DNA of 64,000 nt from Spirochaetales bacterium (GTDB lineage Bacteria; Spirochaetota; Spirochaetia; Sphaerochaetales; Sphaerochaetaceae), in the NCBI GenBank assembly GCA_018433865.1, contig JAHDQJ010000026.1:1-64000 (forward strand), in the 5' to 3' direction. Positions within the stretch are counted from its first letter, which is position 1, and each line of letters begins with the position of its first letter. Shown here piece after piece: positions 1 through 64,000 of the stretch. The notes under the pieces are model-generated. The model was not told where the DNA came from and did no database searches. It worked only from the letters and a program-made list of their open reading frames with translations. The position numbers were made by a program, and so were the translations under genes.

Positions 1-450
1 AGGACGGTGGAGAACTACCATCGGCTCTTCGGCATCGGCCCGTGGCACTTCTACACCTACGAGAAGCCGCTGGTGTCGCACATGACGCGCAACGGCGAGC
101 CGACCGACTACGCGATGCGCGTGGCGCTCTCGTACTTCGGCCCGATGCGCATCGAGCTGATCGAGCAGAAGCGGGGCGATACGGTCTATGCCGACTTCAT
201 CCGCGAGCACGGCTACGGGATCCATCACCTGGGGGTGCTGGTGGAGGACATGGCAGGGGCGACAGAGCTGGCACGGCAGGCGGGCTTCCGGGTGACGATG
301 GACGGGGCGGGGTTCGGGCTGGAGGGGGACGGGCACTATGCCTGCCTCGACACGGAACGACAGATCGGCACGACGATCGAGCTGATCTGCCGTCCGAAAG
401 GGAGGCGGGTCCCCGAGCGCATCTATCCGCCAGAGGAAGTCTCTCAGTAG
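1..450 (+). CDS. VOC/glyoxalase-fold protein, 5' end cut off by window
   Basis: The reading frame is open from base 1 and ends at a TAG at 448-450, so the true start lies outside the window; an in-frame GTG at 7 is probably internal. The visible 149 residues look like a vicinal-oxygen-chelate domain of the methylmalonyl-CoA epimerase / glyoxalase_4 type: a YFGPMRIELIEQ strand, GYGIHHLGVLVED with the metal-ligand His, and a closing GTTIELI strand carrying the Glu ligand. Such proteins are cytosolic metal-dependent isomerases, lyases or dioxygenases; the exact reaction cannot be told. The base composition looks richer in GC than the lipoprotein that follows. Confidence 0.75.
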   Translation, partial: RTVENYHRLFGIGPWHFYTYEKPLVSHMTRNGEPTDYAMRVALSYFGPMRIELIEQKRGDTVYADFIREHGYGIHHLGVLVEDMAGATELARQAGFRVTMDGAGFGLEGDGHYACLDTERQIGTTIELICRPKGRRVPERIYPPEEVSQ

Positions 451-464
451 TGAGACTGCAGGTC

Positions 465-857
465 TCAACCGACCTTGACACCGCCGGTGAACGTCTGTCC
501 GTTGAGCGGTCCCGCACCTGAGCAGGTTGCTTTCAGCTGACCATCGATCAATTCCAACGTGATGGTGATGGATAGATCCGTTGCGCTTACCGACACTCCG
601 CCGACTGTCGAGTTGTGTGAGTAGGTACCGGTGAACACACCATCCTCAAATGTTCCATCCGCCCATGTGAAGTATGTATCTTCTCCCTCGCTCCAGCTGA
701 TATCGACCGCTTGTTCGCTCACGATGCTGATGTGATCATCACCGGGCAGGTCCCACTCTCCCTGGATATCCTCGAAGGTGAGTGTAGGTTCCATTTCACA
801 TGAAGTCATGCATACCAACGTGAACACTGCCAAGAACATTGCCAACATTTTTGTCAT
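465..857 (-). CDS. small lipoprotein of unknown function
   Basis: 130 residues. The start at 857 is chosen because GGAGAGGAGAAGG lies immediately upstream and the N-terminus is then a classic lipoprotein signal: MTKML, a hydrophobic stretch, and a lipobox ending CMTSC. The mature part is acidic and rich in Thr and Gly, with phrases such as FEDIQGEWDLPG and TFEDGVFTGTYS that suggest a small lipocalin-like or META-like beta structure exposed in the periplasm or on the surface. I do not recognise a specific family. It stands alone, convergent with the VOC gene and with about 500 bp of gene-free DNA upstream. Confidence 0.75.
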   Translation of the reverse strand: MTKMLAMFLAVFTLVCMTSCEMEPTLTFEDIQGEWDLPGDDHISIVSEQAVDISWSEGEDTYFTWADGTFEDGVFTGTYSHNSTVGGVSVSATDLSITITLELIDGQLKATCSGAGPLNGQTFTGGVKVG

Positions 858-881
858 ACCTTCTCCTCTCCAGGGTTCCAA

Positions 882-1386
882 GACCCTTGATGCACTTGGA
901 TAATGATGTATACAGCATAAAACATATTACTAAAACTGTCAGCAATCATTCCAAGATACACTTAAAAGACAAGACTCATGAGGATTTCATAAAGATTCGT
1001 AGATTTTAGGTTCTGCCATGGGTTGTTCTTCGTTGGCATCATGCATGGTTGGCAAGAATACAGGCCTTGCAAAGAGGCCTGTGTGGTCACCTGCACGAGG
1101 ATGTATGGCCTTACATGCCTATCCTTGCGACCAATTGACTACCTGCGTACAGCTTGTCGTTTCATTGATTCAAGACCGAATATCTGCCGTAAAACCTGAG
1201 TGGTCATCAGAGTGGATGAATGATTCCCTCTACGCATCATGTTGCCTGTGCAAATGAGCATCCTTTGGTCCCATGGTCCATATCGAGTTTTCAGGAAACG
1301 AATATGTTTTGATTTGCCACCAAATATGTTGTATTCCCCACTAATGGTTTATAATGGGAATGGCACTGAGATTTCAGGAGTAAGAG
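882..1386. other. gene-free stretch between divergent lipoprotein and ROK gene
   Basis: About 500 bases with no convincing gene. Short open frames here lack a ribosome site and a family resemblance. The left part is AT-rich and should hold the lipoprotein promoter on the minus strand (a TATACA-like -10 near 908-913 is possible but weak). The right end holds the ROK promoter, listed separately. Confidence 0.5.
1333..1361 (+). promoter_or_regulatory. ROK gene promoter with inverted repeat
   Basis: A perfect TATAAT (1350-1355) lies 31 bases before the TTG start. It is flanked by a perfect inverted repeat ATTCCC (1333-1338) and GGGAAT (1356-1361), so a bound dimer would cover the -10 box. The -35 is weak (TTGTAT at 1329-1334, short spacer). 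Autoregulation by the ROK protein is inferred. Confidence 0.45.
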
Positions 1387-2547
1387 TTGGATTCACCACG
1401 ACGAAGGAACAACAGGCTTGTACGGGCACAGAACACCAAGAAGATACTCATGCTGGTCAAGGATCATGAACCGGTCTCCTTGGAAACTTTGGTGCGAAAG
1501 TCCTCTTTGACATATCCGACAGTGTTGGGCATCATCAAACAGCTTGAGTCCGATTCCCATGTGGAAAGATTGGCTTATGCACCAACCACCGGCGGTCGAC
1601 AGGCAGTACTGTATGGCATCAGTGGCATTTCCCGTTATGTGCTTGGATTGCATATCAATACGGAAACGATCTCCATTTCCATAACCAATTTGCGTGACGG
1701 TAAGATTTTCCAAGCGACCGAACCTATGCATTTCCAAGGATTGTCGACTCCTGAGCTTGCCAGGTCGCTAGTCGGATTAATCGGAGGGATTCTTAGTAAA
1801 ACCCGATTGGAAAACACCAGTTTCGTCAGGGTATGTATCACCCATCGTGATGGGACTTCCCTTGATATACGAGGAATTGGTAGTGCGTTGGAAACATTTC
1901 TCTCAATTCCTGTCAAGATACTTCCCGATCGGATAGCCTTGAACTATCTGGAGCGACAGAGTTATCACATCTCATCATTAAGCACCTATATGTTCGTGTT
2001 ATTCGAAGAGGAGCTGAGTCTTACCACGTATCGGGGTTTTGACGAGCGGCTGGATCGATTGCCGAGCACTCACTTCGGGCATATGACCATGGTGATCGGG
2101 GGGGCGACATGCGTATGTTCCCAACGAGGATGTCTTTGCTCCTATGTGAACGGAGAAGGCTTGCTGAAGTTTTATCTCGATGCAGGGGGGGAGGACCAAG
2201 GCGTCGATGGTGAATCCTCCGACCTGTTCCATAGATTGTTGGCAGCAAGTTATCGCGGAGACCGTGCTGCTGTCATCGCGATAGATCGTGCGATAGAAGT
2301 GCTTGCGGTGGCCTTGGCAAATGTCATCAAGATCGAAGGAGTCGCCACCATCGTGCTCTCGGGAATATTCAACAGTACGGATGTCAGGTATAAAATGCAA
2401 TTGGAACAGACTGTTGCAAACTACTTGCCAAAAGGATTCCTGGAAAAACCACAGATCATTCTCGGGACGACTACGCCCAACGATTCTGCTTTTTCCGCGT
2501 GTTTGATGATGAGCGCCGATTATTTTGAATCACTGCGTTTCGATTGA
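1387..2547 (+). CDS. ROK-family transcriptional regulator
   Basis: 386 residues starting at TTG 1387 behind the ribosome site CAGGAGTAAGAG. The first ~75 residues form a winged helix (TLVRKSSLTYPTVLGIIKQLE). The rest is a ROK/actin-type fold. The zinc site of ROK repressors is visible as H then C-x-C-x4-C (FGHMTMVIGG...CVCSQRGCLC), so it is built like NagC/Mlc/XylR. The glucokinase-type phosphate and catalytic motifs are eroded (no DxG, no EIGH), so it should act as a sugar-sensing repressor rather than a kinase. It overlaps the convergent kdsB by 18 bases and has no obvious target next to it except its own promoter. Confidence 0.85.
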   Translation: MDSPRRRNNRLVRAQNTKKILMLVKDHEPVSLETLVRKSSLTYPTVLGIIKQLESDSHVERLAYAPTTGGRQAVLYGISGISRYVLGLHINTETISISITNLRDGKIFQATEPMHFQGLSTPELARSLVGLIGGILSKTRLENTSFVRVCITHRDGTSLDIRGIGSALETFLSIPVKILPDRIALNYLERQSYHISSLSTYMFVLFEEELSLTTYRGFDERLDRLPSTHFGHMTMVIGGATCVCSQRGCLCSYVNGEGLLKFYLDAGGEDQGVDGESSDLFHRLLAASYRGDRAAVIAIDRAIEVLAVALANVIKIEGVATIVLSGIFNSTDVRYKMQLEQTVANYLPKGFLEKPQIILGTTTPNDSAFSACLMMSADYFESLRFD

Positions 2548-3303
2548 AAAAGTATCGCGTGACGATTGTGAAAAGATACTGATCACCTCATCCAAGTCCT
2601 CTTGTGTTTTCACACTGGGGAAGCGGTAGTGATACTTCGTTTGTACAACCTTGATCCTATACCCATTCTCCATCGCTTTCAGCTGCTCCAGCGATTCGGT
2701 CAATGAGAGCGGTGTATTGGGAAGCGTGACATATTTAAGCAAGAAATCCTTGCGGAATCCGAATATCCCGATATGTTCGAACATGGTGTGATATTCGTGA
2801 TTGCGTGGATAGGGAATCGGAGCTCGGGAGAAAAGCATCGCGTTGCCCTCGGTATCCACAACGACCTTTACCGCGTTCGGATTGTCTGCTCGTGATGTAT
2901 CGGTGATCCGATAGCTACTGGTGGTCATCACCTGCTTCTTGTCTGTGACCAGAGCGATAATCACTTCGTCGATGATTTCCGGGATGAGCAATGGTTCGTC
3001 ACCTTGGATGTTCAGCACATAGTCGCAATCGTGCTGGGCGACCACTTCTGCAATTCGGTCGCTACCCGAGATATGGTCGGCCGAGGTCATGACCACTTTC
3101 CCGCCAAAGGAGATTACCTCATCATAGACCCGCTGGTCATCGGTCGCGACCATCAGATCATCCAGGAGTGTCGACAAGGAGGCAACCTCATAGACCCTGC
3201 GGATGAGCGTCTTCCCACAGATATCACGCAACGGCTTTCCCGGCAAGCGGGTTGAGTTGTAACGGACAGGAATCACACCTAAGATGAATTTTTTCTTGCT
3301 CAT
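2530..3303 (-). CDS. kdsB: 3-deoxy-manno-octulosonate cytidylyltransferase
   Basis: 257 residues, full length for KdsB. It activates a 3-deoxy-2-ulosonic acid (KDO or a relative) with CTP to give the CMP-sugar. Family marks are clear: RYNSTRLPGKPL near residues 14-25 (nucleotide loop), NIQGDEP near 98-104 (Mg-binding), SYRITD, and FGFRKDFLLKY. Its ATG overlaps the TGA of the upstream aldolase fragment (ATGA), so the two were translationally coupled. No kdsA, kdsC or waaA is in the window, so the acceptor glycan is unknown; an unusual surface glycan is possible if this is an LPS-poor spirochaete. Confidence 0.9.
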   Translation of the reverse strand: MSKKKFILGVIPVRYNSTRLPGKPLRDICGKTLIRRVYEVASLSTLLDDLMVATDDQRVYDEVISFGGKVVMTSADHISGSDRIAEVVAQHDCDYVLNIQGDEPLLIPEIIDEVIIALVTDKKQVMTTSSYRITDTSRADNPNAVKVVVDTEGNAMLFSRAPIPYPRNHEYHTMFEHIGIFGFRKDFLLKYVTLPNTPLSLTESLEQLKAMENGYRIKVVQTKYHYRFPSVKTQEDLDEVISIFSQSSRDTFSIETQ

Positions 3304-3659
3304 GTATTCTGCATATTCTCACGGTTTTTCCACATCTGAGTCAATGCCCACATCTGTTCGATTTCCAATTGACGATTTCGCGTGAATTCGCGCGCATTGC
3401 GCGTACGGGCACCGTACCCGAACCCCAATCCTTCCAATGTGCCAAGATAATACTTCGCATTCACCGGATACATCTGACATTCGACTACTGAGCAGAATCC
3501 GATGAAATCCTGGAGCCTGCGTGCAGCTTCGGTCTCGGTCTGATACAGCTCAAACAGTTCCCGATATAATTCAGGATGAAAGTTTGCCATCACTCCGGAG
3601 AATCCGTGTGCTCCAACCTGAAGACTCTCAAGGAACGTCGCTGAGTTTGCATTGGATGC
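3300..3659 (-). pseudogene. C-terminal fragment of a DapA/NanA-family aldolase
   Basis: About 118 residues matching the last third of a dihydrodipicolinate synthase / N-acetylneuraminate lyase family protein (SATFLESL, GAHGFSGVMANFHPELY, then the helical tail). The Schiff-base lysine and the YxxxR region, which belong to the first two thirds of the barrel, are missing. In the minus-strand frame the sequence upstream of about 3659 turns into an unrelated Arg-rich string, and the opposite strand there reads as the end of another protein. A catabolic or anabolic ulosonic-acid aldolase coupled to kdsB would make sense, but the gene cannot be active as it stands. Confidence 0.7.
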
Positions 3660-3784
3660 ACATTGCCTTGTCCAGCGAATTCGAAGACGCCGAAGCGGCC
3701 TTGGCCTACCTGAAGGCACAAGGGCACATCATCTATATCCGGCTTCGGGACGGACGTTCGATCATCCGTCCTTCCGAATTCTGA
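3655..3784 (+). pseudogene. C-terminal fragment of an unidentified protein
   Basis: About 42 codons with good composition (EDAEAALAYLKAQGH then IIYIRLRDGRSIIRP) end in TGA at 3782-3784 with no start or ribosome site upstream. The segment looks like the tail of a real protein (helix followed by a beta hairpin), but I cannot name the family. It begins exactly where the aldolase homology on the other strand stops, so it marks the other side of a rearrangement or assembly junction. Confidence 0.45.
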
Positions 3785-3973
3785 TCAGCTTCCCTTGGTG
3801 ACCAAGTCACCCAACCGCCGATTGACCTGGACCGTGTTTGCGCATACCCTCTGACTCAGGATGCCTGAACGAATCACTTGCCTGTTCCATCCGGGACAGT
3901 GTTACGCAAGCATATTCGCGAAGGCGGATCAGGAAATCCTAAGAAGCACAGCATGCACAAGGAGCGTGAAAGC

Positions 3974-4549
3974 ATGGCAATCGTACGTGAGATAGAGAAG
4001 AGAAGGGCATACCGGGCCTACAGTACCGAGACCGTTGACAAGGAGACTCTTGTCAGATTGGCCGAAGCGGCCCACATGGCGCCATCGAGTGCGAACAACC
4101 AACCTTGGCGGATCGTCACGGTGGTCGACCAGAAGCAGCTCGATCGCTTGAAAGAAACGCTCTCGGGCGGCAACTACTGGGCGAAGAAAGCTCCTGCGAT
4201 CGCGGCCTTCGTGACCGATGCGCGTTGGAGCATGCGACTGGCCAACCGTGACTACGCCTTCTTCGAGCTCGGCATGGCTGCCATGGCATATCAGGTACAG
4301 GCCGTCTCAGAAGGACTTGTGGTCCACCCGATGGCAGGGTTCAATGTGGATGAGGCCAAGAACGTGCTCGGTATCGCTGAGGATATGACGCTGGAGATCC
4401 TCATGGCAGTCGGCAAGCCGGGGGACATCGAAGCGCTCAATGAGAAACACCGGGAGAGCGAGCAAGGTCCGAGACAGCGCAAGCCGCTTGACCAGATCAT
4501 GTCCTTCGATGTGTGGCACGAACGCCTGGCACCCCCTGTAAAAAGCTGA
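3974..4549 (+). CDS. nitroreductase-family FMN oxidoreductase
   Basis: 191 residues. The start at ATG 3974 is preferred over upstream ATGs because AAGGAG sits 10 bases before it and the protein then begins MAIVREIEKRRAYRAY, the usual family N-terminus. RRAYRAYS (FMN phosphate contact), MAPSSANNQPWR, GMAAMAYQVQAVSEGL and the C-terminal glycine-containing GKPGD segment are characteristic. It is expected to bind FMN as a homodimer and reduce quinones, nitro compounds or flavin with NAD(P)H. It stands alone on the plus strand, downstream of the broken-gene junction and upstream of dapB. Confidence 0.88.
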   Translation: MAIVREIEKRRAYRAYSTETVDKETLVRLAEAAHMAPSSANNQPWRIVTVVDQKQLDRLKETLSGGNYWAKKAPAIAAFVTDARWSMRLANRDYAFFELGMAAMAYQVQAVSEGLVVHPMAGFNVDEAKNVLGIAEDMTLEILMAVGKPGDIEALNEKHRESEQGPRQRKPLDQIMSFDVWHERLAPPVKS

Positions 4550-4611
4550 TCATGTTCTTTTCCCTTCCCCGGGCATCCGTTTTCCGTTAGAGTGTCGATA
4601 AGGTGGAGCAA

Positions 4612-5415
4612 ATGATCAGAATCATCGTTTCAGGAGCCAGAGGCCGCATGGGAACCAAGATCCTCTCCGAGAGCTCCCGTCAGGAAGATATCGAGGTAGT
4701 CGGGGCACTTTGCCGTCCCGGAGACCTTGGTGCAATCAAGGATGAGGATCTGGGGGTGATCCTGCGTGACAACCTCTCCTCGGTCGATACCGAAGGAGCG
4801 ATCCTCGTCGAATTTTCCACCCCTGAGGCGACCCTCGGGCATCTTCAGCACGCGCTTGGCGTCGGCATGCCGATGGTGATCGGCACTACGGGATTCTCGG
4901 AGGAACAAGAGAAGGTCATACGTGAAGCTGCACGGCACATTCCCATCATCGAGTCCCATAACTATGGGATCGGGATGAATGCGTTCTGGGAAATCCTCAA
5001 GGTGGCAGCGAGCTTCCTCGGGGACGATTATGATATCGAGGTGGTGGAGTTCCATGCAGCAGCGAAACCTGATGTCCCCAGCGGAACGGGCAAGACCATC
5101 GCTCAGCTGCTCGCTGCTGCCCGGGGAGACGATCTTGACGATGTGGTGCGTTATGGACGCGAGCATGAGCGGACATTCCGGCGCAAGAGGCACGAGATCG
5201 GAGTCCACTCGCTGCGAGCCGGTTCCTACCGGTCAGACCACACGGTGGTCTTCGCCGGCAATGGAGAGCGGCTTGAGTTCACCCACCGGGAGGAAGACAC
5301 AGCGATCATAGCGCGCGGAGTGATGTGGGCCGTCCGATTCCTCGTTGGCCGGGAGGCGGGACTGTACGGGATGGAAGATGTCCTGCGCTTCATGCGAGAT
5401 GAGCGCAGGCGCTGA
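4612..5415 (+). CDS. dapB: 4-hydroxy-tetrahydrodipicolinate reductase
   Basis: 267 residues. DapB reduces 4-hydroxy-tetrahydrodipicolinate with NAD(P)H in the lysine/diaminopimelate pathway. The N-terminal Rossmann motif GARGRMG is at residues 8-14. The active-site signature EFHAAAKPDVPSGTG is at 147-160, with the catalytic Lys and the PSGT substrate loop. The ATG at 4612 is chosen over the GTG at 4603 because the protein then starts MIRIIVSGARG, as in the family, with AAGGTGGAG just upstream. No intact dapA is adjacent; the aldolase fragment at 3300-3659 is not in the same direction. It is convergent with the next gene, with 8 bases between the stops. Confidence 0.93.
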   Translation: MIRIIVSGARGRMGTKILSESSRQEDIEVVGALCRPGDLGAIKDEDLGVILRDNLSSVDTEGAILVEFSTPEATLGHLQHALGVGMPMVIGTTGFSEEQEKVIREAARHIPIIESHNYGIGMNAFWEILKVAASFLGDDYDIEVVEFHAAAKPDVPSGTGKTIAQLLAAARGDDLDDVVRYGREHERTFRRKRHEIGVHSLRAGSYRSDHTVVFAGNGERLEFTHREEDTAIIARGVMWAVRFLVGREAGLYGMEDVLRFMRDERRR

Positions 5416-5423
5416 CTTTCGCT

Positions 5424-6389
5424 TCAATATTTCAGATCGAAATCGACTAGGTTCCTCAGCTTCCTGCCCTGCAGGTACAAGGCTGTGTTCCCAAAGAATA
5501 TCTCGAAGACCTGGTGCGGATCACTCAGGGAGAGTCCGCTGGCATGGGGAGTGACCAGGACGTTCGGCATGCTCCAGAGCTTGCTCTCCTTCGGCAACGG
5601 CTCGGGTTCGGTCACATCGAGCCCCGCTCCCGCAAGATGTCCGCTCTCCAGTGCATCTATCAGCGCATCTTGGTCCACCAGTGTGCCGCGTGCGACGTTG
5701 ATCAGATAGGCGCCGCGCTTCATCAGCCCGATACGCTTTCGGTCGAGTATTCCCTCTGTCTCAGGCGTCGAGGCGGCACAGACCACCACGTAGTCGGCAA
5801 GGGGCAAGAGCGAGTCCAGTTCCTCCGTGGTGTGCAGTCCGTCCACTGATCCGGGCTTCTCCGTCAGGGTGCGTTTCACTGCCAGCACATGCATCCCCAT
5901 CGCTTTCGCCCTGAGCGCAAGGTTCTTCCCGATATCACCGAAACCGATCATGAGGAGCGTGCTGTCCCAGATGTCGCTTACGGGGAAATAACGCTCCCAA
6001 TCCTGCGTTTTCATCTGGTCGCGGTAGGTGAACAGATAATGATTGAACCCGATGATCATGCCGATCACATGGTCGGCAATCTGACGGCCGTAGGTTCCCA
6101 CCGCATTTGTCAGGAGGATATCCTGGTGTGCGTAGAGGCTTCTGTCGACATACTGTCCGACTCCTGCGCTCGGAGTCTGCAACCACTTGAGATTCTTCGC
6201 CATCGGCAGATCCTTCGTCTTGGGAAACCCGACGACGATCTGTGCCTTTTCGAGTTGCTCGGAAGTGTAGGAGTGCTCGTCGGTGACCGTCACCTGCAAC
6301 TCGGGGTAGGCTTCCCGTACGCGGGCGAGTTCCGAGGCATCGGGATTGAAGTGCGAGCACGTGAGGAAAAGCGTTTCGATCCGTTTCAT
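5424..6389 (-). CDS. D-2-hydroxyacid dehydrogenase, paralog 1
   Basis: 321 residues. It is an NAD(P)-dependent dehydrogenase of the D-isomer family (glyoxylate/hydroxypyruvate reductase type). Seen: substrate-domain motif LQTPSAGV, nucleotide loop GFGDIGKNLA, catalytic Arg in NVARGTLVDQ, the Glu region of EPEPLP, and catalytic His in TPHASGLS. The start at ATG 6389 leaves the AAAAAGGAT site at good distance; ATG 6398 would abut it. Two paralogs of exactly the same length lie at 14291 and 15268. It is downstream of the regulator gene in the same direction and belongs to the sugar-acid island, reducing or oxidising a 2-keto/2-hydroxy acid. Confidence 0.88.
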   Translation of the reverse strand: MKRIETLFLTCSHFNPDASELARVREAYPELQVTVTDEHSYTSEQLEKAQIVVGFPKTKDLPMAKNLKWLQTPSAGVGQYVDRSLYAHQDILLTNAVGTYGRQIADHVIGMIIGFNHYLFTYRDQMKTQDWERYFPVSDIWDSTLLMIGFGDIGKNLALRAKAMGMHVLAVKRTLTEKPGSVDGLHTTEELDSLLPLADYVVVCAASTPETEGILDRKRIGLMKRGAYLINVARGTLVDQDALIDALESGHLAGAGLDVTEPEPLPKESKLWSMPNVLVTPHASGLSLSDPHQVFEIFFGNTALYLQGRKLRNLVDFDLKY

Positions 6390-6421
6390 GGTGATCATCC
6401 TTTTTCTGTGATGTGGGTGTT

Positions 6422-7537
6422 TCAGGAAGCTTTGGACGGGGGAGGTGCCGCCGATTCCCTGATCATCAGCGAACTCGGCACATAGCTCTTGAGCGAAGTC
6501 AAGGCTCCCGGGTGCTGGATCTGAAGGAACAACCCCTGCACGGTTGCCAGGGCAAGCTCCCTGATGTTGCTATGTACGGTAGTGAGCGAAGGTATCGCAT
6601 AACGGCTCTGCTCGATATCATCGAATCCGACGATCGAGATATCCTGCGGGACCCGCAAGCCGAGCTCGCTTGCCGCCCTGAGGCACCCGATGGCAATGTT
6701 GTCGTTGAATCCGATGATCGCCGTGGGCATCGGATCGGATGTCTCGAGCAATTCCTTGGTGATCCGGTATGCGGTATCGGGCTCCCAGTCGCAGCTGGCG
6801 ACACAAGGTTCGTCGATGTGATGCTTTGAAAATGCATACATGCATCCGATATACCGCTCACGTGTGGTGAGATAGGTGTTGATGCCGGTGACCAGCGCGA
6901 ACTTGCGATGTCCGAGACCGATCAGATGATCACACATCATGATCATCCCGTTGGTATTGTCGGGCAGGTAGGAGGGGAGCTTTGGGTTGTATTCATTCAC
7001 CAACACGCAGGGGATCTTCGCATCGATCGCCATCTGGATGAACTTCTCCGCCGTATTGCTGACGAAGATGATGCCGTCGAAATGCTGCCTCTGCAACATC
7101 TGCTGGAAATCATCATGCTCGTCCAGCGTCGAATAGAAGCACGCATACCCGTTCGACCTGCACTCGCGCTCCGTGTGGTAGAAGAGGCTGGAATAGAACG
7201 GTTGGCTGATCCGGTCCCTTCGATGCACCGACGGAGGGAGGAAGAATCCGATGGACCCGTGCGTCCCGTTCCTGGGACGGGACTCGACGGCTATCTCCTT
7301 GGAATCGCGGCACTCGGAATCCCTGCAGACTTTCGTCCCGATTCCTGCAAGCTTGATGACCAAGCGGTCATCGACCAACAGTTGCAGGGCTTTCCTGACC
7401 GTACTCCGGTCGACATCATGCTCCTCTCCGATCTCTCGCTCGGAGGGGAGCAACTCGCCATCCTGGTAGGCTCCAGAGATTATTTTTGCTTTGATCGCGT
7501 CATACACGACCTCGTACAGCAGTTTCGTATGTGCCAC
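6422..7537 (-). CDS. GntR/LacI-hybrid (AraR-type) transcriptional regulator
   Basis: 371 residues. An N-terminal GntR winged helix (residues 1-75: AKIISGAYQDGELLPSERE, STVRKALQLL) is joined to a LacI-type periplasmic-binding-like sensor domain (IIFVSNTAEKFIQMAI, VDDR-type hinge, IVGFDDIE). This is the domain plan of Bacillus AraR. It starts at GTG 7537, with GAGGAGAGG 11 bases upstream. It sits 42 bases after the iron alcohol dehydrogenase and upstream of hydroxyacid dehydrogenase 1. It probably controls the divergent promoter region 8726-9122, where a palindrome lies at the TRAP promoter. The ligand is presumably a sugar acid or pentose. Confidence 0.85.
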   Translation of the reverse strand: MAHTKLLYEVVYDAIKAKIISGAYQDGELLPSEREIGEEHDVDRSTVRKALQLLVDDRLVIKLAGIGTKVCRDSECRDSKEIAVESRPRNGTHGSIGFFLPPSVHRRDRISQPFYSSLFYHTERECRSNGYACFYSTLDEHDDFQQMLQRQHFDGIIFVSNTAEKFIQMAIDAKIPCVLVNEYNPKLPSYLPDNTNGMIMMCDHLIGLGHRKFALVTGINTYLTTRERYIGCMYAFSKHHIDEPCVASCDWEPDTAYRITKELLETSDPMPTAIIGFNDNIAIGCLRAASELGLRVPQDISIVGFDDIEQSRYAIPSLTTVHSNIRELALATVQGLFLQIQHPGALTSLKSYVPSSLMIRESAAPPPSKAS

Positions 7538-7579
7538 GGTATTACAAACCTCTCCTCTGAAAACCTATCGCGTAATTGG

Positions 7580-8725
7580 TCATAATGCAAGTTCGAATAT
7601 CTGTCGGTAGACCTGTTCGTCGACTTTCCTGGGATTGCAGGTGATATGGCCGGTTGTTTTCTTCACGGTCTCGACCATGAAATCGAGGTCTGCCACCTGC
7701 CCTGCAAGGTAGGACTTCAAGGAATCGGGGGCCCCGATGGATGTCCTGATACGCTTCACCTCTTCTATCGCCCGCATCGCGTTGTCCCGATCGGCAGCCC
7801 CGTGGACAGCCACACCGAGCGCTTCGGCGATATCCGCGTACTTCTTCGTCGCGTTGTCGAGGTTGAACTCCATGGCAAGGGGGAGGAAGATCGAACAGGC
7901 ATCTCCGTGCGGAATGTCATACATCGCACCGATAGGCTGTGCCATGATATGGGCGATACCGATGCCCGCTGAGATGGCACATCCGCCGAAATAGCTTCCC
8001 AAAAGCATGTCCGCACGTGCCTTCACATCCTCCGGATGCGCGCACGCTTTTTCAAGCGAACGCTTGATCAACCTGATGGACTGCAGTCCGTTCATCTCGC
8101 TGATCGGTGTAGCGTTCAGTGAAACATACGATTCGATGGCGTGGCTCAGCGCATCCATGCCCGTAGCTGCGGTGAGACGCTTCGGCATGCCGACGGTCAC
8201 CAGGGGATCAAGGATGGTCACGTCGGCGATCATCGTGGTGTGATACATGCTCTTCTTCAACCCGTTGTAGTTGTTCTTCACCACTGAGACCTTCGTTGCC
8301 TCCGCACCGGTGCCCGCCGTGGTCGGAACGGCGATGAAGAAAGGGGGCAGGGTGGTCACTGCACGACCGCTCATCTGATACTCCTCGGCAAGTCCTCCGT
8401 TGGTGGCCATCATGTTGATCGCCTTGGCAGCATCGATGACGCTTCCGCCACCGACGGCGAGCGTGCAATCACAGTCTTCGGCGAGAAACAGGTCCCGTCC
8501 GTTGTTGATCACATGGAGATCGGGCTCTCCCTTGATACGGTTGTACACGAAATAGGTGATGCCTGCAGCCTCAAGGGCGTTTCCGATCCGTTCGCGCAAC
8601 GCGGGATTCGAATTGCCCGTAGCGAAGAATACCTTCTTCAGTCCGTACCATTGCAATATTCCGGGAATCTCATCGATCCTGTTTTCCCCGAAGAGTATCC
8701 GTCGATTGTTTACCATCTCCCACAT
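7580..8725 (-). CDS. iron-containing alcohol dehydrogenase
   Basis: 381 residues. It is a group III metal-dependent alcohol dehydrogenase. The NAD-binding GGGSVIDAAKAI motif is near residues 93-104, and the metal-ligand signature GIGIAHIMAQPIGAMYDIPHG is in the middle of the protein with its His residues intact. The start at 8725 is chosen because GGAGG lies 10 bases upstream; the longer frame adds a non-homologous tail. It is transcribed away from dctP with the GntR/LacI regulator downstream. In the sugar-acid island it would reduce an aldehyde such as glycolaldehyde or a semialdehyde, or oxidise the incoming polyol or acid. Confidence 0.9.
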   Translation of the reverse strand: MWEMVNNRRILFGENRIDEIPGILQWYGLKKVFFATGNSNPALRERIGNALEAAGITYFVYNRIKGEPDLHVINNGRDLFLAEDCDCTLAVGGGSVIDAAKAINMMATNGGLAEEYQMSGRAVTTLPPFFIAVPTTAGTGAEATKVSVVKNNYNGLKKSMYHTTMIADVTILDPLVTVGMPKRLTAATGMDALSHAIESYVSLNATPISEMNGLQSIRLIKRSLEKACAHPEDVKARADMLLGSYFGGCAISAGIGIAHIMAQPIGAMYDIPHGDACSIFLPLAMEFNLDNATKKYADIAEALGVAVHGAADRDNAMRAIEEVKRIRTSIGAPDSLKSYLAGQVADLDFMVETVKKTTGHITCNPRKVDEQVYRQIFELAL

Positions 8726-9015
8726 CTGTGTCGAGCCTCCGCGATGATCATGATTTGGTTTGCTGGCATGATGGGAAACAACATGTAGCAAACCTGTTGT
8801 GTTCATCCTCGCATCGAACCGCATGATTGTCAACAAAAATCATGGAGGATATTCTGCAGCCCACACTTATGTAGGAACGATTTCCTTGCCAGGACTGTTT
8901 GGCTCATCGGTGTTTTGATGATTCGAGTATACTATATATTTCTACATTAAATAATAAATTATGTGTTTTCATACATGTGCTGGATCGCAAATTTGAAAAA
9001 AATTCCAAAAACCTG

Positions 9016-9043
9016 TTGCATTCTGGCAGACCTATGCTATGCT
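9016..9043 (+). promoter_or_regulatory. dctP promoter
   Basis: -35 TTGCAT (9016-9021), 16-base spacer, -10 TATGCT (9038-9043). The start of transcription would fall within the palindrome at 9048-9075. Confidence 0.5.
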
Positions 9044-9047
9044 GAAG

Positions 9048-9075
9048 GAAACATGTCGTAATACATGTATGTTTC
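9048..9075. promoter_or_regulatory. palindromic operator at dctP transcription start
   Basis: Outer arms GAAACAT / ATGTTTC bracket a core ACATGT-N6-ACATGT (9051-9068). Placed just after the -10 box, it would act as a repressor site. The nearby AraR-type GntR/LacI hybrid is the obvious candidate (inference). Confidence 0.55.
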
Positions 9076-9122
9076 AGAACGGTGGCGGATAACTGTCACT
9101 ACGCACAAAAGGAGAGGAATTT

Positions 9123-10124
9123 ATGAAGAAGACACTCATGATCCTGCTGGTACTCGCACTTTTTTCATCGATGGTGTTCGCCCAAGGTGGAAAGGAAGCT
9201 CCGGCTGCTGACGCGAAAGGTCAGTATGTGATCAAGATGGCCAACCCGTCGAACCCGGAAGACAACTGCGTGAAGGCATTCTACTACTTTGAGAAGATCG
9301 TCGAAGAGCGCACCGGTGGTCGCGTGGATGTTCAGGTGTTCGATAGCGCCCAGCTTGGTGCGCACCGCGACTACATCGAGCAGATGCAGATGGGAAGCCT
9401 CCAGGCAGCTGAGATCAACACCGCTGTTTTGTCCGGCTTCGACTCCAAGTTCATGGTATTCGACCTGCCGTATCTTGCACGGAACGTCGAGCACCTCCAG
9501 AGCGTCCTGGAGAGCGGACTCGATGAGAAGTTGAACGCTTCCCTGGAAGAGAGCACCGGGCTGAAGGTCATCGGGTGGATGATCCGCGCTCCGCGTAACC
9601 TCTATACTTCCCGCAACGCCGTCAATACCGCTGCTGACTTCAAAGGCATGAAGGTTCGCGTCATGGAGAGCCCGATCATGACCAGGACGTTCGAGCTGCT
9701 TGGTGCGGTTCCCGTTCCCCTTTCAGCTGCCGAGCGTTACATGGCTTTGCAGACCGGTGTCGTGCACGGCGCCGAGAACTCGGTCGGCATCATTGTCTCC
9801 CAGAAAGAGTATGAAGTCACCAAGTATGTCTCCCTCACCGCACACAACATCACCCCGAACATCATTGCGTTCGACAAGAAGTACTTTGACAAGCTTCCCG
9901 CAGATATCCAGGCGATCATCCTCGAGGCAGGAAAAGAAGCCGGTGCCTATGCGACCAAGCTTGACTCCGACAGCGAAGCTGCAACACTCGCGCAGCTCAG
10001 AGACTTCGGCATGCAGGTCAACGACATCGCCGACAAGTCCTCCTTCACGCAGGCTGTGGCTCCCATCTATGCACAGTACCGCAACGAGATCGGTGGCGAC
10101 ATCATCGACGCATTCCTGAAATAA
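9123..10124 (+). CDS. dctP: TRAP transporter solute-binding protein
   Basis: 333 residues. The signal peptide is residues 1-20 (SSMVFAQG cleavage region). The mature part is a DctP/TeaA-type extracytoplasmic solute receptor: VDVQVFDSAQLG, the PYLARNVEHLQ strand, and the IRAPRNLYTSRNAVNTAADF-KGMKVRV region where the conserved Arg binds the ligand carboxylate. It captures an organic acid in the periplasm and delivers it to the DctQM permease. The ribosome site AAAGGAGAGG is 8 bases upstream. It is the first gene of dctPQM-rbsD-ilvD. A strong hairpin follows directly. The ligand is probably a sugar acid, judged from the enzymes. Confidence 0.92.
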   Translation: MKKTLMILLVLALFSSMVFAQGGKEAPAADAKGQYVIKMANPSNPEDNCVKAFYYFEKIVEERTGGRVDVQVFDSAQLGAHRDYIEQMQMGSLQAAEINTAVLSGFDSKFMVFDLPYLARNVEHLQSVLESGLDEKLNASLEESTGLKVIGWMIRAPRNLYTSRNAVNTAADFKGMKVRVMESPIMTRTFELLGAVPVPLSAAERYMALQTGVVHGAENSVGIIVSQKEYEVTKYVSLTAHNITPNIIAFDKKYFDKLPADIQAIILEAGKEAGAYATKLDSDSEAATLAQLRDFGMQVNDIADKSSFTQAVAPIYAQYRNEIGGDIIDAFLK

Positions 10125-10135
10125 TGAACCATTAT

Positions 10136-10165
10136 CCAAGGGGGCAGGGTCACCTGTCCCCTTGG
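10136..10165 (+). terminator. intra-operon hairpin after dctP
   Basis: CCAAGGGGGCAGG and CCTGTCCCCTTGG form a 13-bp stem with one G-U pair and a GTCA loop. There is no T-run, so it probably stabilises the dctP message or attenuates read-through into dctQM rather than ending it. Confidence 0.7.
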
Positions 10166-10190
10166 TCTGTCCACGCAAAGGAGCTGGGAG

Positions 10191-10709
10191 ATGGAAAAAT
10201 TCATCCATGTTCTCTATGACTACATCATCGAGTATATCGTGCGCCTGATCGGTGTGTTGCTGATAACCACCGTTCTCATGCAGATATTCACCCGTATTTT
10301 CTTCAAGGTTCCGTTTTCATGGACCGATGAGCTGGCTCGCTTCACCTTCATCTGGTACTGCTTTTTAGGGAGTGTGTTGACCATGCACAAGAAAATGCAT
10401 CTGGGAATCGACTACTTTGAAAGCAAGATGAAACAACGGGGACGGTTCGTGAACCGCGTGTTCGTCTACGCCGTACAGATTTTCTTTGCGCTGCTTCTGG
10501 CCTACTACGGGTTCAAGCTGTTGGGAATCGTCGGGCGCCAAAAATCGCCCATCATGCGTGTACAGATGAAATATATCTACAGCGTGCTGCCGATCAGCGG
10601 GGTGCTGTATTTGATCCTGAGTGTGCATGAGATGATCATGCATGTGACGCACAAGCAGGGGCCAGTCATACTCCCCGCCGACTCGCTCAAGGGAGATGTA
10701 CAGGTATGA
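10191..10709 (+). CDS. dctQ: TRAP transporter small permease
   Basis: 172 residues, four hydrophobic segments (roughly 15-35, 50-70, 92-112, 130-150), as in DctQ. The family marks FKVPFSWTDELARFTFIWYCFLG and the downstream HLGIDYF are present. It forms a membrane complex with DctM. AAGGAGCTGGGAG precedes the ATG. Its TGA overlaps the dctM ATG (ATGA), so the two are translationally coupled. Confidence 0.88.
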   Translation: MEKFIHVLYDYIIEYIVRLIGVLLITTVLMQIFTRIFFKVPFSWTDELARFTFIWYCFLGSVLTMHKKMHLGIDYFESKMKQRGRFVNRVFVYAVQIFFALLLAYYGFKLLGIVGRQKSPIMRVQMKYIYSVLPISGVLYLILSVHEMIMHVTHKQGPVILPADSLKGDVQV

Positions 10710-11983
10710 TAGCTGCAATCGTATTCCTTATCATGATCGGGTTGATGGTATTCAACGTCCCGATCGCCATCTGCACAGCCCTCGCCACGGTCGGAGGCAT
10801 CGCATGGACCCAGGATGTACCGATGATGGTGTTCGTGCAACGCATGTTCACCGGCATGGACACGTTCACCCTCATTGCCGTGCCACTCTTCATCCTCTGC
10901 GGACGGTTCATGGCCCTCGGTGGCATCACCAAGGACTTGATCGAGATGTCCAAGGTCCTTGTGGGCTATTTCAAGGGTGGCCTTGCCTACATCAACATCG
11001 TGGCGAGCATGCTCTTTGCCGGAATCACCGGATCCGCCGCTTCCGACACCTCATCGATCGGAGCGATCCTGATTCCCGCGATGGAGGACAGGGGGTTCGA
11101 CAAGGACTTCTCGGTTGCCGTCACCGCCACCTCCTCGACGATCGGCGTGATGATACCTCCTTCGATCCCCATGGTCGTCTACGGTGCCTCTTCCGGTGCG
11201 TCGATCGGCAAGCTCTTCCTCGGAGGAATCGTACCGGGTATCCTGACAGGAATCGCGCTGATGATCGTCTCCGGCATCATCTCCCATCGCAAGGATTATC
11301 CGAGTGACAAGTTTGTCGGGATCAAACAGAGCGTGATCATCTCGCTCAAGGGGATTCCCGCGCTGCTGACGATCATCATCATCCTCGGCGGTATCGTCGG
11401 CGGTGTGTTCACCCCGACCGAAGCTGCCGGTATCGCGGCGCTCTACTCATTCCTCCTTGGGAAGTTCTACTACAAGGAACTGAAGTTCCGCGACATCCCC
11501 AAGATGCTTGCCGAAGTCGCGTTGACCACAGGGCAGGTGGCGCTCATGATCGCAACCGCCTCATCATTGGCGTGGCTGTTCGCACAGCAGGGAGTCCCGG
11601 GGATGATCGGTTCGTTCATCACCGGCATCACCACCAACAAGTTCGTTCTCTTGCTGATCATCAATGCACTGTTGCTCTTCGTAGGAACCTGGTTGGACCT
11701 GAGTCCTGCGGTCATCATCTTCACGCCGATCCTCCTTCCGATAGCTACCAGCTTGGGCATCGATCCGGTGCACTTCGGCGTCATCATGGTCGTCAACCTT
11801 GCCATAGGACTCTTCACACCTCCAGTAGGTGTATGTCTCTTCGTCTCCTGCGGAATCGCGAAGTGTTCGATCAGCTATGTGGTGAAGGCGTTCATTCCCT
11901 TCCTCATCGTGATGATCGGAGTGCTGTTGCTGATCACCTATGTGCCAGCCTTGGTAATGACCATCCCGAACTTACTGATGTGA
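10706..11983 (+). CDS. dctM: TRAP transporter large permease
   Basis: 425 residues with about twelve membrane segments; the channel-forming subunit of the Na+-driven TRAP system. Family signatures are FMALGGITKDLIE near the N-terminal third, the AGITGSAASDTSSIGAILIP segment, VMIPPSIPMVVYG, and the C-terminal GLFTPPVGVCLFV. It overlaps dctQ by four bases. The next gene (rbsD-like) follows after 27 bases, so transport and catabolism are probably on one message. Confidence 0.92.
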   Translation: MIAAIVFLIMIGLMVFNVPIAICTALATVGGIAWTQDVPMMVFVQRMFTGMDTFTLIAVPLFILCGRFMALGGITKDLIEMSKVLVGYFKGGLAYINIVASMLFAGITGSAASDTSSIGAILIPAMEDRGFDKDFSVAVTATSSTIGVMIPPSIPMVVYGASSGASIGKLFLGGIVPGILTGIALMIVSGIISHRKDYPSDKFVGIKQSVIISLKGIPALLTIIIILGGIVGGVFTPTEAAGIAALYSFLLGKFYYKELKFRDIPKMLAEVALTTGQVALMIATASSLAWLFAQQGVPGMIGSFITGITTNKFVLLLIINALLLFVGTWLDLSPAVIIFTPILLPIATSLGIDPVHFGVIMVVNLAIGLFTPPVGVCLFVSCGIAKCSISYVVKAFIPFLIVMIGVLLLITYVPALVMTIPNLLM

Positions 11984-12010
11984 CGCCGCGAGGCAAAGGA
12001 AACACACGAC

Positions 12011-12457
12011 ATGATCTTGAAACATATCAACCCACTACTTTCTGCAGAACTCATGACCGTCATGCTCGAGATGGGTCATGGAGATGAGATCGTCTTTGCC
12101 GATCGCAACTTCCCCGCGGTCTCGCTCGCCGACCGGCTCATCTGCTACAACGGAGTGCCCATCACGCAACTGCTTCCTGCATTCCTGTATCACTTTCCGA
12201 TCGATTATCTGGTGGAACACCCGGTGCACATGATGCGCATTCCCGCCGATTCCGATTACAAGGGAAACATCATCGGCGAGTACCAGACGATTCTGGATGA
12301 AGCCCATGGGGCAAGCGTCTCGATCGGTTTGCTTGACCGGCAGGCCTTCTATGAACGGGCGTCGAAGGCCTTCGCCATCGTCGCGACGAGCGAATCCGCT
12401 CGGTTCGCCAACGTCATCATCCGCAAGGGCATCGTCCGGATAGGGGAAGAGGCCTGA
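12011..12457 (+). CDS. RbsD/FucU-type mutarotase
   Basis: 148 residues, usual length. The AELMTVMLEMGHGDEIVFAD motif near residue 12-31 with the catalytic His, and NFPAVSLADRLICYNG, identify the RbsD/FucU fold, which interconverts sugar anomers (pyranose/furanose or alpha/beta) in the cytosol. ILL-type core followed by YQTILDEAHGASVSIGLLDR fits FucU better than RbsD. It lies between the TRAP permease and a sugar-acid dehydratase, which suggests that the substrate passes through a cyclic sugar or lactone form. Confidence 0.85.
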   Translation: MILKHINPLLSAELMTVMLEMGHGDEIVFADRNFPAVSLADRLICYNGVPITQLLPAFLYHFPIDYLVEHPVHMMRIPADSDYKGNIIGEYQTILDEAHGASVSIGLLDRQAFYERASKAFAIVATSESARFANVIIRKGIVRIGEEA

Positions 12458-12549
12458 GCTGATCCCACAAGGTGGCAACGATGGTTGCCACCGATCATCT
12501 TGAGAAGTACTCGTTGCATCAATTGCACCTGTATCAGGGAGACATTGAC

Positions 12550-14208
12550 ATGATTCGACAGTGGAATGAGGAATCGCTTGACCATAGGAATGCATTGCTC
12601 TATGCAATGGGGGTCACCGAGGCGGATGCGCAGCGTCCTGTGATCGGCATCCTGAACTCTTGGAATGAGATGAATCCGGGTCACTTCCCGTTCAAGGATG
12701 TGATTGCCGAACTGAAAAAGGAGATCTACGCGGCAGGGGCGCTGGCCCTGGAACTACCGATCTCCGGTATTTGCGATGGTATCTGTTCCAACACTCCCGG
12801 TGACCGCTACACCTTGCCTGCACGCGATCTGGTCGCTACCGAAGTCGAGACCCTTGCCGAGCTGAACATGCTGGAGGGGATGCTTTTGCTCTCCACCTGT
12901 GACAAGGTGGTCCCCGGCATGATCATGGGAGCGTTGCGCGTGAACATTCCGACCGTGATGTTTACCGGCGGCTACATGGCGGCAGGTCATCATGACGGAA
13001 AGATGCTCACCCTGACCCATACCAAGCAGGCCTATGCCGCCTACCAGGGGGGCAAGATGACCAAGGCCGACTACAAGGCGATCGTCCGCTCCGCCTGCCC
13101 GACACCCGGAGCCTGTCCGTTCATGGGAACGGCGAACACCATGTGTGCGACCGCGGAGATCCTTGGGCTCTCACCGTTTGGCAATGCCAGCGTACGCAGC
13201 CAGACCGCAAAGTGGCACGACCTTGGCAAAGAGGCTGCGCGCCGTCTGGTGCAACTGGTGAAAGAAGAAGTGAAGCCGCTCGATCTGATCACCCGTGACA
13301 ACTTCGAGAACGTCGTGCGCTACATGATGGCTACGGGCGGTTCCACCAACTCGATCCTCCATATCCCCGCAATGGCGAGGATGGCCGGTATCGAGATAGA
13401 TCCCAAGTTCTTCGATGAGATCAGCGCGCAGGTCCCATGGATCAGCGCGATTTATCCGAATCACAATTCCTACACGATGGAAGAATTCGATCGCGCGGGA
13501 GGCTTGAACGCCGTCATCGGAGAGATGCTCGAGGCCAAGACGATCATCGCAACCGCGAAGGGGATGTTCGGTACGGTCGAAGCGATGGCCATGGATCGAC
13601 GAAGTACCGACCAGGATGTCATCCGAAGCTGTTCCGATCCGATCCATCCCCACGGAGGACTTGCCGTCCTGAAGGGGAATATCGCCCCGGAGAGTTGCAT
13701 CGTGAAATTCGCAGCGATTCCCCGGGGTCTGTGGAGCTTCAGCGGACCTGCGAAGGTGTATGAGTCGCAGGATGATGCGTGGCATGCGATGCTCAACGAT
13801 GAGATCGTCGCCGGTGATGTCGTGGTGATCCGGTATGAGGGGCCCAAGGGATCGCCGGGCATGCCGCACATGGAGACCTTCATGGCAGCGGTGCTTGGCA
13901 AGAAGATGGGTTCCGACATCGCCTTGGTATCGGACGGGCGCTTCTCAGGCGCCACCGGTGGCCTTGCGATCGGGCACGTCAGTCCCGAGGCCTATGATGG
14001 CGGCCCCATCGCCTTCATCAAGGATGGTGATGTCATCCACATCGATATCGAACGCCGTTCGCTCACCGTCGAGGTAAGCGAAGAGGATTTCGCCCGACGT
14101 CGGATGGGGTGGAAACCGATCGAGAAGCCGGCTACCGGTTATCTGGCTCTCTACAGGAAGATGACCTCATCGGCGCATAGCGGAGCATCCATCTACTGGG
14201 ATCTCTAG
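12550..14208 (+). CDS. IlvD/Edd-family dehydratase, probably a sugar-acid dehydratase
   Basis: 552 residues. The family removes water from 2,3-dihydroxy acids using an Fe-S cluster. Likely cluster cysteines are in ICDGICSN, LSTCDKVVPGM and GACPFMGTANTM. The SDGRFSGATGGLAIGHVSPEA motif is near the C-terminus. The start at ATG 12550 has GGGAG 7 bases upstream; the longer frame from 12472 adds a tail with no family counterpart. The operon (TRAP, mutarotase, iron alcohol dehydrogenase, hydroxyacid dehydrogenases) points to an aldonate such as xylonate, arabinonate or gluconate rather than branched-chain amino-acid synthesis. Confidence 0.88.
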   Translation: MIRQWNEESLDHRNALLYAMGVTEADAQRPVIGILNSWNEMNPGHFPFKDVIAELKKEIYAAGALALELPISGICDGICSNTPGDRYTLPARDLVATEVETLAELNMLEGMLLLSTCDKVVPGMIMGALRVNIPTVMFTGGYMAAGHHDGKMLTLTHTKQAYAAYQGGKMTKADYKAIVRSACPTPGACPFMGTANTMCATAEILGLSPFGNASVRSQTAKWHDLGKEAARRLVQLVKEEVKPLDLITRDNFENVVRYMMATGGSTNSILHIPAMARMAGIEIDPKFFDEISAQVPWISAIYPNHNSYTMEEFDRAGGLNAVIGEMLEAKTIIATAKGMFGTVEAMAMDRRSTDQDVIRSCSDPIHPHGGLAVLKGNIAPESCIVKFAAIPRGLWSFSGPAKVYESQDDAWHAMLNDEIVAGDVVVIRYEGPKGSPGMPHMETFMAAVLGKKMGSDIALVSDGRFSGATGGLAIGHVSPEAYDGGPIAFIKDGDVIHIDIERRSLTVEVSEEDFARRRMGWKPIEKPATGYLALYRKMTSSAHSGASIYWDL

Positions 14209-14223
14209 GTGCGTGGATATCCA

Positions 14224-14256
14224 GAGAGTCGCAACGGGTGATGCCCATGGACTCTC
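14224..14256 (+). terminator. hairpin between convergent genes
   Basis: GAGAGTC / GACTCTC arms with an inner GGG/CCC pairing, lying between the dehydratase and the convergent hydroxyacid dehydrogenase. There is no long T-run. Confidence 0.4.
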
Positions 14257-14290
14257 CAGGATCGTTTCGTGATGACCTGCACTGCCAAGC

Positions 14291-15256
14291 TCAGTATCTT
14301 CTTGCGAAATCGATGAGATTTCGCATCGGTTTCCCTTCCAGGTAGTGGCCAAGATTCTCGAGGAACACGGCGAACACCTGTCGTGCATCGCTGTACGACA
14401 GTCCGCTTGCGTGCGGAGTGATCAATACGTTCGGAAACGACCACAACGGATGGTCGGCCGGCAGCGGTTCCGGGTCGGTCACATCCAGTCCTGCCGACCC
14501 CAACTGCCCACTGCTGAGTGCTCGTACCAAGGCCTCCTGGTCGACCGCCGAACCGCGGGCCACATTGATCAGGCAGGCTCCCCGTTTCATCAGTCCGAGA
14601 CGGCGTGCGTCGATCATCCGTTCGGTCTCAGCCGTCGAAGGCGTACAGATCACCACGAAATCGGCTTCGGGAAGCAGCGTATCCAACCGTTCGGACAGGT
14701 ACAACTCATCGACATGCATCGGTCTTTCCGCTACCGTGCGCTTGATCGCGAGCACACGCATCCCATGTGCTTTCGCACGCATGGCAACATTGTTTCCCAA
14801 GTCTCCGAGACCGATGACGAGGATCGTGCAATCCCACAGGTCTTTCGGAGGGATGTGCCATTTCCACTCACCTCGTTTCATCTGGTCGTGGAACTCGAGG
14901 AAATGATGGTTGAACGCGATGATCATTCCCATCACATGGTCGGCGATCTGCCGTCCATAGGTCCCGGCCGCGTTGGTCAGCAAGATCTGCGGACCACCGT
15001 AGAGACTCCTGTCGAGATAGGGGGCGACACCGGAGGAGGGCGTTTGCAGCCACCTGAGGGCCTTCGCCCCTGCAAGGTCCCTCCTGCGTGGGGATCCGAC
15101 GATGATCTCTGCTTTCCCGATCTGCCCGATGGTGTAGGAACGCTCGGGCACCACGGTGGCATGCACCTGGGGAAACCTCCGGGCGAGCAGTTGCAACTCC
15201 TCTTCGTTCGGATCGAAGTGGAAACTGGTGAGCAAGAGTGCCTCTACCTTTCCCAT
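14291..15256 (-). CDS. D-2-hydroxyacid dehydrogenase, paralog 2
   Basis: 321 residues, the same length as paralogs 1 and 3. Seen: LQTPSSGVAPYLDRSLY, GLGDLGNNVAMRAKAHG (NAD loop), NVARGSAVDQ (catalytic Arg), DPEPLPADHP and TPHASGLS (catalytic His), ending RNLIDFARRY. The start at ATG 15256 is supported by GAGGAGG 6 bases upstream. It follows paralog 3 by 11 bases, so the two form a tandem pair on one message. The substrate is presumably a 2-keto acid made by the dehydratase branch. Confidence 0.88.
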   Translation of the reverse strand: MGKVEALLLTSFHFDPNEEELQLLARRFPQVHATVVPERSYTIGQIGKAEIIVGSPRRRDLAGAKALRWLQTPSSGVAPYLDRSLYGGPQILLTNAAGTYGRQIADHVMGMIIAFNHHFLEFHDQMKRGEWKWHIPPKDLWDCTILVIGLGDLGNNVAMRAKAHGMRVLAIKRTVAERPMHVDELYLSERLDTLLPEADFVVICTPSTAETERMIDARRLGLMKRGACLINVARGSAVDQEALVRALSSGQLGSAGLDVTDPEPLPADHPLWSFPNVLITPHASGLSYSDARQVFAVFLENLGHYLEGKPMRNLIDFARRY

Positions 15257-15267
15257 GAAGAGCCTCC

Positions 15268-16233
15268 TCAATACGTGCGATCGAAGTCGACTTGATTCCT
15301 CAGCGGCTGTCCCGCCAGATACTTTCTCATGTTTTCGTGGACTATCTTGAAGACACGGCGGGGATCATTGCGTGAGAGACCGCTGGAGTGGGGGGTGATG
15401 AGGACGTTCGGTAGTGTCCACAGCGGGTGCCCGGGAGGCAGGGGCTCGGGATCCGTGACATCAAGGGCTGCTCCCGCCAGGTGTCCCTCACGCAGTGCCT
15501 CCGTCAACGCATCATGATCGACCAATGTGCCCCGGGCAACGTTTATCAGGAAGGAGGATCTTTTCATCAGTGCGAGGCGTCGTCTGTCCATGACCTGTCG
15601 GGTCTCAGCTGTTGATGGGGCACAGAGGACCACATAATCTGCCTCAGGAAGCAGCGTGTCCAGTCCGTCGAGGGTCGCCACCACATCGACATCCACCAAC
15701 GTGTCCGTAATCGTCCGTTTCACCGCGATCACCCGCATGCCGTGCCACTTCGCCCGTTTGGCCACGTGACGGCCTAGATCCCCGAGCCCAATGACCAGAA
15801 GTGTCTGTTCCCACAGGTCGGCCGAACTAGGCCAGACTTGCCACAGGCTGTCGGTCATGTGCGAATGGTAGTGCAGCAGGTTGTGGTTGAAGGCGATCAC
15901 CGTGGCGATCACCTGGTCGGCGATCTGCCGTCCGTAGGCTCCCGATGCGTTGGAAAGAAGGATGTCGGAACGGGCGAACAGTGAGCGGTCGACAAACCTG
16001 TCGACACCGGATGTCTGTGTCTGGAGCCACCTGAGATGCTTCGCCCACTTGAGATCCTCAGGCCGGGGAGAGCCTACGATGATCTCATACCGTGCCAAAT
16101 CCTGAGGAACATAGGAACGTTCGTCTGTTGCCGTGAAACACAGTTGCGGAAACTCCCCGCACAGGATTTCCATCTCACGATCATCGGGATCGAACTCGAA
16201 GTTTCTCAGCAACAGTACCTCTCGCGTACCCAT
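15268..16233 (-). CDS. D-2-hydroxyacid dehydrogenase, paralog 3
   Basis: 321 residues. The same fold as the two other copies: LQTQTSGVDRFVDRSLF, GLGDLGRHVAKRAKWHG, NVARGTLVDHDALTEAL, DPEPLPPGHPLW, TPHSSGLSRNDPRRVFKI, ending RNQVDFDRTY. The catalytic Arg, acidic region and His are all present. The start at 16233 follows GGGAGGAACAC. It is the first gene of the 16233-14291 pair and is divergent from the amino-sugar operon, so it may share control elements in 16234-16388. Confidence 0.88.
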   Translation of the reverse strand: MGTREVLLLRNFEFDPDDREMEILCGEFPQLCFTATDERSYVPQDLARYEIIVGSPRPEDLKWAKHLRWLQTQTSGVDRFVDRSLFARSDILLSNASGAYGRQIADQVIATVIAFNHNLLHYHSHMTDSLWQVWPSSADLWEQTLLVIGLGDLGRHVAKRAKWHGMRVIAVKRTITDTLVDVDVVATLDGLDTLLPEADYVVLCAPSTAETRQVMDRRRLALMKRSSFLINVARGTLVDHDALTEALREGHLAGAALDVTDPEPLPPGHPLWTLPNVLITPHSSGLSRNDPRRVFKIVHENMRKYLAGQPLRNQVDFDRTY

Positions 16234-16317
16234 GTGTTCCTCCCTGAGACACAAGCTATCTGATTGACCGCAGGTGTGCAAGAGTCACCATGCGTATGAT
16301 CGTCCGGAACTTTTCGC

Positions 16318-16345
16318 TTGACAGGAGGGGAAAGTATAGTATCCT
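16318..16345 (+). promoter_or_regulatory. promoter of the amino-sugar operon
   Basis: -35 TTGACA (16318-16323), 16-base spacer, -10 TATCCT (16340-16345). The predicted start falls in or just after the operator at 16350-16360. Confidence 0.6.
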
Positions 16346-16349
16346 TAAC

Positions 16350-16360
16350 TTGTCAGACAA
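16350..16360. promoter_or_regulatory. FadR/GntR-type operator
   Basis: TTGTCAGACAA is a perfect 11-bp palindrome with a single central base. It fits the TNGTNNNACNA form known for FadR-subfamily GntR repressors. It lies immediately after the -10 box of the operon that encodes such a regulator at 17549, which implies autoregulated repression. Confidence 0.65.
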
Positions 16361-16388
16361 CTGATATTCAACAAGTGGAGGCGCAGCC

Positions 16389-17552
16389 ATGATCGTACAG
16401 GGAATCGACATCTTCAAGGATACTCCGGTGCAACTTACCGTGGAGCAGGGGAAGATCGTCGACCGGCAGCCGATACCGATGCGACAGGGACTGCCGTATC
16501 TGAGTCCCGCGTTCATCGATCTTCAGGTGAACGGGTATCGCGGGATCGACTACAGCGCACCGAGCATCAGCACCGCCGAGATCGCCACTTTGGTCGGTTA
16601 TCTCGCCGAATCGGGAACCGCACGACATGTTCCGACGATCATCACCAACAGTTCCGAGCGGATCTGCAACAATCTCGCTGCGATTGCCAAGGCGGTCGCA
16701 TCCGATCCGCTGGTCGCCGTCGCGATTCCTGCAATCCACGTGGAAGGACCGTTCATCAGCTCGGAAGACGGACCGCGCGGCGCGCACGATCGTGCCTTCG
16801 TCCGGGATCCCTCCATGAAGGAACTCGATGCGTGGATCGATGCCTCCGAAGGATTGCTCAGGATCGTGACCATCTCCCCGGAGCGTGAGGGATCGATCGA
16901 TTTCATCCGTCAGGCCGTATCGCGAGGAATCCTGGTGGCAATCGGCCATACGGGGGCATCTGCCGAGCAGATCGCCCAAGCGGTGGATGCGGGTGCGCGT
17001 CTGTCGACCCACCTGGGAAACGGAAGCCATGCACAGCTGCCACGGCTGAAGAACTACCTATGGGAACAGCTTGCGGAAGATCGGTTGACCAGTGGGCTCA
17101 TCGCCGATGGGCATCACCTGCCTTCCAGTGTCCTCAAGGTGTTCCTCAGGGCAAAGGGAGCACAGCGGATTTTCCTCGTCAGCGACGTGGCGTTCCTCGG
17201 CGGTTCAAGACCCGGTCGCTATACATGGGGCGATATCGCGGTGGAGGTGCATGCCGATGGGCATCTGGGACTCGCCGATACCCCCTATCTTGCGGGAGCG
17301 GGGCACCTCCTCGATACCTGCATTCCCAACTTCTGTGCAAGTACCGGCCTCCCGCTTGCCGAAAGCATCAAGCTTGCTACAGACAATCCTGCCGGTTTGC
17401 TGGCTCCCGGGACCCCGGTGGCACGCATGGAGGTGTCCGAGCGTGCCGATCTCGTGTTGTTCAGGACCCAAGGTGGCAATAAGAAGCTTCAGATCGAGCA
17501 GACGATCTTGGCGGGCACTACCCTCTACCGCTCCGAGGAGGCCCGGACATGA
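16389..17552 (+). CDS. nagA: N-acetylglucosamine-6-phosphate deacetylase family (NagA-like)
   Basis: 387 residues, amidohydrolase TIM barrel. The family removes the acetyl group from N-acetylglucosamine-6-phosphate. Metal and catalytic marks: PAFIDLQVNGYRG near residue 45, HVEGPFIS near 118, AIGHTGAS near 190, and the catalytic Asp in LVSDVAFLGG. The usual HLFNAM substrate loop is replaced by THLGNGSHAQLPRLKN, and TDA becomes SDV, so the substrate may differ from GlcNAc-6-P. GTGGAGGCGCAGCC precedes the ATG. It is the first gene of the operon, overlapping the regulator (ATGA). It is NagA-like but divergent. Confidence 0.82.
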   Translation: MIVQGIDIFKDTPVQLTVEQGKIVDRQPIPMRQGLPYLSPAFIDLQVNGYRGIDYSAPSISTAEIATLVGYLAESGTARHVPTIITNSSERICNNLAAIAKAVASDPLVAVAIPAIHVEGPFISSEDGPRGAHDRAFVRDPSMKELDAWIDASEGLLRIVTISPEREGSIDFIRQAVSRGILVAIGHTGASAEQIAQAVDAGARLSTHLGNGSHAQLPRLKNYLWEQLAEDRLTSGLIADGHHLPSSVLKVFLRAKGAQRIFLVSDVAFLGGSRPGRYTWGDIAVEVHADGHLGLADTPYLAGAGHLLDTCIPNFCASTGLPLAESIKLATDNPAGLLAPGTPVARMEVSERADLVLFRTQGGNKKLQIEQTILAGTTLYRSEEART

Positions 17553-18274
17553 CTCCCTCCAACGGCATGCATCGGATCACCCATGACAAGATCAGTGAAT
17601 CAGCATTGCAGAGCATCAAGCTCTATATCCTGGACAACAGCCTGAAGGCCGGTGATGCATTGCCCAGTGAATCCGAATTGTCGGAGACGCTCGGCATAAG
17701 CCGCGCATCGATCCGCGAGGCATTCCGTTCGCTCGAGGCCTTGGGAATCATCGTCACCGCGCAGGGGAAGGGGAGGTTCATCCGTGACTTCAATTACTCT
17801 GCGATGCTGGAGAACCTCAGCTACAACCTCAAGATACATGTCACCGATTTCAGGCAAATCATCGATGTCCGCATGGCATTGGAGGAGTCGTTCCTCAAGA
17901 TGGCCATGCGAATCCTCACCGAGGAGGATTTTTCCGAGCTGGAACGACTCCTTGTCCAAATGCAACGGATGATCGAAGCCCAGCAGGGAGAGGATGAGCT
18001 GGTGCGGATTCACACCCAGTTCCACCAACGGCTCTACGCCAAGTTGCACAATGAACTGCTGGAGAGCCTGATCGGTGTGTTTGCGACCTTCCAGCGGTTC
18101 CTCACCGTCATCAAGCAGTACAAGACCAGCAATTTCACCGAATTCCTTGCGCTTCACCGCAGCCTGATCGAAATGTTGCGTTCGCGCGACGAATCACGAG
18201 TCCACGCGTGCTTGCAAGAGCACTTCAAGGACGTCATCACCTGGAGCACCGAACATCGGGATCATATGATCTGA
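17549..18274 (+). CDS. GntR-family (FadR/FCD subfamily) regulator
   Basis: 241 residues. The winged helix is at residues ~10-75 (LKAGDALPSESELSETLGIS, RASIREAFRSLEALG). An all-helical FCD ligand domain follows (VRMALEESFLKMAMR and a His-containing IHTQFHQRLY). FCD domains bind a small acid or sugar phosphate with a metal. GAGGAGGCCCGGAC precedes the ATG, and the gene overlaps nagA by four bases. It should repress its own operon through the TTGTCAGACAA site at 16350. Confidence 0.9.
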   Translation: MTPSNGMHRITHDKISESALQSIKLYILDNSLKAGDALPSESELSETLGISRASIREAFRSLEALGIIVTAQGKGRFIRDFNYSAMLENLSYNLKIHVTDFRQIIDVRMALEESFLKMAMRILTEEDFSELERLLVQMQRMIEAQQGEDELVRIHTQFHQRLYAKLHNELLESLIGVFATFQRFLTVIKQYKTSNFTEFLALHRSLIEMLRSRDESRVHACLQEHFKDVITWSTEHRDHMI

Positions 18275-18308
18275 TGGATTACAAAAACGCATGAAGGAGG
18301 AGGACGAT

Positions 18309-19304
18309 ATGAAGAAGATTCTGCTCGTCATCTGCATGGTCGCCATCGTAGCTTCGATGGCATTCGCACAGGGGCAGGCTGACAAGGCCATGACCATCAA
18401 GCTCGGCCATATCAGGGATGCAGAGCACCCGACGCACAAAGGCGCGCTGCTCTTCGCCGATCTGGTGAAGGAGAAGACCGACGGACGCATTACCGTGAAC
18501 GTGTATCCCAACAGTCAGCTCGGCGGCATCCAGGAGATGTTCGCCCAGATGAAGACTGGTGATCTTGAGCTGGCCTACGGCGGTATCAACACGCTGGCAT
18601 TCATCAAGGGGGGAGAGGCGTTCGAGATCACCGCGATCCCATTCCTCTACCGTGATTATGAGCACATGAGGAAGGCGATGCTTTCCGATGAGTTCAAGCC
18701 TCTGGTCGCCGCGGCTGAGCAAGCCACCGGCGTCAAGATCCTGAACATCACCGGAGATACCGCTCCGCGCGGACTCACCGCGAACAAGAAGATTCTCAGC
18801 CCTGCCGACTTCAAGGGCCTGAAGATCAGGACAGCCGCGAGCGAAGTCGTGCTGCGGGTCATGAAGCAACTCGGAGCCTTGCCGCAGCAGGTGCCTCTCG
18901 CAGACCTGTACGTCTCGCTGAAGACGGGAGTCGTGGACGCCCAGGAGAATGGTGCGATCACCGTAGCGAACACCAGCATGTTCGAAGTCCAGAAGTTCTA
19001 CATGAAGACCGACTACATCCGCGACATCGAGACCTTCTACATGAGCCCCGCGTTCTGGGACAAGCTCTCGGATGCCGACAAGCAGGCCATTCGTGATGCA
19101 AGCGAGGAAGCAGGCGCGTTGGTCACCAAGCTGACGAACGAACAGTTGCAGAGTGCCTACCAGAAACTCTCGGAGCACATGACCGTCGTCACCGAACCCG
19201 AACTCCGCCTCGGCGAGATCCGCGCGGCGATCGAGGGTGTGTTCAATGACTGGGAAGGGGTGAAGTGGCCAGCCGGTCTGCTTGAGAAGATCAAGAACAT
19301 GTAA
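18309..19304 (+). CDS. dctP: TRAP transporter solute-binding protein (amino-sugar operon)
   Basis: 331 residues with signal peptide (MKKILLVICMVAIVASMAFAQG). DctP family: IKLGHIRDAEHPTHKGA, NVYPNSQLGG, PFLYRDYEHMRKAM, and DTAPRGLTANKKILSPADFK with KGLKIRTAAS, which contains the carboxylate-binding Arg. The start at 18309 follows GGAGGAGGACGAT; the longer frame begins inside the ribosome site. Between a deacetylase and two NagB-type genes, the ligand is probably an acidic or N-acetylated amino sugar (for example a sialic- or uronic-acid-like sugar), by analogy to SiaP. A hairpin follows. Confidence 0.92.
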   Translation: MKKILLVICMVAIVASMAFAQGQADKAMTIKLGHIRDAEHPTHKGALLFADLVKEKTDGRITVNVYPNSQLGGIQEMFAQMKTGDLELAYGGINTLAFIKGGEAFEITAIPFLYRDYEHMRKAMLSDEFKPLVAAAEQATGVKILNITGDTAPRGLTANKKILSPADFKGLKIRTAASEVVLRVMKQLGALPQQVPLADLYVSLKTGVVDAQENGAITVANTSMFEVQKFYMKTDYIRDIETFYMSPAFWDKLSDADKQAIRDASEEAGALVTKLTNEQLQSAYQKLSEHMTVVTEPELRLGEIRAAIEGVFNDWEGVKWPAGLLEKIKNM

Positions 19305-19317
19305 TCGGATCATCGGG

Positions 19318-19351
19318 CGGACCGTGGGGCCTTTCCCTGGCTCCACGGCCG
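19318..19351 (+). terminator. intra-operon hairpin after second dctP
   Basis: CGG(A)CCGTGGGGCC pairs with GGCTCCACGGCCG (one bulge, one G-U). It lies 14 bases after the stop, with no T-run. Probably stabilises or attenuates, as for the hairpin at 10136-10165. Confidence 0.65.
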
Positions 19352-19376
19352 CTCTTCATCATCTGCAGGAGTACCT

Positions 19377-20654
19377 ATGATTATCATAATGTTCGTGCTG
19401 CTGTTCCTCATGATCGGACTTGGATTCACCATCTGGTTCGCAATGGGAGCCAGCGGAGTCCTCTACCTGCTCATCCGGGGCGATGTGTCGCTCCGACTCA
19501 TCGTCAGCCAGATGGTCGCGGGAGTCAATTCCGATACCTTGATCGCGATTCCCTTCTTCATACTGGCCGGGAACCTGATGAGCGTTTCTGGCATCACGAA
19601 AAAGCTGACCGATTTCGCTGACTTCTTCGTCGGGCGCTATCGGGCAGGACTTGCCTATGTCTCGATCGTGGTCTCGGTCTTCATGGCAGGGATTTCCGGC
19701 TCAGCCGTATCGGATGCGAGTAGCACCTCGGCGGTCCTGCATCCCATCATGAAGCGACGCGGGTATGATGATACCTTCTCCGCTGCGATCAACTCGAGCT
19801 CAGCGGTGATCGGACCGATCATCCCGCCGAGCATCCCGATGCTGCAAATCGGCATCATCAGCGGAATCTCGATTGGAAAGATGTTCATAGGAGGTTTCAT
19901 TCCGGGTCTGCTGATCGCGATGATTCTCTGGATACTGGTCACCTACCAAGCAAACAAGCGTGGTTACAAGGCAGTGACGGTAGAACGTTCCTGGAAGAAG
20001 TTCCGCGGTCTGCTCAAGGATACGATCCTCGCGCTGCTTGCACCGCTGATCATCATCAGCGGCGTCGTGTTCGGATTCGTCACCCTCGTGGAGGTAGCGG
20101 CCCTCTCGATCATCTACATCCTGGTCATCAGCGTGTTCGTCTACAGGAGCATCACGATCAAGTCCTTCTTCAAGACCGTGACCGACACCGCTGTCTTCTG
20201 CTCTTCGATCATGGTCATATTCGCAGTGGTCGGCATCTACCAGTATATCGTCTCCAGCGAACAGCTTGGGCAGCAGCTGCTCTCGCTGATCGAAGCGATG
20301 AATCTTTCGCGCAACATGTTCCTTCTGGTGAGCATGATCTTCTTCCTGCTCATGGGATGCATCCTCGATGCGGTTCCCGTGATGCTCATATTCTTCCCGG
20401 TCCTGTTGCCGGTTGCCCTCTCGCTGGGAATCGATCCGGTGCACTATGGCGTCATCGTGGTGTTCAACCTGATGATCGGCCTGGTCACTCCGCCTGTGGG
20501 AGCATTGCTCTTCATCCAGACGAAGATCGCGAAGGTCGGGATCAATGAGCTGGTGAGAGAGATGTGGCCCCATATCGGGGCATTGGTGGCAGTGCTCATG
20601 CTGATCACCTACGTCCCTCAGTTGGTCACCTGGTTGCCCAACCTTATATTCTAG
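19377..20654 (+). CDS. dctM: TRAP transporter large permease
   Basis: 425 residues, exactly the same length as the first dctM and of the same family: AGNLMSVSGITKKLTDFADF, AGISGSAVSDASSTSAVLHP, PPSIPMLQIGIISGISIG, and GLVTPPVGALLFIQTKIA at the C-terminus. CAGGAGTACCT precedes the ATG. Unusually the large permease precedes the small one (P-M-Q order), whereas the first island has P-Q-M, so the two TRAP systems were not copied from each other as blocks. Confidence 0.92.
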   Translation: MIIIMFVLLFLMIGLGFTIWFAMGASGVLYLLIRGDVSLRLIVSQMVAGVNSDTLIAIPFFILAGNLMSVSGITKKLTDFADFFVGRYRAGLAYVSIVVSVFMAGISGSAVSDASSTSAVLHPIMKRRGYDDTFSAAINSSSAVIGPIIPPSIPMLQIGIISGISIGKMFIGGFIPGLLIAMILWILVTYQANKRGYKAVTVERSWKKFRGLLKDTILALLAPLIIISGVVFGFVTLVEVAALSIIYILVISVFVYRSITIKSFFKTVTDTAVFCSSIMVIFAVVGIYQYIVSSEQLGQQLLSLIEAMNLSRNMFLLVSMIFFLLMGCILDAVPVMLIFFPVLLPVALSLGIDPVHYGVIVVFNLMIGLVTPPVGALLFIQTKIAKVGINELVREMWPHIGALVAVLMLITYVPQLVTWLPNLIF

Positions 20655-20663
20655 GAGGTCCCG

Positions 20664-21134
20664 ATGTTTGCAAGGATCATGAAAACCTGTGAATCGGTGA
20701 TGACCAAGATCACCGGTGCGTTATTCTTCATCGTGCTTCTGGTAACGGTGACCAACATCTTGCTGCGAAATGTACTGGGGGTATCCTGGCTTTTCATGGA
20801 TGCCATACTGCGACTGAGTTTCATCTGGATGGTCTTTACCGGGACCGCGGTCCTCTACTACCGGAACGATCATCTGGTGATGGATTTCTTTAGTGGCAAG
20901 TTCTCGCCGAAACTTGCCTCCCGCATCATGCTCGTCCAGCATGTACTGTTCCTCGCGTTCGCCGTCATCATGGTGATCTACGGATTGCAGGTGACGCGGG
21001 TGCGGATGGGCATCCCGTTCGAAACCTGGAAACTTCCTACCGGATACGCGTATGTCGCCGTCCCGATCAACGGTCTGTTGATGGGACTCTTCTGCATAGA
21101 CAAAATATTCTCAACCAAAGGAGCCACCACATGA
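20664..21134 (+). CDS. dctQ: TRAP transporter small permease
   Basis: 156 residues with four membrane segments. The DctQ marks are VTNILLRNVLGVSWLFMD, LSFIWMVFTGTAVLYY, and HLVMDFF. AGGAGGTCCCG precedes the ATG. Its stop overlaps the start of the next gene (ATGA), coupling transport to the SIS protein. Confidence 0.87.
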   Translation: MFARIMKTCESVMTKITGALFFIVLLVTVTNILLRNVLGVSWLFMDAILRLSFIWMVFTGTAVLYYRNDHLVMDFFSGKFSPKLASRIMLVQHVLFLAFAVIMVIYGLQVTRVRMGIPFETWKLPTGYAYVAVPINGLLMGLFCIDKIFSTKGATT

Positions 21135-21889
21135 CCAACGAGACCAAGACCTATCTTGAGTCGACACAATCGCTGTTCACGAAGATTGCGACCGACAATC
21201 CCCAGCTTGAAGCCGCCGCACGCGTCATGGCACGCAAGATTGCCGATGGAGGACTGATCCATGTGATCGGGCCGGGCGGGCATTCGAACATTGCGGTCGA
21301 GGAGGTCCTCTGGAGGGCAGGGGGCCTGGTTCCCATCAACTCCATACTCGATGCGGGAACGAACCTCATCCACGGTGCGAAACGTTCGAACTATGTGGAA
21401 CGGACCGTCGGGTATGCGAAACAGGTTCTCGATTCCTACAGGGTAGGACGCGAACCGGGAGAGGTGATCATCATCGTCAATGCTTATGGGATCAACCCGA
21501 TGACCATCGATACCGTCGAGGAGGCGAAGAGGCGGAAGATGACTTCGATCGCCATCACCACCAACAGTTTCGCGGACAAGCTCGCCCCGGATCATCCCTC
21601 GCGCCATCCCTCAGCCAAGAACCTCTATCAGGAGGCCGATTATTGGATCAACTGCCATGTTCCCTATGGTGATGCGGTCGTCGAGGTCGAGGGGGTAAGC
21701 CAGAAGACCGGTCCGACGGCAACGCTGTGCAATGTGTTCACGATGAACCTGCTGATGATCGAGACGATCCGCCAGCTTTCGCAGATGGGCATCGATCCTC
21801 CGGTGTGGATGAGCGCGAACCTCCCCGGTGGTGATGAGAAGAACAAGCGCAACGAAGATACCTATGCTTCGCGCATCAGGCACCTGTAG
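21131..21889 (+). CDS. SIS-domain sugar-phosphate protein (UPF0309-like)
   Basis: 252 residues, a single SIS (sugar isomerase) domain: GGLIHVIGPGGHSNIAVEE near residues 40-58 and the second phosphosugar strand EVIIIVNAYGINPMTID. SIS domains bind sugar phosphates and act as isomerases, deaminases or sensors. The form resembles the UPF0309 group, often found with amino-sugar genes. It follows dctQ with a four-base overlap and precedes two NagB-family genes. It may be an aldose-ketose isomerase or an etherase-like enzyme in amino-sugar use; the precise reaction is unknown. Confidence 0.78.
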   Translation: MTNETKTYLESTQSLFTKIATDNPQLEAAARVMARKIADGGLIHVIGPGGHSNIAVEEVLWRAGGLVPINSILDAGTNLIHGAKRSNYVERTVGYAKQVLDSYRVGREPGEVIIIVNAYGINPMTIDTVEEAKRRKMTSIAITTNSFADKLAPDHPSRHPSAKNLYQEADYWINCHVPYGDAVVEVEGVSQKTGPTATLCNVFTMNLLMIETIRQLSQMGIDPPVWMSANLPGGDEKNKRNEDTYASRIRHL

Positions 21890-21899
21890 GAGGATGGCA

Positions 21900-22856
21900 A
21901 TGACCATGCAATCGGGAAAGACCGTACTGAATATTGTCAAGGATGAGATGGCGATGGGCAGCGAGGCTGCTGTCCTTGCCATGAAATCGCTCAAGGAGGC
22001 CTCCTTGGCGGGCAAGAAGACTGTGCTGTGGATGATGGCCGCCCCGAGCGGATTCACCTTCTACAAATCCTTTGTCGAATTGGCCGCGCAGGACAAGGAG
22101 TTCCGACAGGTACTCTCCGCTACCGAGTTCTTCCAATTCGACGATTATCCGGTGGCAAGGAGCGATCACCGGTTTCCCATCACCTTCCGGCATCTGTTGG
22201 AAACCTATTTCTTCGGGCCGTTGGAAAAGATCGTCGGAAGGTTGCCTGGCAAGCACCTGCTGGAGATGACCGGAACCGATTCAGATGCACGCGTGATCGC
22301 CACGTATGAGGAAGCATTGAAAAATCGATTGGCAGATGCAGGTACCTATGTGCTTGAGATCAAGGGCATCGGAATGGATGGGCACTGGGGCTTCCATGGG
22401 AGCGAGACACCGCTCCAGGATCCTCCGAGGATGATGCAGGTACCGATGAACCGCCTGAACATCCAACAGCAGATGCTCGATTGGCCGCAATATTTCCCCA
22501 ATGCGGAAGCGGTGCCTCGTGAGGCGGTGACCGCCAATGTCGCCCTGTTCATGCAATCAGACCGGGTCATTGACCTGGTTCCGCAGGAGGGGAAAGCCTT
22601 CGCGGTGCTTGCCACCTACGGACCGAAGGGCATCTCTCCCTTGGTTCCCTCCTCCAAGCTGAAAGACCATCCCGATTCGCACGCATTCCTCACGGAAAAG
22701 GCCTCCTGGGCACTACGGGAGTATGTGTCGGGTGGAAAGCTGACCGACGAGATGGTTGCCCGCCTGAAAGGCATCTGGAAGAACGACGCGAACAAGGAAT
22801 TGCAGCGTCACAACGAACATCTGATGGTCGAGATTCTCCTCCATGTGTTCGGATGA
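21900..22856 (+). CDS. divergent glucosamine-6-phosphate isomerase-like protein
   Basis: 318 residues, NagB/6-phosphogluconolactonase fold but longer than NagB (~250). The counterpart of the NagB active-site segment GxGENGHxxFNDP is present as GIGMDGHWGFHGSETP, so the catalytic His and surroundings are kept but the Glu-Asn pair is changed to Met-Asp. FQFDDYPVARSDHRFPITFRH corresponds to FHLDEYxGLPxxHPxSF. The start at ATG 21900 lies 6 bases after AGGAGG; ATG 21894 abuts it. It is followed at once by a regular nagB, so a distinct deaminase or lactonase step is likely. Confidence 0.75.
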   Translation: MTMQSGKTVLNIVKDEMAMGSEAAVLAMKSLKEASLAGKKTVLWMMAAPSGFTFYKSFVELAAQDKEFRQVLSATEFFQFDDYPVARSDHRFPITFRHLLETYFFGPLEKIVGRLPGKHLLEMTGTDSDARVIATYEEALKNRLADAGTYVLEIKGIGMDGHWGFHGSETPLQDPPRMMQVPMNRLNIQQQMLDWPQYFPNAEAVPREAVTANVALFMQSDRVIDLVPQEGKAFAVLATYGPKGISPLVPSSKLKDHPDSHAFLTEKASWALREYVSGGKLTDEMVARLKGIWKNDANKELQRHNEHLMVEILLHVFG

Positions 22857-22862
22857 ACAGCC

Positions 22863-23612
22863 ATGCACGAACGTGTGACCATCATCCGGGACAAGCGGGA
22901 GCTTGGCCGTGAAGCTGCACGGATGGGTGCCTCCTTCATCAGGGAGGCGATTTCCAAGACCGGCCAGTCGACGATCATCCTCGCCACCGGAGCCAGCCAG
23001 TTCGAAATGCTCGAGGCCTTGGTGCAAGAGGATGTCGATTGGTCGCGTGTCGAGGTGTTTCACCTGGATGAATATATCGGTCTTCCGGTATCGCACCCCG
23101 CGAGCTTCCGCAACTACTTGCTCAACCGCTTCGTCGCGAGGGTCGTGAACCTGCGTGTATTTCATGCGATCTGGGGTGATGCGGGTGATCTCGCAGCGGA
23201 GATCGATCGGATCTCCTCGTTGATCACGGAAAGGAAAGTCGATGTCGCATTCGTAGGAGTAGGGGAGAATGGACACGTGGCGTTCAATGACCCACCTGCT
23301 GATTTCGAAACTGAAGCACCCTATCTGATCGTAGAACTTGATGAGGCATGCAGGAAGCAACAGATAGGCGAAGGGTGGTTCGACTCACTTGAGGAAGTGC
23401 CCCCGAGAGCGGTCACCATGTCGGTCAGGCAGATCATGAAAAGTCGCCATCTCATCGTCACCTCTCCGGATGCACGCAAGGCCAGCGCAGTGCACAGTGC
23501 ACTCGAGGGACCGCTATCGAACCAGTGTCCCGCATCGATCTTGCGTGCGCACCCCGATTGCCATTGGTACTTGGATGGGGATTCCTCCTCATTGCTGGGG
23601 GAAACTTGCTAG
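22863..23612 (+). CDS. nagB: glucosamine-6-phosphate deaminase
   Basis: 249 residues, NagB length. The hallmark segments are intact: ILATGASQFEMLEAL (phosphate loop; usually TGSTP), VFHLDEYIGLPVSHPASFRNY, and VGVGENGHVAFNDPPADF with the catalytic residues. It converts glucosamine-6-phosphate to fructose-6-phosphate and ammonia, the last step before glycolysis. The ribosome site is weak; with only 6 bases after the previous stop, translation is probably coupled. It is the last gene of the operon, followed by a strong terminator. Confidence 0.9.
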   Translation: MHERVTIIRDKRELGREAARMGASFIREAISKTGQSTIILATGASQFEMLEALVQEDVDWSRVEVFHLDEYIGLPVSHPASFRNYLLNRFVARVVNLRVFHAIWGDAGDLAAEIDRISSLITERKVDVAFVGVGENGHVAFNDPPADFETEAPYLIVELDEACRKQQIGEGWFDSLEEVPPRAVTMSVRQIMKSRHLIVTSPDARKASAVHSALEGPLSNQCPASILRAHPDCHWYLDGDSSSLLGETC

Positions 23613-23623
23613 GGCGGAAAAAG

Positions 23624-23656
23624 AAAAGGCCGGCTTCCCGAGAGAGCCGGCCTTTT
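23624..23656. terminator. bidirectional rho-independent terminator
   Basis: AAAAGGCCGGCT / AGCCGGCCTTTT forms a perfect 12-bp stem with a nine-base loop and A/T tails on both sides. It serves both nagB (plus) and the convergent M24 gene (minus). Confidence 0.9.
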
Positions 23657-23661
23657 CGCCA

Positions 23662-24768
23662 TCAATATTTTTCCAGGATATCGCATCGGGTGTAGGTCTT
23701 TCCTCCGACCGTCACCGTATTCTCGGGGAAGAGGACTCCCCTGGTGACGAACTCGAATCCACCCTTGTGCACGATAATCGTATCCTCGCTCTTCGTTCCC
23801 GTGATGGAGGGGTTCCAGCAGAACGCCTGGTTTTCCATGACCGGAAGCTGGAGTGCAGGATCCACCCGATAGTCACGGTTCGCATACCCGATGGGACCGC
23901 CGAGGTGGTGCTTGTCGAACTCAGAGGCATAGCCGTACTTCTCGTAGAGCGCCTTCGCGGCCAGCAGCGGTTCGTTGTAGGGACGGCCCACCACCGTCTT
24001 CTGCATCAAGGTGCAGTCGATCTCCTGGTTGATCCGGTACTGCTTGCGCAGTTCATCGGTCACCGGGACGAAGTTGATATACCGGGTAAGGCAGACGGTG
24101 AGTCCCCACTTGCGCATGTTGCCACCGATCTGCACACGTTCCTTCATCTTGTTCATGGTCGGAATGGCGTGCCGGTAGTTGTAAAGCCTCTCGTCAGCAG
24201 CACACATGAGGCTGGTGAACTCCATCCCCTGGTCATAGAGCGCCATGGCGACACGTTTCACCGCCTCGATTTCAGTGAGTCCGGGCCGCAACGACATCGC
24301 AGCTTCTTCCATGGCAAGCGAGGCCATGTAGCCGACCTGCTTGATCCGCTCCACTTCTCCCGCTGTCAGCGAGAGACGCAGTTTCTTCACCTCGTTGTCG
24401 ATGTTCGCTCCCAAGGGACTGGTGAAATCTAGTCCGAGCTTGCCGGAAGGCACCAAGGTCTTCAGGGTCCTGGTTTCGAAGCCGGTGTCATGCCAGACAG
24501 CCGAGTGCATGGCGAATCCAAGATCCTCAAGTTGCTCCTCGTCGAGCATCCGCTGTTTCTCGATATCATTGGTGATCGCGTACGCTTCGGCTTGGGTGAC
24601 CAAAAGACCGACCATGCCCATCTCTCCCCAGCCAAGATAGTTCTGTCCGCCGCAGGTCAGCCATGCGAAATCGTCCTGTCGCTTCAGATAGACGCCATCG
24701 AGACCGAGTGTCAGCATGAGCGATCTGATCCGCTCGAGTTTGATTGCCAGCTCTTCTTTCCTTGTCAT
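23662..24768 (-). CDS. M24 pita-bread fold protein lacking most metal ligands
   Basis: 368 residues. The N-terminal creatinase-like domain (LDGVYLKRQDDFAWLTCGGQ) and C-terminal pita-bread domain are both present. In metal-dependent M24 peptidases two Asp, one His and two Glu bind metal. Here the Asp positions read Gly/Asn and Cys (VQIGGNMRKWGLTVCLTR), the His remains (HHLGGPIGY), the first Glu is Asn (CWNPSITG), and the second remains (KSEDT). It is therefore unlikely to be a metallopeptidase; creatinase and ectoine hydrolase are metal-free members of the fold. It is the last gene of the TTT operon, 24 bases after the LarA-like gene. Substrate unknown. Confidence 0.8.
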   Translation of the reverse strand: MTRKEELAIKLERIRSLMLTLGLDGVYLKRQDDFAWLTCGGQNYLGWGEMGMVGLLVTQAEAYAITNDIEKQRMLDEEQLEDLGFAMHSAVWHDTGFETRTLKTLVPSGKLGLDFTSPLGANIDNEVKKLRLSLTAGEVERIKQVGYMASLAMEEAAMSLRPGLTEIEAVKRVAMALYDQGMEFTSLMCAADERLYNYRHAIPTMNKMKERVQIGGNMRKWGLTVCLTRYINFVPVTDELRKQYRINQEIDCTLMQKTVVGRPYNEPLLAAKALYEKYGYASEFDKHHLGGPIGYANRDYRVDPALQLPVMENQAFCWNPSITGTKSEDTIIVHKGGFEFVTRGVLFPENTVTVGGKTYTRCDILEKY

Positions 24769-24792
24769 GTACTTACCGCCTTCATGGATGTG

Positions 24793-26094
24793 TTAGAATA
24801 GATTCCCCTGCGAATCGAATGCCATTTCATACGGCCCGCTGAGGATTTCGAAACGTGGGTCGCCTGCGATCTTCGGCAGGAGATTCTCGGATACCTCGAT
24901 CTCCCCCATGCACAGGGTATTGTGGATGCGTACGATGCTCGTGTCCTCCCAGTTCTCATGCGTGCTGGTCTTCATGCACGCCTGGAAGACTTGCCGGTCG
25001 TTCGGAAGCACCATCGGGATCTTCACCCCTCCGGTCAGCAACGCGGTCAGGGTGTTGGGATAGGTTTGCGTAAAGTCGAACTTCTCGGCTGCACGGACCG
25101 TAGTGAAATCGGCCATCCCGAGGCCGTTTCCATTTCCCTTCGATTCCTTGGAGATGTCGAGGATCGCCACGCGGGTGATCACCGGTCCTCCGCTGATGAA
25201 CGCAGAGTGATACCGCCCCACGATGTTGGTATCGAATCCCGAGCCGCTGATGTTCTTGCCGATCTCATCGATGATCAGCGTATCGAGAGTGTCGAAGTGG
25301 AGCCGCGGACTGTAACGCCTCGCCATCTCGAGCAATTGGGGTTCACGATCGGCAATCCGATTGCCGGCCATCACCTGTGCCATGCAGGTCTCATGACGGG
25401 CATTTTCCACCAACGCGACCGCGAAGAGCACCTTCAGGTGCCGCAGAGCCTCTCGCGCGATCATCTCGATATGCTCGGGCATGTGTCCGAATCCGAGATT
25501 GTGTGCGATCTCCGCCCCTTTCTGCTTTCCTAATCCGATCGTGATCATCTTCATGAGTCCGCTCTCGTAGGGACCGCGGAAACAGACGTGCGGCTTCACC
25601 CTGTTGATGATCACCAGATGATCGGCCTCATGACCGATCTTGTCGGTGAGGACGGGAAGGTGTTCCCTTTCGGTCCTCCCGAGTTCGACAGTCTCCATGC
25701 TGCTTCTGATGGGAGCTCCGACCTGCTCTTCGGTAAATCCCATCCCCTCGAGCATCGCCTTCTGTCCCTCCGCGGTGGCTCCTGCATGGCTGCCCATCGC
25801 GGGAATGAGGAAGGGCACGCCCTTGTGGGCCTTGATCAGGCGGACGATGGTCCGCACTGCAGCTACCTGGTTGTCTATTCCCCGGCTTCCCACCGCGATC
25901 GCAACCGTGTCACCCGGTTTCAAGGCATGCCAATACGTTGGATCTTGCAATTGGCTTACCAACGTTTCGGCAACATCGATCGGACCGGGATCATGGAAAA
26001 GCTGGCGGACACGGGCCATCCTCGGGACATGGATGTTCCCGAGGAGCCTGTCAATGACATCCCATGAACCATTGCCGCCAGTGATGATCTGCAT
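24793..26094 (-). CDS. LarA-like (DUF2088) protein
   Basis: 433 residues. The start at ATG 26094 is two bases after the tctA stop, with GGAAG upstream. The N-terminal half resembles the LarA nucleotide/racemase domain (DTVAIAVGSRGIDN, IPAMGSHAGATAEGQ, VIINRVKPHVCFRGPYESGLMKM-type His/Lys segment). LarA proteins racemise or epimerise 2-hydroxy acids with a nickel-pincer cofactor, but no larB, larC or larE is in the window, so the cofactor is uncertain. The TTT context suggests a 2-hydroxycarboxylate substrate. Known for the family: sequence-diverse LarA homologs act on many hydroxy acids. The specific reaction here is unknown. Confidence 0.72.
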   Translation of the reverse strand: MQIITGGNGSWDVIDRLLGNIHVPRMARVRQLFHDPGPIDVAETLVSQLQDPTYWHALKPGDTVAIAVGSRGIDNQVAAVRTIVRLIKAHKGVPFLIPAMGSHAGATAEGQKAMLEGMGFTEEQVGAPIRSSMETVELGRTEREHLPVLTDKIGHEADHLVIINRVKPHVCFRGPYESGLMKMITIGLGKQKGAEIAHNLGFGHMPEHIEMIAREALRHLKVLFAVALVENARHETCMAQVMAGNRIADREPQLLEMARRYSPRLHFDTLDTLIIDEIGKNISGSGFDTNIVGRYHSAFISGGPVITRVAILDISKESKGNGNGLGMADFTTVRAAEKFDFTQTYPNTLTALLTGGVKIPMVLPNDRQVFQACMKTSTHENWEDTSIVRIHNTLCMGEIEVSENLLPKIAGDPRFEILSGPYEMAFDSQGNLF

Positions 26095-26096
26095 GT

Positions 26097-27572
26097 TCAG
26101 GCTTCCTTCTTCCGTGCAGAGTAGATCGCGAGACCGATGGAGATTGCCGAGAGCATCAGGAACGTGAGAGAGATGGGTCTCTGCAAGAGTACTGCCCAGC
26201 TGTTGTTTGAGACCAACAGTGCGCGGTTCAGGTTTTCCTCGGCCATCGGGCCCAGGATGACTCCGAGCACCAGAGGAGCTCCAGGGTATCCCCAACGCTT
26301 CATGAACAATCCGAGCACTCCGAACGAAAGTGCGACAGTCACATCATAGAGTGCGTTGTTCAGCGAGAAGGATCCCACGACACACAATACGAGGATGATC
26401 GGCATCAACAGGGTATTGGGAACCTTAAGGATAGAAGGAGCGAAGCGACTGCTGAGCAATCCGAATCCGAGCATGAGGAACTGGATGATGACCATTCCTG
26501 CGAAGATCGAGTAGACGATGTCGACGTTCTCGACGAACAACAGCGGTCCGGGTCGGACACCGATAAGGATCAATGCACCGAGCATGACGCTGGTCACCAC
26601 GTCGCCGGGGACACCGAGGCAAAGCATCGGGATCAGCGCGCCACCCGTGGTGGCATTGTTTGCGCTCTCAGGTGCGGCGATTCCGCTCAGTGCTCCTTTG
26701 CCGAACATATGGCGATCCTTTGCAAATTTCTGGGCAAGGTTATAGGCGAGGAAACAGGCGATCGCACCACCGGTTCCCGGGATGATTCCGATGAAGACTC
26801 CCAGAATACCTGCGACAAGTGCGGTAGGGAGGATCAGCTTGATATCGATCCAGCTGGGAAGGATATTCGTAACCGTTTGTACCGCAACAGTTGCACCTGC
26901 TTTCATCGACTGTACCTGGGTGAGTACCTCGGAGACCGCAAACACACCGATGAGGACCGGCAGGAGAGTGAATCCGCCTGCAAGGTACATGTTGTTGAAA
27001 GTCAGCCGGTTGACACCGACGATCGTGTCGATGCCGATGCAGGAGGCCAACAGTCCGACACAGCCGGCAATCAGGCCTTTCACGACGTTCTTGCCAGAAG
27101 AGGAGGCCATGATGCTCAGTCCGAAGATGGAGAGGGAAAAATAATCGGCAGCCTGGAACTGCAAGGCAACCTTGGCCAACTGTGGGGCAATGAGGATCAG
27201 GCAGATCGTACTCATCAGGCCTCCGATGAAGGAGGAGACAGTGGAGATGCCCAAGGCCTTGCCCGCTTTGCCTTGTTCGCACAAGGGATACCCGTCGAGG
27301 ACGGTTGCGGAGGCCGAAGGTGTTCCTGGAGTTTTCAACAGGATGGCGGAAATCGACCCGCCGTACATGCCACCGCAGAACAAGCCGCAGAGCATGACCA
27401 ATGAGACGCTCGCCGGGAGGCGATAGACCAGAGGGAGCAAAAGGATGATTCCCATCGAGGCGGTGAGGCCGGGAAGGGCACCGATGATGACTCCGACTCC
27501 GGTGCCGAATACCATCAAGAGGAAAGTCATGGGCTGGAAGACCAATGCAAAGCCAGAAAGTAAGTTAGTCAT
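26097..27572 (-). CDS. tctA: tripartite tricarboxylate transporter large permease
   Basis: 491 residues, typical TctA length, with 10-12 membrane segments. The family signature GALPGLTASMGIILLLPLVY near the N-terminus (the GxLPGLxxxxG motif) and its second copy IIPGTGGAIACFLAYNLAQK mark the inverted repeats; PGTPSASATVLDGYPL and LIPMLCLGVPGD are also characteristic. It imports a carboxylate with Na+ or H+. AAGGGGTGCAGC precedes the start. The small permease tctB ends 10 bases upstream. Confidence 0.93.
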   Translation of the reverse strand: MTNLLSGFALVFQPMTFLLMVFGTGVGVIIGALPGLTASMGIILLLPLVYRLPASVSLVMLCGLFCGGMYGGSISAILLKTPGTPSASATVLDGYPLCEQGKAGKALGISTVSSFIGGLMSTICLILIAPQLAKVALQFQAADYFSLSIFGLSIMASSSGKNVVKGLIAGCVGLLASCIGIDTIVGVNRLTFNNMYLAGGFTLLPVLIGVFAVSEVLTQVQSMKAGATVAVQTVTNILPSWIDIKLILPTALVAGILGVFIGIIPGTGGAIACFLAYNLAQKFAKDRHMFGKGALSGIAAPESANNATTGGALIPMLCLGVPGDVVTSVMLGALILIGVRPGPLLFVENVDIVYSIFAGMVIIQFLMLGFGLLSSRFAPSILKVPNTLLMPIILVLCVVGSFSLNNALYDVTVALSFGVLGLFMKRWGYPGAPLVLGVILGPMAEENLNRALLVSNNSWAVLLQRPISLTFLMLSAISIGLAIYSARKKEA

Positions 27573-27582
27573 GCTGCACCCC

Positions 27583-28038
27583 TTAGAAAAGCCTTCCGAG
27601 AGGAAGGAAGACCATGAATACGACGTTGAACAACAGGAAGATCACCGCGGTGGAGCCTACGCTCACCAGCGCCGCGATTTTCCAGTTCTTGTACCCGAAG
27701 AGCTTGATGGTGGCAAACAGGAAGAAAGGAGTGAGCAGCGGGAATCCGATCAGCTTCAACAGACGCAGATACACGAAAGCCATCAGAGCCAATCCGATGG
27801 AACGACCCAGTTGCACCCAATTGACCTGCTGGGTTTTCTTCGGGAAACCTCCGATGATATTCGTGATCGAGAGTACCAGCCCGAGGAAGAACATCATCGC
27901 AGCAATCACTCGCGGGTATTGCCCGGGTCCTATGCCTCGTTTCGGTACCGGCAAATCGGCTGTCAGTACCCAGACACCGACACTCAGGGCCATGAGCCCG
28001 ATGCCGGTCCAAAAATCGACTCGCTTAGTTTCTTTCAT
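27583..28038 (-). CDS. tctB: tripartite tricarboxylate transporter small permease
   Basis: 151 residues with four hydrophobic segments, the TctB pattern: FWTGIGLMALSVGVWV, GPGQYPRVIAAMMFFLGLVL and VLVLFNVVFMVFLP-like C-terminal helix. The ATG at 28038 is preferred over 28044 because AAAAGGAT then has normal spacing. It acts in a membrane complex with TctA. Confidence 0.85.
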   Translation of the reverse strand: MKETKRVDFWTGIGLMALSVGVWVLTADLPVPKRGIGPGQYPRVIAAMMFFLGLVLSITNIIGGFPKKTQQVNWVQLGRSIGLALMAFVYLRLLKLIGFPLLTPFFLFATIKLFGYKNWKIAALVSVGSTAVIFLLFNVVFMVFLPLGRLF

Positions 28039-28082
28039 GTTCATATCCTTTTGGTGGGAGCAGGTCCTGAGGTGTCACACAC

Positions 28083-28111
28083 ATGTTGCTCCAGACGAGC
28101 TGGAGCAACAT
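28083..28111 (-). terminator. intra-operon hairpin after tctC
   Basis: ATGTTGCTCCAG / CTGGAGCAACAT is a perfect 12-bp stem with a five-base loop, placed between the binding-protein gene and tctB with no T-run. Confidence 0.7.
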
Positions 28112-28126
28112 GATACGGAAAGGAAA

Positions 28127-29101
28127 TCAATACTTGTCGCCGAAGCCGCCATCACGGACGATCTTCTCATAGCGTGCATCGTCGAATGCGACGAGCTTGC
28201 CATAATCTGCGCCATTCTTGTAGGTCGGAATCGATCCGAGTTCCTGCATTTTCTTGACATAGAGAGGATCTTCGACACACTGTTTGAAGATGTTGTCAAG
28301 CTTCGCGATGATCGCGGGGTCAGTTCCCTTCGGAACCACGACTCCTCTCCACTGCTCAAGCACGAGGTCGACACCCTGTTCCAAACCGGTTTTTGCAGGG
28401 ATGCCCGCAATCTGGTTGTTGCTGAACACTGCGAGGATCTTCAACTGTCCGGCTTGGACGTTGGCGATGCCTTCGGGAGCATTGGCCATGACTGCATCAC
28501 ACTGACCGCTCATGAGGCCGGTGATCGCAGGACCGCCGCCACTGAACGGGACGTGGATGTACTTGGTTCCGGAAGCTTCCTCGAAGAGGAGGGCTGCCAT
28601 GTGGTTTCCACCACCGGCTCCGGCGTTGCCCAACGAGATTCCTTCGGGCCTTGCCTTCGCATCGGCGAGGAACTCAGCAAGGGTGTTCCACTTTGCGTTC
28701 GCGTTCACGACCAGGTAGTTGTACGATGCGACGACCTGCAGGACCGGGTCGAACTCGGTTCCCTTGAACGGAGTCTGGGTCATGTGGGTCTTGATCACGT
28801 GGGCGACGTTCCAGTGCAGGACGGAGTATCCGTCGGGTGTCGCTTTCATGAACTCGGTGATGGCAGGAACTCCGGCCGCTGCACCTTGGTTCTGTATGAC
28901 CAACGGCTGTCCATTGGCATACTTCGGGAATACTTCGGCGAGTGCCCTGAATACGATGTCAGCGCCGCCGCCTGCAGACCATCCGATGACCGCCGTTACC
29001 GGCTTGCTGGGGAAGTTGTCGACAGTCTCGGCCGCACCCTGTGCGAACAACATCGTCGAGCTTACTGCCACAATCATCAGGACCAACAAGAATTTTCTCA
29101 T
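28127..29101 (-). CDS. tctC: tripartite tricarboxylate transporter solute-binding protein
   Basis: 324 residues. Signal peptide (MRKFLLVLMIVAVSSTMLFAQG). Bug/TctC family: FPSKPVTAVIGWSAGGGADI, the QNQGAAAGVPAITEF strand, and the AGGGNHMAALLFEEAS and HVPFSGGGPAITGLMSGQCD segments that cradle the carboxylate. The start at ATG 29101 follows TAGGAGGAAAGAC. It is the first gene of the TTT operon, with a strong promoter overlapping a 23-bp palindrome. The ligand is a carboxylic acid of unknown identity. Confidence 0.92.
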   Translation of the reverse strand: MRKFLLVLMIVAVSSTMLFAQGAAETVDNFPSKPVTAVIGWSAGGGADIVFRALAEVFPKYANGQPLVIQNQGAAAGVPAITEFMKATPDGYSVLHWNVAHVIKTHMTQTPFKGTEFDPVLQVVASYNYLVVNANAKWNTLAEFLADAKARPEGISLGNAGAGGGNHMAALLFEEASGTKYIHVPFSGGGPAITGLMSGQCDAVMANAPEGIANVQAGQLKILAVFSNNQIAGIPAKTGLEQGVDLVLEQWRGVVVPKGTDPAIIAKLDNIFKQCVEDPLYVKKMQELGSIPTYKNGADYGKLVAFDDARYEKIVRDGGFGDKY

Positions 29102-29178
29102 GTCTTTCCTCCTAGTGGTTTCCTCGACCCGCAAGAAACGTCTTCCGACAGTCCTTACGGATCGTGGTTTCTGATTTC

Positions 29179-29206
29179 ACAGTAGCACAGATTTTTGTTT
29201 TGTCAA
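29179..29206 (-). promoter_or_regulatory. promoter of the TTT operon
   Basis: On the minus strand, -35 TTGACA (complement of 29201-29206), 16-base spacer, -10 TACTGT (complement of 29179-29184). The operator-like repeat covers the -35 box. Confidence 0.65.
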
Positions 29207-29220
29207 CGTGAATGACAAAA
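29198..29220. promoter_or_regulatory. operator-like inverted repeat, copy 1
   Basis: TTTTGTCA-N7-TGACAAAA, perfect 8-bp arms, overlapping the -35 box of the TTT operon and upstream of the divergent ROK gene. A near copy with the same geometry lies at 31650-31672. Likely the site of the ROK repressor (inference). Confidence 0.65.
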
Positions 29221-29276
29221 TAATTTCGATAGTTTTCGATCGATTTCCGGACCGCCTGACCGAGACTGGGTTTACC

Positions 29277-29305
29277 TTGCCAACCTGCTGATGTTGGGCT
29301 AGAAT
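29277..29305 (+). promoter_or_regulatory. promoter of the second ROK gene
   Basis: -35 TTGCCA (29277-29282), 17-base spacer, -10 TAGAAT (29300-29305). The ATG at 29314 is only 8 bases after the -10 and no ribosome site is visible, so the message may be leaderless. Confidence 0.6.
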
Positions 29306-29313
29306 CACGTATC

Positions 29314-30504
29314 ATGCAAAATGACGATCTGGAGTTCATCAACTGCAAGGACGTGCTCCGTTGCATCGAGCACGAGCTCGACAAGCCCTCACGAGCCCAG
29401 GTGGCGCAACATCTCGGCCTCAGCAGGACCGCTATCTCGATGATCGCGCAACGATTGATCAAGGTCGGACTGGTGAAGGAACTGGAGAGTGCGAAGAAGG
29501 GAAGGGGAAGGCCGGGTACCCCCTTGGTTCCCGATGACTCCACCTGGCACGCCATCGGAGCTGCCTACTACTCCGGGACCTGGAGCTTCGTGGTCATCAA
29601 CCTGCTGGGCAAGGTGGTCGTGAAACATCACATGCCGGTCATCTCCACAGACATGGACAAGATCGTCACTTCACTGATCGAGGGGTTGCGCTACATGCGT
29701 TCCTGTTGTCCCGGAACGATGCTCCAGGGCTTCGGCATCGGATCCCCCGGATTGGTCGACCACCGCACCGGTTCCGTATTCCGCGCCGATGACTTGGGGT
29801 GGAAGGAGATACTTCCGATCAAGGAGATCGTCGAACAGAGGACCGGAGTCCGTGCGTTCGTCATCAACAGATACCGTGCAAACGGACTGGCGGAGATCAG
29901 GTTCGGCAATCACAACCGTTCCCATAACATGATCTACCTCGGCGTCGGTACCGGTATCGCGGGTTCCATATATCTGGACAGGGTCCTCCTGAACAGCACG
30001 AAGTACCGTCTGGGGCATATGGTGATCGACCCGAACGGACCGGTGTGCGGATGCGGACAGCACGGATGCCTGCAGGCGATGGCCTCGGAAGGAGCGCTGA
30101 TCTCCTTCGCGAGAAGCCGCATGGAACAAGATCCTACGTTCCTCGGTCCTATCAGGAGAACCACGCTCAGCGGAAAGATGATCGCGAAGCTTGCGGAAGA
30201 GGGGGATGACAACGCGCGCCAGTGCATCGCACACATCGCCCAGCCATTGGCAATCGCAATCTGTACGCTGGCGAACGCGATCGCTCCCGATGAGGTGATC
30301 ATCGGAGGTCCGCTCGGGGATACGAGCTCGTATCTGGTCGATTGCGTCAGGTCACGGGTCTATGAACGGTTGCTGGACTGGCAGGTCGCCGACATGGTGA
30401 TCTCAAAGGGGACGCAAGGGGACTACGGTGCAGCCATCGGATCGGCGACCTTCCTGCTTGACCACAAGCTTGAGTTGATCTTCGGCGAAAGCTGCCCCGA
30501 TTGA
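29314..30504 (+). CDS. ROK-family transcriptional regulator
   Basis: 396 residues. Winged helix at ~15-75 (PSRAQVAQHLGLSRTAISMI without gaps, then KGRGRPGTPL wing). ROK domain with GFGIGSPGLVD, GVGTGIAGSIYLDR (phosphate/sugar loop) and the zinc site H then CGCGQHGCLQ. It is structurally like NagC/Mlc. It is divergent from the TTT operon and adjacent to the Gfo/Idh-IMPase pair, and both promoter regions carry the same 23-bp repeat, which makes it the likely regulator of both. Possibly leaderless. Confidence 0.9.
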   Translation: MQNDDLEFINCKDVLRCIEHELDKPSRAQVAQHLGLSRTAISMIAQRLIKVGLVKELESAKKGRGRPGTPLVPDDSTWHAIGAAYYSGTWSFVVINLLGKVVVKHHMPVISTDMDKIVTSLIEGLRYMRSCCPGTMLQGFGIGSPGLVDHRTGSVFRADDLGWKEILPIKEIVEQRTGVRAFVINRYRANGLAEIRFGNHNRSHNMIYLGVGTGIAGSIYLDRVLLNSTKYRLGHMVIDPNGPVCGCGQHGCLQAMASEGALISFARSRMEQDPTFLGPIRRTTLSGKMIAKLAEEGDDNARQCIAHIAQPLAIAICTLANAIAPDEVIIGGPLGDTSSYLVDCVRSRVYERLLDWQVADMVISKGTQGDYGAAIGSATFLLDHKLELIFGESCPD

Positions 30505-30509
30505 GACGC

Positions 30510-30531
30510 GGGGAACCGGAAACGGTTCCCC
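30510..30531. terminator. hairpin between ROK and oxidoreductase genes
   Basis: GGGGAACCG-GAAA-CGGTTCCCC is a perfect 9-bp stem with a stable GNRA-type loop, just after the ROK stop and before the stop of the convergent gene; only a short T-run follows. Confidence 0.6.
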
Positions 30532-30543
30532 TTGCTGATGTGC

Positions 30544-31593
30544 TCAGAGCGGGAGCGTGACTTTCGATCCCGTGTGTGCGCTTCGGTAGACTGCCTCGAT
30601 GATTTCCACGGCATTGCGTGCCGACTCACCGGAAATTTCCACCGGCTTGTCGTTGCGGATCGAGTCGACGACGGACTCGAACAGCATCTTGTGCCCATGG
30701 TAACCGATCGCCTTCGGATCGGAGGCTCCGCCACCGCTGCTGGTTCCGTGCAGGTATCTGTCCCTGATCGCCACGTCTTCCGGTCGTTCCTCATCGAACT
30801 TCCAGGTGATGATGCTCTCTTCCTCGAGCACGACGCTGCCTCGGGTACCGAGGATTTCGATCTTCTTGAGGAATCCGGGGTAGGCACTGGTGGTTCCCTC
30901 GATCATGCCCATCGCTCCGTTTGCGAAACGGAGGGCAGCTACTGCGGTATCCTCGACCTCGATCCTCTCGTGGGCAAGCGTACCGGTGAATGCGAAGACT
31001 TCGGAAACCTCTCCCATGAACCATTGCAGCAAGTCGATCGCATGGATCGATTGGTTCATCAAAGCACCGCCGCCGTCCAGCTTCCAGGTCCCGCGCCATG
31101 CGCCGCTGTCGTAGTAGGCCTGGGTCCTGAACCATTTCACCTGCGCATCGGCCATGACGATCTTTCCGAACCGGCCCTCTTCGATCGCACGCTTTATCAG
31201 ACGGGGAGCTTCGTGGTAGCGGGAAGGAAACACCCCGGCAAGTTTCACGCCATTTGCATCGCATGCTTCGATGATCTGATTGCACCGTTCCTTGGTGATC
31301 TCCAACGGCTTTTCCACGATCACGTGCTTCTTCGCCTTTGCCGCTGCCAGCGCTCCTGAGAGGTGCAAGCCGGATGGGGTCGCGATGGTCACGATGTCGA
31401 GCTCCTCGTCGGCGAGGAAGGCATCCAAGTCGGTGTAGCCTCTGCATCCGTAGGTCTCACCGAACTGTTTCGCACGTGCTTCGACTGCGTCGAGTCCAGC
31501 CACGAGCTTGCACCCGGGCAAGTCGTTGATCGCCTTGGCGTGCACATCACTGATCACGCCGAGTCCGATGACTCCGAATCCCAATGTTTTCAT
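30544..31593 (-). CDS. Gfo/Idh/MocA-family oxidoreductase
   Basis: 349 residues. The NAD(P)-binding Rossmann motif GFGVIGLGVISDVHAKAI is at the N-terminus; ATPSGLHLSGALAAAKAKKH and VEKPLEI (the conserved EKP lysine) follow. The C-terminal domain includes DGGGALMNQSIHAIDLLQWF, with the catalytic His/Asp region. Family members oxidise or reduce sugars, inositols or sugar-derived acids. CGGAGGAATAC precedes the ATG. It is divergent from an inositol-monophosphatase-family gene, so inositol or a related polyol is one possible substrate. Confidence 0.9.
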   Translation of the reverse strand: MKTLGFGVIGLGVISDVHAKAINDLPGCKLVAGLDAVEARAKQFGETYGCRGYTDLDAFLADEELDIVTIATPSGLHLSGALAAAKAKKHVIVEKPLEITKERCNQIIEACDANGVKLAGVFPSRYHEAPRLIKRAIEEGRFGKIVMADAQVKWFRTQAYYDSGAWRGTWKLDGGGALMNQSIHAIDLLQWFMGEVSEVFAFTGTLAHERIEVEDTAVAALRFANGAMGMIEGTTSAYPGFLKKIEILGTRGSVVLEEESIITWKFDEERPEDVAIRDRYLHGTSSGGGASDPKAIGYHGHKMLFESVVDSIRNDKPVEISGESARNAVEIIEAVYRSAHTGSKVTLPL

Positions 31594-31616
31594 GTATTCC
31601 TCCGCTTATCGAGTTT

Positions 31617-31645
31617 ACCCTACCATCGAACAGGGGGGTTGTCAA
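31617..31645 (-). promoter_or_regulatory. promoter of the Gfo/Idh gene
   Basis: Minus strand: -35 TTGACA (complement of 31640-31645), 17-base spacer, -10 TAGGGT (complement of 31617-31622). A second TTGACA lies 13 bases upstream. Confidence 0.45.
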
Positions 31646-31649
31646 TTTA

Positions 31650-31672
31650 ATTTGTCAATCCATATTACAAAA
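31650..31672. promoter_or_regulatory. operator-like inverted repeat, copy 2
   Basis: ATTTGT-CAATCCATATT-ACAAAA has the same half-sites and the same 11-base spacing as 29198-29220 (TTTTGT-N11-ACAAAA). It lies between the divergent promoters of the Gfo/Idh and IMPase genes, so one protein could control both. Confidence 0.55.
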
Positions 31673-31679
31673 TTATAGC
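31652..31679 (+). promoter_or_regulatory. promoter of the IMPase-family gene
   Basis: -35 TTGTCA (31652-31657), 16-base spacer, -10 TATAGC (31674-31679). The operator-like repeat overlaps the -35 and spacer. Confidence 0.45.
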
Positions 31680-31719
31680 ACCCCTTGATTTTTCCTCGGA
31701 TACCGGCACCATAGGGGAC

Positions 31720-32508
31720 ATGGACACCACATCGATTGAACAGAGGCTCGCGGCTGCGAAGGCCGCGGCACGGAAGGCAGGTGAGCTGTTGCTCGGCGGA
31801 CCGCAGGATGGCATGCAGGCGAAGGCGAAGGGAAAGAGTGACTTCGTGACCGTGATGGACCTTGCTTCGGAACGACTGATCAAGGACCTGCTGCATGCAC
31901 AATTTCCCCAGGACAACTTCCTTGGCGAGGAGACCGGCTTCGAAGCCCATGGAGACGGGGGTACGTGGGTGATCGATCCCATCGACGGGACGAACAACTA
32001 TATCTACGGACTGCCGACCTACACCGTCAGCATCGCGTATGAGATCGAACGGCACTGTCCGGTTGTCGGGGTGGTCTTCGTTCCGTGCCTGGACCAGCTG
32101 TTCCATGCCTCCGTAGGCATGGGAGCCTTCAAGAATGGTGTATCCATCTCGTGCTCTTCTCTCGCGGATGCATCGGAGAGCCTCTTGATCATCAGTCCCC
32201 CCTCCCGCATTCCTGGGAAATTCGCGCAGTATCTGGCGATCTACGGACGCCTTGCACGAAAGACCGGGGAAATCCGTGACTTCGGATCGGCGGCCTATCA
32301 CATGAGCCTCGTCGCTGCCGGGATGGCCGAGGCATTCGTGGAATTCGGACTGCAATACCACGACATCGCCGCGGGGATGGTGATCCTCTCCGAAGCAGGC
32401 GGGAAGATCAGTCCGATCGATCCGCAGGAAACAGGATGGAGCGGGAACATCGTCGCCACAAGCACCAGATTGCATGACTGGTATGTACATCAGGTCATAA
32501 CCGAGTAG
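31720..32508 (+). CDS. inositol monophosphatase family phosphatase
   Basis: 262 residues, full length. The metal-binding motifs are intact: GEETGF (Glu), WVIDPIDGTNNYIYGLP (the DPxDGT core near residues 85-100), and the C-terminal YHDIAAGMVILSEAGG. Members dephosphorylate inositol phosphate, fructose-1,6-bisphosphate, PAP or other sugar phosphates with Mg2+. Sharing a promoter region with a Gfo/Idh oxidoreductase favours a sugar- or inositol-phosphate role. Only GGGGAC is seen as ribosome site. Confidence 0.88.
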   Translation: MDTTSIEQRLAAAKAAARKAGELLLGGPQDGMQAKAKGKSDFVTVMDLASERLIKDLLHAQFPQDNFLGEETGFEAHGDGGTWVIDPIDGTNNYIYGLPTYTVSIAYEIERHCPVVGVVFVPCLDQLFHASVGMGAFKNGVSISCSSLADASESLLIISPPSRIPGKFAQYLAIYGRLARKTGEIRDFGSAAYHMSLVAAGMAEAFVEFGLQYHDIAAGMVILSEAGGKISPIDPQETGWSGNIVATSTRLHDWYVHQVITE

Positions 32509-32795
32509 GGAGGTCTCGGTACGTATCTGGGCTGTCATGTCATGACATTTTGATATATCAGACCACGTTTCGTTACTCGCAGGATGCGACCATTGCATCA
32601 AGAACTGCGTGGATGTATAGTTCAAATGGCTTGTTGCACTGTATTGCAACTCTTTGGAAACACAAGCTTTGTGTCACTGCAAAGAACTTATCCGGCGTGT
32701 CACTGGAATCCCTTCAGCTAAGTTCAAGTCTGTTTGCATCTCGCTATCGTGTCTGCTCGGCCTGAAGGCCTGCATATACATGGGAGGATCGAAAG
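32509..32795. other. non-coding region upstream of the large lipoprotein
   Basis: 287 bases with no credible gene. It contains a perfect 12-bp palindrome ATGTCATGACAT at 32537-32548. The AT-rich stretch after it may hold the lipoprotein promoter, but I see no strong -35/-10 pair. Confidence 0.45.
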
Positions 32796-34454
32796 ATGAA
32801 GAACCGAAACAAGGCAGGAAGCTTAGCCCTCCTGCTGGTGCTTCTGATGGCAATCGCATGCGTCGGATGCGACTTGGAAGGATCCGAGGAACAGACCGGT
32901 TCCTTGGAAATCACATTGGTGGACGGTCTCAATACCAGAACGATCGTTCCCGGATTGGACATGGAAGCTGCGAAGTTCCTGATCAATGGGAATCGCGAGG
33001 GATCTTCCGATTCGGTCGGACCCGTGGAGATCGCCGGAGCAACGCACACCTTCAGCGGCATCCCGGTAGGGAACTGGACGATCACCGTCGAAGCCTACAA
33101 TGAGGATGATGTCAGGATCGGAGAAGGCTCAGCCTATGTCGTGCTCACCGGGGGACCGAAAGCGGTGGCGAACGTGGTGGTGGTTCCTGTGACCGGCACA
33201 GGCAATTTCTCCTTCACGCTCGACTGGACGGGCAATGCGCTTGCTTCTCCGGTTCTCACTGCGACGCTTACTCCCGAGGACTCTTCAGAGACCGTGGGTA
33301 TTCCATCAGAAGTGATCGTAATCAGTGGCTCTACCGCTACCATCACGGTGGGGGATTTGCCGAGTGGATACTACGACTTCACCTATACCCTGAAGGATGA
33401 TGAGGAAATCTTCGCGGGAAATTTCCATGAAGTGCGCATCCTAGCTGGTCAGACTACCTCAGGTTCTGAGGATCTCCCGGTATATCCGTTCGAGGTGTCG
33501 GTGGTCATCAACATGAACAATCCGTTCCCGGTGACCATATCTTCGGATGATTTCATCCTCGAGTGTGCGACTTCCCAATCTTTTACTGTAGCCCCTGCTG
33601 ATGCCTCATCGTACCAGTGGTACCTTGATGGTGAGAAGATCGCAGGGGCGAACGAGGCTGTCTGTGAAATTGACGGCGAAGGCATGGCATTCGGCTGGCA
33701 CAACCTTTCGGTGAAGGTGAAGAAAGCAGCCGATTGGGTCTCCTCCGGAACCGTTGCCTTCTATGTGGATGATCTGGTCGGCAGGGGAGGCTGGATCGAC
33801 CTGACCTTCACCAGCAAAGACGATGCAACCGATACCATGCGCTTTGTGTTCACCAATGGTCCCGCCAATGGTCCCGATGCAGAAACAGGATTCGGGGAAA
33901 TCGCCGATTTTCCTGAGTATGAGATACCCATCCACATCGAAATGCCACTTGAGCGGGCCCATAAGATAACCCCCGCGAGTTGCATGGTTTCCTCATCGAT
34001 TCCCTTGGCCGTTGGTGCGGAATACGCATTGTCTCCCGCAGACCCCTCACATACTGGTGCATGGATGAATGTGGTGATGGCCTCCTGGAATATGGATAGC
34101 GAGACCGTTGTGCTCGGTGTACCCTATGAAGAATGTATCTTCGATGCCACGTTTATCGATGGTGAGGGGGATGAGACCCATTTTGCTTCCAGGGAGAGTT
34201 TCCACAATCCGGTGATAAATGAGGTGACTGGTGAGCGGCTATGGCCTGACGGTTGGTGGAATGCAGCAAGTCCTGGAGTCTTGATCTCCTACACACGGTA
34301 TGGAAATTCCATCGGTTCGTATGTGAAGGGCGTAGTCAATGGAACGGTCATCACGGTCGTCCCCGGTGAAGGTGATGATCCGGATGCCCAAAAATTGTAT
34401 ACGGTCGAGGGATATTTCGTCACTTCACGGGCAATCGTGAAACCGACTCCTTGA
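32796..34454 (+). CDS. large surface lipoprotein with Ig-like beta domains
   Basis: 552 residues. Lipoprotein signal: MKNRNKAGSLALLLVLLMAIACVGC with Cys-25 as lipidation site and Asp at +2. The mature protein is acidic and beta-rich. Residues ~30-110 (SLEITLVDG, FSGIPVGNWTITVEAYN) and ~140-230 (FSFTLDWTG, VGDLPSGYYDFTYTLKD) look like two related carboxypeptidase-regulatory or Ig-like repeats. Residues ~250-310 (YQWYLDGEKIAGANEAVCEID) read as an Ig-like domain. I do not recognise the C-terminal half. A ribosome site (GGGAGGATCGAAAG) precedes the ATG. Upstream of the barrel array; likely surface-exposed. Confidence 0.8.
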   Translation: MKNRNKAGSLALLLVLLMAIACVGCDLEGSEEQTGSLEITLVDGLNTRTIVPGLDMEAAKFLINGNREGSSDSVGPVEIAGATHTFSGIPVGNWTITVEAYNEDDVRIGEGSAYVVLTGGPKAVANVVVVPVTGTGNFSFTLDWTGNALASPVLTATLTPEDSSETVGIPSEVIVISGSTATITVGDLPSGYYDFTYTLKDDEEIFAGNFHEVRILAGQTTSGSEDLPVYPFEVSVVINMNNPFPVTISSDDFILECATSQSFTVAPADASSYQWYLDGEKIAGANEAVCEIDGEGMAFGWHNLSVKVKKAADWVSSGTVAFYVDDLVGRGGWIDLTFTSKDDATDTMRFVFTNGPANGPDAETGFGEIADFPEYEIPIHIEMPLERAHKITPASCMVSSSIPLAVGAEYALSPADPSHTGAWMNVVMASWNMDSETVVLGVPYEECIFDATFIDGEGDETHFASRESFHNPVINEVTGERLWPDGWWNAASPGVLISYTRYGNSIGSYVKGVVNGTVITVVPGEGDDPDAQKLYTVEGYFVTSRAIVKPTP

Positions 34455-34478
34455 CGTATCATGTCTTGATGCATTGTG

Positions 34479-34508
34479 CCTGCCCCCCTGATCGCTTAGG
34501 GGGGCAGG
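34479..34508 (+). terminator. terminator hairpin after lipoprotein
   Basis: CCTGCCCCCCT / AGGGGGGCAGG, an 11-bp perfect stem with an eight-base loop, 25 bases after the stop codon. The following bases are only moderately T-rich. Confidence 0.75.
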
Positions 34509-34610
34509 TGTGTCATTTCCTATCAATTCTCAGGTTGACACCGGTTTAGGTAAAACATGAATAATAAATAATTATAATAAAATGAATTGCGCCTGTATAT
34601 CAGAATGACA

Positions 34611-34639
34611 TTGAGTTGTCTGTCATGTAATGCTATAGT
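34611..34639 (+). promoter_or_regulatory. promoter of Wzi-like gene 1
   Basis: -35 TTGAGT (34611-34616), 17-base spacer, extended -10 TGCTATAGT (34631-34639). The start codon at 34648 is 8 bases beyond the -10, so transcription may begin almost at the ATG. Confidence 0.55.
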
Positions 34640-34647
34640 ACTGAGGT

Positions 34648-36252
34648 ATGGGTGGAAAAAAGCAGTACGTCTTGGTGTGTCTCCTCCTCTTGTTCTGCCT
34701 GGTATCGCTCGAGGCCTATTCGGACCAACGATTCATTCCCTCGGATGCTGAGGTATTCTCACGCATCCAACAGCTTCATAGGATCGAGGGACGTGCAATC
34801 CCGCCTCGGGTCGGTCCATGGACGGAACGGGAATTGTTCCACGCTATGGAACGCTTGCCACGATTATCCGAGGGAAAGCTGTTCGGATCCATACAGGCAG
34901 GGTTGGCGTATCGACCCCTGTTCCCATTCAGCGGACAAGGAAGCGCGGATATCTCACCGGCATACTCTTTTGAAGCCTATCTGCATATCAATGAAGAAGA
35001 TTTCACTGAAGAACCATTGTGGCATCCTCGATGGAAAGATCGTTTGCCAATCCTCTCCATTCCCATCTCCTTTACCGTAGCCGATCATTTTTCCACTCAC
35101 GTGGAGTTCCTTGTGGTCCGCAGATTGCTCGATTATGCAAGTGGAATGCATTACGTCTATGCTCCGGAATTTTCCACGAATCACTCACTCCGGGACTTCT
35201 TCCAGCTCGATTTCAATTGGCCGTACAGTGCCATCGCGGTCGCCGGGGGGAACCAGTGGAACCTCCAGATCGGGCGCGAACGCCTGAACCTGGGACCCGG
35301 GCATACCGGGAACCTGCTTCTATCCGATCACTTGCCGTACCACGACTACATGATGTTCAAGGCATGGCTCGGACCGATCAAGTACTCGACCGCTCTAGTC
35401 GGTTTCCCATCTCCTGCGGAGACGGGTACAGGAACCGCAAAGGTAAAGGCGCTCTTCACCCATCGCTTCGACTGGACGATCCTGCCGGAGTGGCACTTCG
35501 CGATCACTGAGGCAATGATGTACCAAGATGGCGTGATCGACTTTCGATTCCTCAACCCATTGATGATCTACCACCAATATTTCATGGCGAGTGTCTCAAA
35601 CTCGTTCTTGACCGCGGAGACTTGGGTGTCGATTCTCCCCGGGTTGGCCCTTTACGGCCAAATCGGATTCGATGATGTACGATTCATCGACGAGTCCGAT
35701 TCCAAGCCGAATGCGTTGGGTTGGCAGGTAGGCATGGAATATGGGTGGGTTGACCAAAGCGGTTCATACCTCTTGTGGGCAGAGTATGTCCACACAGATC
35801 CGTACCTCTACCTTCGTGATGGCATCGACTATGTCGTTTCGTTCAAGGCCATGGAACCTGATGGTGGTGCAACCCGGTATGTCAGGGAGTATGTGGGATA
35901 TCCTCTCGGAGGAGATGCGACTGTCTACGCAGTGGGACTCGATTGGGACTCCCTGGAGAACTGGAACGGGTTCATACGGGCCGAGTATGCTGTCGACGGA
36001 GCTGTGGGTTTCGATTCTCCGTATCCTCCGGCAGATCCACAGGTAACGACTCCTACCGGTATTCCCGAGACAAGAGTCAGGGGTACCGTAGGAGCTTCCT
36101 TTCGTATAAGTGCCGGAAAGTTCGGTTTGGAAAGCTCGTCGCTGAGAGTGAACGGAAGTGTCTCCTATGTGATGATCCATAATCTCGGGAACACGACGCA
36201 TGATCCCATTCACGATGTGCAAGGTTCGTTGGGTATTGCCTATATCTTATGA
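34648..36252 (+). CDS. Wzi-like outer-membrane barrel protein 1
   Basis: 534 residues. Signal peptide MGGKKQYVLVCLLLLFCLVSLEAYS. N-terminal ~55-residue segment (SRIQQLHRIEGRAIPP, GPWTERELFHAMERL) as in all six paralogs, then a beta-barrel body. Shared marks: GRERLNLGPGHTGNLLLSDH near residue 210, FLNPLMIYH near 305, EYVHTDPYLYLRDG near 385, and a C-terminal last strand ending DVQGSLGIAYIL. This matches the capsule-assembly Wzi family (outer-membrane lectin-like barrel). It is the most divergent copy. Gene 2 follows after 22 bases. Function here unknown. Confidence 0.8.
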   Translation: MGGKKQYVLVCLLLLFCLVSLEAYSDQRFIPSDAEVFSRIQQLHRIEGRAIPPRVGPWTERELFHAMERLPRLSEGKLFGSIQAGLAYRPLFPFSGQGSADISPAYSFEAYLHINEEDFTEEPLWHPRWKDRLPILSIPISFTVADHFSTHVEFLVVRRLLDYASGMHYVYAPEFSTNHSLRDFFQLDFNWPYSAIAVAGGNQWNLQIGRERLNLGPGHTGNLLLSDHLPYHDYMMFKAWLGPIKYSTALVGFPSPAETGTGTAKVKALFTHRFDWTILPEWHFAITEAMMYQDGVIDFRFLNPLMIYHQYFMASVSNSFLTAETWVSILPGLALYGQIGFDDVRFIDESDSKPNALGWQVGMEYGWVDQSGSYLLWAEYVHTDPYLYLRDGIDYVVSFKAMEPDGGATRYVREYVGYPLGGDATVYAVGLDWDSLENWNGFIRAEYAVDGAVGFDSPYPPADPQVTTPTGIPETRVRGTVGASFRISAGKFGLESSSLRVNGSVSYVMIHNLGNTTHDPIHDVQGSLGIAYIL

Positions 36253-36274
36253 TACTGATCCAAGGAGTGTAAGT

Positions 36275-37969
36275 ATGAAACGATTCATGGTATTTCTCGG
36301 TGCATTTCTGGTGTGTTCCACGGTGATTCTCGGTGCGGTTAACCTGCAACACGTGATTCCTGTAGGTTCGGAAGTTTATTCGTTGGTACGGATGCTCTAT
36401 CTTGAGGCGGGTGCGGCTCCTCCTTCGTCCAGCGGCCCGTGGTCTGCAGCCGAGCTGCTGCATCATCTTGACAGGATACCCCAAGATCGTCTCACCCAAG
36501 AAGGCAAAGCCATCATGGAGGAGGTGCGGGCGATGGTCGAGATGCCTGATACCAAAGACAAGACGTTCCACGGCTCGATCGGTTTCGTACCGACCTTCGA
36601 GATGTATTACCATACCAATGACGTCGATTATGCACAAGAGACCGATTGGGTGTACAACTACGATTCGCGCAGACCTTTGATTGGCATTCCGATAGAGTTG
36701 TACATGACCGACCACATCTACAGCAAGGTCGACTTTGCAATCATGAAAACCAGATTCTCGAGGAACTCCTCTAGCGTCACCGATTCTTCCGAGATATTCT
36801 CCCCAAAGTTCACAATGAACCATCCCTTCTCCGAAGGGCTTAACCACATCGATCTGAATTTTCCCGAGCGGGCGGTGGTCGGTATGGGAATCGGTCGGAA
36901 CAGCCTCACCTTGGGGCGTGACGACCTCTACTGGAGTTCCGGGAAGACCGGAAGCCTGACGGTAGGGGATCATCTTGACTACTATGATTTCCTGCGATTC
37001 ACCAGTTTTCATGACAAGTTCAAGTACACTTATCTTGTCGCGGGATTCGACTCTCCCTCGTGGACAGGGGGGCAGGATTCCACTATCGACAGCAACGATG
37101 CGGTTGATGGAGACAGTGACAATGTCAAAGTGTATGTGGCCCACCGTTTCGAGTTCCGCATGTTCAAGGATCGGGTAACGATGGCGCTCACCGAAGCGAT
37201 GATGTACCAGAGTTCCACACTGGATTTCAGGTACCTGAACCCTGCGTTGTTCTACCACAACCTGTTCACCAGGAGCAATTCAAACTCGACCTTGGCCCTC
37301 GAACTCAGTGTCAACCCATTCAAGTACCTGCATGTATGGGCCAACTTTCTCGTGGATGAGTTCCCCTACCCGGGAGAAGACCAGACATCCAACAGTGCGC
37401 GGCCGACCGGGATCGGGCAGCAGTATGGCATCGAAGGGATGTATCCGATGGGTCCGGGCTTCATCACCGGGTGGTTCGAATACGTGAAGACCGATCCGTA
37501 CCTCTACCTCCGGAACCATGTGGATTATATCGTGAACCGTCGGATGTTCAACCTTGAGAGTGATATCGCGATCAAGAAAAACTTCATGGGTTATGAATTT
37601 GGCAATGACCTGATCATGGTCGCAACGGGTTTCGGATACACGATTCCCCGCTTGTTCAGTGGTACGTTGAGTGCTTCCTACATGCTCCAGGGAGAAAACT
37701 CCATGTCGACCGTTTGGGGTGAGGGCCCGACGCATGTCAACAAGACTACCCCATGGGATGACCCATTGACCGCGGCAACGGTTGAGAAGTCCCTGACAAT
37801 TTCAGCGAATGCCCAAGCTCATCCGTTCCAGGATGCCTCATCGAAGCACTTGAGGAATATCGGGGTGATGACGCAGGTCGATTATCTGAAGCATTGGAAC
37901 CGGGACAATGTAAAGGATGTCACCACTGACGATATCCAGGTTACCTTCGGAGTAAGTTGGAAGCTGTAG
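36275..37969 (+). CDS. Wzi-like outer-membrane barrel protein 2
   Basis: 564 residues. Signal peptide MKRFMVFLGAFLVCSTVILGAV; AAGGAG 7 bases before ATG 36275. N-terminal HVIPVGSEVYSLVRMLYLEA and GPWSAAELLHHLDRI. Barrel motifs LYWSSGKTGSLTVGDHLDYYD near residue 225, YLNPALFYHNL near 320, EYVKTDPYLYLRNHVDY near 405, last strand DIQVTFGVSWKL. The central motif keeps G-K-T-G but lacks the Asn seen in the others. It is probably cotranscribed with gene 1 and is followed by a stem-loop. Confidence 0.82.
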   Translation: MKRFMVFLGAFLVCSTVILGAVNLQHVIPVGSEVYSLVRMLYLEAGAAPPSSSGPWSAAELLHHLDRIPQDRLTQEGKAIMEEVRAMVEMPDTKDKTFHGSIGFVPTFEMYYHTNDVDYAQETDWVYNYDSRRPLIGIPIELYMTDHIYSKVDFAIMKTRFSRNSSSVTDSSEIFSPKFTMNHPFSEGLNHIDLNFPERAVVGMGIGRNSLTLGRDDLYWSSGKTGSLTVGDHLDYYDFLRFTSFHDKFKYTYLVAGFDSPSWTGGQDSTIDSNDAVDGDSDNVKVYVAHRFEFRMFKDRVTMALTEAMMYQSSTLDFRYLNPALFYHNLFTRSNSNSTLALELSVNPFKYLHVWANFLVDEFPYPGEDQTSNSARPTGIGQQYGIEGMYPMGPGFITGWFEYVKTDPYLYLRNHVDYIVNRRMFNLESDIAIKKNFMGYEFGNDLIMVATGFGYTIPRLFSGTLSASYMLQGENSMSTVWGEGPTHVNKTTPWDDPLTAATVEKSLTISANAQAHPFQDASSKHLRNIGVMTQVDYLKHWNRDNVKDVTTDDIQVTFGVSWKL

Positions 37970-37985
37970 CTAGCTTCGCATGTCG

Positions 37986-38011
37986 CTGCCGATCCTTTGC
38001 TGGGTCGGCAG
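37986..38011 (+). terminator. hairpin after Wzi-like gene 2
   Basis: CTGCCGATCC / GGGTCGGCAG, a 10-bp stem with one G-U pair and a TTTGCT loop, 16 bases after the stop. Confidence 0.55.
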
Positions 38012-38130
38012 TATGTTGTCCCGGGTAATTACTTTTGTGGTTTGTTCCATGAGATGCCTGCGTATCCCTCCAATTCGGAGAAAAACTACCACTCGAGTTC
38101 ATATTATTCTGTAACTCTCGCAAGGTTCAG

Positions 38131-38139
38131 TGGTATAAT
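38131..38139 (+). promoter_or_regulatory. extended -10 promoter of Wzi-like gene 3
   Basis: TGGTATAAT, a perfect -10 with the TGn extension; no good -35 at 17 bases. The same type of box precedes genes 1, 5 and 6. Confidence 0.5.
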
Positions 38140-38174
38140 CAGACAATCATTTGGCAAATTTCGGGAGGGAAATA

Positions 38175-39944
38175 ATGAAAAGACTCTTGATGGTAGCTCT
38201 TTCACTTATGTTGTGTATCTCGATGGGTTTCGCTGCGAATGTGCAGAAGATCCATCCGATCGACTCACCGGTGTACGATGCAATTACGTATCTGTATGTC
38301 AGCAATGGATTGGCGTTGCCTTCGACCGGCGGCCCCTGGAGTACCGATGAGCTGCTCAAGATGCTCGACAAGCTTGATCGCGATGCACAGGATGACGGAG
38401 CCAAGGCTGCGTATGACTATGTGGTGAGCATGCTTTCCGAAGGTGATCGTGCCGTGCAGTTCGGACTCGATGTCGCGCTCGAAGGCTATTATCATACAGA
38501 TACCACCAACTTCACCAACGAAGAGGATTGGATCCGCGGATACAATGAGCGCAAGCCTCTGATGGATATTGTGCTGGAAACATGGCCATCGAATCACTTC
38601 TACGGGTATTCCTCGCTCTATGTCGGTGGAACGAAGTTTTCCGGGTATACTGCAGCAGAGGGTCCCGTGGCCATGTTCTATGGGCAGGAACCGTTTACGA
38701 CAAATCTGTTTTTCCTTGCACCCGGATCAATCAATGAACTTGATTTCGCCATGCCATACCGCGCCTTCGGTGCATTCGGCGGTGATGGGTGGAGCGTGCA
38801 GATCGGCCGTGACCGTCTCTCCTGGGGACCCGGAGTTACCGGAAATCTGATGCTCGGTGAACATTTGAAGTACCACAATGTCGGTAGGGTCGCTGCTTAT
38901 GGGAAGAATTTCAAGTATACGTTCGTCACCTCATTCTTCCCGCACCCGTACCAATACTATCCGATTCTCGACGGTTCCAACAATTTCGATAACAGCTGGA
39001 GCCAAACCCAAGTACTGGCCGGGCTGAACATGTTCATGGCGCATCGTCTTGAGTGGCGCATGTTCCAGGACAAGGTGGGCTTGGCGCTCTCCGAGTCGAT
39101 CATGTATCAGTCGCTGGACAATACCTTGGACCTGCGGATCCTGAATCCTGCCATGATCTTCCACGATTATTACATCAGAAGCAATGCCAACTCGCTGTTG
39201 ACCCTTGAGGTGGATTACACTCCGATCAAGCATGTGAACGTCTATGGGCAGTTTGCAGTCGATGAATTCGCCTTGCCCGGCGAACCGGTCCCGGGGAAGG
39301 ATGACAACGCACTGCCGACCTCGTATGGCATGATGGCAGGAGCGAAGGCCAGCTATCCGATGGCCAATGGCATGATGTACGGATCTTTCGAGTGGGCAAA
39401 GACCGATCCGTATCTCTATCTCCGCGATGACGGCAGCTATGCACAAGATGCAGGCGAGTATGGTATCAATTATGTCGTGGCTATCCGGGAGTACTACGGA
39501 ACCGGTCGGATGCTCTATGATGAACAGTTCCTCGGGTATCAATATGGTCCTGATGCGGTGGTATTGAACGGTAATGTGGGCTATCGGGAATTCGGCAAGT
39601 GGTTTGCCGAGGGCAACATCTTCTATATGCTCCACGGAACTCACGACAAGTGGACTCGGTGGACCTCTGTGGACAACGGTGATGGAGTCGCTGATGATCA
39701 TCCTGTTTTCGTCCCAGGACCTACGGATAGCCATGAATCGGGAAACAATGGTGATGCAGATGTAAGTGACAGAAACGCTGTCAGCAAGACATTAGTCGCA
39801 GGAGTGAAGGGTGGCTACACGATCCTTCCCGGTCTTGATGTCTATGCACAAGGTGATTTCATCAGTATCAAGAATGCAGGCAATATTGATGGTACCGATA
39901 TCAGTGATGTCCAGTTGACCATTGGTGTCTCCTATTCACTCTAA
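38175..39944 (+). CDS. Wzi-like outer-membrane barrel protein 3 (type A)
   Basis: 589 residues; start after GGGAGGGAAATA. Signal peptide MKRLLMVALSLMLCISMGFAA. Type-A N-terminus: KIHPIDSPVYDAITYLYVSN, GPWSTDELLKMLDKLD. Barrel motifs: GRDRLSWGPGVTGNLMLGEH near residue 220, ILNPAMIFHDY near 320, EWAKTDPYLYLRDD near 410, QYGPDAVVLNGNVGYREFG near 450, last strand DVQLTIGVSYSL. It is closest to gene 5 (same IHPxDSPVY opening, same GPDAxVLNGNVG segment). The final Leu and alternating hydrophobic pattern fit a BAM beta-signal. Confidence 0.85.
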   Translation: MKRLLMVALSLMLCISMGFAANVQKIHPIDSPVYDAITYLYVSNGLALPSTGGPWSTDELLKMLDKLDRDAQDDGAKAAYDYVVSMLSEGDRAVQFGLDVALEGYYHTDTTNFTNEEDWIRGYNERKPLMDIVLETWPSNHFYGYSSLYVGGTKFSGYTAAEGPVAMFYGQEPFTTNLFFLAPGSINELDFAMPYRAFGAFGGDGWSVQIGRDRLSWGPGVTGNLMLGEHLKYHNVGRVAAYGKNFKYTFVTSFFPHPYQYYPILDGSNNFDNSWSQTQVLAGLNMFMAHRLEWRMFQDKVGLALSESIMYQSLDNTLDLRILNPAMIFHDYYIRSNANSLLTLEVDYTPIKHVNVYGQFAVDEFALPGEPVPGKDDNALPTSYGMMAGAKASYPMANGMMYGSFEWAKTDPYLYLRDDGSYAQDAGEYGINYVVAIREYYGTGRMLYDEQFLGYQYGPDAVVLNGNVGYREFGKWFAEGNIFYMLHGTHDKWTRWTSVDNGDGVADDHPVFVPGPTDSHESGNNGDADVSDRNAVSKTLVAGVKGGYTILPGLDVYAQGDFISIKNAGNIDGTDISDVQLTIGVSYSL

Positions 39945-39961
39945 GAGAAACAATCGTTATT

Positions 39962-39991
39962 CCGGGGGTTCCCTCTTGATGGGGGAATCCC
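39962..39991 (+). terminator. possible hairpin after Wzi-like gene 3
   Basis: GGGTTCCC and GGGAATCCC pair with one bulge around a short loop, 20 bases after the stop; no T-run until TTTTATATAG. Weak. Confidence 0.35.
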
Positions 39992-40033
39992 TATGTTTTA
40001 TATAGAGGTATGTATCGCTGAGGAGGGATATGC

Positions 40034-41731
40034 ATGCGGCGCTTTCTGATGACATTGGCGATGGTGATGATGATCGGTTCGCTCTGTGCGCAGAGGTCGC
40101 AGGAGGTGATTCCACTCTCTTCGTCTGTATACGAGGATATGGAAGTCCTGTATCTTGCTACTGGCAACGGCACGCCATCCAACGCGCAGCCATGGACGAA
40201 AGGGGAGGCCTCGCTCATCCTGTCACGCATCGATGCGTCGGACCTTTCCGCACCGCTTTATGCGTTGCATCGCTCCATCTCACAGGAGATCGAACCAGGT
40301 TTGCGGTTCATCTTCTCAGATGGATTCCAGTTCGATACTTCGATGGAGACCAATTTCGAATTCTATTGGCATGACAATACGGTCGACTATGACAAGGATA
40401 CCGAATGGATACGCGGGTTCGAGGATCGCAAGCCCTTGGTGAAGCTCAACCTTGCATTCTCACTGGAGGACTATCTCTACATCTTCACCGACTTGCAGTA
40501 TGGCAGGAACCGCTTTACCGATAGGGATAAGCCATTCATGGCAGTGGGAGGCTCCTCGGGGAAAATCGTCGGATCGATCATCGAATCGGGTGATTCGGCT
40601 GAGATTGTCGATCACTCCTGGGCCTACAGCCAGAGGTTCCTGACCAACATCATGTGGCCCACCTACGATATTGACTTCCAGACACCGAAGCGGGCGATCG
40701 CCTCGGTCGGCGGACGGCGATGGAACTTCAATCTCTCTCGTGACAAGGTGAAGTGGGGTAACGGTCATTCGGGGAACTTCATCATCGACGACCATGTCGA
40801 TTACCAGGAATTCGCCCGCTTCAATGCGTTCTCCGATCATTTCAAGTATGAGTGGCTGAACGTATTCTTCGAGACCAATCCATCGGTCGGTGAGGGGAGC
40901 AGTGCCGACGAGGAGTTCAGGATGCTCATGGCACACCGGCTGGAGTTCCGCATCCTCGACATCATCACGTTTGCGCTCTCGGAGAACATCATGTACCAGC
41001 ATGACCTGTTCAGTGCACGGTACCTCAATCCCGCGTTCATCTACCATAACCTGAATTCGCGCCAGATGTTCAATGCGATCGCGCATGCAGAGCTCGACAT
41101 AGCCTTCGCCAAGGGATTCAACGCGTATGCACAGTATGTGCTTGACCAGGCGGTCGCACCTAACGAGACGGCCTCCCAAGCCGATGCAACCGGATGGTTG
41201 GCAGGTGTGGAGCACGCCATCACGATCGGCAACGGAATCCTTTCGAGCTCGATCGAATACGCTCAGACCAGCCCTGCACTCTATCGTCGGGAGTATGTCG
41301 ATTTCCTGATGTTCCGCCGTTACCACGGGAACGGAACTTCCTTCATCAGCCACATCGACTACATCGGGTATCAGTATGGAGGCGATGCACAGGTAGTGCA
41401 GCTTGATCTGGCCTACCGTATCCCTGCAGTGGCTTGCTTTGCACTTCGTCTATTTGGGATGCGTCATGGCGAGGTCGACTGGTTCACCACCAATACAGCA
41501 GTGAATGACATCCGCGTCCCATCCCCCTCCGGGAATGCCATCGGGGAAACCGGTCTGATCTCCATGATGGCAGAACTGTCCGTTCCCGACCGTTATTTCC
41601 CGTGGGCCGATGTTGCGGTGTATGGGCAGCTGGACCTGATCGGCAAGAGGACGTATGACAAGGTCACCGACACGCACAAGGACCACAGCGGTGATGTCCA
41701 GTTGACGGTAGGGATGTCCTTTGCCCTATAA
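40034..41731 (+). CDS. Wzi-like outer-membrane barrel protein 4 (type B)
   Basis: 565 residues; GAGGAGGG precedes. Signal peptide MRRFLMTLAMVMMIGSLCAQ. Type-B N-terminus: EVIPLSSSVYEDMEVLYLATG, TPSNAQPWTKGEASLILSRID. Barrel motifs: RDKVKWGNGHSGNFIIDDHV near residue 235, YLNPAFIYHNL near 330, EYAQTSPALYRREYVDF near 415, last strand DVQLTVGMSFAL. It is nearly parallel to gene 6 throughout (EFRILDIITFALSENIMYQ, AELDIAFAKGFNAYAQYVLD occur in both). The DPYLYLR box of type A reads SPALYRR here. Confidence 0.85.
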   Translation: MRRFLMTLAMVMMIGSLCAQRSQEVIPLSSSVYEDMEVLYLATGNGTPSNAQPWTKGEASLILSRIDASDLSAPLYALHRSISQEIEPGLRFIFSDGFQFDTSMETNFEFYWHDNTVDYDKDTEWIRGFEDRKPLVKLNLAFSLEDYLYIFTDLQYGRNRFTDRDKPFMAVGGSSGKIVGSIIESGDSAEIVDHSWAYSQRFLTNIMWPTYDIDFQTPKRAIASVGGRRWNFNLSRDKVKWGNGHSGNFIIDDHVDYQEFARFNAFSDHFKYEWLNVFFETNPSVGEGSSADEEFRMLMAHRLEFRILDIITFALSENIMYQHDLFSARYLNPAFIYHNLNSRQMFNAIAHAELDIAFAKGFNAYAQYVLDQAVAPNETASQADATGWLAGVEHAITIGNGILSSSIEYAQTSPALYRREYVDFLMFRRYHGNGTSFISHIDYIGYQYGGDAQVVQLDLAYRIPAVACFALRLFGMRHGEVDWFTTNTAVNDIRVPSPSGNAIGETGLISMMAELSVPDRYFPWADVAVYGQLDLIGKRTYDKVTDTHKDHSGDVQLTVGMSFAL

Positions 41732-41815
41732 CCGTCGATTCAAAAGCAATTTGCTTTTCTTTCCTCTGTTTCTTGCTAATTATTCGAAAATGCCTCTATA
41801 CATCGACATGTCCGA

Positions 41816-41824
41816 TGGTATACT
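41816..41824 (+). promoter_or_regulatory. extended -10 promoter of Wzi-like gene 5
   Basis: TGGTATACT with the TGn extension, 34 bases before the ATG; no clear -35. Confidence 0.45.
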
Positions 41825-41858
41825 GGCTTCAGGAAACACTGTTTTTGGGAGGAATCTC

Positions 41859-43688
41859 ATGAAAAAGCCACTGCTGTTGGTCTTGGTATGGTGTGTCTGT
41901 GTCTCAAGTGGTTTTGCTGCCAATGCACAGAAGATCCATCCTGTCGACTCACCGGTGTATCATGCACTCACCCTGTTGTATATCAGCAACGGGTATGCCG
42001 TACCCTCTACCGGAGGTCCCTGGAGTACCGATGAGCTGTCCCGGATGCTTCACAAGATCGATCGGTCACGGTTATCGGAATCGGGGAAGAAGTCCTACGA
42101 CTACGTGTCCGATGCACTCGATGAAGGCGATGACTCGTTCCGTTTCGGATTGGACCTCGCACTTGAGGGATACTATCATGCCGATGAGCACAATTTCGTA
42201 CGTGAGGAAGATTGGGTACGGGGTTCTGATGAACGCAAGCCGTTGGCGGATGTGGTGCTCGAGACGTGGATCACCGATCATGCCTACGGTTATTCCTCAT
42301 TTTCCTTTGCCGGTCGGAGATTCCACGAACACGATCTGGACGAGGGATTGACCTCGGCGTACTATGGAGTGCTTCCGTTCACGACGAATCTGTTCTTCCT
42401 GTATGCGCATGGGATCGGAGATCTTGACCTTGGCATGCCCTATCGTGCGTTCGGAGCGCTTGGCGGGAAAGGATGGAGCGTTCAGGCTGGCCGCGACAGA
42501 CTTTCCTGGGGACCGGGAGTCACTGGAAACTTCATGCTCGGAGATCATCTGAAGTATCATGATACGGGAAGGGTCACCTTCTACGCAGACAAGATCAAGT
42601 ATACGATGGCAACCTCATTCTTCGCCCATCCGATACAGTACTATCCGATCATGGAGACCGATCCCCTTGATCCCGACTATGGGAAGTTCATCAATCGGAG
42701 AAGCCAGGACCAGCCGTCGGAAGGCTTGCGGATGTTCCTCGGACATCGGCTCGAATGGCGCATGTTCGCGGACAAAGTAGGATTCGCCCTCTCGGAAGCC
42801 ATCATGTACCAGACGGCGGTTGATCCGGTTACGGGGCTTCTCAAGGACACTGCGTTGGACCTGCGCGTGCTCAACCCGTCCATGATCTACCACAATCTCT
42901 ACATCCGTTCGAATGCGAATTCTTTGTTGACCCTTGAAATGGATTATTCTCCGATCAAGCATCTGAACATTTACGGACAAGTGGCCATCGATGAGTTCAC
43001 CCTTCCGGGTGAAGGGGTCGCCGGTATTGACGACAACATCCGGCCGTCCGCATATGGATTCATGGCCGGAGTGAAAACTGCTACTCCCCTGGGAACCGGT
43101 ATGCTGTATGGGTCCTTGGAAGGTGCAAAGACCGATCCCTATCTTTATCTGCGTGACAATGGCGATCGTCGGCAGGATCCGGGAGAGTTCGGCGTCAACT
43201 GGGTAGTCGCGCATCGGGAGTATGCCGGGGCATCCACGCACATGGCGCTCGCCTATGTGGAAGAGTTCATCGGGTATCAGTACGGTCCCGATGCCATCGT
43301 GCTGAACGGCAATGTAGGCTTCCGGGAATACGGGAAATGGTACGCCGAAGGGAATATCTTCTACATGTTCCACGGAACCCACGACAAGTGGACATTGTTC
43401 TCCCAGTTCGACAACGGTGATGGAGTGAATGACGACGACCCGGTGTATGTGGATGCGCCGACACCGACGAAGACACATGTGACTGGCAACAATGGTGATG
43501 TCGATGTATCTGATAGGGTTGCGGTGAGCCGAACGCTCGTGGTGGGACTCAAGGGAGGGTATGTGATCCTGCCTGGCCTGGAAATCTACGCACAAGGGGA
43601 TTTCATCCATATGGCAAATCCCGGGAACCGGGATACGCATGCGATCCAAGACATCCAGCTGAGTTTCGGTGTCTCCTGTTCCCTCTGA
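41859..43688 (+). CDS. Wzi-like outer-membrane barrel protein 5 (type A)
   Basis: 609 residues, the longest of the six. Start at ATG 41859 behind GGGAGGAATCTC; signal peptide MKKPLLLVLVWCVCVSSGFAA. Type-A N-terminus KIHPVDSPVYHALTLLYISN and GPWSTDELSRMLHKID. Motifs: GRDRLSWGPGVTGNFMLGDH, VLNPSMIYHNLYIRSNANSL, EGAKTDPYLYLRDNGDRR, QYGPDAIVLNGNVGFREYG, GTHDKWTLFSQFDNGDGV, last strand DIQLSFGVSCSL. It is extremely close to gene 3, consistent with duplication of an A-B pair. Confidence 0.85.
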   Translation: MKKPLLLVLVWCVCVSSGFAANAQKIHPVDSPVYHALTLLYISNGYAVPSTGGPWSTDELSRMLHKIDRSRLSESGKKSYDYVSDALDEGDDSFRFGLDLALEGYYHADEHNFVREEDWVRGSDERKPLADVVLETWITDHAYGYSSFSFAGRRFHEHDLDEGLTSAYYGVLPFTTNLFFLYAHGIGDLDLGMPYRAFGALGGKGWSVQAGRDRLSWGPGVTGNFMLGDHLKYHDTGRVTFYADKIKYTMATSFFAHPIQYYPIMETDPLDPDYGKFINRRSQDQPSEGLRMFLGHRLEWRMFADKVGFALSEAIMYQTAVDPVTGLLKDTALDLRVLNPSMIYHNLYIRSNANSLLTLEMDYSPIKHLNIYGQVAIDEFTLPGEGVAGIDDNIRPSAYGFMAGVKTATPLGTGMLYGSLEGAKTDPYLYLRDNGDRRQDPGEFGVNWVVAHREYAGASTHMALAYVEEFIGYQYGPDAIVLNGNVGFREYGKWYAEGNIFYMFHGTHDKWTLFSQFDNGDGVNDDDPVYVDAPTPTKTHVTGNNGDVDVSDRVAVSRTLVVGLKGGYVILPGLEIYAQGDFIHMANPGNRDTHAIQDIQLSFGVSCSL

Positions 43689-43690
43689 TA

Positions 43691-43699
43691 TGCTATAGT
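43691..43699 (+). promoter_or_regulatory. extended -10 promoter of Wzi-like gene 6
   Basis: TGCTATAGT, the same nine bases as at gene 1 (34631-34639), overlapping the end of gene 5 by a few bases. Confidence 0.5.
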
Positions 43700-43753
43700 G
43701 AAGCGATGCGAGGCCCTGTCACCCGACACGGTCTTGCGTTTCGGAGGTGAATC

Positions 43754-45466
43754 ATGAGACGTCCGATCTTGCTGTTCTGTATCCTGATGGTCGTAGGGTC
43801 CGTGTCATGGGCACGCAATGCACAGCAGGTCCTGCCGCTCTCCAGTTTCGTGTATGAATCCATGGATACGCTCTATCTGATCACAGGAAACGGGACGCCA
43901 TCCAACGCACGCCCATGGACAAAAGCTGAGGCCTCGCTCATCTTTTCGCGACTTGACAGTTCGGTACTCTCCGGTTCGGCAAGATCACTCTACCGGATTG
44001 TGGAGGAGACGATAGGCGGGCCCCTGCGATTCTCATACTCGGATGGGTTCCAGTTCGATGCCTCCGCCGATGTCAGCGGAGAACTGTATGCACACACGAA
44101 CGGAGCACGATTCAAGACCGACCGTGATTGGGTACGTGGATTCGAGGACCGCGTTCCCTTGCTTCGCTTCAACTTTTCATTCCTTCTCAAGGACTTCCTC
44201 TATATCTTCACCGATTTGCAGTACGGTCGCAACCGCTTCACCGAACGGGATACGTTCGCCACTGTCGGCAAAGGCACCTCGACACACATCGGTTCGATCC
44301 TCGACGACGAATCCCCGCACCCTGCAATGATCGTCGGCGAAGGGGATACCTCATGGGCATACAGCCAAGGCTTTCTCACCAATGTGCTCTGGCCAACCCG
44401 GGACCTGGATTTCCAGACCCCCAAGCGTGCGGTCGCTTCATTCGGTGGGGAAAATTGGAATTTCAACCTATCGCGGGACCGGATGAAATGGGGCAACGGA
44501 CACTCGGGAAACTTCATCATCGGCGATCATGTCGATTACCAGGAATATTCCCGGTTCACCGCCTATTCGGAACACTTCAAGTACGATTGGGTGAATGTGT
44601 TCTTCGAGACGAATCCGACACCGAATGAAACCGTGGCACAGGATACCGAGTTCCGGATCCTCATGGCCCATCGTCTGGAATTCCGCATTCTCGACATCAT
44701 CACGTTCGCCCTCTCTGAGAACATCATGTACCGTGGCGATGTGTACAACTTCCGATTCCTCAATCCTGCCTTCGTCTACCACAATCTGAACACGACTTCG
44801 ATGTTCAATGCGATCGCACATGCGGAGCTCGACATCGCATTTGCCAAGGGGTTCAATGCCTATGCCCAGTACGTACTCGACCAAGCGGGAGCTCCGAACG
44901 ATACCTCTGACCAGGCCGATGCATTCGGTTGGCTTGCCGGAGTGGAGCATGCCGTGTCGGCGGGACCCGGAGTCCTCTCCACATCGATTGAGTATGCACA
45001 GACCAATCCTGCGTTGTACCGGCGATACACTGCTGATTTCCTGATGTTCAGGCGCTATGCGACGAACGGGGTGGGGTTTGTCTCCCACATCGATTGGATC
45101 GGATACCAGCACGGACCCGATGCGCAAGTTGCGCAGTTGGAGTTCTCCTACCGGATACCAAAGTGGGGAAGCTTTTCCCTCACCCTTGTCGGGATGCGAC
45201 ACGGTGAGATCGATTGGCATACTCTCAATACGACGGTGAATGCAACTCGTGTTCCATCACCCTCCGGAGACAGGATCACCGAGACGGGTGTGGTCTCATT
45301 CGCCGCTGAAGTGTCCATTCCCGAAGCGGCATTCTCCTGGGCGTCCGTTTCCTGGTGGGCTCAGCTTGATCTGGTCGGAAGACAGACGTTCGTGAAGTCG
45401 AGCGGAATCAGGGAAGACAAAACCGGCGATGTGCAATTCACCACGGGCGTGATGTGCTCATTCTGA
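43754..45466 (+). CDS. Wzi-like outer-membrane barrel protein 6 (type B)
   Basis: 570 residues; GGAGGTGAATC precedes. Signal peptide MRRPILLFCILMVVGSVSWA. Type-B N-terminus QVLPLSSFVYESMDTLYLITG, TPSNARPWTKAEASLIFSRLD. Motifs: RDRMKWGNGHSGNFIIGDHV, FLNPAFVYHNL, EYAQTNPALYRRYTADF, last strand DVQFTTGVMCSF. It is the partner of gene 4. It ends the array; no terminator with a T-run is seen, only the 8-bp repeat at 45527. Confidence 0.85.
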   Translation: MRRPILLFCILMVVGSVSWARNAQQVLPLSSFVYESMDTLYLITGNGTPSNARPWTKAEASLIFSRLDSSVLSGSARSLYRIVEETIGGPLRFSYSDGFQFDASADVSGELYAHTNGARFKTDRDWVRGFEDRVPLLRFNFSFLLKDFLYIFTDLQYGRNRFTERDTFATVGKGTSTHIGSILDDESPHPAMIVGEGDTSWAYSQGFLTNVLWPTRDLDFQTPKRAVASFGGENWNFNLSRDRMKWGNGHSGNFIIGDHVDYQEYSRFTAYSEHFKYDWVNVFFETNPTPNETVAQDTEFRILMAHRLEFRILDIITFALSENIMYRGDVYNFRFLNPAFVYHNLNTTSMFNAIAHAELDIAFAKGFNAYAQYVLDQAGAPNDTSDQADAFGWLAGVEHAVSAGPGVLSTSIEYAQTNPALYRRYTADFLMFRRYATNGVGFVSHIDWIGYQHGPDAQVAQLEFSYRIPKWGSFSLTLVGMRHGEIDWHTLNTTVNATRVPSPSGDRITETGVVSFAAEVSIPEAAFSWASVSWWAQLDLVGRQTFVKSSGIREDKTGDVQFTTGVMCSF

Positions 45467-45526
45467 GCTGACGTGACTGCAAGGGAATGATCCTCGGTTC
45501 AAGTGCTTCCTGGTCGTGAAAGTGTT

Positions 45527-45549
45527 TCATGCAATTGTTAGTTGCATGA
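45527..45549. repeat. inverted repeat downstream of the array
   Basis: TCATGCAA-N7-TTGCATGA, perfect 8-bp arms, in AT-rich DNA. It could be a weak terminator or an operator for the small gene that follows. Confidence 0.4.
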
Positions 45550-45632
45550 TGAAATATTATGTCGTGTGGAACTATGATAGATGCATACAGTGAGACAATT
45601 TTCTTTAAATGATTATCATGTATGGTGATTAA

Positions 45633-45662
45633 TTGACAGGCCTGGACGCTTCATTGTATATT
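45633..45662 (+). promoter_or_regulatory. promoter of small cysteine protein gene
   Basis: Consensus -35 TTGACA (45633-45638), 18-base spacer, -10 TATATT (45657-45662). Confidence 0.6.
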
Positions 45663-45699
45663 TATGCAAATCCTTAAATGAAATGTGAAAAGGAAATCC

Positions 45700-45948
45700 A
45701 TGCACGAAGAAGCTCCTGCGCTGTTCAGCCACGAATCGATCAACAAGTTTGTCTTGAAGGCTAAGGCCTTCGACCTCAGTTGGACCGAGGTGGATGAGAG
45801 AGTGATGCCCAATCCCATGAGCACACCGAAGGGCTGTCCTTTCTCCACACGATGCCCGGTCGTGATGGAGTCATACCGTACCGAGAAACCAAACTCAGGA
45901 CTGTTGGCAAGGACCCTGTGTCCGCTTGCCTCAGACTGTCGGCTATAA
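45700..45948 (+). CDS. small protein resembling an oligopeptide-transporter ATPase C-terminal domain
   Basis: 82 residues starting at ATG 45700 behind AAAAGGAAATCC. The second half, PNPMSTPKGCPFSTRCPVV then MESYRTEKP and LCPLASDC, follows the cysteine pattern of the C-terminal domain attached to oligopeptide/dipeptide ABC ATPases (PSPxxPPxGCxFHxRCPxA...). Four cysteines in two C-x5-C pairs could bind an Fe-S cluster or zinc. No ATPase precedes it. It has its own consensus promoter, so it may be a real stand-alone gene rather than a remnant. It lies 34 bases upstream of ridA. Confidence 0.55.
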   Translation: MHEEAPALFSHESINKFVLKAKAFDLSWTEVDERVMPNPMSTPKGCPFSTRCPVVMESYRTEKPNSGLLARTLCPLASDCRL

Positions 45949-45982
45949 CCGTCTCACATACGCACACACCAGGAGAACATGA

Positions 45983-46363
45983 ATGAAAAAGATCATCGCC
46001 ACATCACACGCACCGGCAGCGGTCGGACCCTACGCACAAGCGTACCAAGTGAATGACACCCTTTTTGTTTCCGGACAGATTCCGTTTGTCCCCGAGACGA
46101 TGCAGCTGGTCTCACCCGACGTATCGGAACAGGCGCTCCAGTCGTTGAAGAATATCAAGGCGATCGTCGATGCCGCCGGTTTCAGCATCGGTGACATCGT
46201 CAAGTGCCAGGTGTTCCTCAAGAGCATGGACGACTTCGCCGCGGTCAACACTGTCTATGCGAAGTTCTTCGGCGATCATACGCCGGCCCGCGTCGCCGTC
46301 GAAGTCTCCAGGCTGCCCAAGGATGTCAGTGTGGAGATAGACGCGATCTGCATGAAAGGGTGA
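45983..46363 (+). CDS. ridA: RidA-family enamine/imine deaminase
   Basis: 126 residues, usual length. It hydrolyses reactive 2-aminoacrylate and related enamines released by PLP enzymes; acts as a cytosolic trimer. Marks: PAAVGPYAQAYQVND (Tyr near residue 17), LFVSGQIPF, ALQSLKNIKAIVDAAG, VAVEVSRLPKDVSVEIDAI with the conserved Arg of the active site (PARVAVE). AGGAGAACATGA precedes the ATG. Its stop lies 5 bases before the start of the YheO-like pseudogene. Confidence 0.93.
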   Translation: MKKIIATSHAPAAVGPYAQAYQVNDTLFVSGQIPFVPETMQLVSPDVSEQALQSLKNIKAIVDAAGFSIGDIVKCQVFLKSMDDFAAVNTVYAKFFGDHTPARVAVEVSRLPKDVSVEIDAICMKG

Positions 46364-46368
46364 TCGCG

Positions 46369-46604
46369 ATGGCGACTCGCGAGGAGCTGGTGCGATAATT
46401 CCCGATCGCCGACAATATCGCTGCGATCAACGGGAAGAACAGTTATGTGCTGATCCATGACCTGAGCGACCTGTATCACTCCATCTGCCATATCGTGAAC
46501 GGACATATCACGAACCAAAAGGTGGGAGGTTCCATCACCAACTATGCGTTGGAGCTGTTGCAGGACCGATCGGTACTAGCGGGCGATCATGTAATCGGGC
46601 TTCG
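46369..46604 (+). pseudogene. YheO-like PAS-domain regulator, broken
   Basis: MATREELVR begins at ATG 46369 behind AAAGGGTGATCGCG, but codon 10 is TAA (46396-46398). The same frame continues without interruption as FPIADNIAAINGKNSYVLIH, DLSDLYHSICHIVNGHIT, and ALELLQDRSVLAGDHVIG, the PAS-like domain of YheO-type regulators. The expected C-terminal helix-turn-helix is absent, because the sequence runs into a minus-strand gene fragment. In intact homologs Tyr usually stands at the stop position, so a single-base nonsense change is likely, plus loss of the C-terminus. It was linked to ridA. Confidence 0.75.
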
Positions 46605-46857
46605 AGATGACCATCCGGGTAGGATTCGTGCCATTCCAGGAAAAGATGAATGCTGCGGTCCTGCGAGCGTGATGGAAACTGCTGGGGAGTAAGGACTCTC
46701 CGGTCGGACCTTCGTTGTATTCATCACCGATGACGATCCACATGTCGGTTCCGGTCTCCTCCATCACGGATGGCAAAAGACGCTTGAGGTGTTCTTGCAG
46801 GATCTCATCCTGAAGGCGACACAATTCCCTCAGGGACATCTGCCGGTACTGTTGCAT
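46576..46857 (-). pseudogene. N-terminal fragment of an M24-family protein
   Basis: 93 residues with a good start (AAGGAG before ATG 46857). MSLRELCRLQDEILQEHLKR, then METGTDMWIVIGDEYNEGP-type text and RRTAAFIFSWNG, match the beginning of Xaa-Pro-peptidase-like (M24) proteins of ~400+ residues. Everything after about residue 85 is missing; the frame stops where the YheO homology on the other strand ends. Convergent with the YheO-like pseudogene. Both lost their C-terminal parts at the same point near 46600. Confidence 0.7.
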
Positions 46858-47000
46858 GGCAAGGCTCCTTGGATAGCATCAGGATTCCAGAATACAGCCC
46901 TGTCGGTCACAGTTCAGGCAAAATACCGGTAAGCAGGATACACCTTCACCATCATGTCGTATGAAAAGCATACTCGGATGATCGGAACCCATGATCTTTC

Positions 47001-47029
47001 TTGTGCACGCAAAACCGGTGTGCTATCAT
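47001..47029 (+). promoter_or_regulatory. promoter of the coiled-coil lipoprotein
   Basis: -35 TTGTGC (47001-47006), 17-base spacer, extended -10 TGCTATCAT (47021-47029). Confidence 0.5.
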
Positions 47030-47041
47030 TCCTCATCATCT

Positions 47042-47072
47042 CGGATGTCCTTGCATTCCATGCGGACATCCG
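47042..47072 (+). promoter_or_regulatory. 5'-leader hairpin of the coiled-coil lipoprotein
   Basis: CGGATGTCC / GGACATCCG, a perfect 9-bp stem with a 13-base loop, 20 bases before the start codon and after the promoter, so it is within the leader. Confidence 0.5.
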
Positions 47073-47092
47073 ACGTGTATCAGGGGGATAGC

Positions 47093-47602
47093 ATGGGAAA
47101 GGCAACATCGATGGCCTTTCTGATGCTGGTTGTGACATTGCTGCTGTTCGCTTCCTGTGCATCATCCGTTTCACTTGAAGAATTCGAAGCCTACCGCTCG
47201 GACAGCCAGGATCGGATCGGGAAACTGGAACTTGAGCTTGCGAACATAGGATCCAAGCAAGGAGAACTCGTATTGAAGCGCGAGTTCACCGACATGGCTG
47301 AGCAGATGGGAATCCTTCTCTCCGAGACGGAACAACGTCTTGCACAGATCGAGACCGCCATGACATTGCTCTCGCCGCGTGTCGAGGTGCAGGCGATGAG
47401 GACTCAGGTCGACCTGCTCAACCGGGATTACCTGAAAGCGAAGACTGCTGTCCAAGAGTTGCTCCAGCATGCGGGGTTCGACTCAAGCGATTATCTGGTG
47501 GCACTCGGACATGAGATACTCGAGGTGAACACGAACATCGAGAACCTGGACGCGAAGATCGAGAACCTGCGCGCTGCGATGGCATTGTTCGCGCAACCGT
47601 AG
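47093..47602 (+). CDS. coiled-coil lipoprotein
   Basis: 169 residues. Start at ATG 47093 after AGGGGGATAGC. Lipoprotein signal MGKATSMAFLMLVVTLLLFASC with Cys-22. The mature part is almost fully helical and heptad-rich (FEAYRSDSQDRIGKLELELA, LLSETEQRLAQIETAMTLLS, ILEVNTNIENLDAKIENLRA), indicating a periplasmic coiled coil. No family name is recognised; the plan resembles Lpp-like or OmpA-anchoring spacer lipoproteins. Convergent with the FTR gene, 4 bases between stops. Confidence 0.75.
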   Translation: MGKATSMAFLMLVVTLLLFASCASSVSLEEFEAYRSDSQDRIGKLELELANIGSKQGELVLKREFTDMAEQMGILLSETEQRLAQIETAMTLLSPRVEVQAMRTQVDLLNRDYLKAKTAVQELLQHAGFDSSDYLVALGHEILEVNTNIENLDAKIENLRAAMALFAQP

Positions 47603-47606
47603 TCAT

Positions 47607-47945
47607 TCAGGGAAACAGATGTTCCGGTCGGCGCTCGGGGATGCTGGCCGGTTCTGCCGCCGAACGTGCAAACTCCTCCGACAGATAGAGCGAACAGAAA
47701 CAGTGGCCGTACTGTGCAATATCCTCACCGGCATAGATGCAGGGACAGATGATGTCCTTGTCCTTCTTCGGATCGTCCCATGAAAGCCGGCAAGGGCATT
47801 GCAGATATCCGAGGCGCAGCAGGTTCGCCTCGAGTCCCTCGATCAGGGATGCGAGGAAATCGGGGTCCTGGTTGAGAACCCATCCCTTCTTCGTTGCCAC
47901 ATTGCGTACGAAACGTGACACATCGATCCGTTGTGTCTCACTCAT
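47607..47945 (-). CDS. ferredoxin:thioredoxin reductase catalytic (beta) subunit
   Basis: 112 residues. The signature cysteines of the FTR catalytic chain are present: CPC at ~50-52, then CPC, and GHCFC with spacing C-x-C ... C-x-C ... C-x-C, which hold a [4Fe-4S] cluster beside a redox-active disulfide. It takes electrons from ferredoxin and reduces a thioredoxin-type partner. AAGGAGTTGTGCC precedes the ATG. The upstream gene, a glutaredoxin-like protein, overlaps it by 8 bases, so the pair is translated together and is the likely electron path. No FTR variable (alpha) chain is seen, as usual in anaerobes. Confidence 0.9.
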   Translation of the reverse strand: MSETQRIDVSRFVRNVATKKGWVLNQDPDFLASLIEGLEANLLRLGYLQCPCRLSWDDPKKDKDIICPCIYAGEDIAQYGHCFCSLYLSEEFARSAAEPASIPERRPEHLFP

Positions 47946-48279
47946 GGCACAACTCCTTCTCCCAGGAAGCCTTGATGAATCCTGTCAGGTAATCACGCTC
48001 GCCGATGCAGAGGAATGGGTAGCTCAGCATGGTCCTGAACCGCCTCTTCACATAGGCCCTGATGGCATCCTGCATCGACCGTTCCAACTTGTCGACATAG
48101 ACGAACCGATAGGCGATGCCCTGTTCATTGAGATATCCGATCGCTCGGCGGCAGAACCCGCACGTGCTGAGGGCGAAGAGCGTCAACGCATCGGTACACT
48201 CTTTTCCCTCCATGGGGGAAAACGGTATCCCGGCGAGCAACTCCTCGGGCGCCTCTTCATGTTTCTTCTTCAACCACAT
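47938..48279 (-). CDS. glutaredoxin-like protein coupled to FTR
   Basis: 113 residues. The start at ATG 48279 is chosen because GGAGGAGCTTGTG precedes it; the longer frame runs into the previous gene. N-terminal ~40 residues are a short extension (MWLKKKHEEAPEELLAG). The thioredoxin-fold motif is LSTCGFCRRAIGYLNEQGI (CGFC active site near residue 52-55), with VYVD and the cis-Pro segment MLSYPFLCIGERDYLTGF. Overlap with the FTR gene implies it is the FTR substrate or partner, replacing thioredoxin. Located 70 bases after the GDPD gene. Confidence 0.87.
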   Translation of the reverse strand: MWLKKKHEEAPEELLAGIPFSPMEGKECTDALTLFALSTCGFCRRAIGYLNEQGIAYRFVYVDKLERSMQDAIRAYVKRRFRTMLSYPFLCIGERDYLTGFIKASWEKELCHE

Positions 48280-48349
48280 CACAAGCTCCTCCGGCGAGAG
48301 TTTCACTATGCCCAATTGAGGGAGGTTTGTCCACCTGGTCCTGCACACG

Positions 48350-49768
48350 TCACAGGAGGACCTTCCCGTCGGCCATCTTCTGCATGCCGAGCGGGTACCT
48401 GCGCTTCGATACCGGCACATAAGCGGTGATCACATCGTGGAAGTTCCACAGCATGACGGGGATCCCAAGTTCCTCGGACAATTCGATCAACAGCTCTTGC
48501 CGATCGTACTTCGACGAGAGGATCGTGAAGAAATCGGCTCCCTCGATCAGGGGTCGGTACTCCGATTTCATCAATGGCAACACATGATCGCTGTAGAACA
48601 ACATCGATTTCAAGGAGTCGAGCTGCAAGCCGACGGGCCTGCCGGTGAGACGCTGCATCAGTACCATCATCTCCCGGGAAATCGCGTAGAACGCGACCCG
48701 TCCGGGATGGATGAATAGCCGGTCGATCTCTGCAAGGAATCGGCGTGCATCCTGTTCTTCCCAGATGGGGACTTTCAGTTCAAGCAACCAGTAGACATCC
48801 GGATTCTCGTTGGCCAATTCGGCGAGCTCGGAGAGCTCCATCATCCTGGCCCCTGCGAACTCACGGTCATACCACGATCCCATGTCGAGGCTCTTCAACT
48901 CATCGGTCGTCAACTCCTTGACCAGTTCGAACCCATGGCGGTATCGGAAAAGGATCGGATCATGGACCAGGACGAAATTCCCGTCGGCAGTCATCTGTAT
49001 GTCCGTTTCGATTGCGATATACCCGGGTTCCTCAAGCGCGATGGCAAACGCCTCGAGGGAATTCTCCGGTGCCAATTCCAGCGATCCCCGATGGGCCACT
49101 TCAATTTTCCATCGCTCATTCCGGATTGATTGGGAGGGGTAGTCCCTCCGGGAAAATCCGAATCCGAGAGAAAACTTGGGAGGACCTGAGGCGCGGGCCT
49201 CGACTGCCGCTTGTATCGTCCAGCTAGCCTTGCTGCGGACCGAGATGCTTGCGACCAGGTGATCGGTGCTGAATGCTGTGGTCACACCGACGCGGTCGAA
49301 TGATGCCCCGAGGTAAATTTCCGCTTCCCGTGATGCACTGTGGTAGGCAAGCGCACCCGACAGGTTTCCCGCTCTCCAGCCCCAGGAGAAAAACAATCCT
49401 GGGTGCGTCATCATTTTGCTCTGCATGAGATCGTAACGCCACCCGACCGCGAGGAGGGAAAGGGGAGTGTAGGTCCGGTACGCATCATAGTAGCCGACTT
49501 GGCTGGTGGTTCCGACCGAGAAGTATGCGGGAAAGAACAGTGGGCTTCCCAGATAGACCGAAAGCTCGTCGGGGCGGGCGTGCAGAAGCAAGGGGAAATC
49601 ACCGTTGAACACGTTGTAGCCTATCGAAAGCTCCTCATGCTCACTTTCCACCTGGGCCAACAGGTAACGTTCCTGCAAGAGCAGGGGCAACTGTTCGCCC
49701 GCAAGCGGAAACAGCAAGCCTATCATGAGACACAGTGACATGCAGAATTTCTTTCCATGGTATCGCAC
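48350..49768 (-). CDS. glycerophosphodiester phosphodiesterase fused to a secreted beta-rich domain
   Basis: 472 residues. The start is uncertain; GTG 49768 gives a good signal sequence ([20 protein letters not shown]). Residues ~25-215 are beta-rich and unassigned, with barrel-like strands ([40 protein letters not shown]). Residues ~225-470 are a GDPD TIM barrel: [18 protein letters not shown] (catalytic His and PENS), [20 protein letters not shown] (Glu/Asp metal ligands, second His), YWLLELKVP. It should hydrolyse glycerophosphodiesters to glycerol-3-phosphate outside the cytoplasm. It is divergent from transketolase. Confidence 0.8.
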
Positions 49769-50020
49769 GAAATTACTCTGTTCCCTTCCCCCGTGGACTA
49801 CCATGCCACAAATAGGGACAGACAGGCAAGGGAACTTCCCCTGGCCATCTGCACAATTTTTCTCCCATGCTTGGGCATCGTCCTGTGCTGCAAGTGTGTC
49901 GGCTTCAGGGAGGTCTTGTTGACCTTCCCCCTGACAGAGGGTACACTCACTATGTTGATCTTGCACGAAAACGGGGCGATACGGCAACAGCCCCGGAAAA
50001 ACCTAGTATGGAGAGAACAC

Positions 50021-52015
50021 ATGGATAACAGGACATTGGCGAATGCGTTGAGAATCCTCAGCATGGATGGAGTCCAGAAGGCAAACTCGGGACACCCCGG
50101 CGCCCCGATGGGCATGGCCGACATCGCAGAGGTCGTATGGCGGAAGGCGATGCGACATAATCCGAAGAACCCGCAGTGGGCTGACCGCGATCGGTTCGTC
50201 CTCTCCAACGGGCATGGCTCTATGCTGATCTACTCCCTGCTCCACATGAGCGGTTATGATCTGCCGCTCGAGGAACTGAAGCAGTTCCGTCAGTTGCACT
50301 CCAAGACAGCAGGACACCCCGAATACAAGTTGACCCCGGGCGTGGAGACGACCACCGGTCCTCTCGGGCAGGGGTTCACCAACGCGGTCGGCATGGCGCT
50401 CGCGGAGAAAGTCCTCGCCGCACAGTTCAACGAGGAAGGATTCCCCATCGTCGATCACCACACCTACGTGTTCATGGGTGACGGGTGCATGATGGAGGGA
50501 ATCTCCCATGAGGCAGCTTCCCTCGCGGGGACTTGGAAGTTGGGCAAGTTGGTGGCGTTCTATGATGACAACGGAATCTCGATCGACGGCGAGGTCGAGC
50601 ATTGGTTCACCGACGATACTGCGAAGCGGTTCGAAGCGTACCACTGGCATGTGATCCGGAATGTCGACGGTCACGATGCCTCTGCGATCGAGGCGGCCAT
50701 CAAGGAGGCGCAGTTGGTGACCGACAAGCCCTCGTTGATCTGCTGCAAGACCGTGATCGGCTTCGGGTCCCCGAACAAGGGAGGCAAGGAAGATTGCCAC
50801 GGCGCTCCGCTGGGAGTTGACGAGGTCGCACTCTCCCGCAAGCAGTTGGGTTGGCAGTACGAAGAGCCGTTCTTTGTTCCCAAGGAAATCTACGCTGCTT
50901 GGGATTGCTCCGCCAAGGGTGCAGACCTTGAGAATTCCTGGAACAGCCTCTTCGCGGCATACGCGAAGAAGTATCCGGTGAAGGCTGCTGAGTTCACCCG
51001 CCGCATCTCCGGTGGGATTCCCGAAGGTTGGGAAGAGAAGTTCGATGCATTCATTGCCAAGTGGCAGGAAGAGGGAGTCAAGGTAGCCTCCCGGAAAGCT
51101 TCCCAGATGGTACTCGACCAGCTCGGGCCCGACCTTCCCGAACTGCTCGGAGGATCTGCAGACCTTGCACCCTCGAACCTGACGAAGTGGAAGGGATCCA
51201 AGGCGATCAGCGGCGATGATGCGAGTGGCAACTATCTCCACTACGGAGTGCGTGAGTTCGGCATGTCAGCGATCATGAACGGCATGGCGCTCCATGGCGG
51301 ATTCGTTCCCTACGGCGGCACATTCCTGATCTTCATGGAGTATGCACGGAACGCCGTGAGGATGGCGAGCCTGATGGGGCTGCACGTCGTGCATGTCTAT
51401 ACCCACGATTCCATCGGACTCGGGGAAGACGGACCTACCCACCAGCCGGTCGAACAACCCGCGATACTGAGATTGACCCCGAACATGGAGGCTTGGAGAC
51501 CCGCAGATGCGGTCGAGACCGCCGTGGCGTGGAAGAGTGCGGTGAAGCGCACGGACGGCCCGGTGGCACTGATGCTCAGCCGTCAGAACCTGGCACCCCA
51601 AAAGCGCAACGCCGATCAGCTGAAGCAGATCGAGAAGGGAGCCTATGTGTTGTACGAGAGCTCGGCGAAACCGGAGATGATCCTCATCGGAACCGGATCG
51701 GAAGTTTCGTTGGCGATGGAAGCGGCACAGAAACTTGCACAGGAAGGTGTGGCGGTACGCGTGGTTTCCATGCCCTGCGCCGAAGTGTTCTCCAAGCAGG
51801 ATGCAGCGTATCGTGAGGCGGTGCTTCCGGCCTCGGTGACCCGTCGCGTCGCTGTCGAAGCCTCGATGGCCGATTGGTGGTACAAGTACGTCGGATTGGG
51901 AGGGAAAGTGGTCGGGATGCGCTCCTTCGGTGAGTCCGCTCCCGCCGATCAGCTCTACAAGCTGTTCGGCATCACCGCCGATGCGGTGTATGAGGCTGCG
52001 AAATCCCTGATCTGA
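50021..52015 (+). CDS. tkt: transketolase
   Basis: 664 residues, full length. The thiamine-diphosphate enzyme of the pentose phosphate pathway moves two-carbon units between sugar phosphates. Marks: [37 protein letters not shown], the ThDP/Mg motif [38 protein letters not shown], and the C-terminal [14 protein letters not shown]. The start at ATG 50021 follows GGAGAG; the longer upstream frame has no homology. It stands alone with its own terminator. A central metabolic gene, relevant to the pentose- and sugar-acid islands. Confidence 0.96.
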
Positions 52016-52034
52016 GTTTAGAAGAGCATGAAGG

Positions 52035-52066
52035 GGGAGATCGTCTTCGGATGGTCTCCCTTTTTT
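52035..52066 (+). terminator. tkt: rho-independent terminator of tkt
   Basis: GGGAGATC pairs with GGTCTCCC (one wobble) followed by TTTTTT at 52061-52066, 20 bases after the stop. Confidence 0.85.
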
Positions 52067-52094
52067 CTTGCTGTACTGACCATGGTTTCTCCCC

Positions 52095-52100
52095 TATACT
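52095..52100 (+). promoter_or_regulatory. -10 box of the nitrilase-family gene
   Basis: TATACT ends 8 bases before ATG 52108, with no ribosome site, so the transcript may be leaderless. The -35 is not clear. Confidence 0.4.
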
Positions 52101-52107
52101 TCTTGCC

Positions 52108-52941
52108 ATGAAGATTGCACTTGTTTCGCTTGACCAGGCATGGGAGGACAAGGCAGCAAACAAAGAGCGGTGCATGCGCCACTTGGCAAGGGCCACCGCG
52201 TTGGGAGCTGACCTGATCGTGTTCCCTGAGATGACCCTGACGGGTTTTTCCATGAATCTTCGCGTTACGGCGGAACGGGCTTCCGATTCTCCCTCGCTCA
52301 GATGGTTTGCCCGACAGGCGGCCTCCTTCGGCATTGCCATCATCGCAGGCTACGTTGCGTGGAATCCGCAGGGAACAAAAGGGGAGAACACCTGTGTGTT
52401 CCTGAACTCCCGGGGAGATTTGGTCGCATCCTATGTGAAAGTGCATCCGTTCAGCCTGTCGGGGGAGGACCAGCTGTTCGAACGGGGAAACAGCCTGTGC
52501 GTCTGCCCCTCTGGAATGATGAGCTTCGGGTTGAGCATATGCTACGACCTGCGCTTCGGCGAGCTGTTCCAAGGGCTCTCACGGACCAGCGACGTGATCG
52601 TGAACATCGCAAGCTGGCCTGAGAAACGGATTGTGCACTGGCATACCTTGTTGCGTGCCCGTGCCATCGAACATCAGGTGTACATGATCGGCGTGAATCG
52701 CAGCGGCATGGCACCCGACGGCACCACCTACGCAATCAGCTCCGTGATCTACGATCCGTTCGGCCGCGAGGCAGCACCGCTTGTGGATGAGGGCGATCTC
52801 ACGTTGCACGGGATCGAAGGCGATGAGGTGGCGTCCGTCCGGGCCTCCCATCCGTTCAAGCGCGACAGGAGGGAAGACCTGTATCGTGACCTTTGCCTCG
52901 TGCCCTCAGAGGTAGATCGAAAGGGCGAGCAATCCGTGTAA
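52108..52941 (+). CDS. carbon-nitrogen hydrolase (nitrilase/omega-amidase family)
   Basis: 277 residues. The Glu-Lys-Cys triad is visible: FPEMTLTGFS (Glu near residue 42), SYVKVHPFSL (Lys near 110), and SICYDLRFGELF (Cys near 143). The ICYDLRFPE-like segment and the AIEHQVYMIGVNR strand favour an omega-amidase or related cytosolic amidase. It would hydrolyse short amides such as 2-oxoglutaramate or 2-oxosuccinamate. The short frame beginning at 52108 is used because the upstream codons lie in the tkt terminator. It overlaps the convergent small membrane gene by 36 bases. Confidence 0.88.
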   Translation: MKIALVSLDQAWEDKAANKERCMRHLARATALGADLIVFPEMTLTGFSMNLRVTAERASDSPSLRWFARQAASFGIAIIAGYVAWNPQGTKGENTCVFLNSRGDLVASYVKVHPFSLSGEDQLFERGNSLCVCPSGMMSFGLSICYDLRFGELFQGLSRTSDVIVNIASWPEKRIVHWHTLLRARAIEHQVYMIGVNRSGMAPDGTTYAISSVIYDPFGREAAPLVDEGDLTLHGIEGDEVASVRASHPFKRDRREDLYRDLCLVPSEVDRKGEQSV

Positions 52942-53130
52942 TGTCGCTACGATCAGCGTGATGTATGCAAGGCGGAAATGGACCTTCGGCTTGATCTTCA
53001 CGATCTTGCGCCTGGTGAGGATCATCACCGCTGCGGTCGCGACCATCAGAAGGTATCCGATGATCCCCAGGTATCCGATCAAAGGGAATCCGAGAATCGG
53101 CGTATAGGCTGTCTGTTGCAAGAAATCCAT
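52906..53130 (-). CDS. small two-helix membrane protein
   Basis: 74 residues. The start at 53130 follows AGGAGGGCAAGCC. Two hydrophobic segments (~10-36: PLIGYLGIIGYLLMVATAAV; ~50-70: LAYITLIVATLHGLLALSIY) are separated by a basic loop RRKIVKIKPK. His residues flank the second helix (KVHFRLAY, ATLHGL), 14 residues apart, a spacing seen in membrane haem-binding helices. Divergent from the DOMON gene. Function unknown; see the DOMON entry. Confidence 0.65.
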   Translation of the reverse strand: MDFLQQTAYTPILGFPLIGYLGIIGYLLMVATAAVMILTRRKIVKIKPKVHFRLAYITLIVATLHGLLALSIYL

Positions 53131-53214
53131 GGCTTGCCCTCCTGTTTCCATCATAGTCCGAAACAGCTGTTTCCCCATTATGTTTTTATGAGTATATTCG
53201 TGAAAAGTTCAACA

Positions 53215-53240
53215 GGCAAGCGGCGAGACGGCCGCTTGCC
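53215..53240 (+). promoter_or_regulatory. leader hairpin abutting the ribosome site of the DOMON gene
   Basis: GGCAAGCGGC / GCCGCTTGCC, a perfect 10-bp stem with a GAGACG loop. The ribosome site GAGGAGG begins at the next base (53241), so folding or unfolding could affect translation or message decay. Confidence 0.6.
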
Positions 53241-53252
53241 GAGGAGGAAACC

Positions 53253-53801
53253 ATGCGTAGATCAACACTTGCCGTGTGCATGCTCATCATACCGTTCATC
53301 CTGTTCGCTGGCGGGGGAAGCGAGGAAGCTCCCGTGGCAAGCACCACCACCCCTCCCCAAACCGTCATCGCGGGTGAGAATTGGGGCTTTTCCTGGGAAT
53401 TTGCAGCCGAGGAGATCGAATTCACCGTCATGGCGCCAACCACCGGTTGGGTAGCGATCGGATTCAACCCGAGCAGGATGATGAAAGATGCCCACTACAT
53501 CCTCGGCTATGTGGCAGATGGACAACTTTTCCTTCGCGATGATTATGGGACGGGACTGACAAGCCATGCTTCCGATGATACGGTCGGCGGTGCCCAGCAT
53601 GTGCGACCTCTGGGACACTCAGAGGAGGGTGGTGTGACCACCATCACGTTCGCGCTTCCGTTGCAAGCCCAGGATGCCTATGACCTCGACTTCGTGCCTG
53701 GGAAAGCATATAAGGTACTGTTGGCTTATGGTGCGAACGGAGCTGACAATTTCACGGGAATGCACCGTAAGAGAGCTTCCTTTGATACGGTGCTGGATTG
53801 A
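53253..53801 (+). CDS. secreted DOMON-domain protein
   Basis: 182 residues. Signal peptide MRRSTLAVCMLIIPFILFAG. The mature part is one DOMON domain: WGFSWEFAAEEIEFTVMAP, TTGWVAIGFNPSRMMKDAHY (the typical xxGWVAxGF-N--MxxAD strand pair), then DDTVGGAQHVRPLG and KVLLAYGANGADNF. DOMON domains bind haem or sugars in electron-transfer proteins outside the cytoplasm. The Met and His residues in MMKDAHY are possible haem ligands. Divergent from a two-helix membrane protein with paired His, so the two may form an extracytoplasmic redox module. Confidence 0.82.
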   Translation: MRRSTLAVCMLIIPFILFAGGGSEEAPVASTTTPPQTVIAGENWGFSWEFAAEEIEFTVMAPTTGWVAIGFNPSRMMKDAHYILGYVADGQLFLRDDYGTGLTSHASDDTVGGAQHVRPLGHSEEGGVTTITFALPLQAQDAYDLDFVPGKAYKVLLAYGANGADNFTGMHRKRASFDTVLD

Positions 53802-53810
53802 CGGACCCGA

Positions 53811-54173
53811 TCAGTCGCTTCCGATTCCTGAACTGAGCACGGTCTCCACTGATTTCCACTTGCTCTGGTCTGCATTCCAGAGCAAGTTGACGATCTTGGT
53901 GATCTGATGTCGTTTGCGTGAATCGATGATCTCGGCATCGGTGACGGGTATCTCACAAATTTTGCCGGTGAGCAACCACTCCAAGGAGAGGTCGAGGACC
54001 TTGGCAAGTTTCGCAGCTTCCATGGCCTTCGGTATCCGGTTGCAGGAGCGCTGCACTTTCACCAGATGATAATTGAGCCCAGCTTCCTCAACCAATTGTT
54101 TGAGGGTTTTTGTTTTTGGTCGGGTTGCGTCCACCCGCTTCCAAAAAAAATATCCTTCATCAATTTCCGTCAT
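53811..54173 (-). CDS. XRE-family helix-turn-helix protein
   Basis: 120 residues. The central part (KTLKQLVEEAGLNYHLVKVQ, RIPKAMEAAKLAKVLDLSLE, WLLTG) is a Cro/C1-type helix-turn-helix. The ~35-residue tail contains KIVNLLWNADQSKWKSVET and may mediate dimerisation. The start at ATG 54173 has no strong ribosome site. It is the only gene facing the long AT-rich region to its right; it may regulate from there. Convergent with the DOMON gene, 9 bases apart. No toxin partner is adjacent. Confidence 0.78.
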   Translation of the reverse strand: MTEIDEGYFFWKRVDATRPKTKTLKQLVEEAGLNYHLVKVQRSCNRIPKAMEAAKLAKVLDLSLEWLLTGKICEIPVTDAEIIDSRKRHQITKIVNLLWNADQSKWKSVETVLSSGIGSD

Positions 54174-54362
54174 AGTTCAATGATACAACAATATTCTTTA
54201 TTTGTATATCGAGACTTTTCACAAATGTTGTAAAGACCGAGCGGGTGACAAGCGTAGGGTAAATTTTTTAAGATAATGCAATTGATTGGTGACAGGATTT
54301 GTCATGGTACCGTTTTCATCGATACGTCATCTGCGTCCATCACCTGTTACGCACGATGTCGC

Positions 54363-54385
54363 TTCATGTCATAACTTGACATGAA
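54363..54385. promoter_or_regulatory. perfect 23-bp palindrome, likely operator
   Basis: TTCATGTCA-TAACT-TGACATGAA, perfect 9-bp arms. It is 190 bases from the XRE start and 415 bases before the operon promoter. The half-site ATGTCA also forms the palindrome at 32537-32548. Confidence 0.5.
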
Positions 54386-54777
54386 AAAGTTTATCAAAGA
54401 TGGAACTTTCTAAGATATTGCCATCATGACCGCATGAATTTGCCAGCAAATACATAACTTGAAGAATGATTGTCAATGTTGTTCCGATACCAACGTACCA
54501 CACGCATGCCAACGTTGTCAGTTAATCACTCTGCTTGCGGGAGAACCGGGGAAATCGGGCATGAACCCTATCATCCTGGTCTCATCCCCCCAGGAAGGAT
54601 TTGGACGGAACAACAGCACCTGACAACATTCCGGTCAATTCGTGACTCAAGATCCTCTTGTAGGTATTTATTGATAAAGACTAAATCATTAAGGATACAT
54701 AATCTGTAATTTTAGCAGTAGTAAAATATATAATTCGTAATATATAAAATCAGAATATATATAATATGTAAATTTTG

Positions 54778-54805
54778 TTGACTTCCGCAATAAGTGATGT
54801 AGAAT
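54778..54805 (+). promoter_or_regulatory. promoter of the C-N compound operon
   Basis: -35 TTGACT (54778-54783), 16-base spacer, -10 TAGAAT (54800-54805), preceded by ~100 bases of A/T-rich sequence that could serve as an UP element or bend. Confidence 0.65.
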
Positions 54806-54824
54806 GATGTCAGGAGGGACGAGT

Positions 54825-55904
54825 ATGGCTGGTACGTTCAAGATTGCGATGATGTGGCGTGCGGATGAACAGGATTATATCGAGTATTGCAAGGTTCTGT
54901 CACCCGGATGCACGTTGATCAACCCGAAGAGTGGGGATCTCGAATCATTGAAGGAGGTCGCGGTCGACGCCGACGCGTTGATCGGCGTCTACATCCATGA
55001 AGAAATCATCGAGGTGGCAAAGAAGGCCAAGATGGTCCAGATATTGCATGCCGGAGTGGCTACCGCCTATCCTGGGGATGTGGTGCTTGGTTTCGATCCG
55101 CGCATTCTCAAGAGCCGCGGCATCCTCATGGGAAACATCCATGGCAATGCACGTGCGGTCGCGGAACAAGCGATGGCATTCATCATGGCTTGTGCGAAAC
55201 AGGTGGTTCCCTGCAACCGTGCCATCAGCCAGAACCAGTGGTATCCCTTTACCGAGGAGACCAAGAGCGACATGCTGAACGACAGTACGCTGCTGATCCT
55301 TGGACTGGGACATATCGGAGCTCTGGTCGCAAAATATGCGAAGGCCTTCGACATGAAGGTCATGGCCATCGACCGTGATCCGAACAATCGGTGGGCAAAG
55401 GAACTGAACCTGGATTACCTGGGCACACCCGACACACTGTTGGATGTGATCGGCAAGGCGGACTTCGTCCATTGTTCCCTGCCTCTTACCCGTGAGACGA
55501 TGAACAGCATCGGAGAGAGTGAGATCGGAGCCATGAAGAAGTCGGCATATCTCATCAACACCTCCCGGGGAAACATCATCAACGAACAGGCACTCTACGA
55601 CGCCCTCACCGAGGGGAGGATCAAGGGATTCGCCTCCGATGTCTGGTGGATGTACTCCTACTCAGTATCCGCGAACAGCTTCAGCAAGAATGAGAGCGAA
55701 TCGTGGTTCGATTTCGGGTTCCACTACAGTGTTCCCTCGCGATTGGGTGTGAACAGTCTGCCGATGGTGGTGGGTTCGAACGACCGTGCCTCATACACCA
55801 AGGGTTTGAAAGACAGTTTCGTGGTCGCCGGATTGCGGAATGTGGACATGCTCGGTCGCGGTGAGCGTCCCGCGAATATCGTGGATATCGACAAAGGGTT
55901 CTGA
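54825..55904 (+). CDS. D-2-hydroxyacid dehydrogenase-like protein
   Basis: 359 residues; start after AGGAGGGACGAGT. It differs from the three 321-residue paralogs. MVQILHAGVATAYPGDVVLG (substrate domain), NIHGNARAVAEQAMAFIMAC, LGLGHIGALVAKYAKAFDMK (NAD loop), NTSRGNIINEQAL (catalytic Arg). The C-terminal catalytic-His segment reads as SVPSRLGVNSLPMVVGSND, i.e. no clear PHxSG, so the His may be missing and activity altered. An insertion around WWMYSYSVSANSFSKNESES is unusual. It is the first gene of an operon for C-N compounds. Confidence 0.82.
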   Translation: MAGTFKIAMMWRADEQDYIEYCKVLSPGCTLINPKSGDLESLKEVAVDADALIGVYIHEEIIEVAKKAKMVQILHAGVATAYPGDVVLGFDPRILKSRGILMGNIHGNARAVAEQAMAFIMACAKQVVPCNRAISQNQWYPFTEETKSDMLNDSTLLILGLGHIGALVAKYAKAFDMKVMAIDRDPNNRWAKELNLDYLGTPDTLLDVIGKADFVHCSLPLTRETMNSIGESEIGAMKKSAYLINTSRGNIINEQALYDALTEGRIKGFASDVWWMYSYSVSANSFSKNESESWFDFGFHYSVPSRLGVNSLPMVVGSNDRASYTKGLKDSFVVAGLRNVDMLGRGERPANIVDIDKGF

Positions 55905-55923
55905 TACCCATCCGGAGGTTGTC

Positions 55924-56658
55924 ATGATATATCGGCAAAAAGGGAAACAGGTAAGCTACGGAGAACAGGTGGGGATACTTCTCCTTGAGAATTATGCCCC
56001 CTTCATCCCCGGCGACACGGCGAACGCGACTACCTATGACTTCCCCGTCAGGTTCAAGCTCGTCGAAGGACTGACGGTCAAGAGGATTTTCGCGCATGAC
56101 TTGAGCCTGAAGGATGAGATGATCAGCGCCGGCAGATCCTTGGTGGAGGAGGGTGGCGTACGTGCCATCACCGGAGACTGCGGATTCATGGCACTGTTCC
56201 AAAAGGAAATGGCCGCGGCATTGGGAGTGCCCGTCATGCTCTCGAGCCTGCTGCAGATTCCCTTCATCCGGCTGCTCATTCCTGCTGACAAGAAGATCGG
56301 GATCATCACGGCGAATGCCAAGTCGCTTGACAAGACGGTGTTCGATGCCATCGACGTTCCGTTCGATGATCGGTTGGTCATCGAAGGATTGGAGGACAAG
56401 CCTGCATTCAACTCTGGCATCAACGAGGAGTGCGGATTTTTGGATACCGATCTGGTGGAGAAAGAGGTGGTACAGGCTGCGATGACGCTGTTGGAGCGTG
56501 ACAAGGATATCCGGGTGATCCTCTCGGAGTGCAGTGTCCTTCCTCCGTATGGCAAAGCCATCCAGGATGCCACGGGACTGCCGGTATTCGATTTCGTCAC
56601 CATGATCAACTATGTGCATTCGGCAATAGTGAAGAAGACTTTCAGCGGTCATATGTGA
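55924..56658 (+). CDS. aspartate/glutamate/hydantoin racemase-family protein
   Basis: 244 residues. CCGGAGGTTGTC precedes the ATG. The fold's two catalytic cysteines are seen: ITGDCGFMALFQ (near residue 85) and LSECSVLPPYG (near 201). VGILLLENYAPFIPGDTANA at the N-terminus and VGIITANAKSLDKTVFD in the middle fit the broader AroM / Asp-Glu-hydantoin racemase group. It may racemise an amino acid or hydantoin, or act as a decarboxylase or isomerase (maleate-isomerase type). It follows the dehydrogenase after 19 bases in the same operon. Confidence 0.78.
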   Translation: MIYRQKGKQVSYGEQVGILLLENYAPFIPGDTANATTYDFPVRFKLVEGLTVKRIFAHDLSLKDEMISAGRSLVEEGGVRAITGDCGFMALFQKEMAAALGVPVMLSSLLQIPFIRLLIPADKKIGIITANAKSLDKTVFDAIDVPFDDRLVIEGLEDKPAFNSGINEECGFLDTDLVEKEVVQAAMTLLERDKDIRVILSECSVLPPYGKAIQDATGLPVFDFVTMINYVHSAIVKKTFSGHM

Positions 56659-56686
56659 CCTGCCAGAGAAACCGGAGGGACGACTG

Positions 56687-57868
56687 ATGGAAAACCAAGC
56701 GGTGTTTGAAAAGACTGAGTATCTGGCGAGAATCAGGAAAGTTCATCACCGCATGGCTGATCTGGACATCGATACCCTCTTGGTGGTCGATCCGGCGAAC
56801 ATGAACTACCTGTCGGGTTATGACGGATGGTCATTCTATGCACACCAAGGGTTGCTGGTCCGATTGGATGAGGACGTTCCCTATTGGTTCGGACGGGAAC
56901 AAGACCGCTCCGGTGCTCTGTTGACGACTTGGTTGCCCGAGGACCATCTGTTCACCTATCCGGAACATTATGTCCAATCGTTCTCCGATCATACGATGCG
57001 ATTCGTCGCATCGGTATTGGCCTCGAACCGTTGGGACAAAGGTCGCTTGGGTGTCGAGCTGGATGGGTACTGGTACTCAGCGAAAAGCCACATCGAACTG
57101 CAGCAACGATTGCCCGGGACGACACTCGTCGATGCCGACCGGCTGGTGAATTGGGTCCGTACCTATAAAAGTGAAAAGGAACTGGTGCTCATGAGGGAGG
57201 CTGCATCCATTTGCACGCATGTGATGGAAACCGCTTTCTCTGTCATCAAGGAGGGGGTGCATGAACGATCCGCTGCTGCGGCTGTCGCAGCGGCACAGAT
57301 CGAAGGAATCGATGGGATCGGAGGAGATTCCCCCGCCATCTTTCCGATCATGCCCGCAGGCCCGCGTACGGTGGCCGGGCACTTGACCTACGACCCACAG
57401 AGAGCCTACCGCAACGGAGACATCGTGATGCTCGAACTCTCCGGTTGTCGAAAGCGGTATCACATGCCGCTCTATCGGACGATGTGCATCGGCAAACCGT
57501 CCGCGAATTTGATTTCGATGGCGGCGATTATGGATGATGCCTTCACAGCGTTGCTGGATTGCATCATGCCGGGATCGGTCGCCGAGACGATCGAACGGCA
57601 GTGGCGTGCCATCATGGCACCGCACCATGTACTTGCTCCTGCCCGGGTCGGATACGCCTTCGGGTTGAACTATGTTCCCGATTGGGGAGAACACACGGTA
57701 AATCTCCGGCCCGGGGAAAAGACGGTCTTGGCTGAGCACATGACTATCCATCTGATTGCAAGTTTACGCATTGGTTCCGACGTCTTCGAGACGAGTGAAC
57801 CGGTATTGGTTACGGGGAACGGATGCACACGTTTCATGGATGTTCCACGGGCGTTGCACTGTTCATGA
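56687..57868 (+). CDS. M24 family, ectoine-hydrolase (DoeA/EutD)-like
   Basis: 393 residues; GGAGGGACGACTG precedes. N-terminal: VDPANMNYLSGYDGWSFYAH, closely like ectoine hydrolase. C-terminal pita-bread domain: AIFPIMPAGPRTVAGHLTYD, VMLELSGCRKRYHMPLYRTM, with Glu in place of the usual metal-binding Asp. Known: EutD/DoeA opens the ectoine ring without metal using a Glu nucleophile. The residue pattern suggests the same chemistry on ectoine or another cyclic amidine. The partner deacetylase DoeB is not seen here (an M20 hydrolase is), so the substrate may differ. Confidence 0.8.
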   Translation: MENQAVFEKTEYLARIRKVHHRMADLDIDTLLVVDPANMNYLSGYDGWSFYAHQGLLVRLDEDVPYWFGREQDRSGALLTTWLPEDHLFTYPEHYVQSFSDHTMRFVASVLASNRWDKGRLGVELDGYWYSAKSHIELQQRLPGTTLVDADRLVNWVRTYKSEKELVLMREAASICTHVMETAFSVIKEGVHERSAAAAVAAAQIEGIDGIGGDSPAIFPIMPAGPRTVAGHLTYDPQRAYRNGDIVMLELSGCRKRYHMPLYRTMCIGKPSANLISMAAIMDDAFTALLDCIMPGSVAETIERQWRAIMAPHHVLAPARVGYAFGLNYVPDWGEHTVNLRPGEKTVLAEHMTIHLIASLRIGSDVFETSEPVLVTGNGCTRFMDVPRALHCS

Positions 57869-57921
57869 TCACAAACTACACGTTCGTCGTTATCGAACGT
57901 GATACGGGAGGAGAAGAACAC

Positions 57922-58911
57922 ATGAGACTGGGAAAGGACGCTGCGAAATACTTGCTGGAGGTGGGAACACCGGGCAAGTGGGTCAAGGATGAATACGACG
58001 TATCCTTGAAAGACATCATGATCCCGCCGGATTCCGACAAGAAAGCGGATATCGCGTTGCTGGGCATTCCGTATGACACGTCGGTCATGGGAAGGCGCGG
58101 GTGCAAGTTCGGACCGAAAGGGGTGCGCGACGCGCTTGTGTTCAGCGACCTGTATGACGCGGGACTGGACATGGACCTCTCCACCGACTTCGCGGTCGTG
58201 GACTACGGCAACGTGGATGTGATGCAGACGGACGTGCTCGAGACACACCGGAGGGTTGAGCTGGTGGTATCGGAGATCTACAAGACGGGAGCCACCCCGG
58301 TGATCATCGGCGGGGACCATTCGTTGGCATACCCGGACATCAAGGCCCTGATCAACAGCATCGGCGGGAAGGTCGGAGTCATCAACATCGACGGCCACCT
58401 CGACGTACGCGTCTCGCACCACGGGGAGATATCGAGCGGGACACCGTTCAGACGACTGATGGAAGAGCCGAAGGAACGGCCGCTCGATCCGAAGAACTTC
58501 GTGGAGCTGGGCATCAACGGCTGGCTGAATTCACGGTTCTACATGGATTACTGCCGCAAGCAGGGCATCAGGGTGATACCTGCCAGGGAAGTGCACAAGC
58601 GGGGAATCGAGGATGCGGTGACCGAGGCCTTGGAGCGCGCCGGAGACGGTACCGATGCCATCTTCCTGAGCATCGACATCGACGGACTCGATCTGTCCTG
58701 CGCACCCGGAACCTGTGCACCGAATGCGGGCGGATTACTCTCCTACCAGGCGCTCGAGGCTGTCTGGATGATCGGGCAGCATCCCAAGGCACGCGGCATG
58801 GACCTCCTGGAAGTTGCACCCGATCTCGATTCCGTCGGGGTCACCTCGATCATGGCAAGTGCCCTGGTCATGAACTTCCTCGGTGCCACCAAGAAGAGGC
58901 TGAGGGGCTGA
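57922..58911 (+). CDS. ureohydrolase (agmatinase/guanidino-acid hydrolase-like)
   Basis: 329 residues; GGGAGGAGAAGAACAC before ATG 57922. The arginase-fold manganese motifs are GGDHSLAYP near residue 130, NIDGHLDVR near 155 (DAHxD in most members; Gly replaces Ala), and SIDIDGLDLSCAPGT near 250. ALLGIPYDTSVMGRRGCKFGPKGVRDAL is the agmatinase-type N-terminus. It would hydrolyse a guanidino group to urea plus amine. Exact substrate (agmatine, guanidinobutyrate, formimino compound or other) cannot be told. In operon with the ectoine-hydrolase-like protein, 53 bases apart. Confidence 0.82.
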   Translation: MRLGKDAAKYLLEVGTPGKWVKDEYDVSLKDIMIPPDSDKKADIALLGIPYDTSVMGRRGCKFGPKGVRDALVFSDLYDAGLDMDLSTDFAVVDYGNVDVMQTDVLETHRRVELVVSEIYKTGATPVIIGGDHSLAYPDIKALINSIGGKVGVINIDGHLDVRVSHHGEISSGTPFRRLMEEPKERPLDPKNFVELGINGWLNSRFYMDYCRKQGIRVIPAREVHKRGIEDAVTEALERAGDGTDAIFLSIDIDGLDLSCAPGTCAPNAGGLLSYQALEAVWMIGQHPKARGMDLLEVAPDLDSVGVTSIMASALVMNFLGATKKRLRG

Positions 58912-58935
58912 GAGCCCCTCCACATTTGGATCATG

Positions 58936-58952
58936 TCCACTAATAATGTGGA
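58936..58952. promoter_or_regulatory. inverted repeat upstream of the Lrp gene
   Basis: TCCAC-TAATAAT-GTGGA (flanked GT...AT), perfect 5-bp arms with an AT-rich core, 96 bases before the Lrp start. A possible autoregulatory Lrp/AsnC site. Confidence 0.4.
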
Positions 58953-59047
58953 TTGACCAGAAGAGGAGCATGTACCATGCATGATTTATCGATGGGATCA
59001 GAAAATCAGAGCATCCATAGGACGAGAAGGGAAGAGGGTGACGCATT

Positions 59048-59506
59048 ATGAAAGAATCGGGAAACGATGCTTCCAAGATTGATCAGACGGATCTGAAGAT
59101 CATAGAGATCCTTCAGGAGGATGGCAGGACGGCAAACAACGAGATTGCTGCAAGACTCTCCTTGTCAGAGGGTACGATCCGCAATCGAATCGCCAAACTG
59201 GTCAAGCACAATTACCTCAAGGTCCGAGGATTGATCAATCCTTCGAAGTTCATCGACAAGCAGTTGGTTTACCTGCTCCTTTCCGTTCCTTTGCGCCAGG
59301 GATGGATGAATATAGGAGAGAAACTTGCGCAACTTCCTGAGGTGCGTTCGGTGAGCCTGCTCACCGGCAGGTTCGACATGTTGCTCGAGGTGTTCATCGC
59401 ACCATCGGAACTCGCCGAATTCATCAGTGAGAAGATCGGGATTCTCGAAGGAGTCAATTCCACGGAGAGTATCATGGTATTGAAACAGTTCAACAAGTGG
59501 ATTTGA
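59048..59506 (+). CDS. Lrp/AsnC-family transcriptional regulator
   Basis: 152 residues. Helix-turn-helix at ~8-60 (DLKIIEILQEDGRTANNEIA, RLSLSEGTIRNRIAKLVKHN); RAM ligand domain at ~70-150 (VYLLLSVPLRQGWMNIGEKL, VRSVSLLTGRFDMLLEVFIA). Lrp proteins sense amino acids. Ectoine-degradation clusters carry an AsnC/Lrp regulator (DoeX), so its position between the ureohydrolase and M20 gene fits a catabolic regulator here. Ribosome site AGAGGGTGACGCATT. Confidence 0.92.
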   Translation: MKESGNDASKIDQTDLKIIEILQEDGRTANNEIAARLSLSEGTIRNRIAKLVKHNYLKVRGLINPSKFIDKQLVYLLLSVPLRQGWMNIGEKLAQLPEVRSVSLLTGRFDMLLEVFIAPSELAEFISEKIGILEGVNSTESIMVLKQFNKWI

Positions 59507-59569
59507 CACACCTGTGCGGATCGGTGCTACCAGGACAGAGACTATGAGAAGAAAGGACGTACGATCAAC

Positions 59570-60820
59570 ATGAGCAATACCGACAACAGCATGATGGTAA
59601 ACCTGGAGAGGATGCTTCGTGACTTGGATGAGGTGAATTCCTTCTCCACCGATTTTCATGGCAATGCCGATGGAATCACCCGACGCAGTTTCACTGATGA
59701 GGATACCAAGGCTCGCTCTTGGCTGGTCAGGAAACTCCAGGATGTCGGATTGGAAGTCTCCGTGGATGGATTTGGCAATGTACGCGGATTGTTGCCGGGC
59801 GAGGGTAAGATCGTGGTGACCGGTTCCCATCTGGATACCATTCCCAACGGAGGCCCATACGATGGGATCCTGGGTGTCATATCGGCTCTCGAGGCAATTC
59901 GGGTCATCAAGGAACGGAACTTGTCAGTCACCCATCCCATCGAGTTGGTGGCGTTCACCGATGAGGAGGAGCGGTTCATGAGCTTCCTCGGCAGCTATGC
60001 CTACACAGGTGACCTGGACGCGAACCTGGTGAAAACCCTTGCCGACAGTGATGGGATCCCCCTGCAGGAATGCATGCACAAACAGGGCTTCGACCCGGAT
60101 ACCGCGACACACACCAGCAAGGTGGATCTTGATCGCATCGAAGCTTTCGTCGAGCTTCATGTGGAGCAGGGACCCCTCTTGGAGATGAAGGGTATCGATA
60201 TCGGGGTGGTCGATACCGTCAAAGGGAACTACCGCTACGCAATCACGATCGCAGGGAAACCCGATCATGCCGGATTCCCGATGGAGGGGCGTTCCGATGC
60301 GTTCCTTGCATTGCACGGATTGCTGACAAGGATTCTCGCCCTGGCGAGAGTGTACGAACGAAGCGGACTGCTCTATACCGTGGGGGATGTGAAGGTTTTC
60401 CCTGGATTGGAGAATGTCGTGCCTGGCAAGGCCTACTGCTCCATCGATCTCCGGGTGAAGGATGGGAACATCCTGACTGAGCTTGATCGGAACATCACCT
60501 CTTTTATCGAAGAGATGATGCGTGATGGTCAGTTCACCGTCCATACGGAGATGATCTTGAAATTGGATCCCGTTCCCATGGATGAACGCATCTGCAAGGC
60601 CATCGAAACAAGTGCTGCGGAAGCGGGCATCACCCACATGCGCATGAGCAGCGGCGCAGGACACGATGCCCAGGTCCTGGCCGGGCATGTCCCGACTGCA
60701 ATGATCTTCGTGCCGAGCAAGGATGGCAAGAGTCACCGTCCCGACGAATACACCGCGCCCGAGGATATACGCAAGGGCGCAGAGGTATTGCTCAGGACAC
60801 TTTTCAACCTTGCACGGTGA
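59570..60820 (+). CDS. M20-family amidohydrolase (carbamoylase/allantoate amidohydrolase type)
   Basis: 416 residues, usual for N-carbamoyl-L-amino-acid hydrolase, beta-ureidopropionase and allantoate amidohydrolase. Metal ligands: GSHLDTIPNGGPYDGILGV near residue 90 (His, Asp), AFTDEEERF near 132, ELHVEQGPLLE near 198, and GAGHDAQVLAG near 366. SKDGKSHRPDEY near 384 has the last His. It cleaves a ureido (N-carbamoyl) or similar C-N bond. AAAGGA is somewhat far (12 bases) from ATG 59570; an internal start at the MM pair (59591) is possible. Last gene of the C-N operon, overlapping the convergent reductase by 17 bases. Confidence 0.88.
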   Translation: MSNTDNSMMVNLERMLRDLDEVNSFSTDFHGNADGITRRSFTDEDTKARSWLVRKLQDVGLEVSVDGFGNVRGLLPGEGKIVVTGSHLDTIPNGGPYDGILGVISALEAIRVIKERNLSVTHPIELVAFTDEEERFMSFLGSYAYTGDLDANLVKTLADSDGIPLQECMHKQGFDPDTATHTSKVDLDRIEAFVELHVEQGPLLEMKGIDIGVVDTVKGNYRYAITIAGKPDHAGFPMEGRSDAFLALHGLLTRILALARVYERSGLLYTVGDVKVFPGLENVVPGKAYCSIDLRVKDGNILTELDRNITSFIEEMMRDGQFTVHTEMILKLDPVPMDERICKAIETSAAEAGITHMRMSSGAGHDAQVLAGHVPTAMIFVPSKDGKSHRPDEYTAPEDIRKGAEVLLRTLFNLAR

Positions 60821-61400
60821 AGGAACGGGCGAAAGCTGATCCCGCGTCGAATGCCTTCTTGAGATCCACGGCGTTCGATGCGGCTGAGTTTGCCTTGAAG
60901 TGACCGGTGAACGCCAGCATGTCCTGCACCTCATAGCCGATCACCTTGATCGCATCGCGCATGCAGGTGATGTTATGCGTCATCTCCTCCGGGTTCACTT
61001 GCTCACACACGCCGAATACCAAGGCTTTCTTTCCTCTGTTCGCCAGTCGTGAGCTGTACGGCCCCGGCCTGACCTCGCCGAAATCGAAAAACGGATACAT
61101 ACGGTCGATGAAGGCCTTCATCCAGGGAGTCATGTCGTAATTATAGGTGGGCGAACCGAGGATGATTCCCTCAGCCTCATCGAGCAACGGATACAACAGA
61201 TGCATCCCGTCGAAAAACTGGGTGCAAGTCTTGTCCTTCCTGCACCGTTCACATCCGATGCAGTTCTCGATGTGATAGGAAGGCAAATGGATGAAAGTGA
61301 TTTCGGCTCCAGCGGATTCAGCTCCCCTGAGCATTTCGGTCATGAGTGTTTTCGTGTTGCCATTCTTGCGAGGACTTCCGTTGAATCCGATGATCTTCAT
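60804..61400 (-). CDS. NADPH-dependent FMN reductase / flavodoxin-like oxidoreductase
   Basis: 198 residues. The start at 61400 is chosen so that AAAGGAG lies ~10 bases upstream and the protein begins MKIIGFNGSPRKNGNTKTLM, the FMN phosphate-binding loop. HIENCIGCERCRKDKTC carries three or four cysteines of the usual iron-sulfur-flavoprotein-like pattern. SPTYNYDMTPWMKAFIDR and GKKALVFGVCEQVNPEEMTH follow the flavodoxin fold. It should transfer electrons from NAD(P)H through FMN. Downstream of ThpR in the minus group. Confidence 0.85.
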   Translation of the reverse strand: MKIIGFNGSPRKNGNTKTLMTEMLRGAESAGAEITFIHLPSYHIENCIGCERCRKDKTCTQFFDGMHLLYPLLDEAEGIILGSPTYNYDMTPWMKAFIDRMYPFFDFGEVRPGPYSSRLANRGKKALVFGVCEQVNPEEMTHNITCMRDAIKVIGYEVQDMLAFTGHFKANSAASNAVDLKKAFDAGSAFARSFTVQG

Positions 61401-61485
61401 GATGGGCATCTCCTTTGGTGTGCCCATTCTCTCATGAACATCAGCACAACTCAACGGAAAATCATCGATGAAAGAAGGAGAATCC

Positions 61486-62025
61486 TCATCGTCCCAAGTC
61501 GTGGCCATGCAACTCGATGTACGTGAGTTTCCCTTCGATCCTGGTCGATTCCATCACGCTGATCCGCCCGACGGTCATCCTGATGGGCTTGATCGGATCC
61601 AAGAGTTCCCGAACAGCGTGGGCATCAGGCATGCGAACCTGGCGGGCGAGCGTGATGTGTGCGGCGAACGGTCTGTTGTCGAGCGTGAATCCGGCTTCCT
61701 GAAACCGTGAGTCCAAGAGTGACTGCAATGTAAGAAGCACTGGGTTTCGGTAGACTCCGGCCCACCAGATATCGCTGCCGGAACGGGCGAAGCGGCCAAG
61801 GGTGTCGATCACAAGGGGAAAGGGCGGAATGTCTAGGGAGTCGACGATCCCGGTGATGCGCGGAAGATCGGAGGGTGGTAGTTCGCCAAGGAATGCGAGG
61901 GTGAGATGGAGATTGTCCCGATGACTGAAATTGCCAGAGGAGGCAACTGAGCTGATCCTCCTCTGGTGTTCCAGCAATACGGTGCGTACTTCGGTGGAAA
62001 CATCGATGGCCACGAACAACCGCAT
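61486..62025 (-). CDS. thpR: RNA 2',3'-cyclic phosphodiesterase
   Basis: 179 residues, full length. The 2H superfamily: two HxT motifs, NLHLTLAFLGELP near residue 39 and AAHITLARQVRMPD near 125, which form the paired active site. It opens 2',3'-cyclic phosphates at RNA ends. AGGAGTATCGGAC precedes the ATG. Between the hydroxyacid dehydrogenase and the flavin reductase in the same direction. Confidence 0.92.
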   Translation of the reverse strand: MRLFVAIDVSTEVRTVLLEHQRRISSVASSGNFSHRDNLHLTLAFLGELPPSDLPRITGIVDSLDIPPFPLVIDTLGRFARSGSDIWWAGVYRNPVLLTLQSLLDSRFQEAGFTLDNRPFAAHITLARQVRMPDAHAVRELLDPIKPIRMTVGRISVMESTRIEGKLTYIELHGHDLGR

Positions 62026-62067
62026 GTCCGATACTCCTGGGGCGCCTGTGACGACGCCCCATCCCGA

Positions 62068-63093
62068 TCACTTCACCGGCTTGCTCGCCAGTCGTGAGAC
62101 GATTTCCGGTTGTGCAGGCTGCATCCGTACCGGTGCGAGGTTCTTCATGATCAGCTCGAAGTCGTCCACGAGCATCTCGCCGATCATATGGAATGCCTGG
62201 GGGATTCCTCCCGCACGGTGCGGCGAGAGCAGCACATGCGAAGCATTCCTGATCGGATGGTCCTTCGCACACGGTTCGGTGGGGAACACATCGGTAGCGG
62301 CCTTGAACCGGCCGATCGTGACCTGACGGGTGAACTCATCGAAATCGACGACCGCGGCCCTACTCATCAGCATGACGGCAGCTGAGGACCTGATCAGGTC
62401 GAACTCCCGCTTGCCGAGGAACCCCTTGTTCTCATTGGTGACACCGGCGAGGATGAACAGGAAGTCGCTGGTGGAAAGCACCTCATCGAGTGAAGCGGGT
62501 TCGCACCCGTGCTCCCGTATCACGCTCTCGGGAAGCCAAGGATCATACACCTTCACCGGACAGCCGAACGGAACGAGCAAAGGGCGGAGGCTCCTGCCCA
62601 GCAGTCCGAATCCGATCAGTCCGACGGAGGCCCCGGTCAGCATGCGTGATTCAGTATTCCCCGCAAGTACATAGCGTTCCGTTCCTTCCTTGAACCGCAT
62701 GTGTTCCCACGTGATCCCGCGTGCGAGGTCGATTGCCATCGCCAAGGCCATCTCCGCTACAGGCCGTGCGTAGACCGCACCGCAGTTGAGCACACGGATG
62801 TTCCGCCTGAAACACTCGGCGTAATCGATGTTCTGGTAAAAATTCCCTTCCACATTGAAGATGACCCTGAGATTGGGGGCCTTGTCCAACCGCTCCTTCG
62901 GCATCGCCGTCTGGCCGATGATCGCCACCGCCTCGGGAAGGAGGGAGTCGAACTGTGCGCCGTCCATGTGTTCCTCGTCGGAGGAGACGACATCGGCCAC
63001 TTTCGTCAGTCTTTCCCAAGTCTCTTTCGTGAAGATCCTCTCCAGTGTCTGCGGAAACGGGTCCGCGATGATAAGGTGTTTCTTTCCTGCCAT
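62068..63093 (-). CDS. D-2-hydroxyacid dehydrogenase / phosphoglycerate-dehydrogenase-like
   Basis: 341 residues. VEGNFYQNIDYAECFRRNIR (substrate domain), GLIGFGLLGRSLRPLLVPFG (NAD loop), MSRAAVVDFDEFTRQ (the usual ARG becomes SRA with Arg shifted one place) and SPHRAGGIPQAFH (catalytic His kept). GGGAGATACC precedes ATG 63093. The 2-hydroxyacid family is typical, but the altered Arg loop may change the substrate. It follows the kinase gene by 10 bases, so it likely serves the same sugar. Confidence 0.85.
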   Translation of the reverse strand: MAGKKHLIIADPFPQTLERIFTKETWERLTKVADVVSSDEEHMDGAQFDSLLPEAVAIIGQTAMPKERLDKAPNLRVIFNVEGNFYQNIDYAECFRRNIRVLNCGAVYARPVAEMALAMAIDLARGITWEHMRFKEGTERYVLAGNTESRMLTGASVGLIGFGLLGRSLRPLLVPFGCPVKVYDPWLPESVIREHGCEPASLDEVLSTSDFLFILAGVTNENKGFLGKREFDLIRSSAAVMLMSRAAVVDFDEFTRQVTIGRFKAATDVFPTEPCAKDHPIRNASHVLLSPHRAGGIPQAFHMIGEMLVDDFELIMKNLAPVRMQPAQPEIVSRLASKPVK

Positions 63094-63103
63094 GGTATCT
63101 CCC

Positions 63104-64000
63104 TCAGCTTCTCACGCTGAAATCTTTCCACATCGGTTCCAATGCCTTGGATACCAACTCATACAATGCGAATTTTTCCCGATAGATTGCACAAGCCTCG
63201 CCATCGGGGGTGGAACGCCCGGTGATCCGGACCATGTGCCGTGCCGCCTCCGCAAGATCCTTGTAGGTTCCGCTGGCCACCGCTGCGGCCATTGCGCAAC
63301 CGAGAGCTCCCAGCTCCGCGGTATCCACGGTCTCGATCGGCAACTCGAACACATCGCAGAATATCTGAGTCCACAGGGGACTTGCGGTCACTCCGCCTGC
63401 GAGCCTGATCGACGCGGTAGCGCTGCGGTTCGCGAGCAGGCGTTCGAGATGCACCTTATGGCCGAATGCGATGCCCTCCATGACCGCACGTATCATGTGC
63501 GCACGTGTGTGGTGACTGCCGAGCCCGATCAGCGAAGCTTTCGCCTGGGCATCATAGTTCGATCCATAGAGGTAGGGAAGGAAGATGATCCGTTGGTCCG
63601 CAGGACCGACCGTCGCGGCCAAGCGATCGCAATAGGCATACGGATGGATGCCCAGCTTAGCCGCTTGTGCCCGTTCCTCGGCGAGGAACGTCTCGACGAA
63701 CCATGCGTGATTGCTCGCCGACGTGGGGGAGCTCTCCTCGATAAGGTAGTAATCCTCCATGCAGTACAGTGAGTTCATCATCACGCTGCGGTCGAGCACC
63801 GGACGGCGGCTGATGTACTCGTTGATGCTCCAGGTTCCCGCGATGACTGCCACATGGTCCTCGTTGGTGATATCCATCGCGATCGCACATGCATCGATGT
63901 CGAACATGCCTCCCGCGACCGGTGTGCCTTCGGTGAGGTTCGTCGCGGCAGCCGCCTCCTTGGTGATATGACCGCACAACTGCGACGATCCGACCAGAGG
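63104..64000 (-). CDS. FGGY-family carbohydrate kinase, 5' end beyond window
   Basis: The frame is open to the window edge; only the C-terminal ~298 residues are visible. Seen: GTPVAGGMFDIDACAIAMDI, VIAGTWSINEY, ASLIGLGSHHTRAHMIRAVM, the FGGY signature region VMEGIAFGHKVHLERLL, and RLAGGVTASPLWTQIFCDVF with ELPIETVDTAELGALGCAM, typical of xylulose/lyxulose kinase-like enzymes. It phosphorylates a ketose or sugar alcohol with ATP in the cytosol. Together with the dehydrogenase downstream it forms a second sugar-acid or pentose branch. Confidence 0.88.
   Translation of the reverse strand, partial: PLVGSSQLCGHITKEAAAATNLTEGTPVAGGMFDIDACAIAMDITNEDHVAVIAGTWSINEYISRRPVLDRSVMMNSLYCMEDYYLIEESSPTSASNHAWFVETFLAEERAQAAKLGIHPYAYCDRLAATVGPADQRIIFLPYLYGSNYDAQAKASLIGLGSHHTRAHMIRAVMEGIAFGHKVHLERLLANRSATASIRLAGGVTASPLWTQIFCDVFELPIETVDTAELGALGCAMAAAVASGTYKDLAEAARHMVRITGRSTPDGEACAIYREKFALYELVSKALEPMWKDFSVRS

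Follow-up and report, generated by a model that had tools for sequence, protein, structure and literature searches.

Tandem genes for Wzi-like outer-membrane barrels from ancient and frequently adjacent subfamilies in a spirochaete genome

Six consecutive genes at positions 34648–45466 of the window (the whole 64,000-nucleotide stretch of a Spirochaetales contig analysed here) encode paralogous exported proteins that are Wzi-like outer-membrane barrels but not Wzi proper, as they score below the curated sequence cut-off for Wzi and lie outside a capsule locus. Judged by repeats and trees, the cluster includes a two-gene A-B unit that was copied in tandem long ago, and A and B are old subfamilies that form a widely shared gene pair, so that the unit is no local novelty. 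Wzi binds capsular polysaccharide, which its mutant releases; it is encoded with wza-wzb-wzc in the capsule locus, and previous work has treated it as a lone accessory of group 1 capsule. The fold is already known; its paired, multi-copy use in this bacterial family is undescribed in the searchable papers, among which those on Wzi in spirochaetes amounted to a citation of the E. coli structure, with the family itself absent. From models and sequence comparisons, we give about an even chance to the reading that, in an outer membrane lacking LPS, the six proteins bind the surface polysaccharide.

Results

All six genes are intact open reading frames on the forward strand: g1 (34648–36252, 534 residues), g2 (36275–37969, 564 residues), g3 (38175–39944, 589 residues), g4 (40034–41731, 565 residues), g5 (41859–43688, 609 residues) and g6 (43754–45466, 570 residues). 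They are separated by gaps of 22, 205, 89, 127 and 65 bp, and the start codons of g2, g3 and g5 were shifted to the ATG preceding the signal peptide. BLASTP was significant for every pair, with identities of 62.4% for g3/g5, 63.3% for g4/g6 and about 27–31% for the remaining pairs (E 1e-47 to 1e-92); the full ranges are 62–64% for g3/g5 and g4/g6 and 26–34% for the rest. Several sequence boxes show little or no variation among the six proteins. Both the run of six paralogous genes and the shared boxes had been claimed in an earlier sequence-only reading of this DNA and are borne out here. Genes g3 and g5 are the first and second copies of subfamily A and g4 and g6 those of subfamily B, while g1 and g2 represent a subfamily each, the g1 type always lying directly 5' of a g2-type gene. 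Comparison of A-B unit 1 (g3-g4, 38175–41731, forward strand) with unit 2 (g5-g6, 41859–45466, forward strand) revealed DNA repeats of 72–80% identity at a near-constant offset of 3684–3738 nt, with blastn similarity confined to the coding parts. The near-constant offset, about 3.73 kb between the two units, indicates that a two-gene unit was duplicated, in agreement with the tandem copying proposed earlier. Promoter and terminator scans gave counts near the shuffled expectation; one strong terminator-like hairpin lies 3' of g3 (39964–39992).

Directly 5' of the cluster is a gene for a predicted lipoprotein of 552 residues (32796–34454), and a RidA gene (45983–46363) lies downstream. Between g6 and the RidA gene, positions 45688–45945 hold a relic of the C-terminus of an oligopeptide ABC transporter ATPase (oligo_HPY, E 2.5e-4), consistent with past rearrangement at the cluster edge. 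The neighbours of the cluster in the window are IMPase, Gfo/Idh, RidA and GDPD genes, a TctA gene is also in the window, and capsule genes are absent from it, as had been stated. That remark was nevertheless incomplete, because the genome has a pair of genes for an OPX protein and a Wzz/kinase protein on another contig (C33; the cluster is on C15).

AlphaFold models of g3 (pLDDT 91.6, pTM 0.90) and g4 (pLDDT 90.3, pTM 0.88) consist of a signal helix, three further helices (residues 32–43, 57–64 and 74–87 in g3; 32–43, 56–63 and 73–86 in g4) and an outer-membrane barrel. In Foldseek searches of the PDB, the top match of both models was E. coli Wzi (2YNK), with E-values of 4e-15 for g3 and 1e-15 for g4 and TM-scores by target length of 0.71 and 0.69, respectively. 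The second-best match, AlgE, had E-values of ~1e-10 (g3) and ~1e-9 (g4), placing Wzi ahead by four to six orders of magnitude, and chitoporins, OprD-type and maltoporin structures followed further down the lists. The claim that these are Wzi-like outer-membrane barrels, previously made from the sequence, thus agrees with the models. DSSP assigned 20 long strand segments to each model, of which strands 14/15 are short and could be either part of the barrel wall, giving 20 strands, or a loop hairpin, giving 18. Similarity to the Pfam Wzi family (PF14052) was weak, as five of the six proteins scored 15.0–19.5 bits, the highest being g6, and g4 gave no match, against a curated cut-off of 30.1 bits. 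A paralog on contig C47 of the same genome exceeded this cut-off (31.5–32.1 bits), and PF14052 was matched at E<=0.01 by 42 of 58 homologs. A sequence-profile search of the PDB gave nothing up to E 10, and an NCBIfam search gave no meaningful match.

With loops numbered from the DSSP pattern of the models, the box WGxGxTGNL lies in L3, LNPxxIxH in L5 and TDPxLYxRD in L7. Loops L3, L5, L7 and L8 are well conserved, with low mean entropies, and L2, L4 and the short turns are poorly conserved, with high ones. In its crystal structure, Wzi shows a periplasmic bundle of three helices and loops L3, L5 and L7 that fold inward, and loops L3, L6 and L7 are needed for its function (PMC3791409); the conserved segments found here include loops equivalent to the inward-folding ones. 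This pattern bears on the possibility that the proteins are uptake channels of Wzi-like fold, with the paralogs acting as porins for different sugars or other solutes. The rank of AlgE, chitoporins, OprD-type structures and maltoporin after Wzi is compatible with such a role, as are the retention of A and B in genomes without OPX or Wzz, an alpha-mannosidase gene directly 5' of A-B at one locus (L047) and the ABC or TctA transporter genes that flank some members, including the TctA gene of the window. However, the N-terminal helical plug is retained in both models, the inward-folding loops are among the best-conserved parts, as expected for a closed barrel, and the transporter neighbours are not conserved across loci, the purD site described below excepted. 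We regard a porin function as unlikely, though a serious alternative.

The same loops speak to the earlier suggestion of a variable surface or adhesin family, in which the paralogs would form a recombining repertoire. Loops L2 and L4 do diverge markedly, both from g3 to g5, at 48% and 46% identity, and within clades. Against this, the genome (2.91 Mb, 55 contigs, 99.9% complete) contains eight family members, g1–g6 and a divergent pair on contig C47, all of them full-length, with partial or silent copies absent. The best direct repeats between copies reach only 72–80% identity, so that recent gene conversion was not seen, and A, B, g1 and g2 remain recognisable as separate subfamilies in different genera, unlike shuffled repertoires. 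The conserved inward-folding loops, the lack of silent copies and the lack of near-identical tracts together speak against antigenic variation, and we consider this role improbable; the suggestion is not upheld. Another large predicted lipoprotein gene (2838–4556 of locus L110) was observed ~3 kb from the C47 barrel pair.

The family is present in 52 of 60 relatives (53 of 61 genomes when the genome studied here is counted), among them Sphaerochaeta, Sphaerochaetaceae and unclassified Spirochaetales MAGs; copy number among relatives ranges from 0 to 11. Among 120 genomes drawn from the phylum, nine others had members, and every match was weak, which suggests that close members occur mainly within the bacterial family to which the window belongs. 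In a tree of 148 proteins, g3 and g5 fall in the A clade (66 proteins), g4 and g6 in the B clade (~49), and g1 and g2 in two small clades. A more careful tree placed g3 as sister to a gene of another genus with which it is 76% identical (support 99/95) and g5 as sister to a gene from a further genome (100/99), these four genes forming one group (92/90); g4, g6 and one further gene were also grouped (99/99). The sequence-only view that genes 3/5 and 4/6 are closest relatives therefore holds within the genome, but in the wider tree g3 and g5 are each sister to genes of other genomes, indicating that the duplication of A is old and predates that split.

A 3.6-kb contig of genome G032 (C39; loci L041 and L129) carries g1-g2 99% identical to those of the window; G032 belongs to another genus and has its own 68%-identical g2, so the contig is probably MAG contamination. 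tblastn of g2 against plasmids gave no match. Records titled Clostridiales (Firm_16) and Bacteroidetes (Bin_28) hold spirochaete-type A/B genes (L054, L091), one of them in the spirochaete A-B-purD order, and are probably mis-assigned MAG contigs. Another uncharacterised exported family with a similar N-terminal motif and without a Pfam match (L103 11567–13321; L125 12356–14392; L106–L109) adjoins distant Wzi-like genes and glycosyltransferases and is possibly a further barrel family.

Members of the family are commonly adjacent. In the genome collection, 36 of 68 loci had adjacent members, which belonged to unlike subfamilies in 35 cases, and among loci with 2.5 kb of flank, 26 of 37 had a neighbouring member. 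Neighbouring A and B genes were arranged as A>B in 11 cases, as B>A in three and in opposite directions in 11, while the order and strand of g1-g2 were kept in every genome in which both were found. An obligate A and B partnership was rejected, since some genomes have A only and two single-contig genomes have A and B far apart. These data also bear on the proposal that paralogs accumulated neutrally or for dosage, A and B having no functional specialisation. The wide range of copy numbers and the A-only genomes would fit that account, but A and B have stayed distinct and often adjacent over long divergence and in several orientations, and the constancy of g1-g2 is likewise not expected from it. 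We rate neutral or dosage-driven expansion as very unlikely, marginally below antigenic variation.

A recurrent gene order, dnaJ, rlmB, (ABC genes, DUF6672), A, B, purD, dus, tatD, PSP1, rpsT, lnt, cinA, was found whole or in part in about ten genomes, some of the gene names being assigned by reading the sequences. The site 5' of purD is the probable ancestral location of A-B. In the genome studied here, rlmB runs straight into purD on contig C29 (L166 7987–10292) with no barrel gene between them, which places the window cluster at a derived position, where the A-B units are joined to the second conserved pair, g1-g2. On one reading, A-B was relocated from purD to the window; independent loss at purD would look identical.

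The OPX candidate on contig C33 has an SLBB match just above the Pfam cut-off and a Poly_export match below it. At locus L162 on the same contig (8681–12589), an uncharacterised membrane protein, a DUF6675 protein and a protein of 615 residues whose N-terminus is POTRA-like are encoded without A-B; the POTRA-like N-terminus was assigned by reading the sequence and has no Pfam match. In same-genus relatives, WbaP, GT4 and Wzi-like genes accompany this three-gene set. Family members of G001 and G002, of the same genus, are found together with genes for a WbaP-type sugar transferase, DUF6675, GT4 and the POTRA-like protein, the A-B pair of G002 being close beside these genes. At two loci of the same genus (L112, L067), a WbaP-type transferase and DUF6675 come after A-B on the same strand, and GT4 and another A are nearby. 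Distant family members also adjoin glycosyltransferases. At L090, homologs of the OPX and kinase genes of C33 lie ~7 kb upstream of A-B, with pyrimidine genes between.

Wzi-bearing organisms were reported all to have Wza (Bushell 2013, PMC3791409). Here, 12 of the 33 A/B genomes, defined by close members with a best E below 1e-100 (a threshold of our own), had no OPX (Poly_export) match at E<=0.001, one of these 12, assembled as a single contig (G023), also had no Wzz match, and A/B presence was not significantly associated with OPX presence (p = 0.13). The occurrence of A/B in genomes without detectable OPX and the lack of association count against a strict capsule role. The genomes without detectable OPX also weigh against a possible export function, in which the barrels would be outer-membrane pores for short OPX proteins, like EpsX and WzpX of Myxococcus. 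Such a function would agree with the association of the genome's own OPX with Wzz/kinase, with the finding that OPX genes of every class can have Wzi-type barrels close by (Saidi 2022, PMC9603273), with the OPX and kinase genes at L090 and with AlgE as the second-best fold. Yet EpsX lacks a helical bundle and has AlgE as its nearest fold (PMC9601211), whereas the bundle is present here and Wzi is nearest; in addition, the genome's own OPX gene is on a different contig from the cluster. An export channel therefore seems to us improbable, on a par with antigenic variation.

LpxC had no match in the genome studied and none above the cut-off in any of 12 genomes tested, so the outer membrane probably lacks LPS. 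For Klebsiella, capsule retention is reported to depend in some way on LPS O antigen (PMC9431683).

Discussion

The proteins of this cluster resemble Wzi of E. coli K30 (2YNK, PF14052) in their signal peptide, three-helix N-terminal bundle and barrel whose last strand forms the C-terminus, and among solved structures Wzi matches the fold of both A and B best. They differ from Wzi in being longer by roughly 55–130 residues, in the 20 DSSP strand segments of the models as against 18 strands, in forming six tandem copies from four subfamilies in lying outside a wza-wzc locus, in being present in relatives without detectable Wza and in belonging to a host genome without an LpxC match. AlgE, an alginate export porin, belongs to the synthase pathway and, to our knowledge, lacks an N-terminal helical plug; the surroundings of A/B yielded no synthase genes. 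FadL and Tpr/MOSP are likewise multi-copy barrel families of spirochaetes, but FadL structures ranked far lower in Foldseek (TM about 0.3) and the Pfam scan of g1–g6 found no Tpr/MOSP family. EpsX, WzpX and WzpB of Myxococcus are also outer-membrane barrels tied to polysaccharide pathways (PMC9601211, PMC9603273), and AlgE is among the nearest folds of the present proteins as well; EpsX differs in standing beside its own OPX gene.

The fold, the WbaP/GT4 loci, the glycosyltransferase neighbours, the OPX and kinase genes at L090 and the OPX and Wzz/kinase pair of the genome itself link the family to surface polysaccharide. We therefore return to the reading that g1–g6 are polysaccharide binders at the surface of an LPS-less outer membrane; the A/B genomes without detectable OPX, the lack of a significant association of A/B with OPX, the PF14052 scores below cut-off, the 20 strand segments compared with the 18 strands of Wzi and the non-obligate nature of the pair count against it. 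Each exported protein would place its three-helix N-terminal plug at the periplasmic side of the barrel, and the conserved loops would probably close the outer mouth, so that the barrels may act as surface lectins that hold polysaccharide on the cell rather than as channels. The unlike subfamilies may have stayed adjacent because each recognises a different part or type of polymer, or because they work together in one assembly, and the second A-B copy together with g1-g2 may widen the range of polymers bound. Where LPS is lacking, such barrels could be a main non-covalent anchor of the surface glycan, a larger anchoring role that we infer. In a broader form, unlike Wzi-like pairs would be the principal surface-glycan anchor of LPS-less spirochaetes, independent of Wza/Wzc, and tandem copying would diversify the glycans that are worn or held; this we offer as a speculative proposal that is more probably wrong than right by a wide measure, being less likely than a porin function and somewhat likelier than an export channel.

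Here, the Wzi fold is found as a multi-copy family of old, often paired subfamilies in a lineage in which LpxC was not found, including genomes in which no Wza-type exporter was found. If the barrels bind surface glycan, the retention of polysaccharide on an LPS-less outer membrane, and the role of the Wzi fold outside capsule loci, would become testable.
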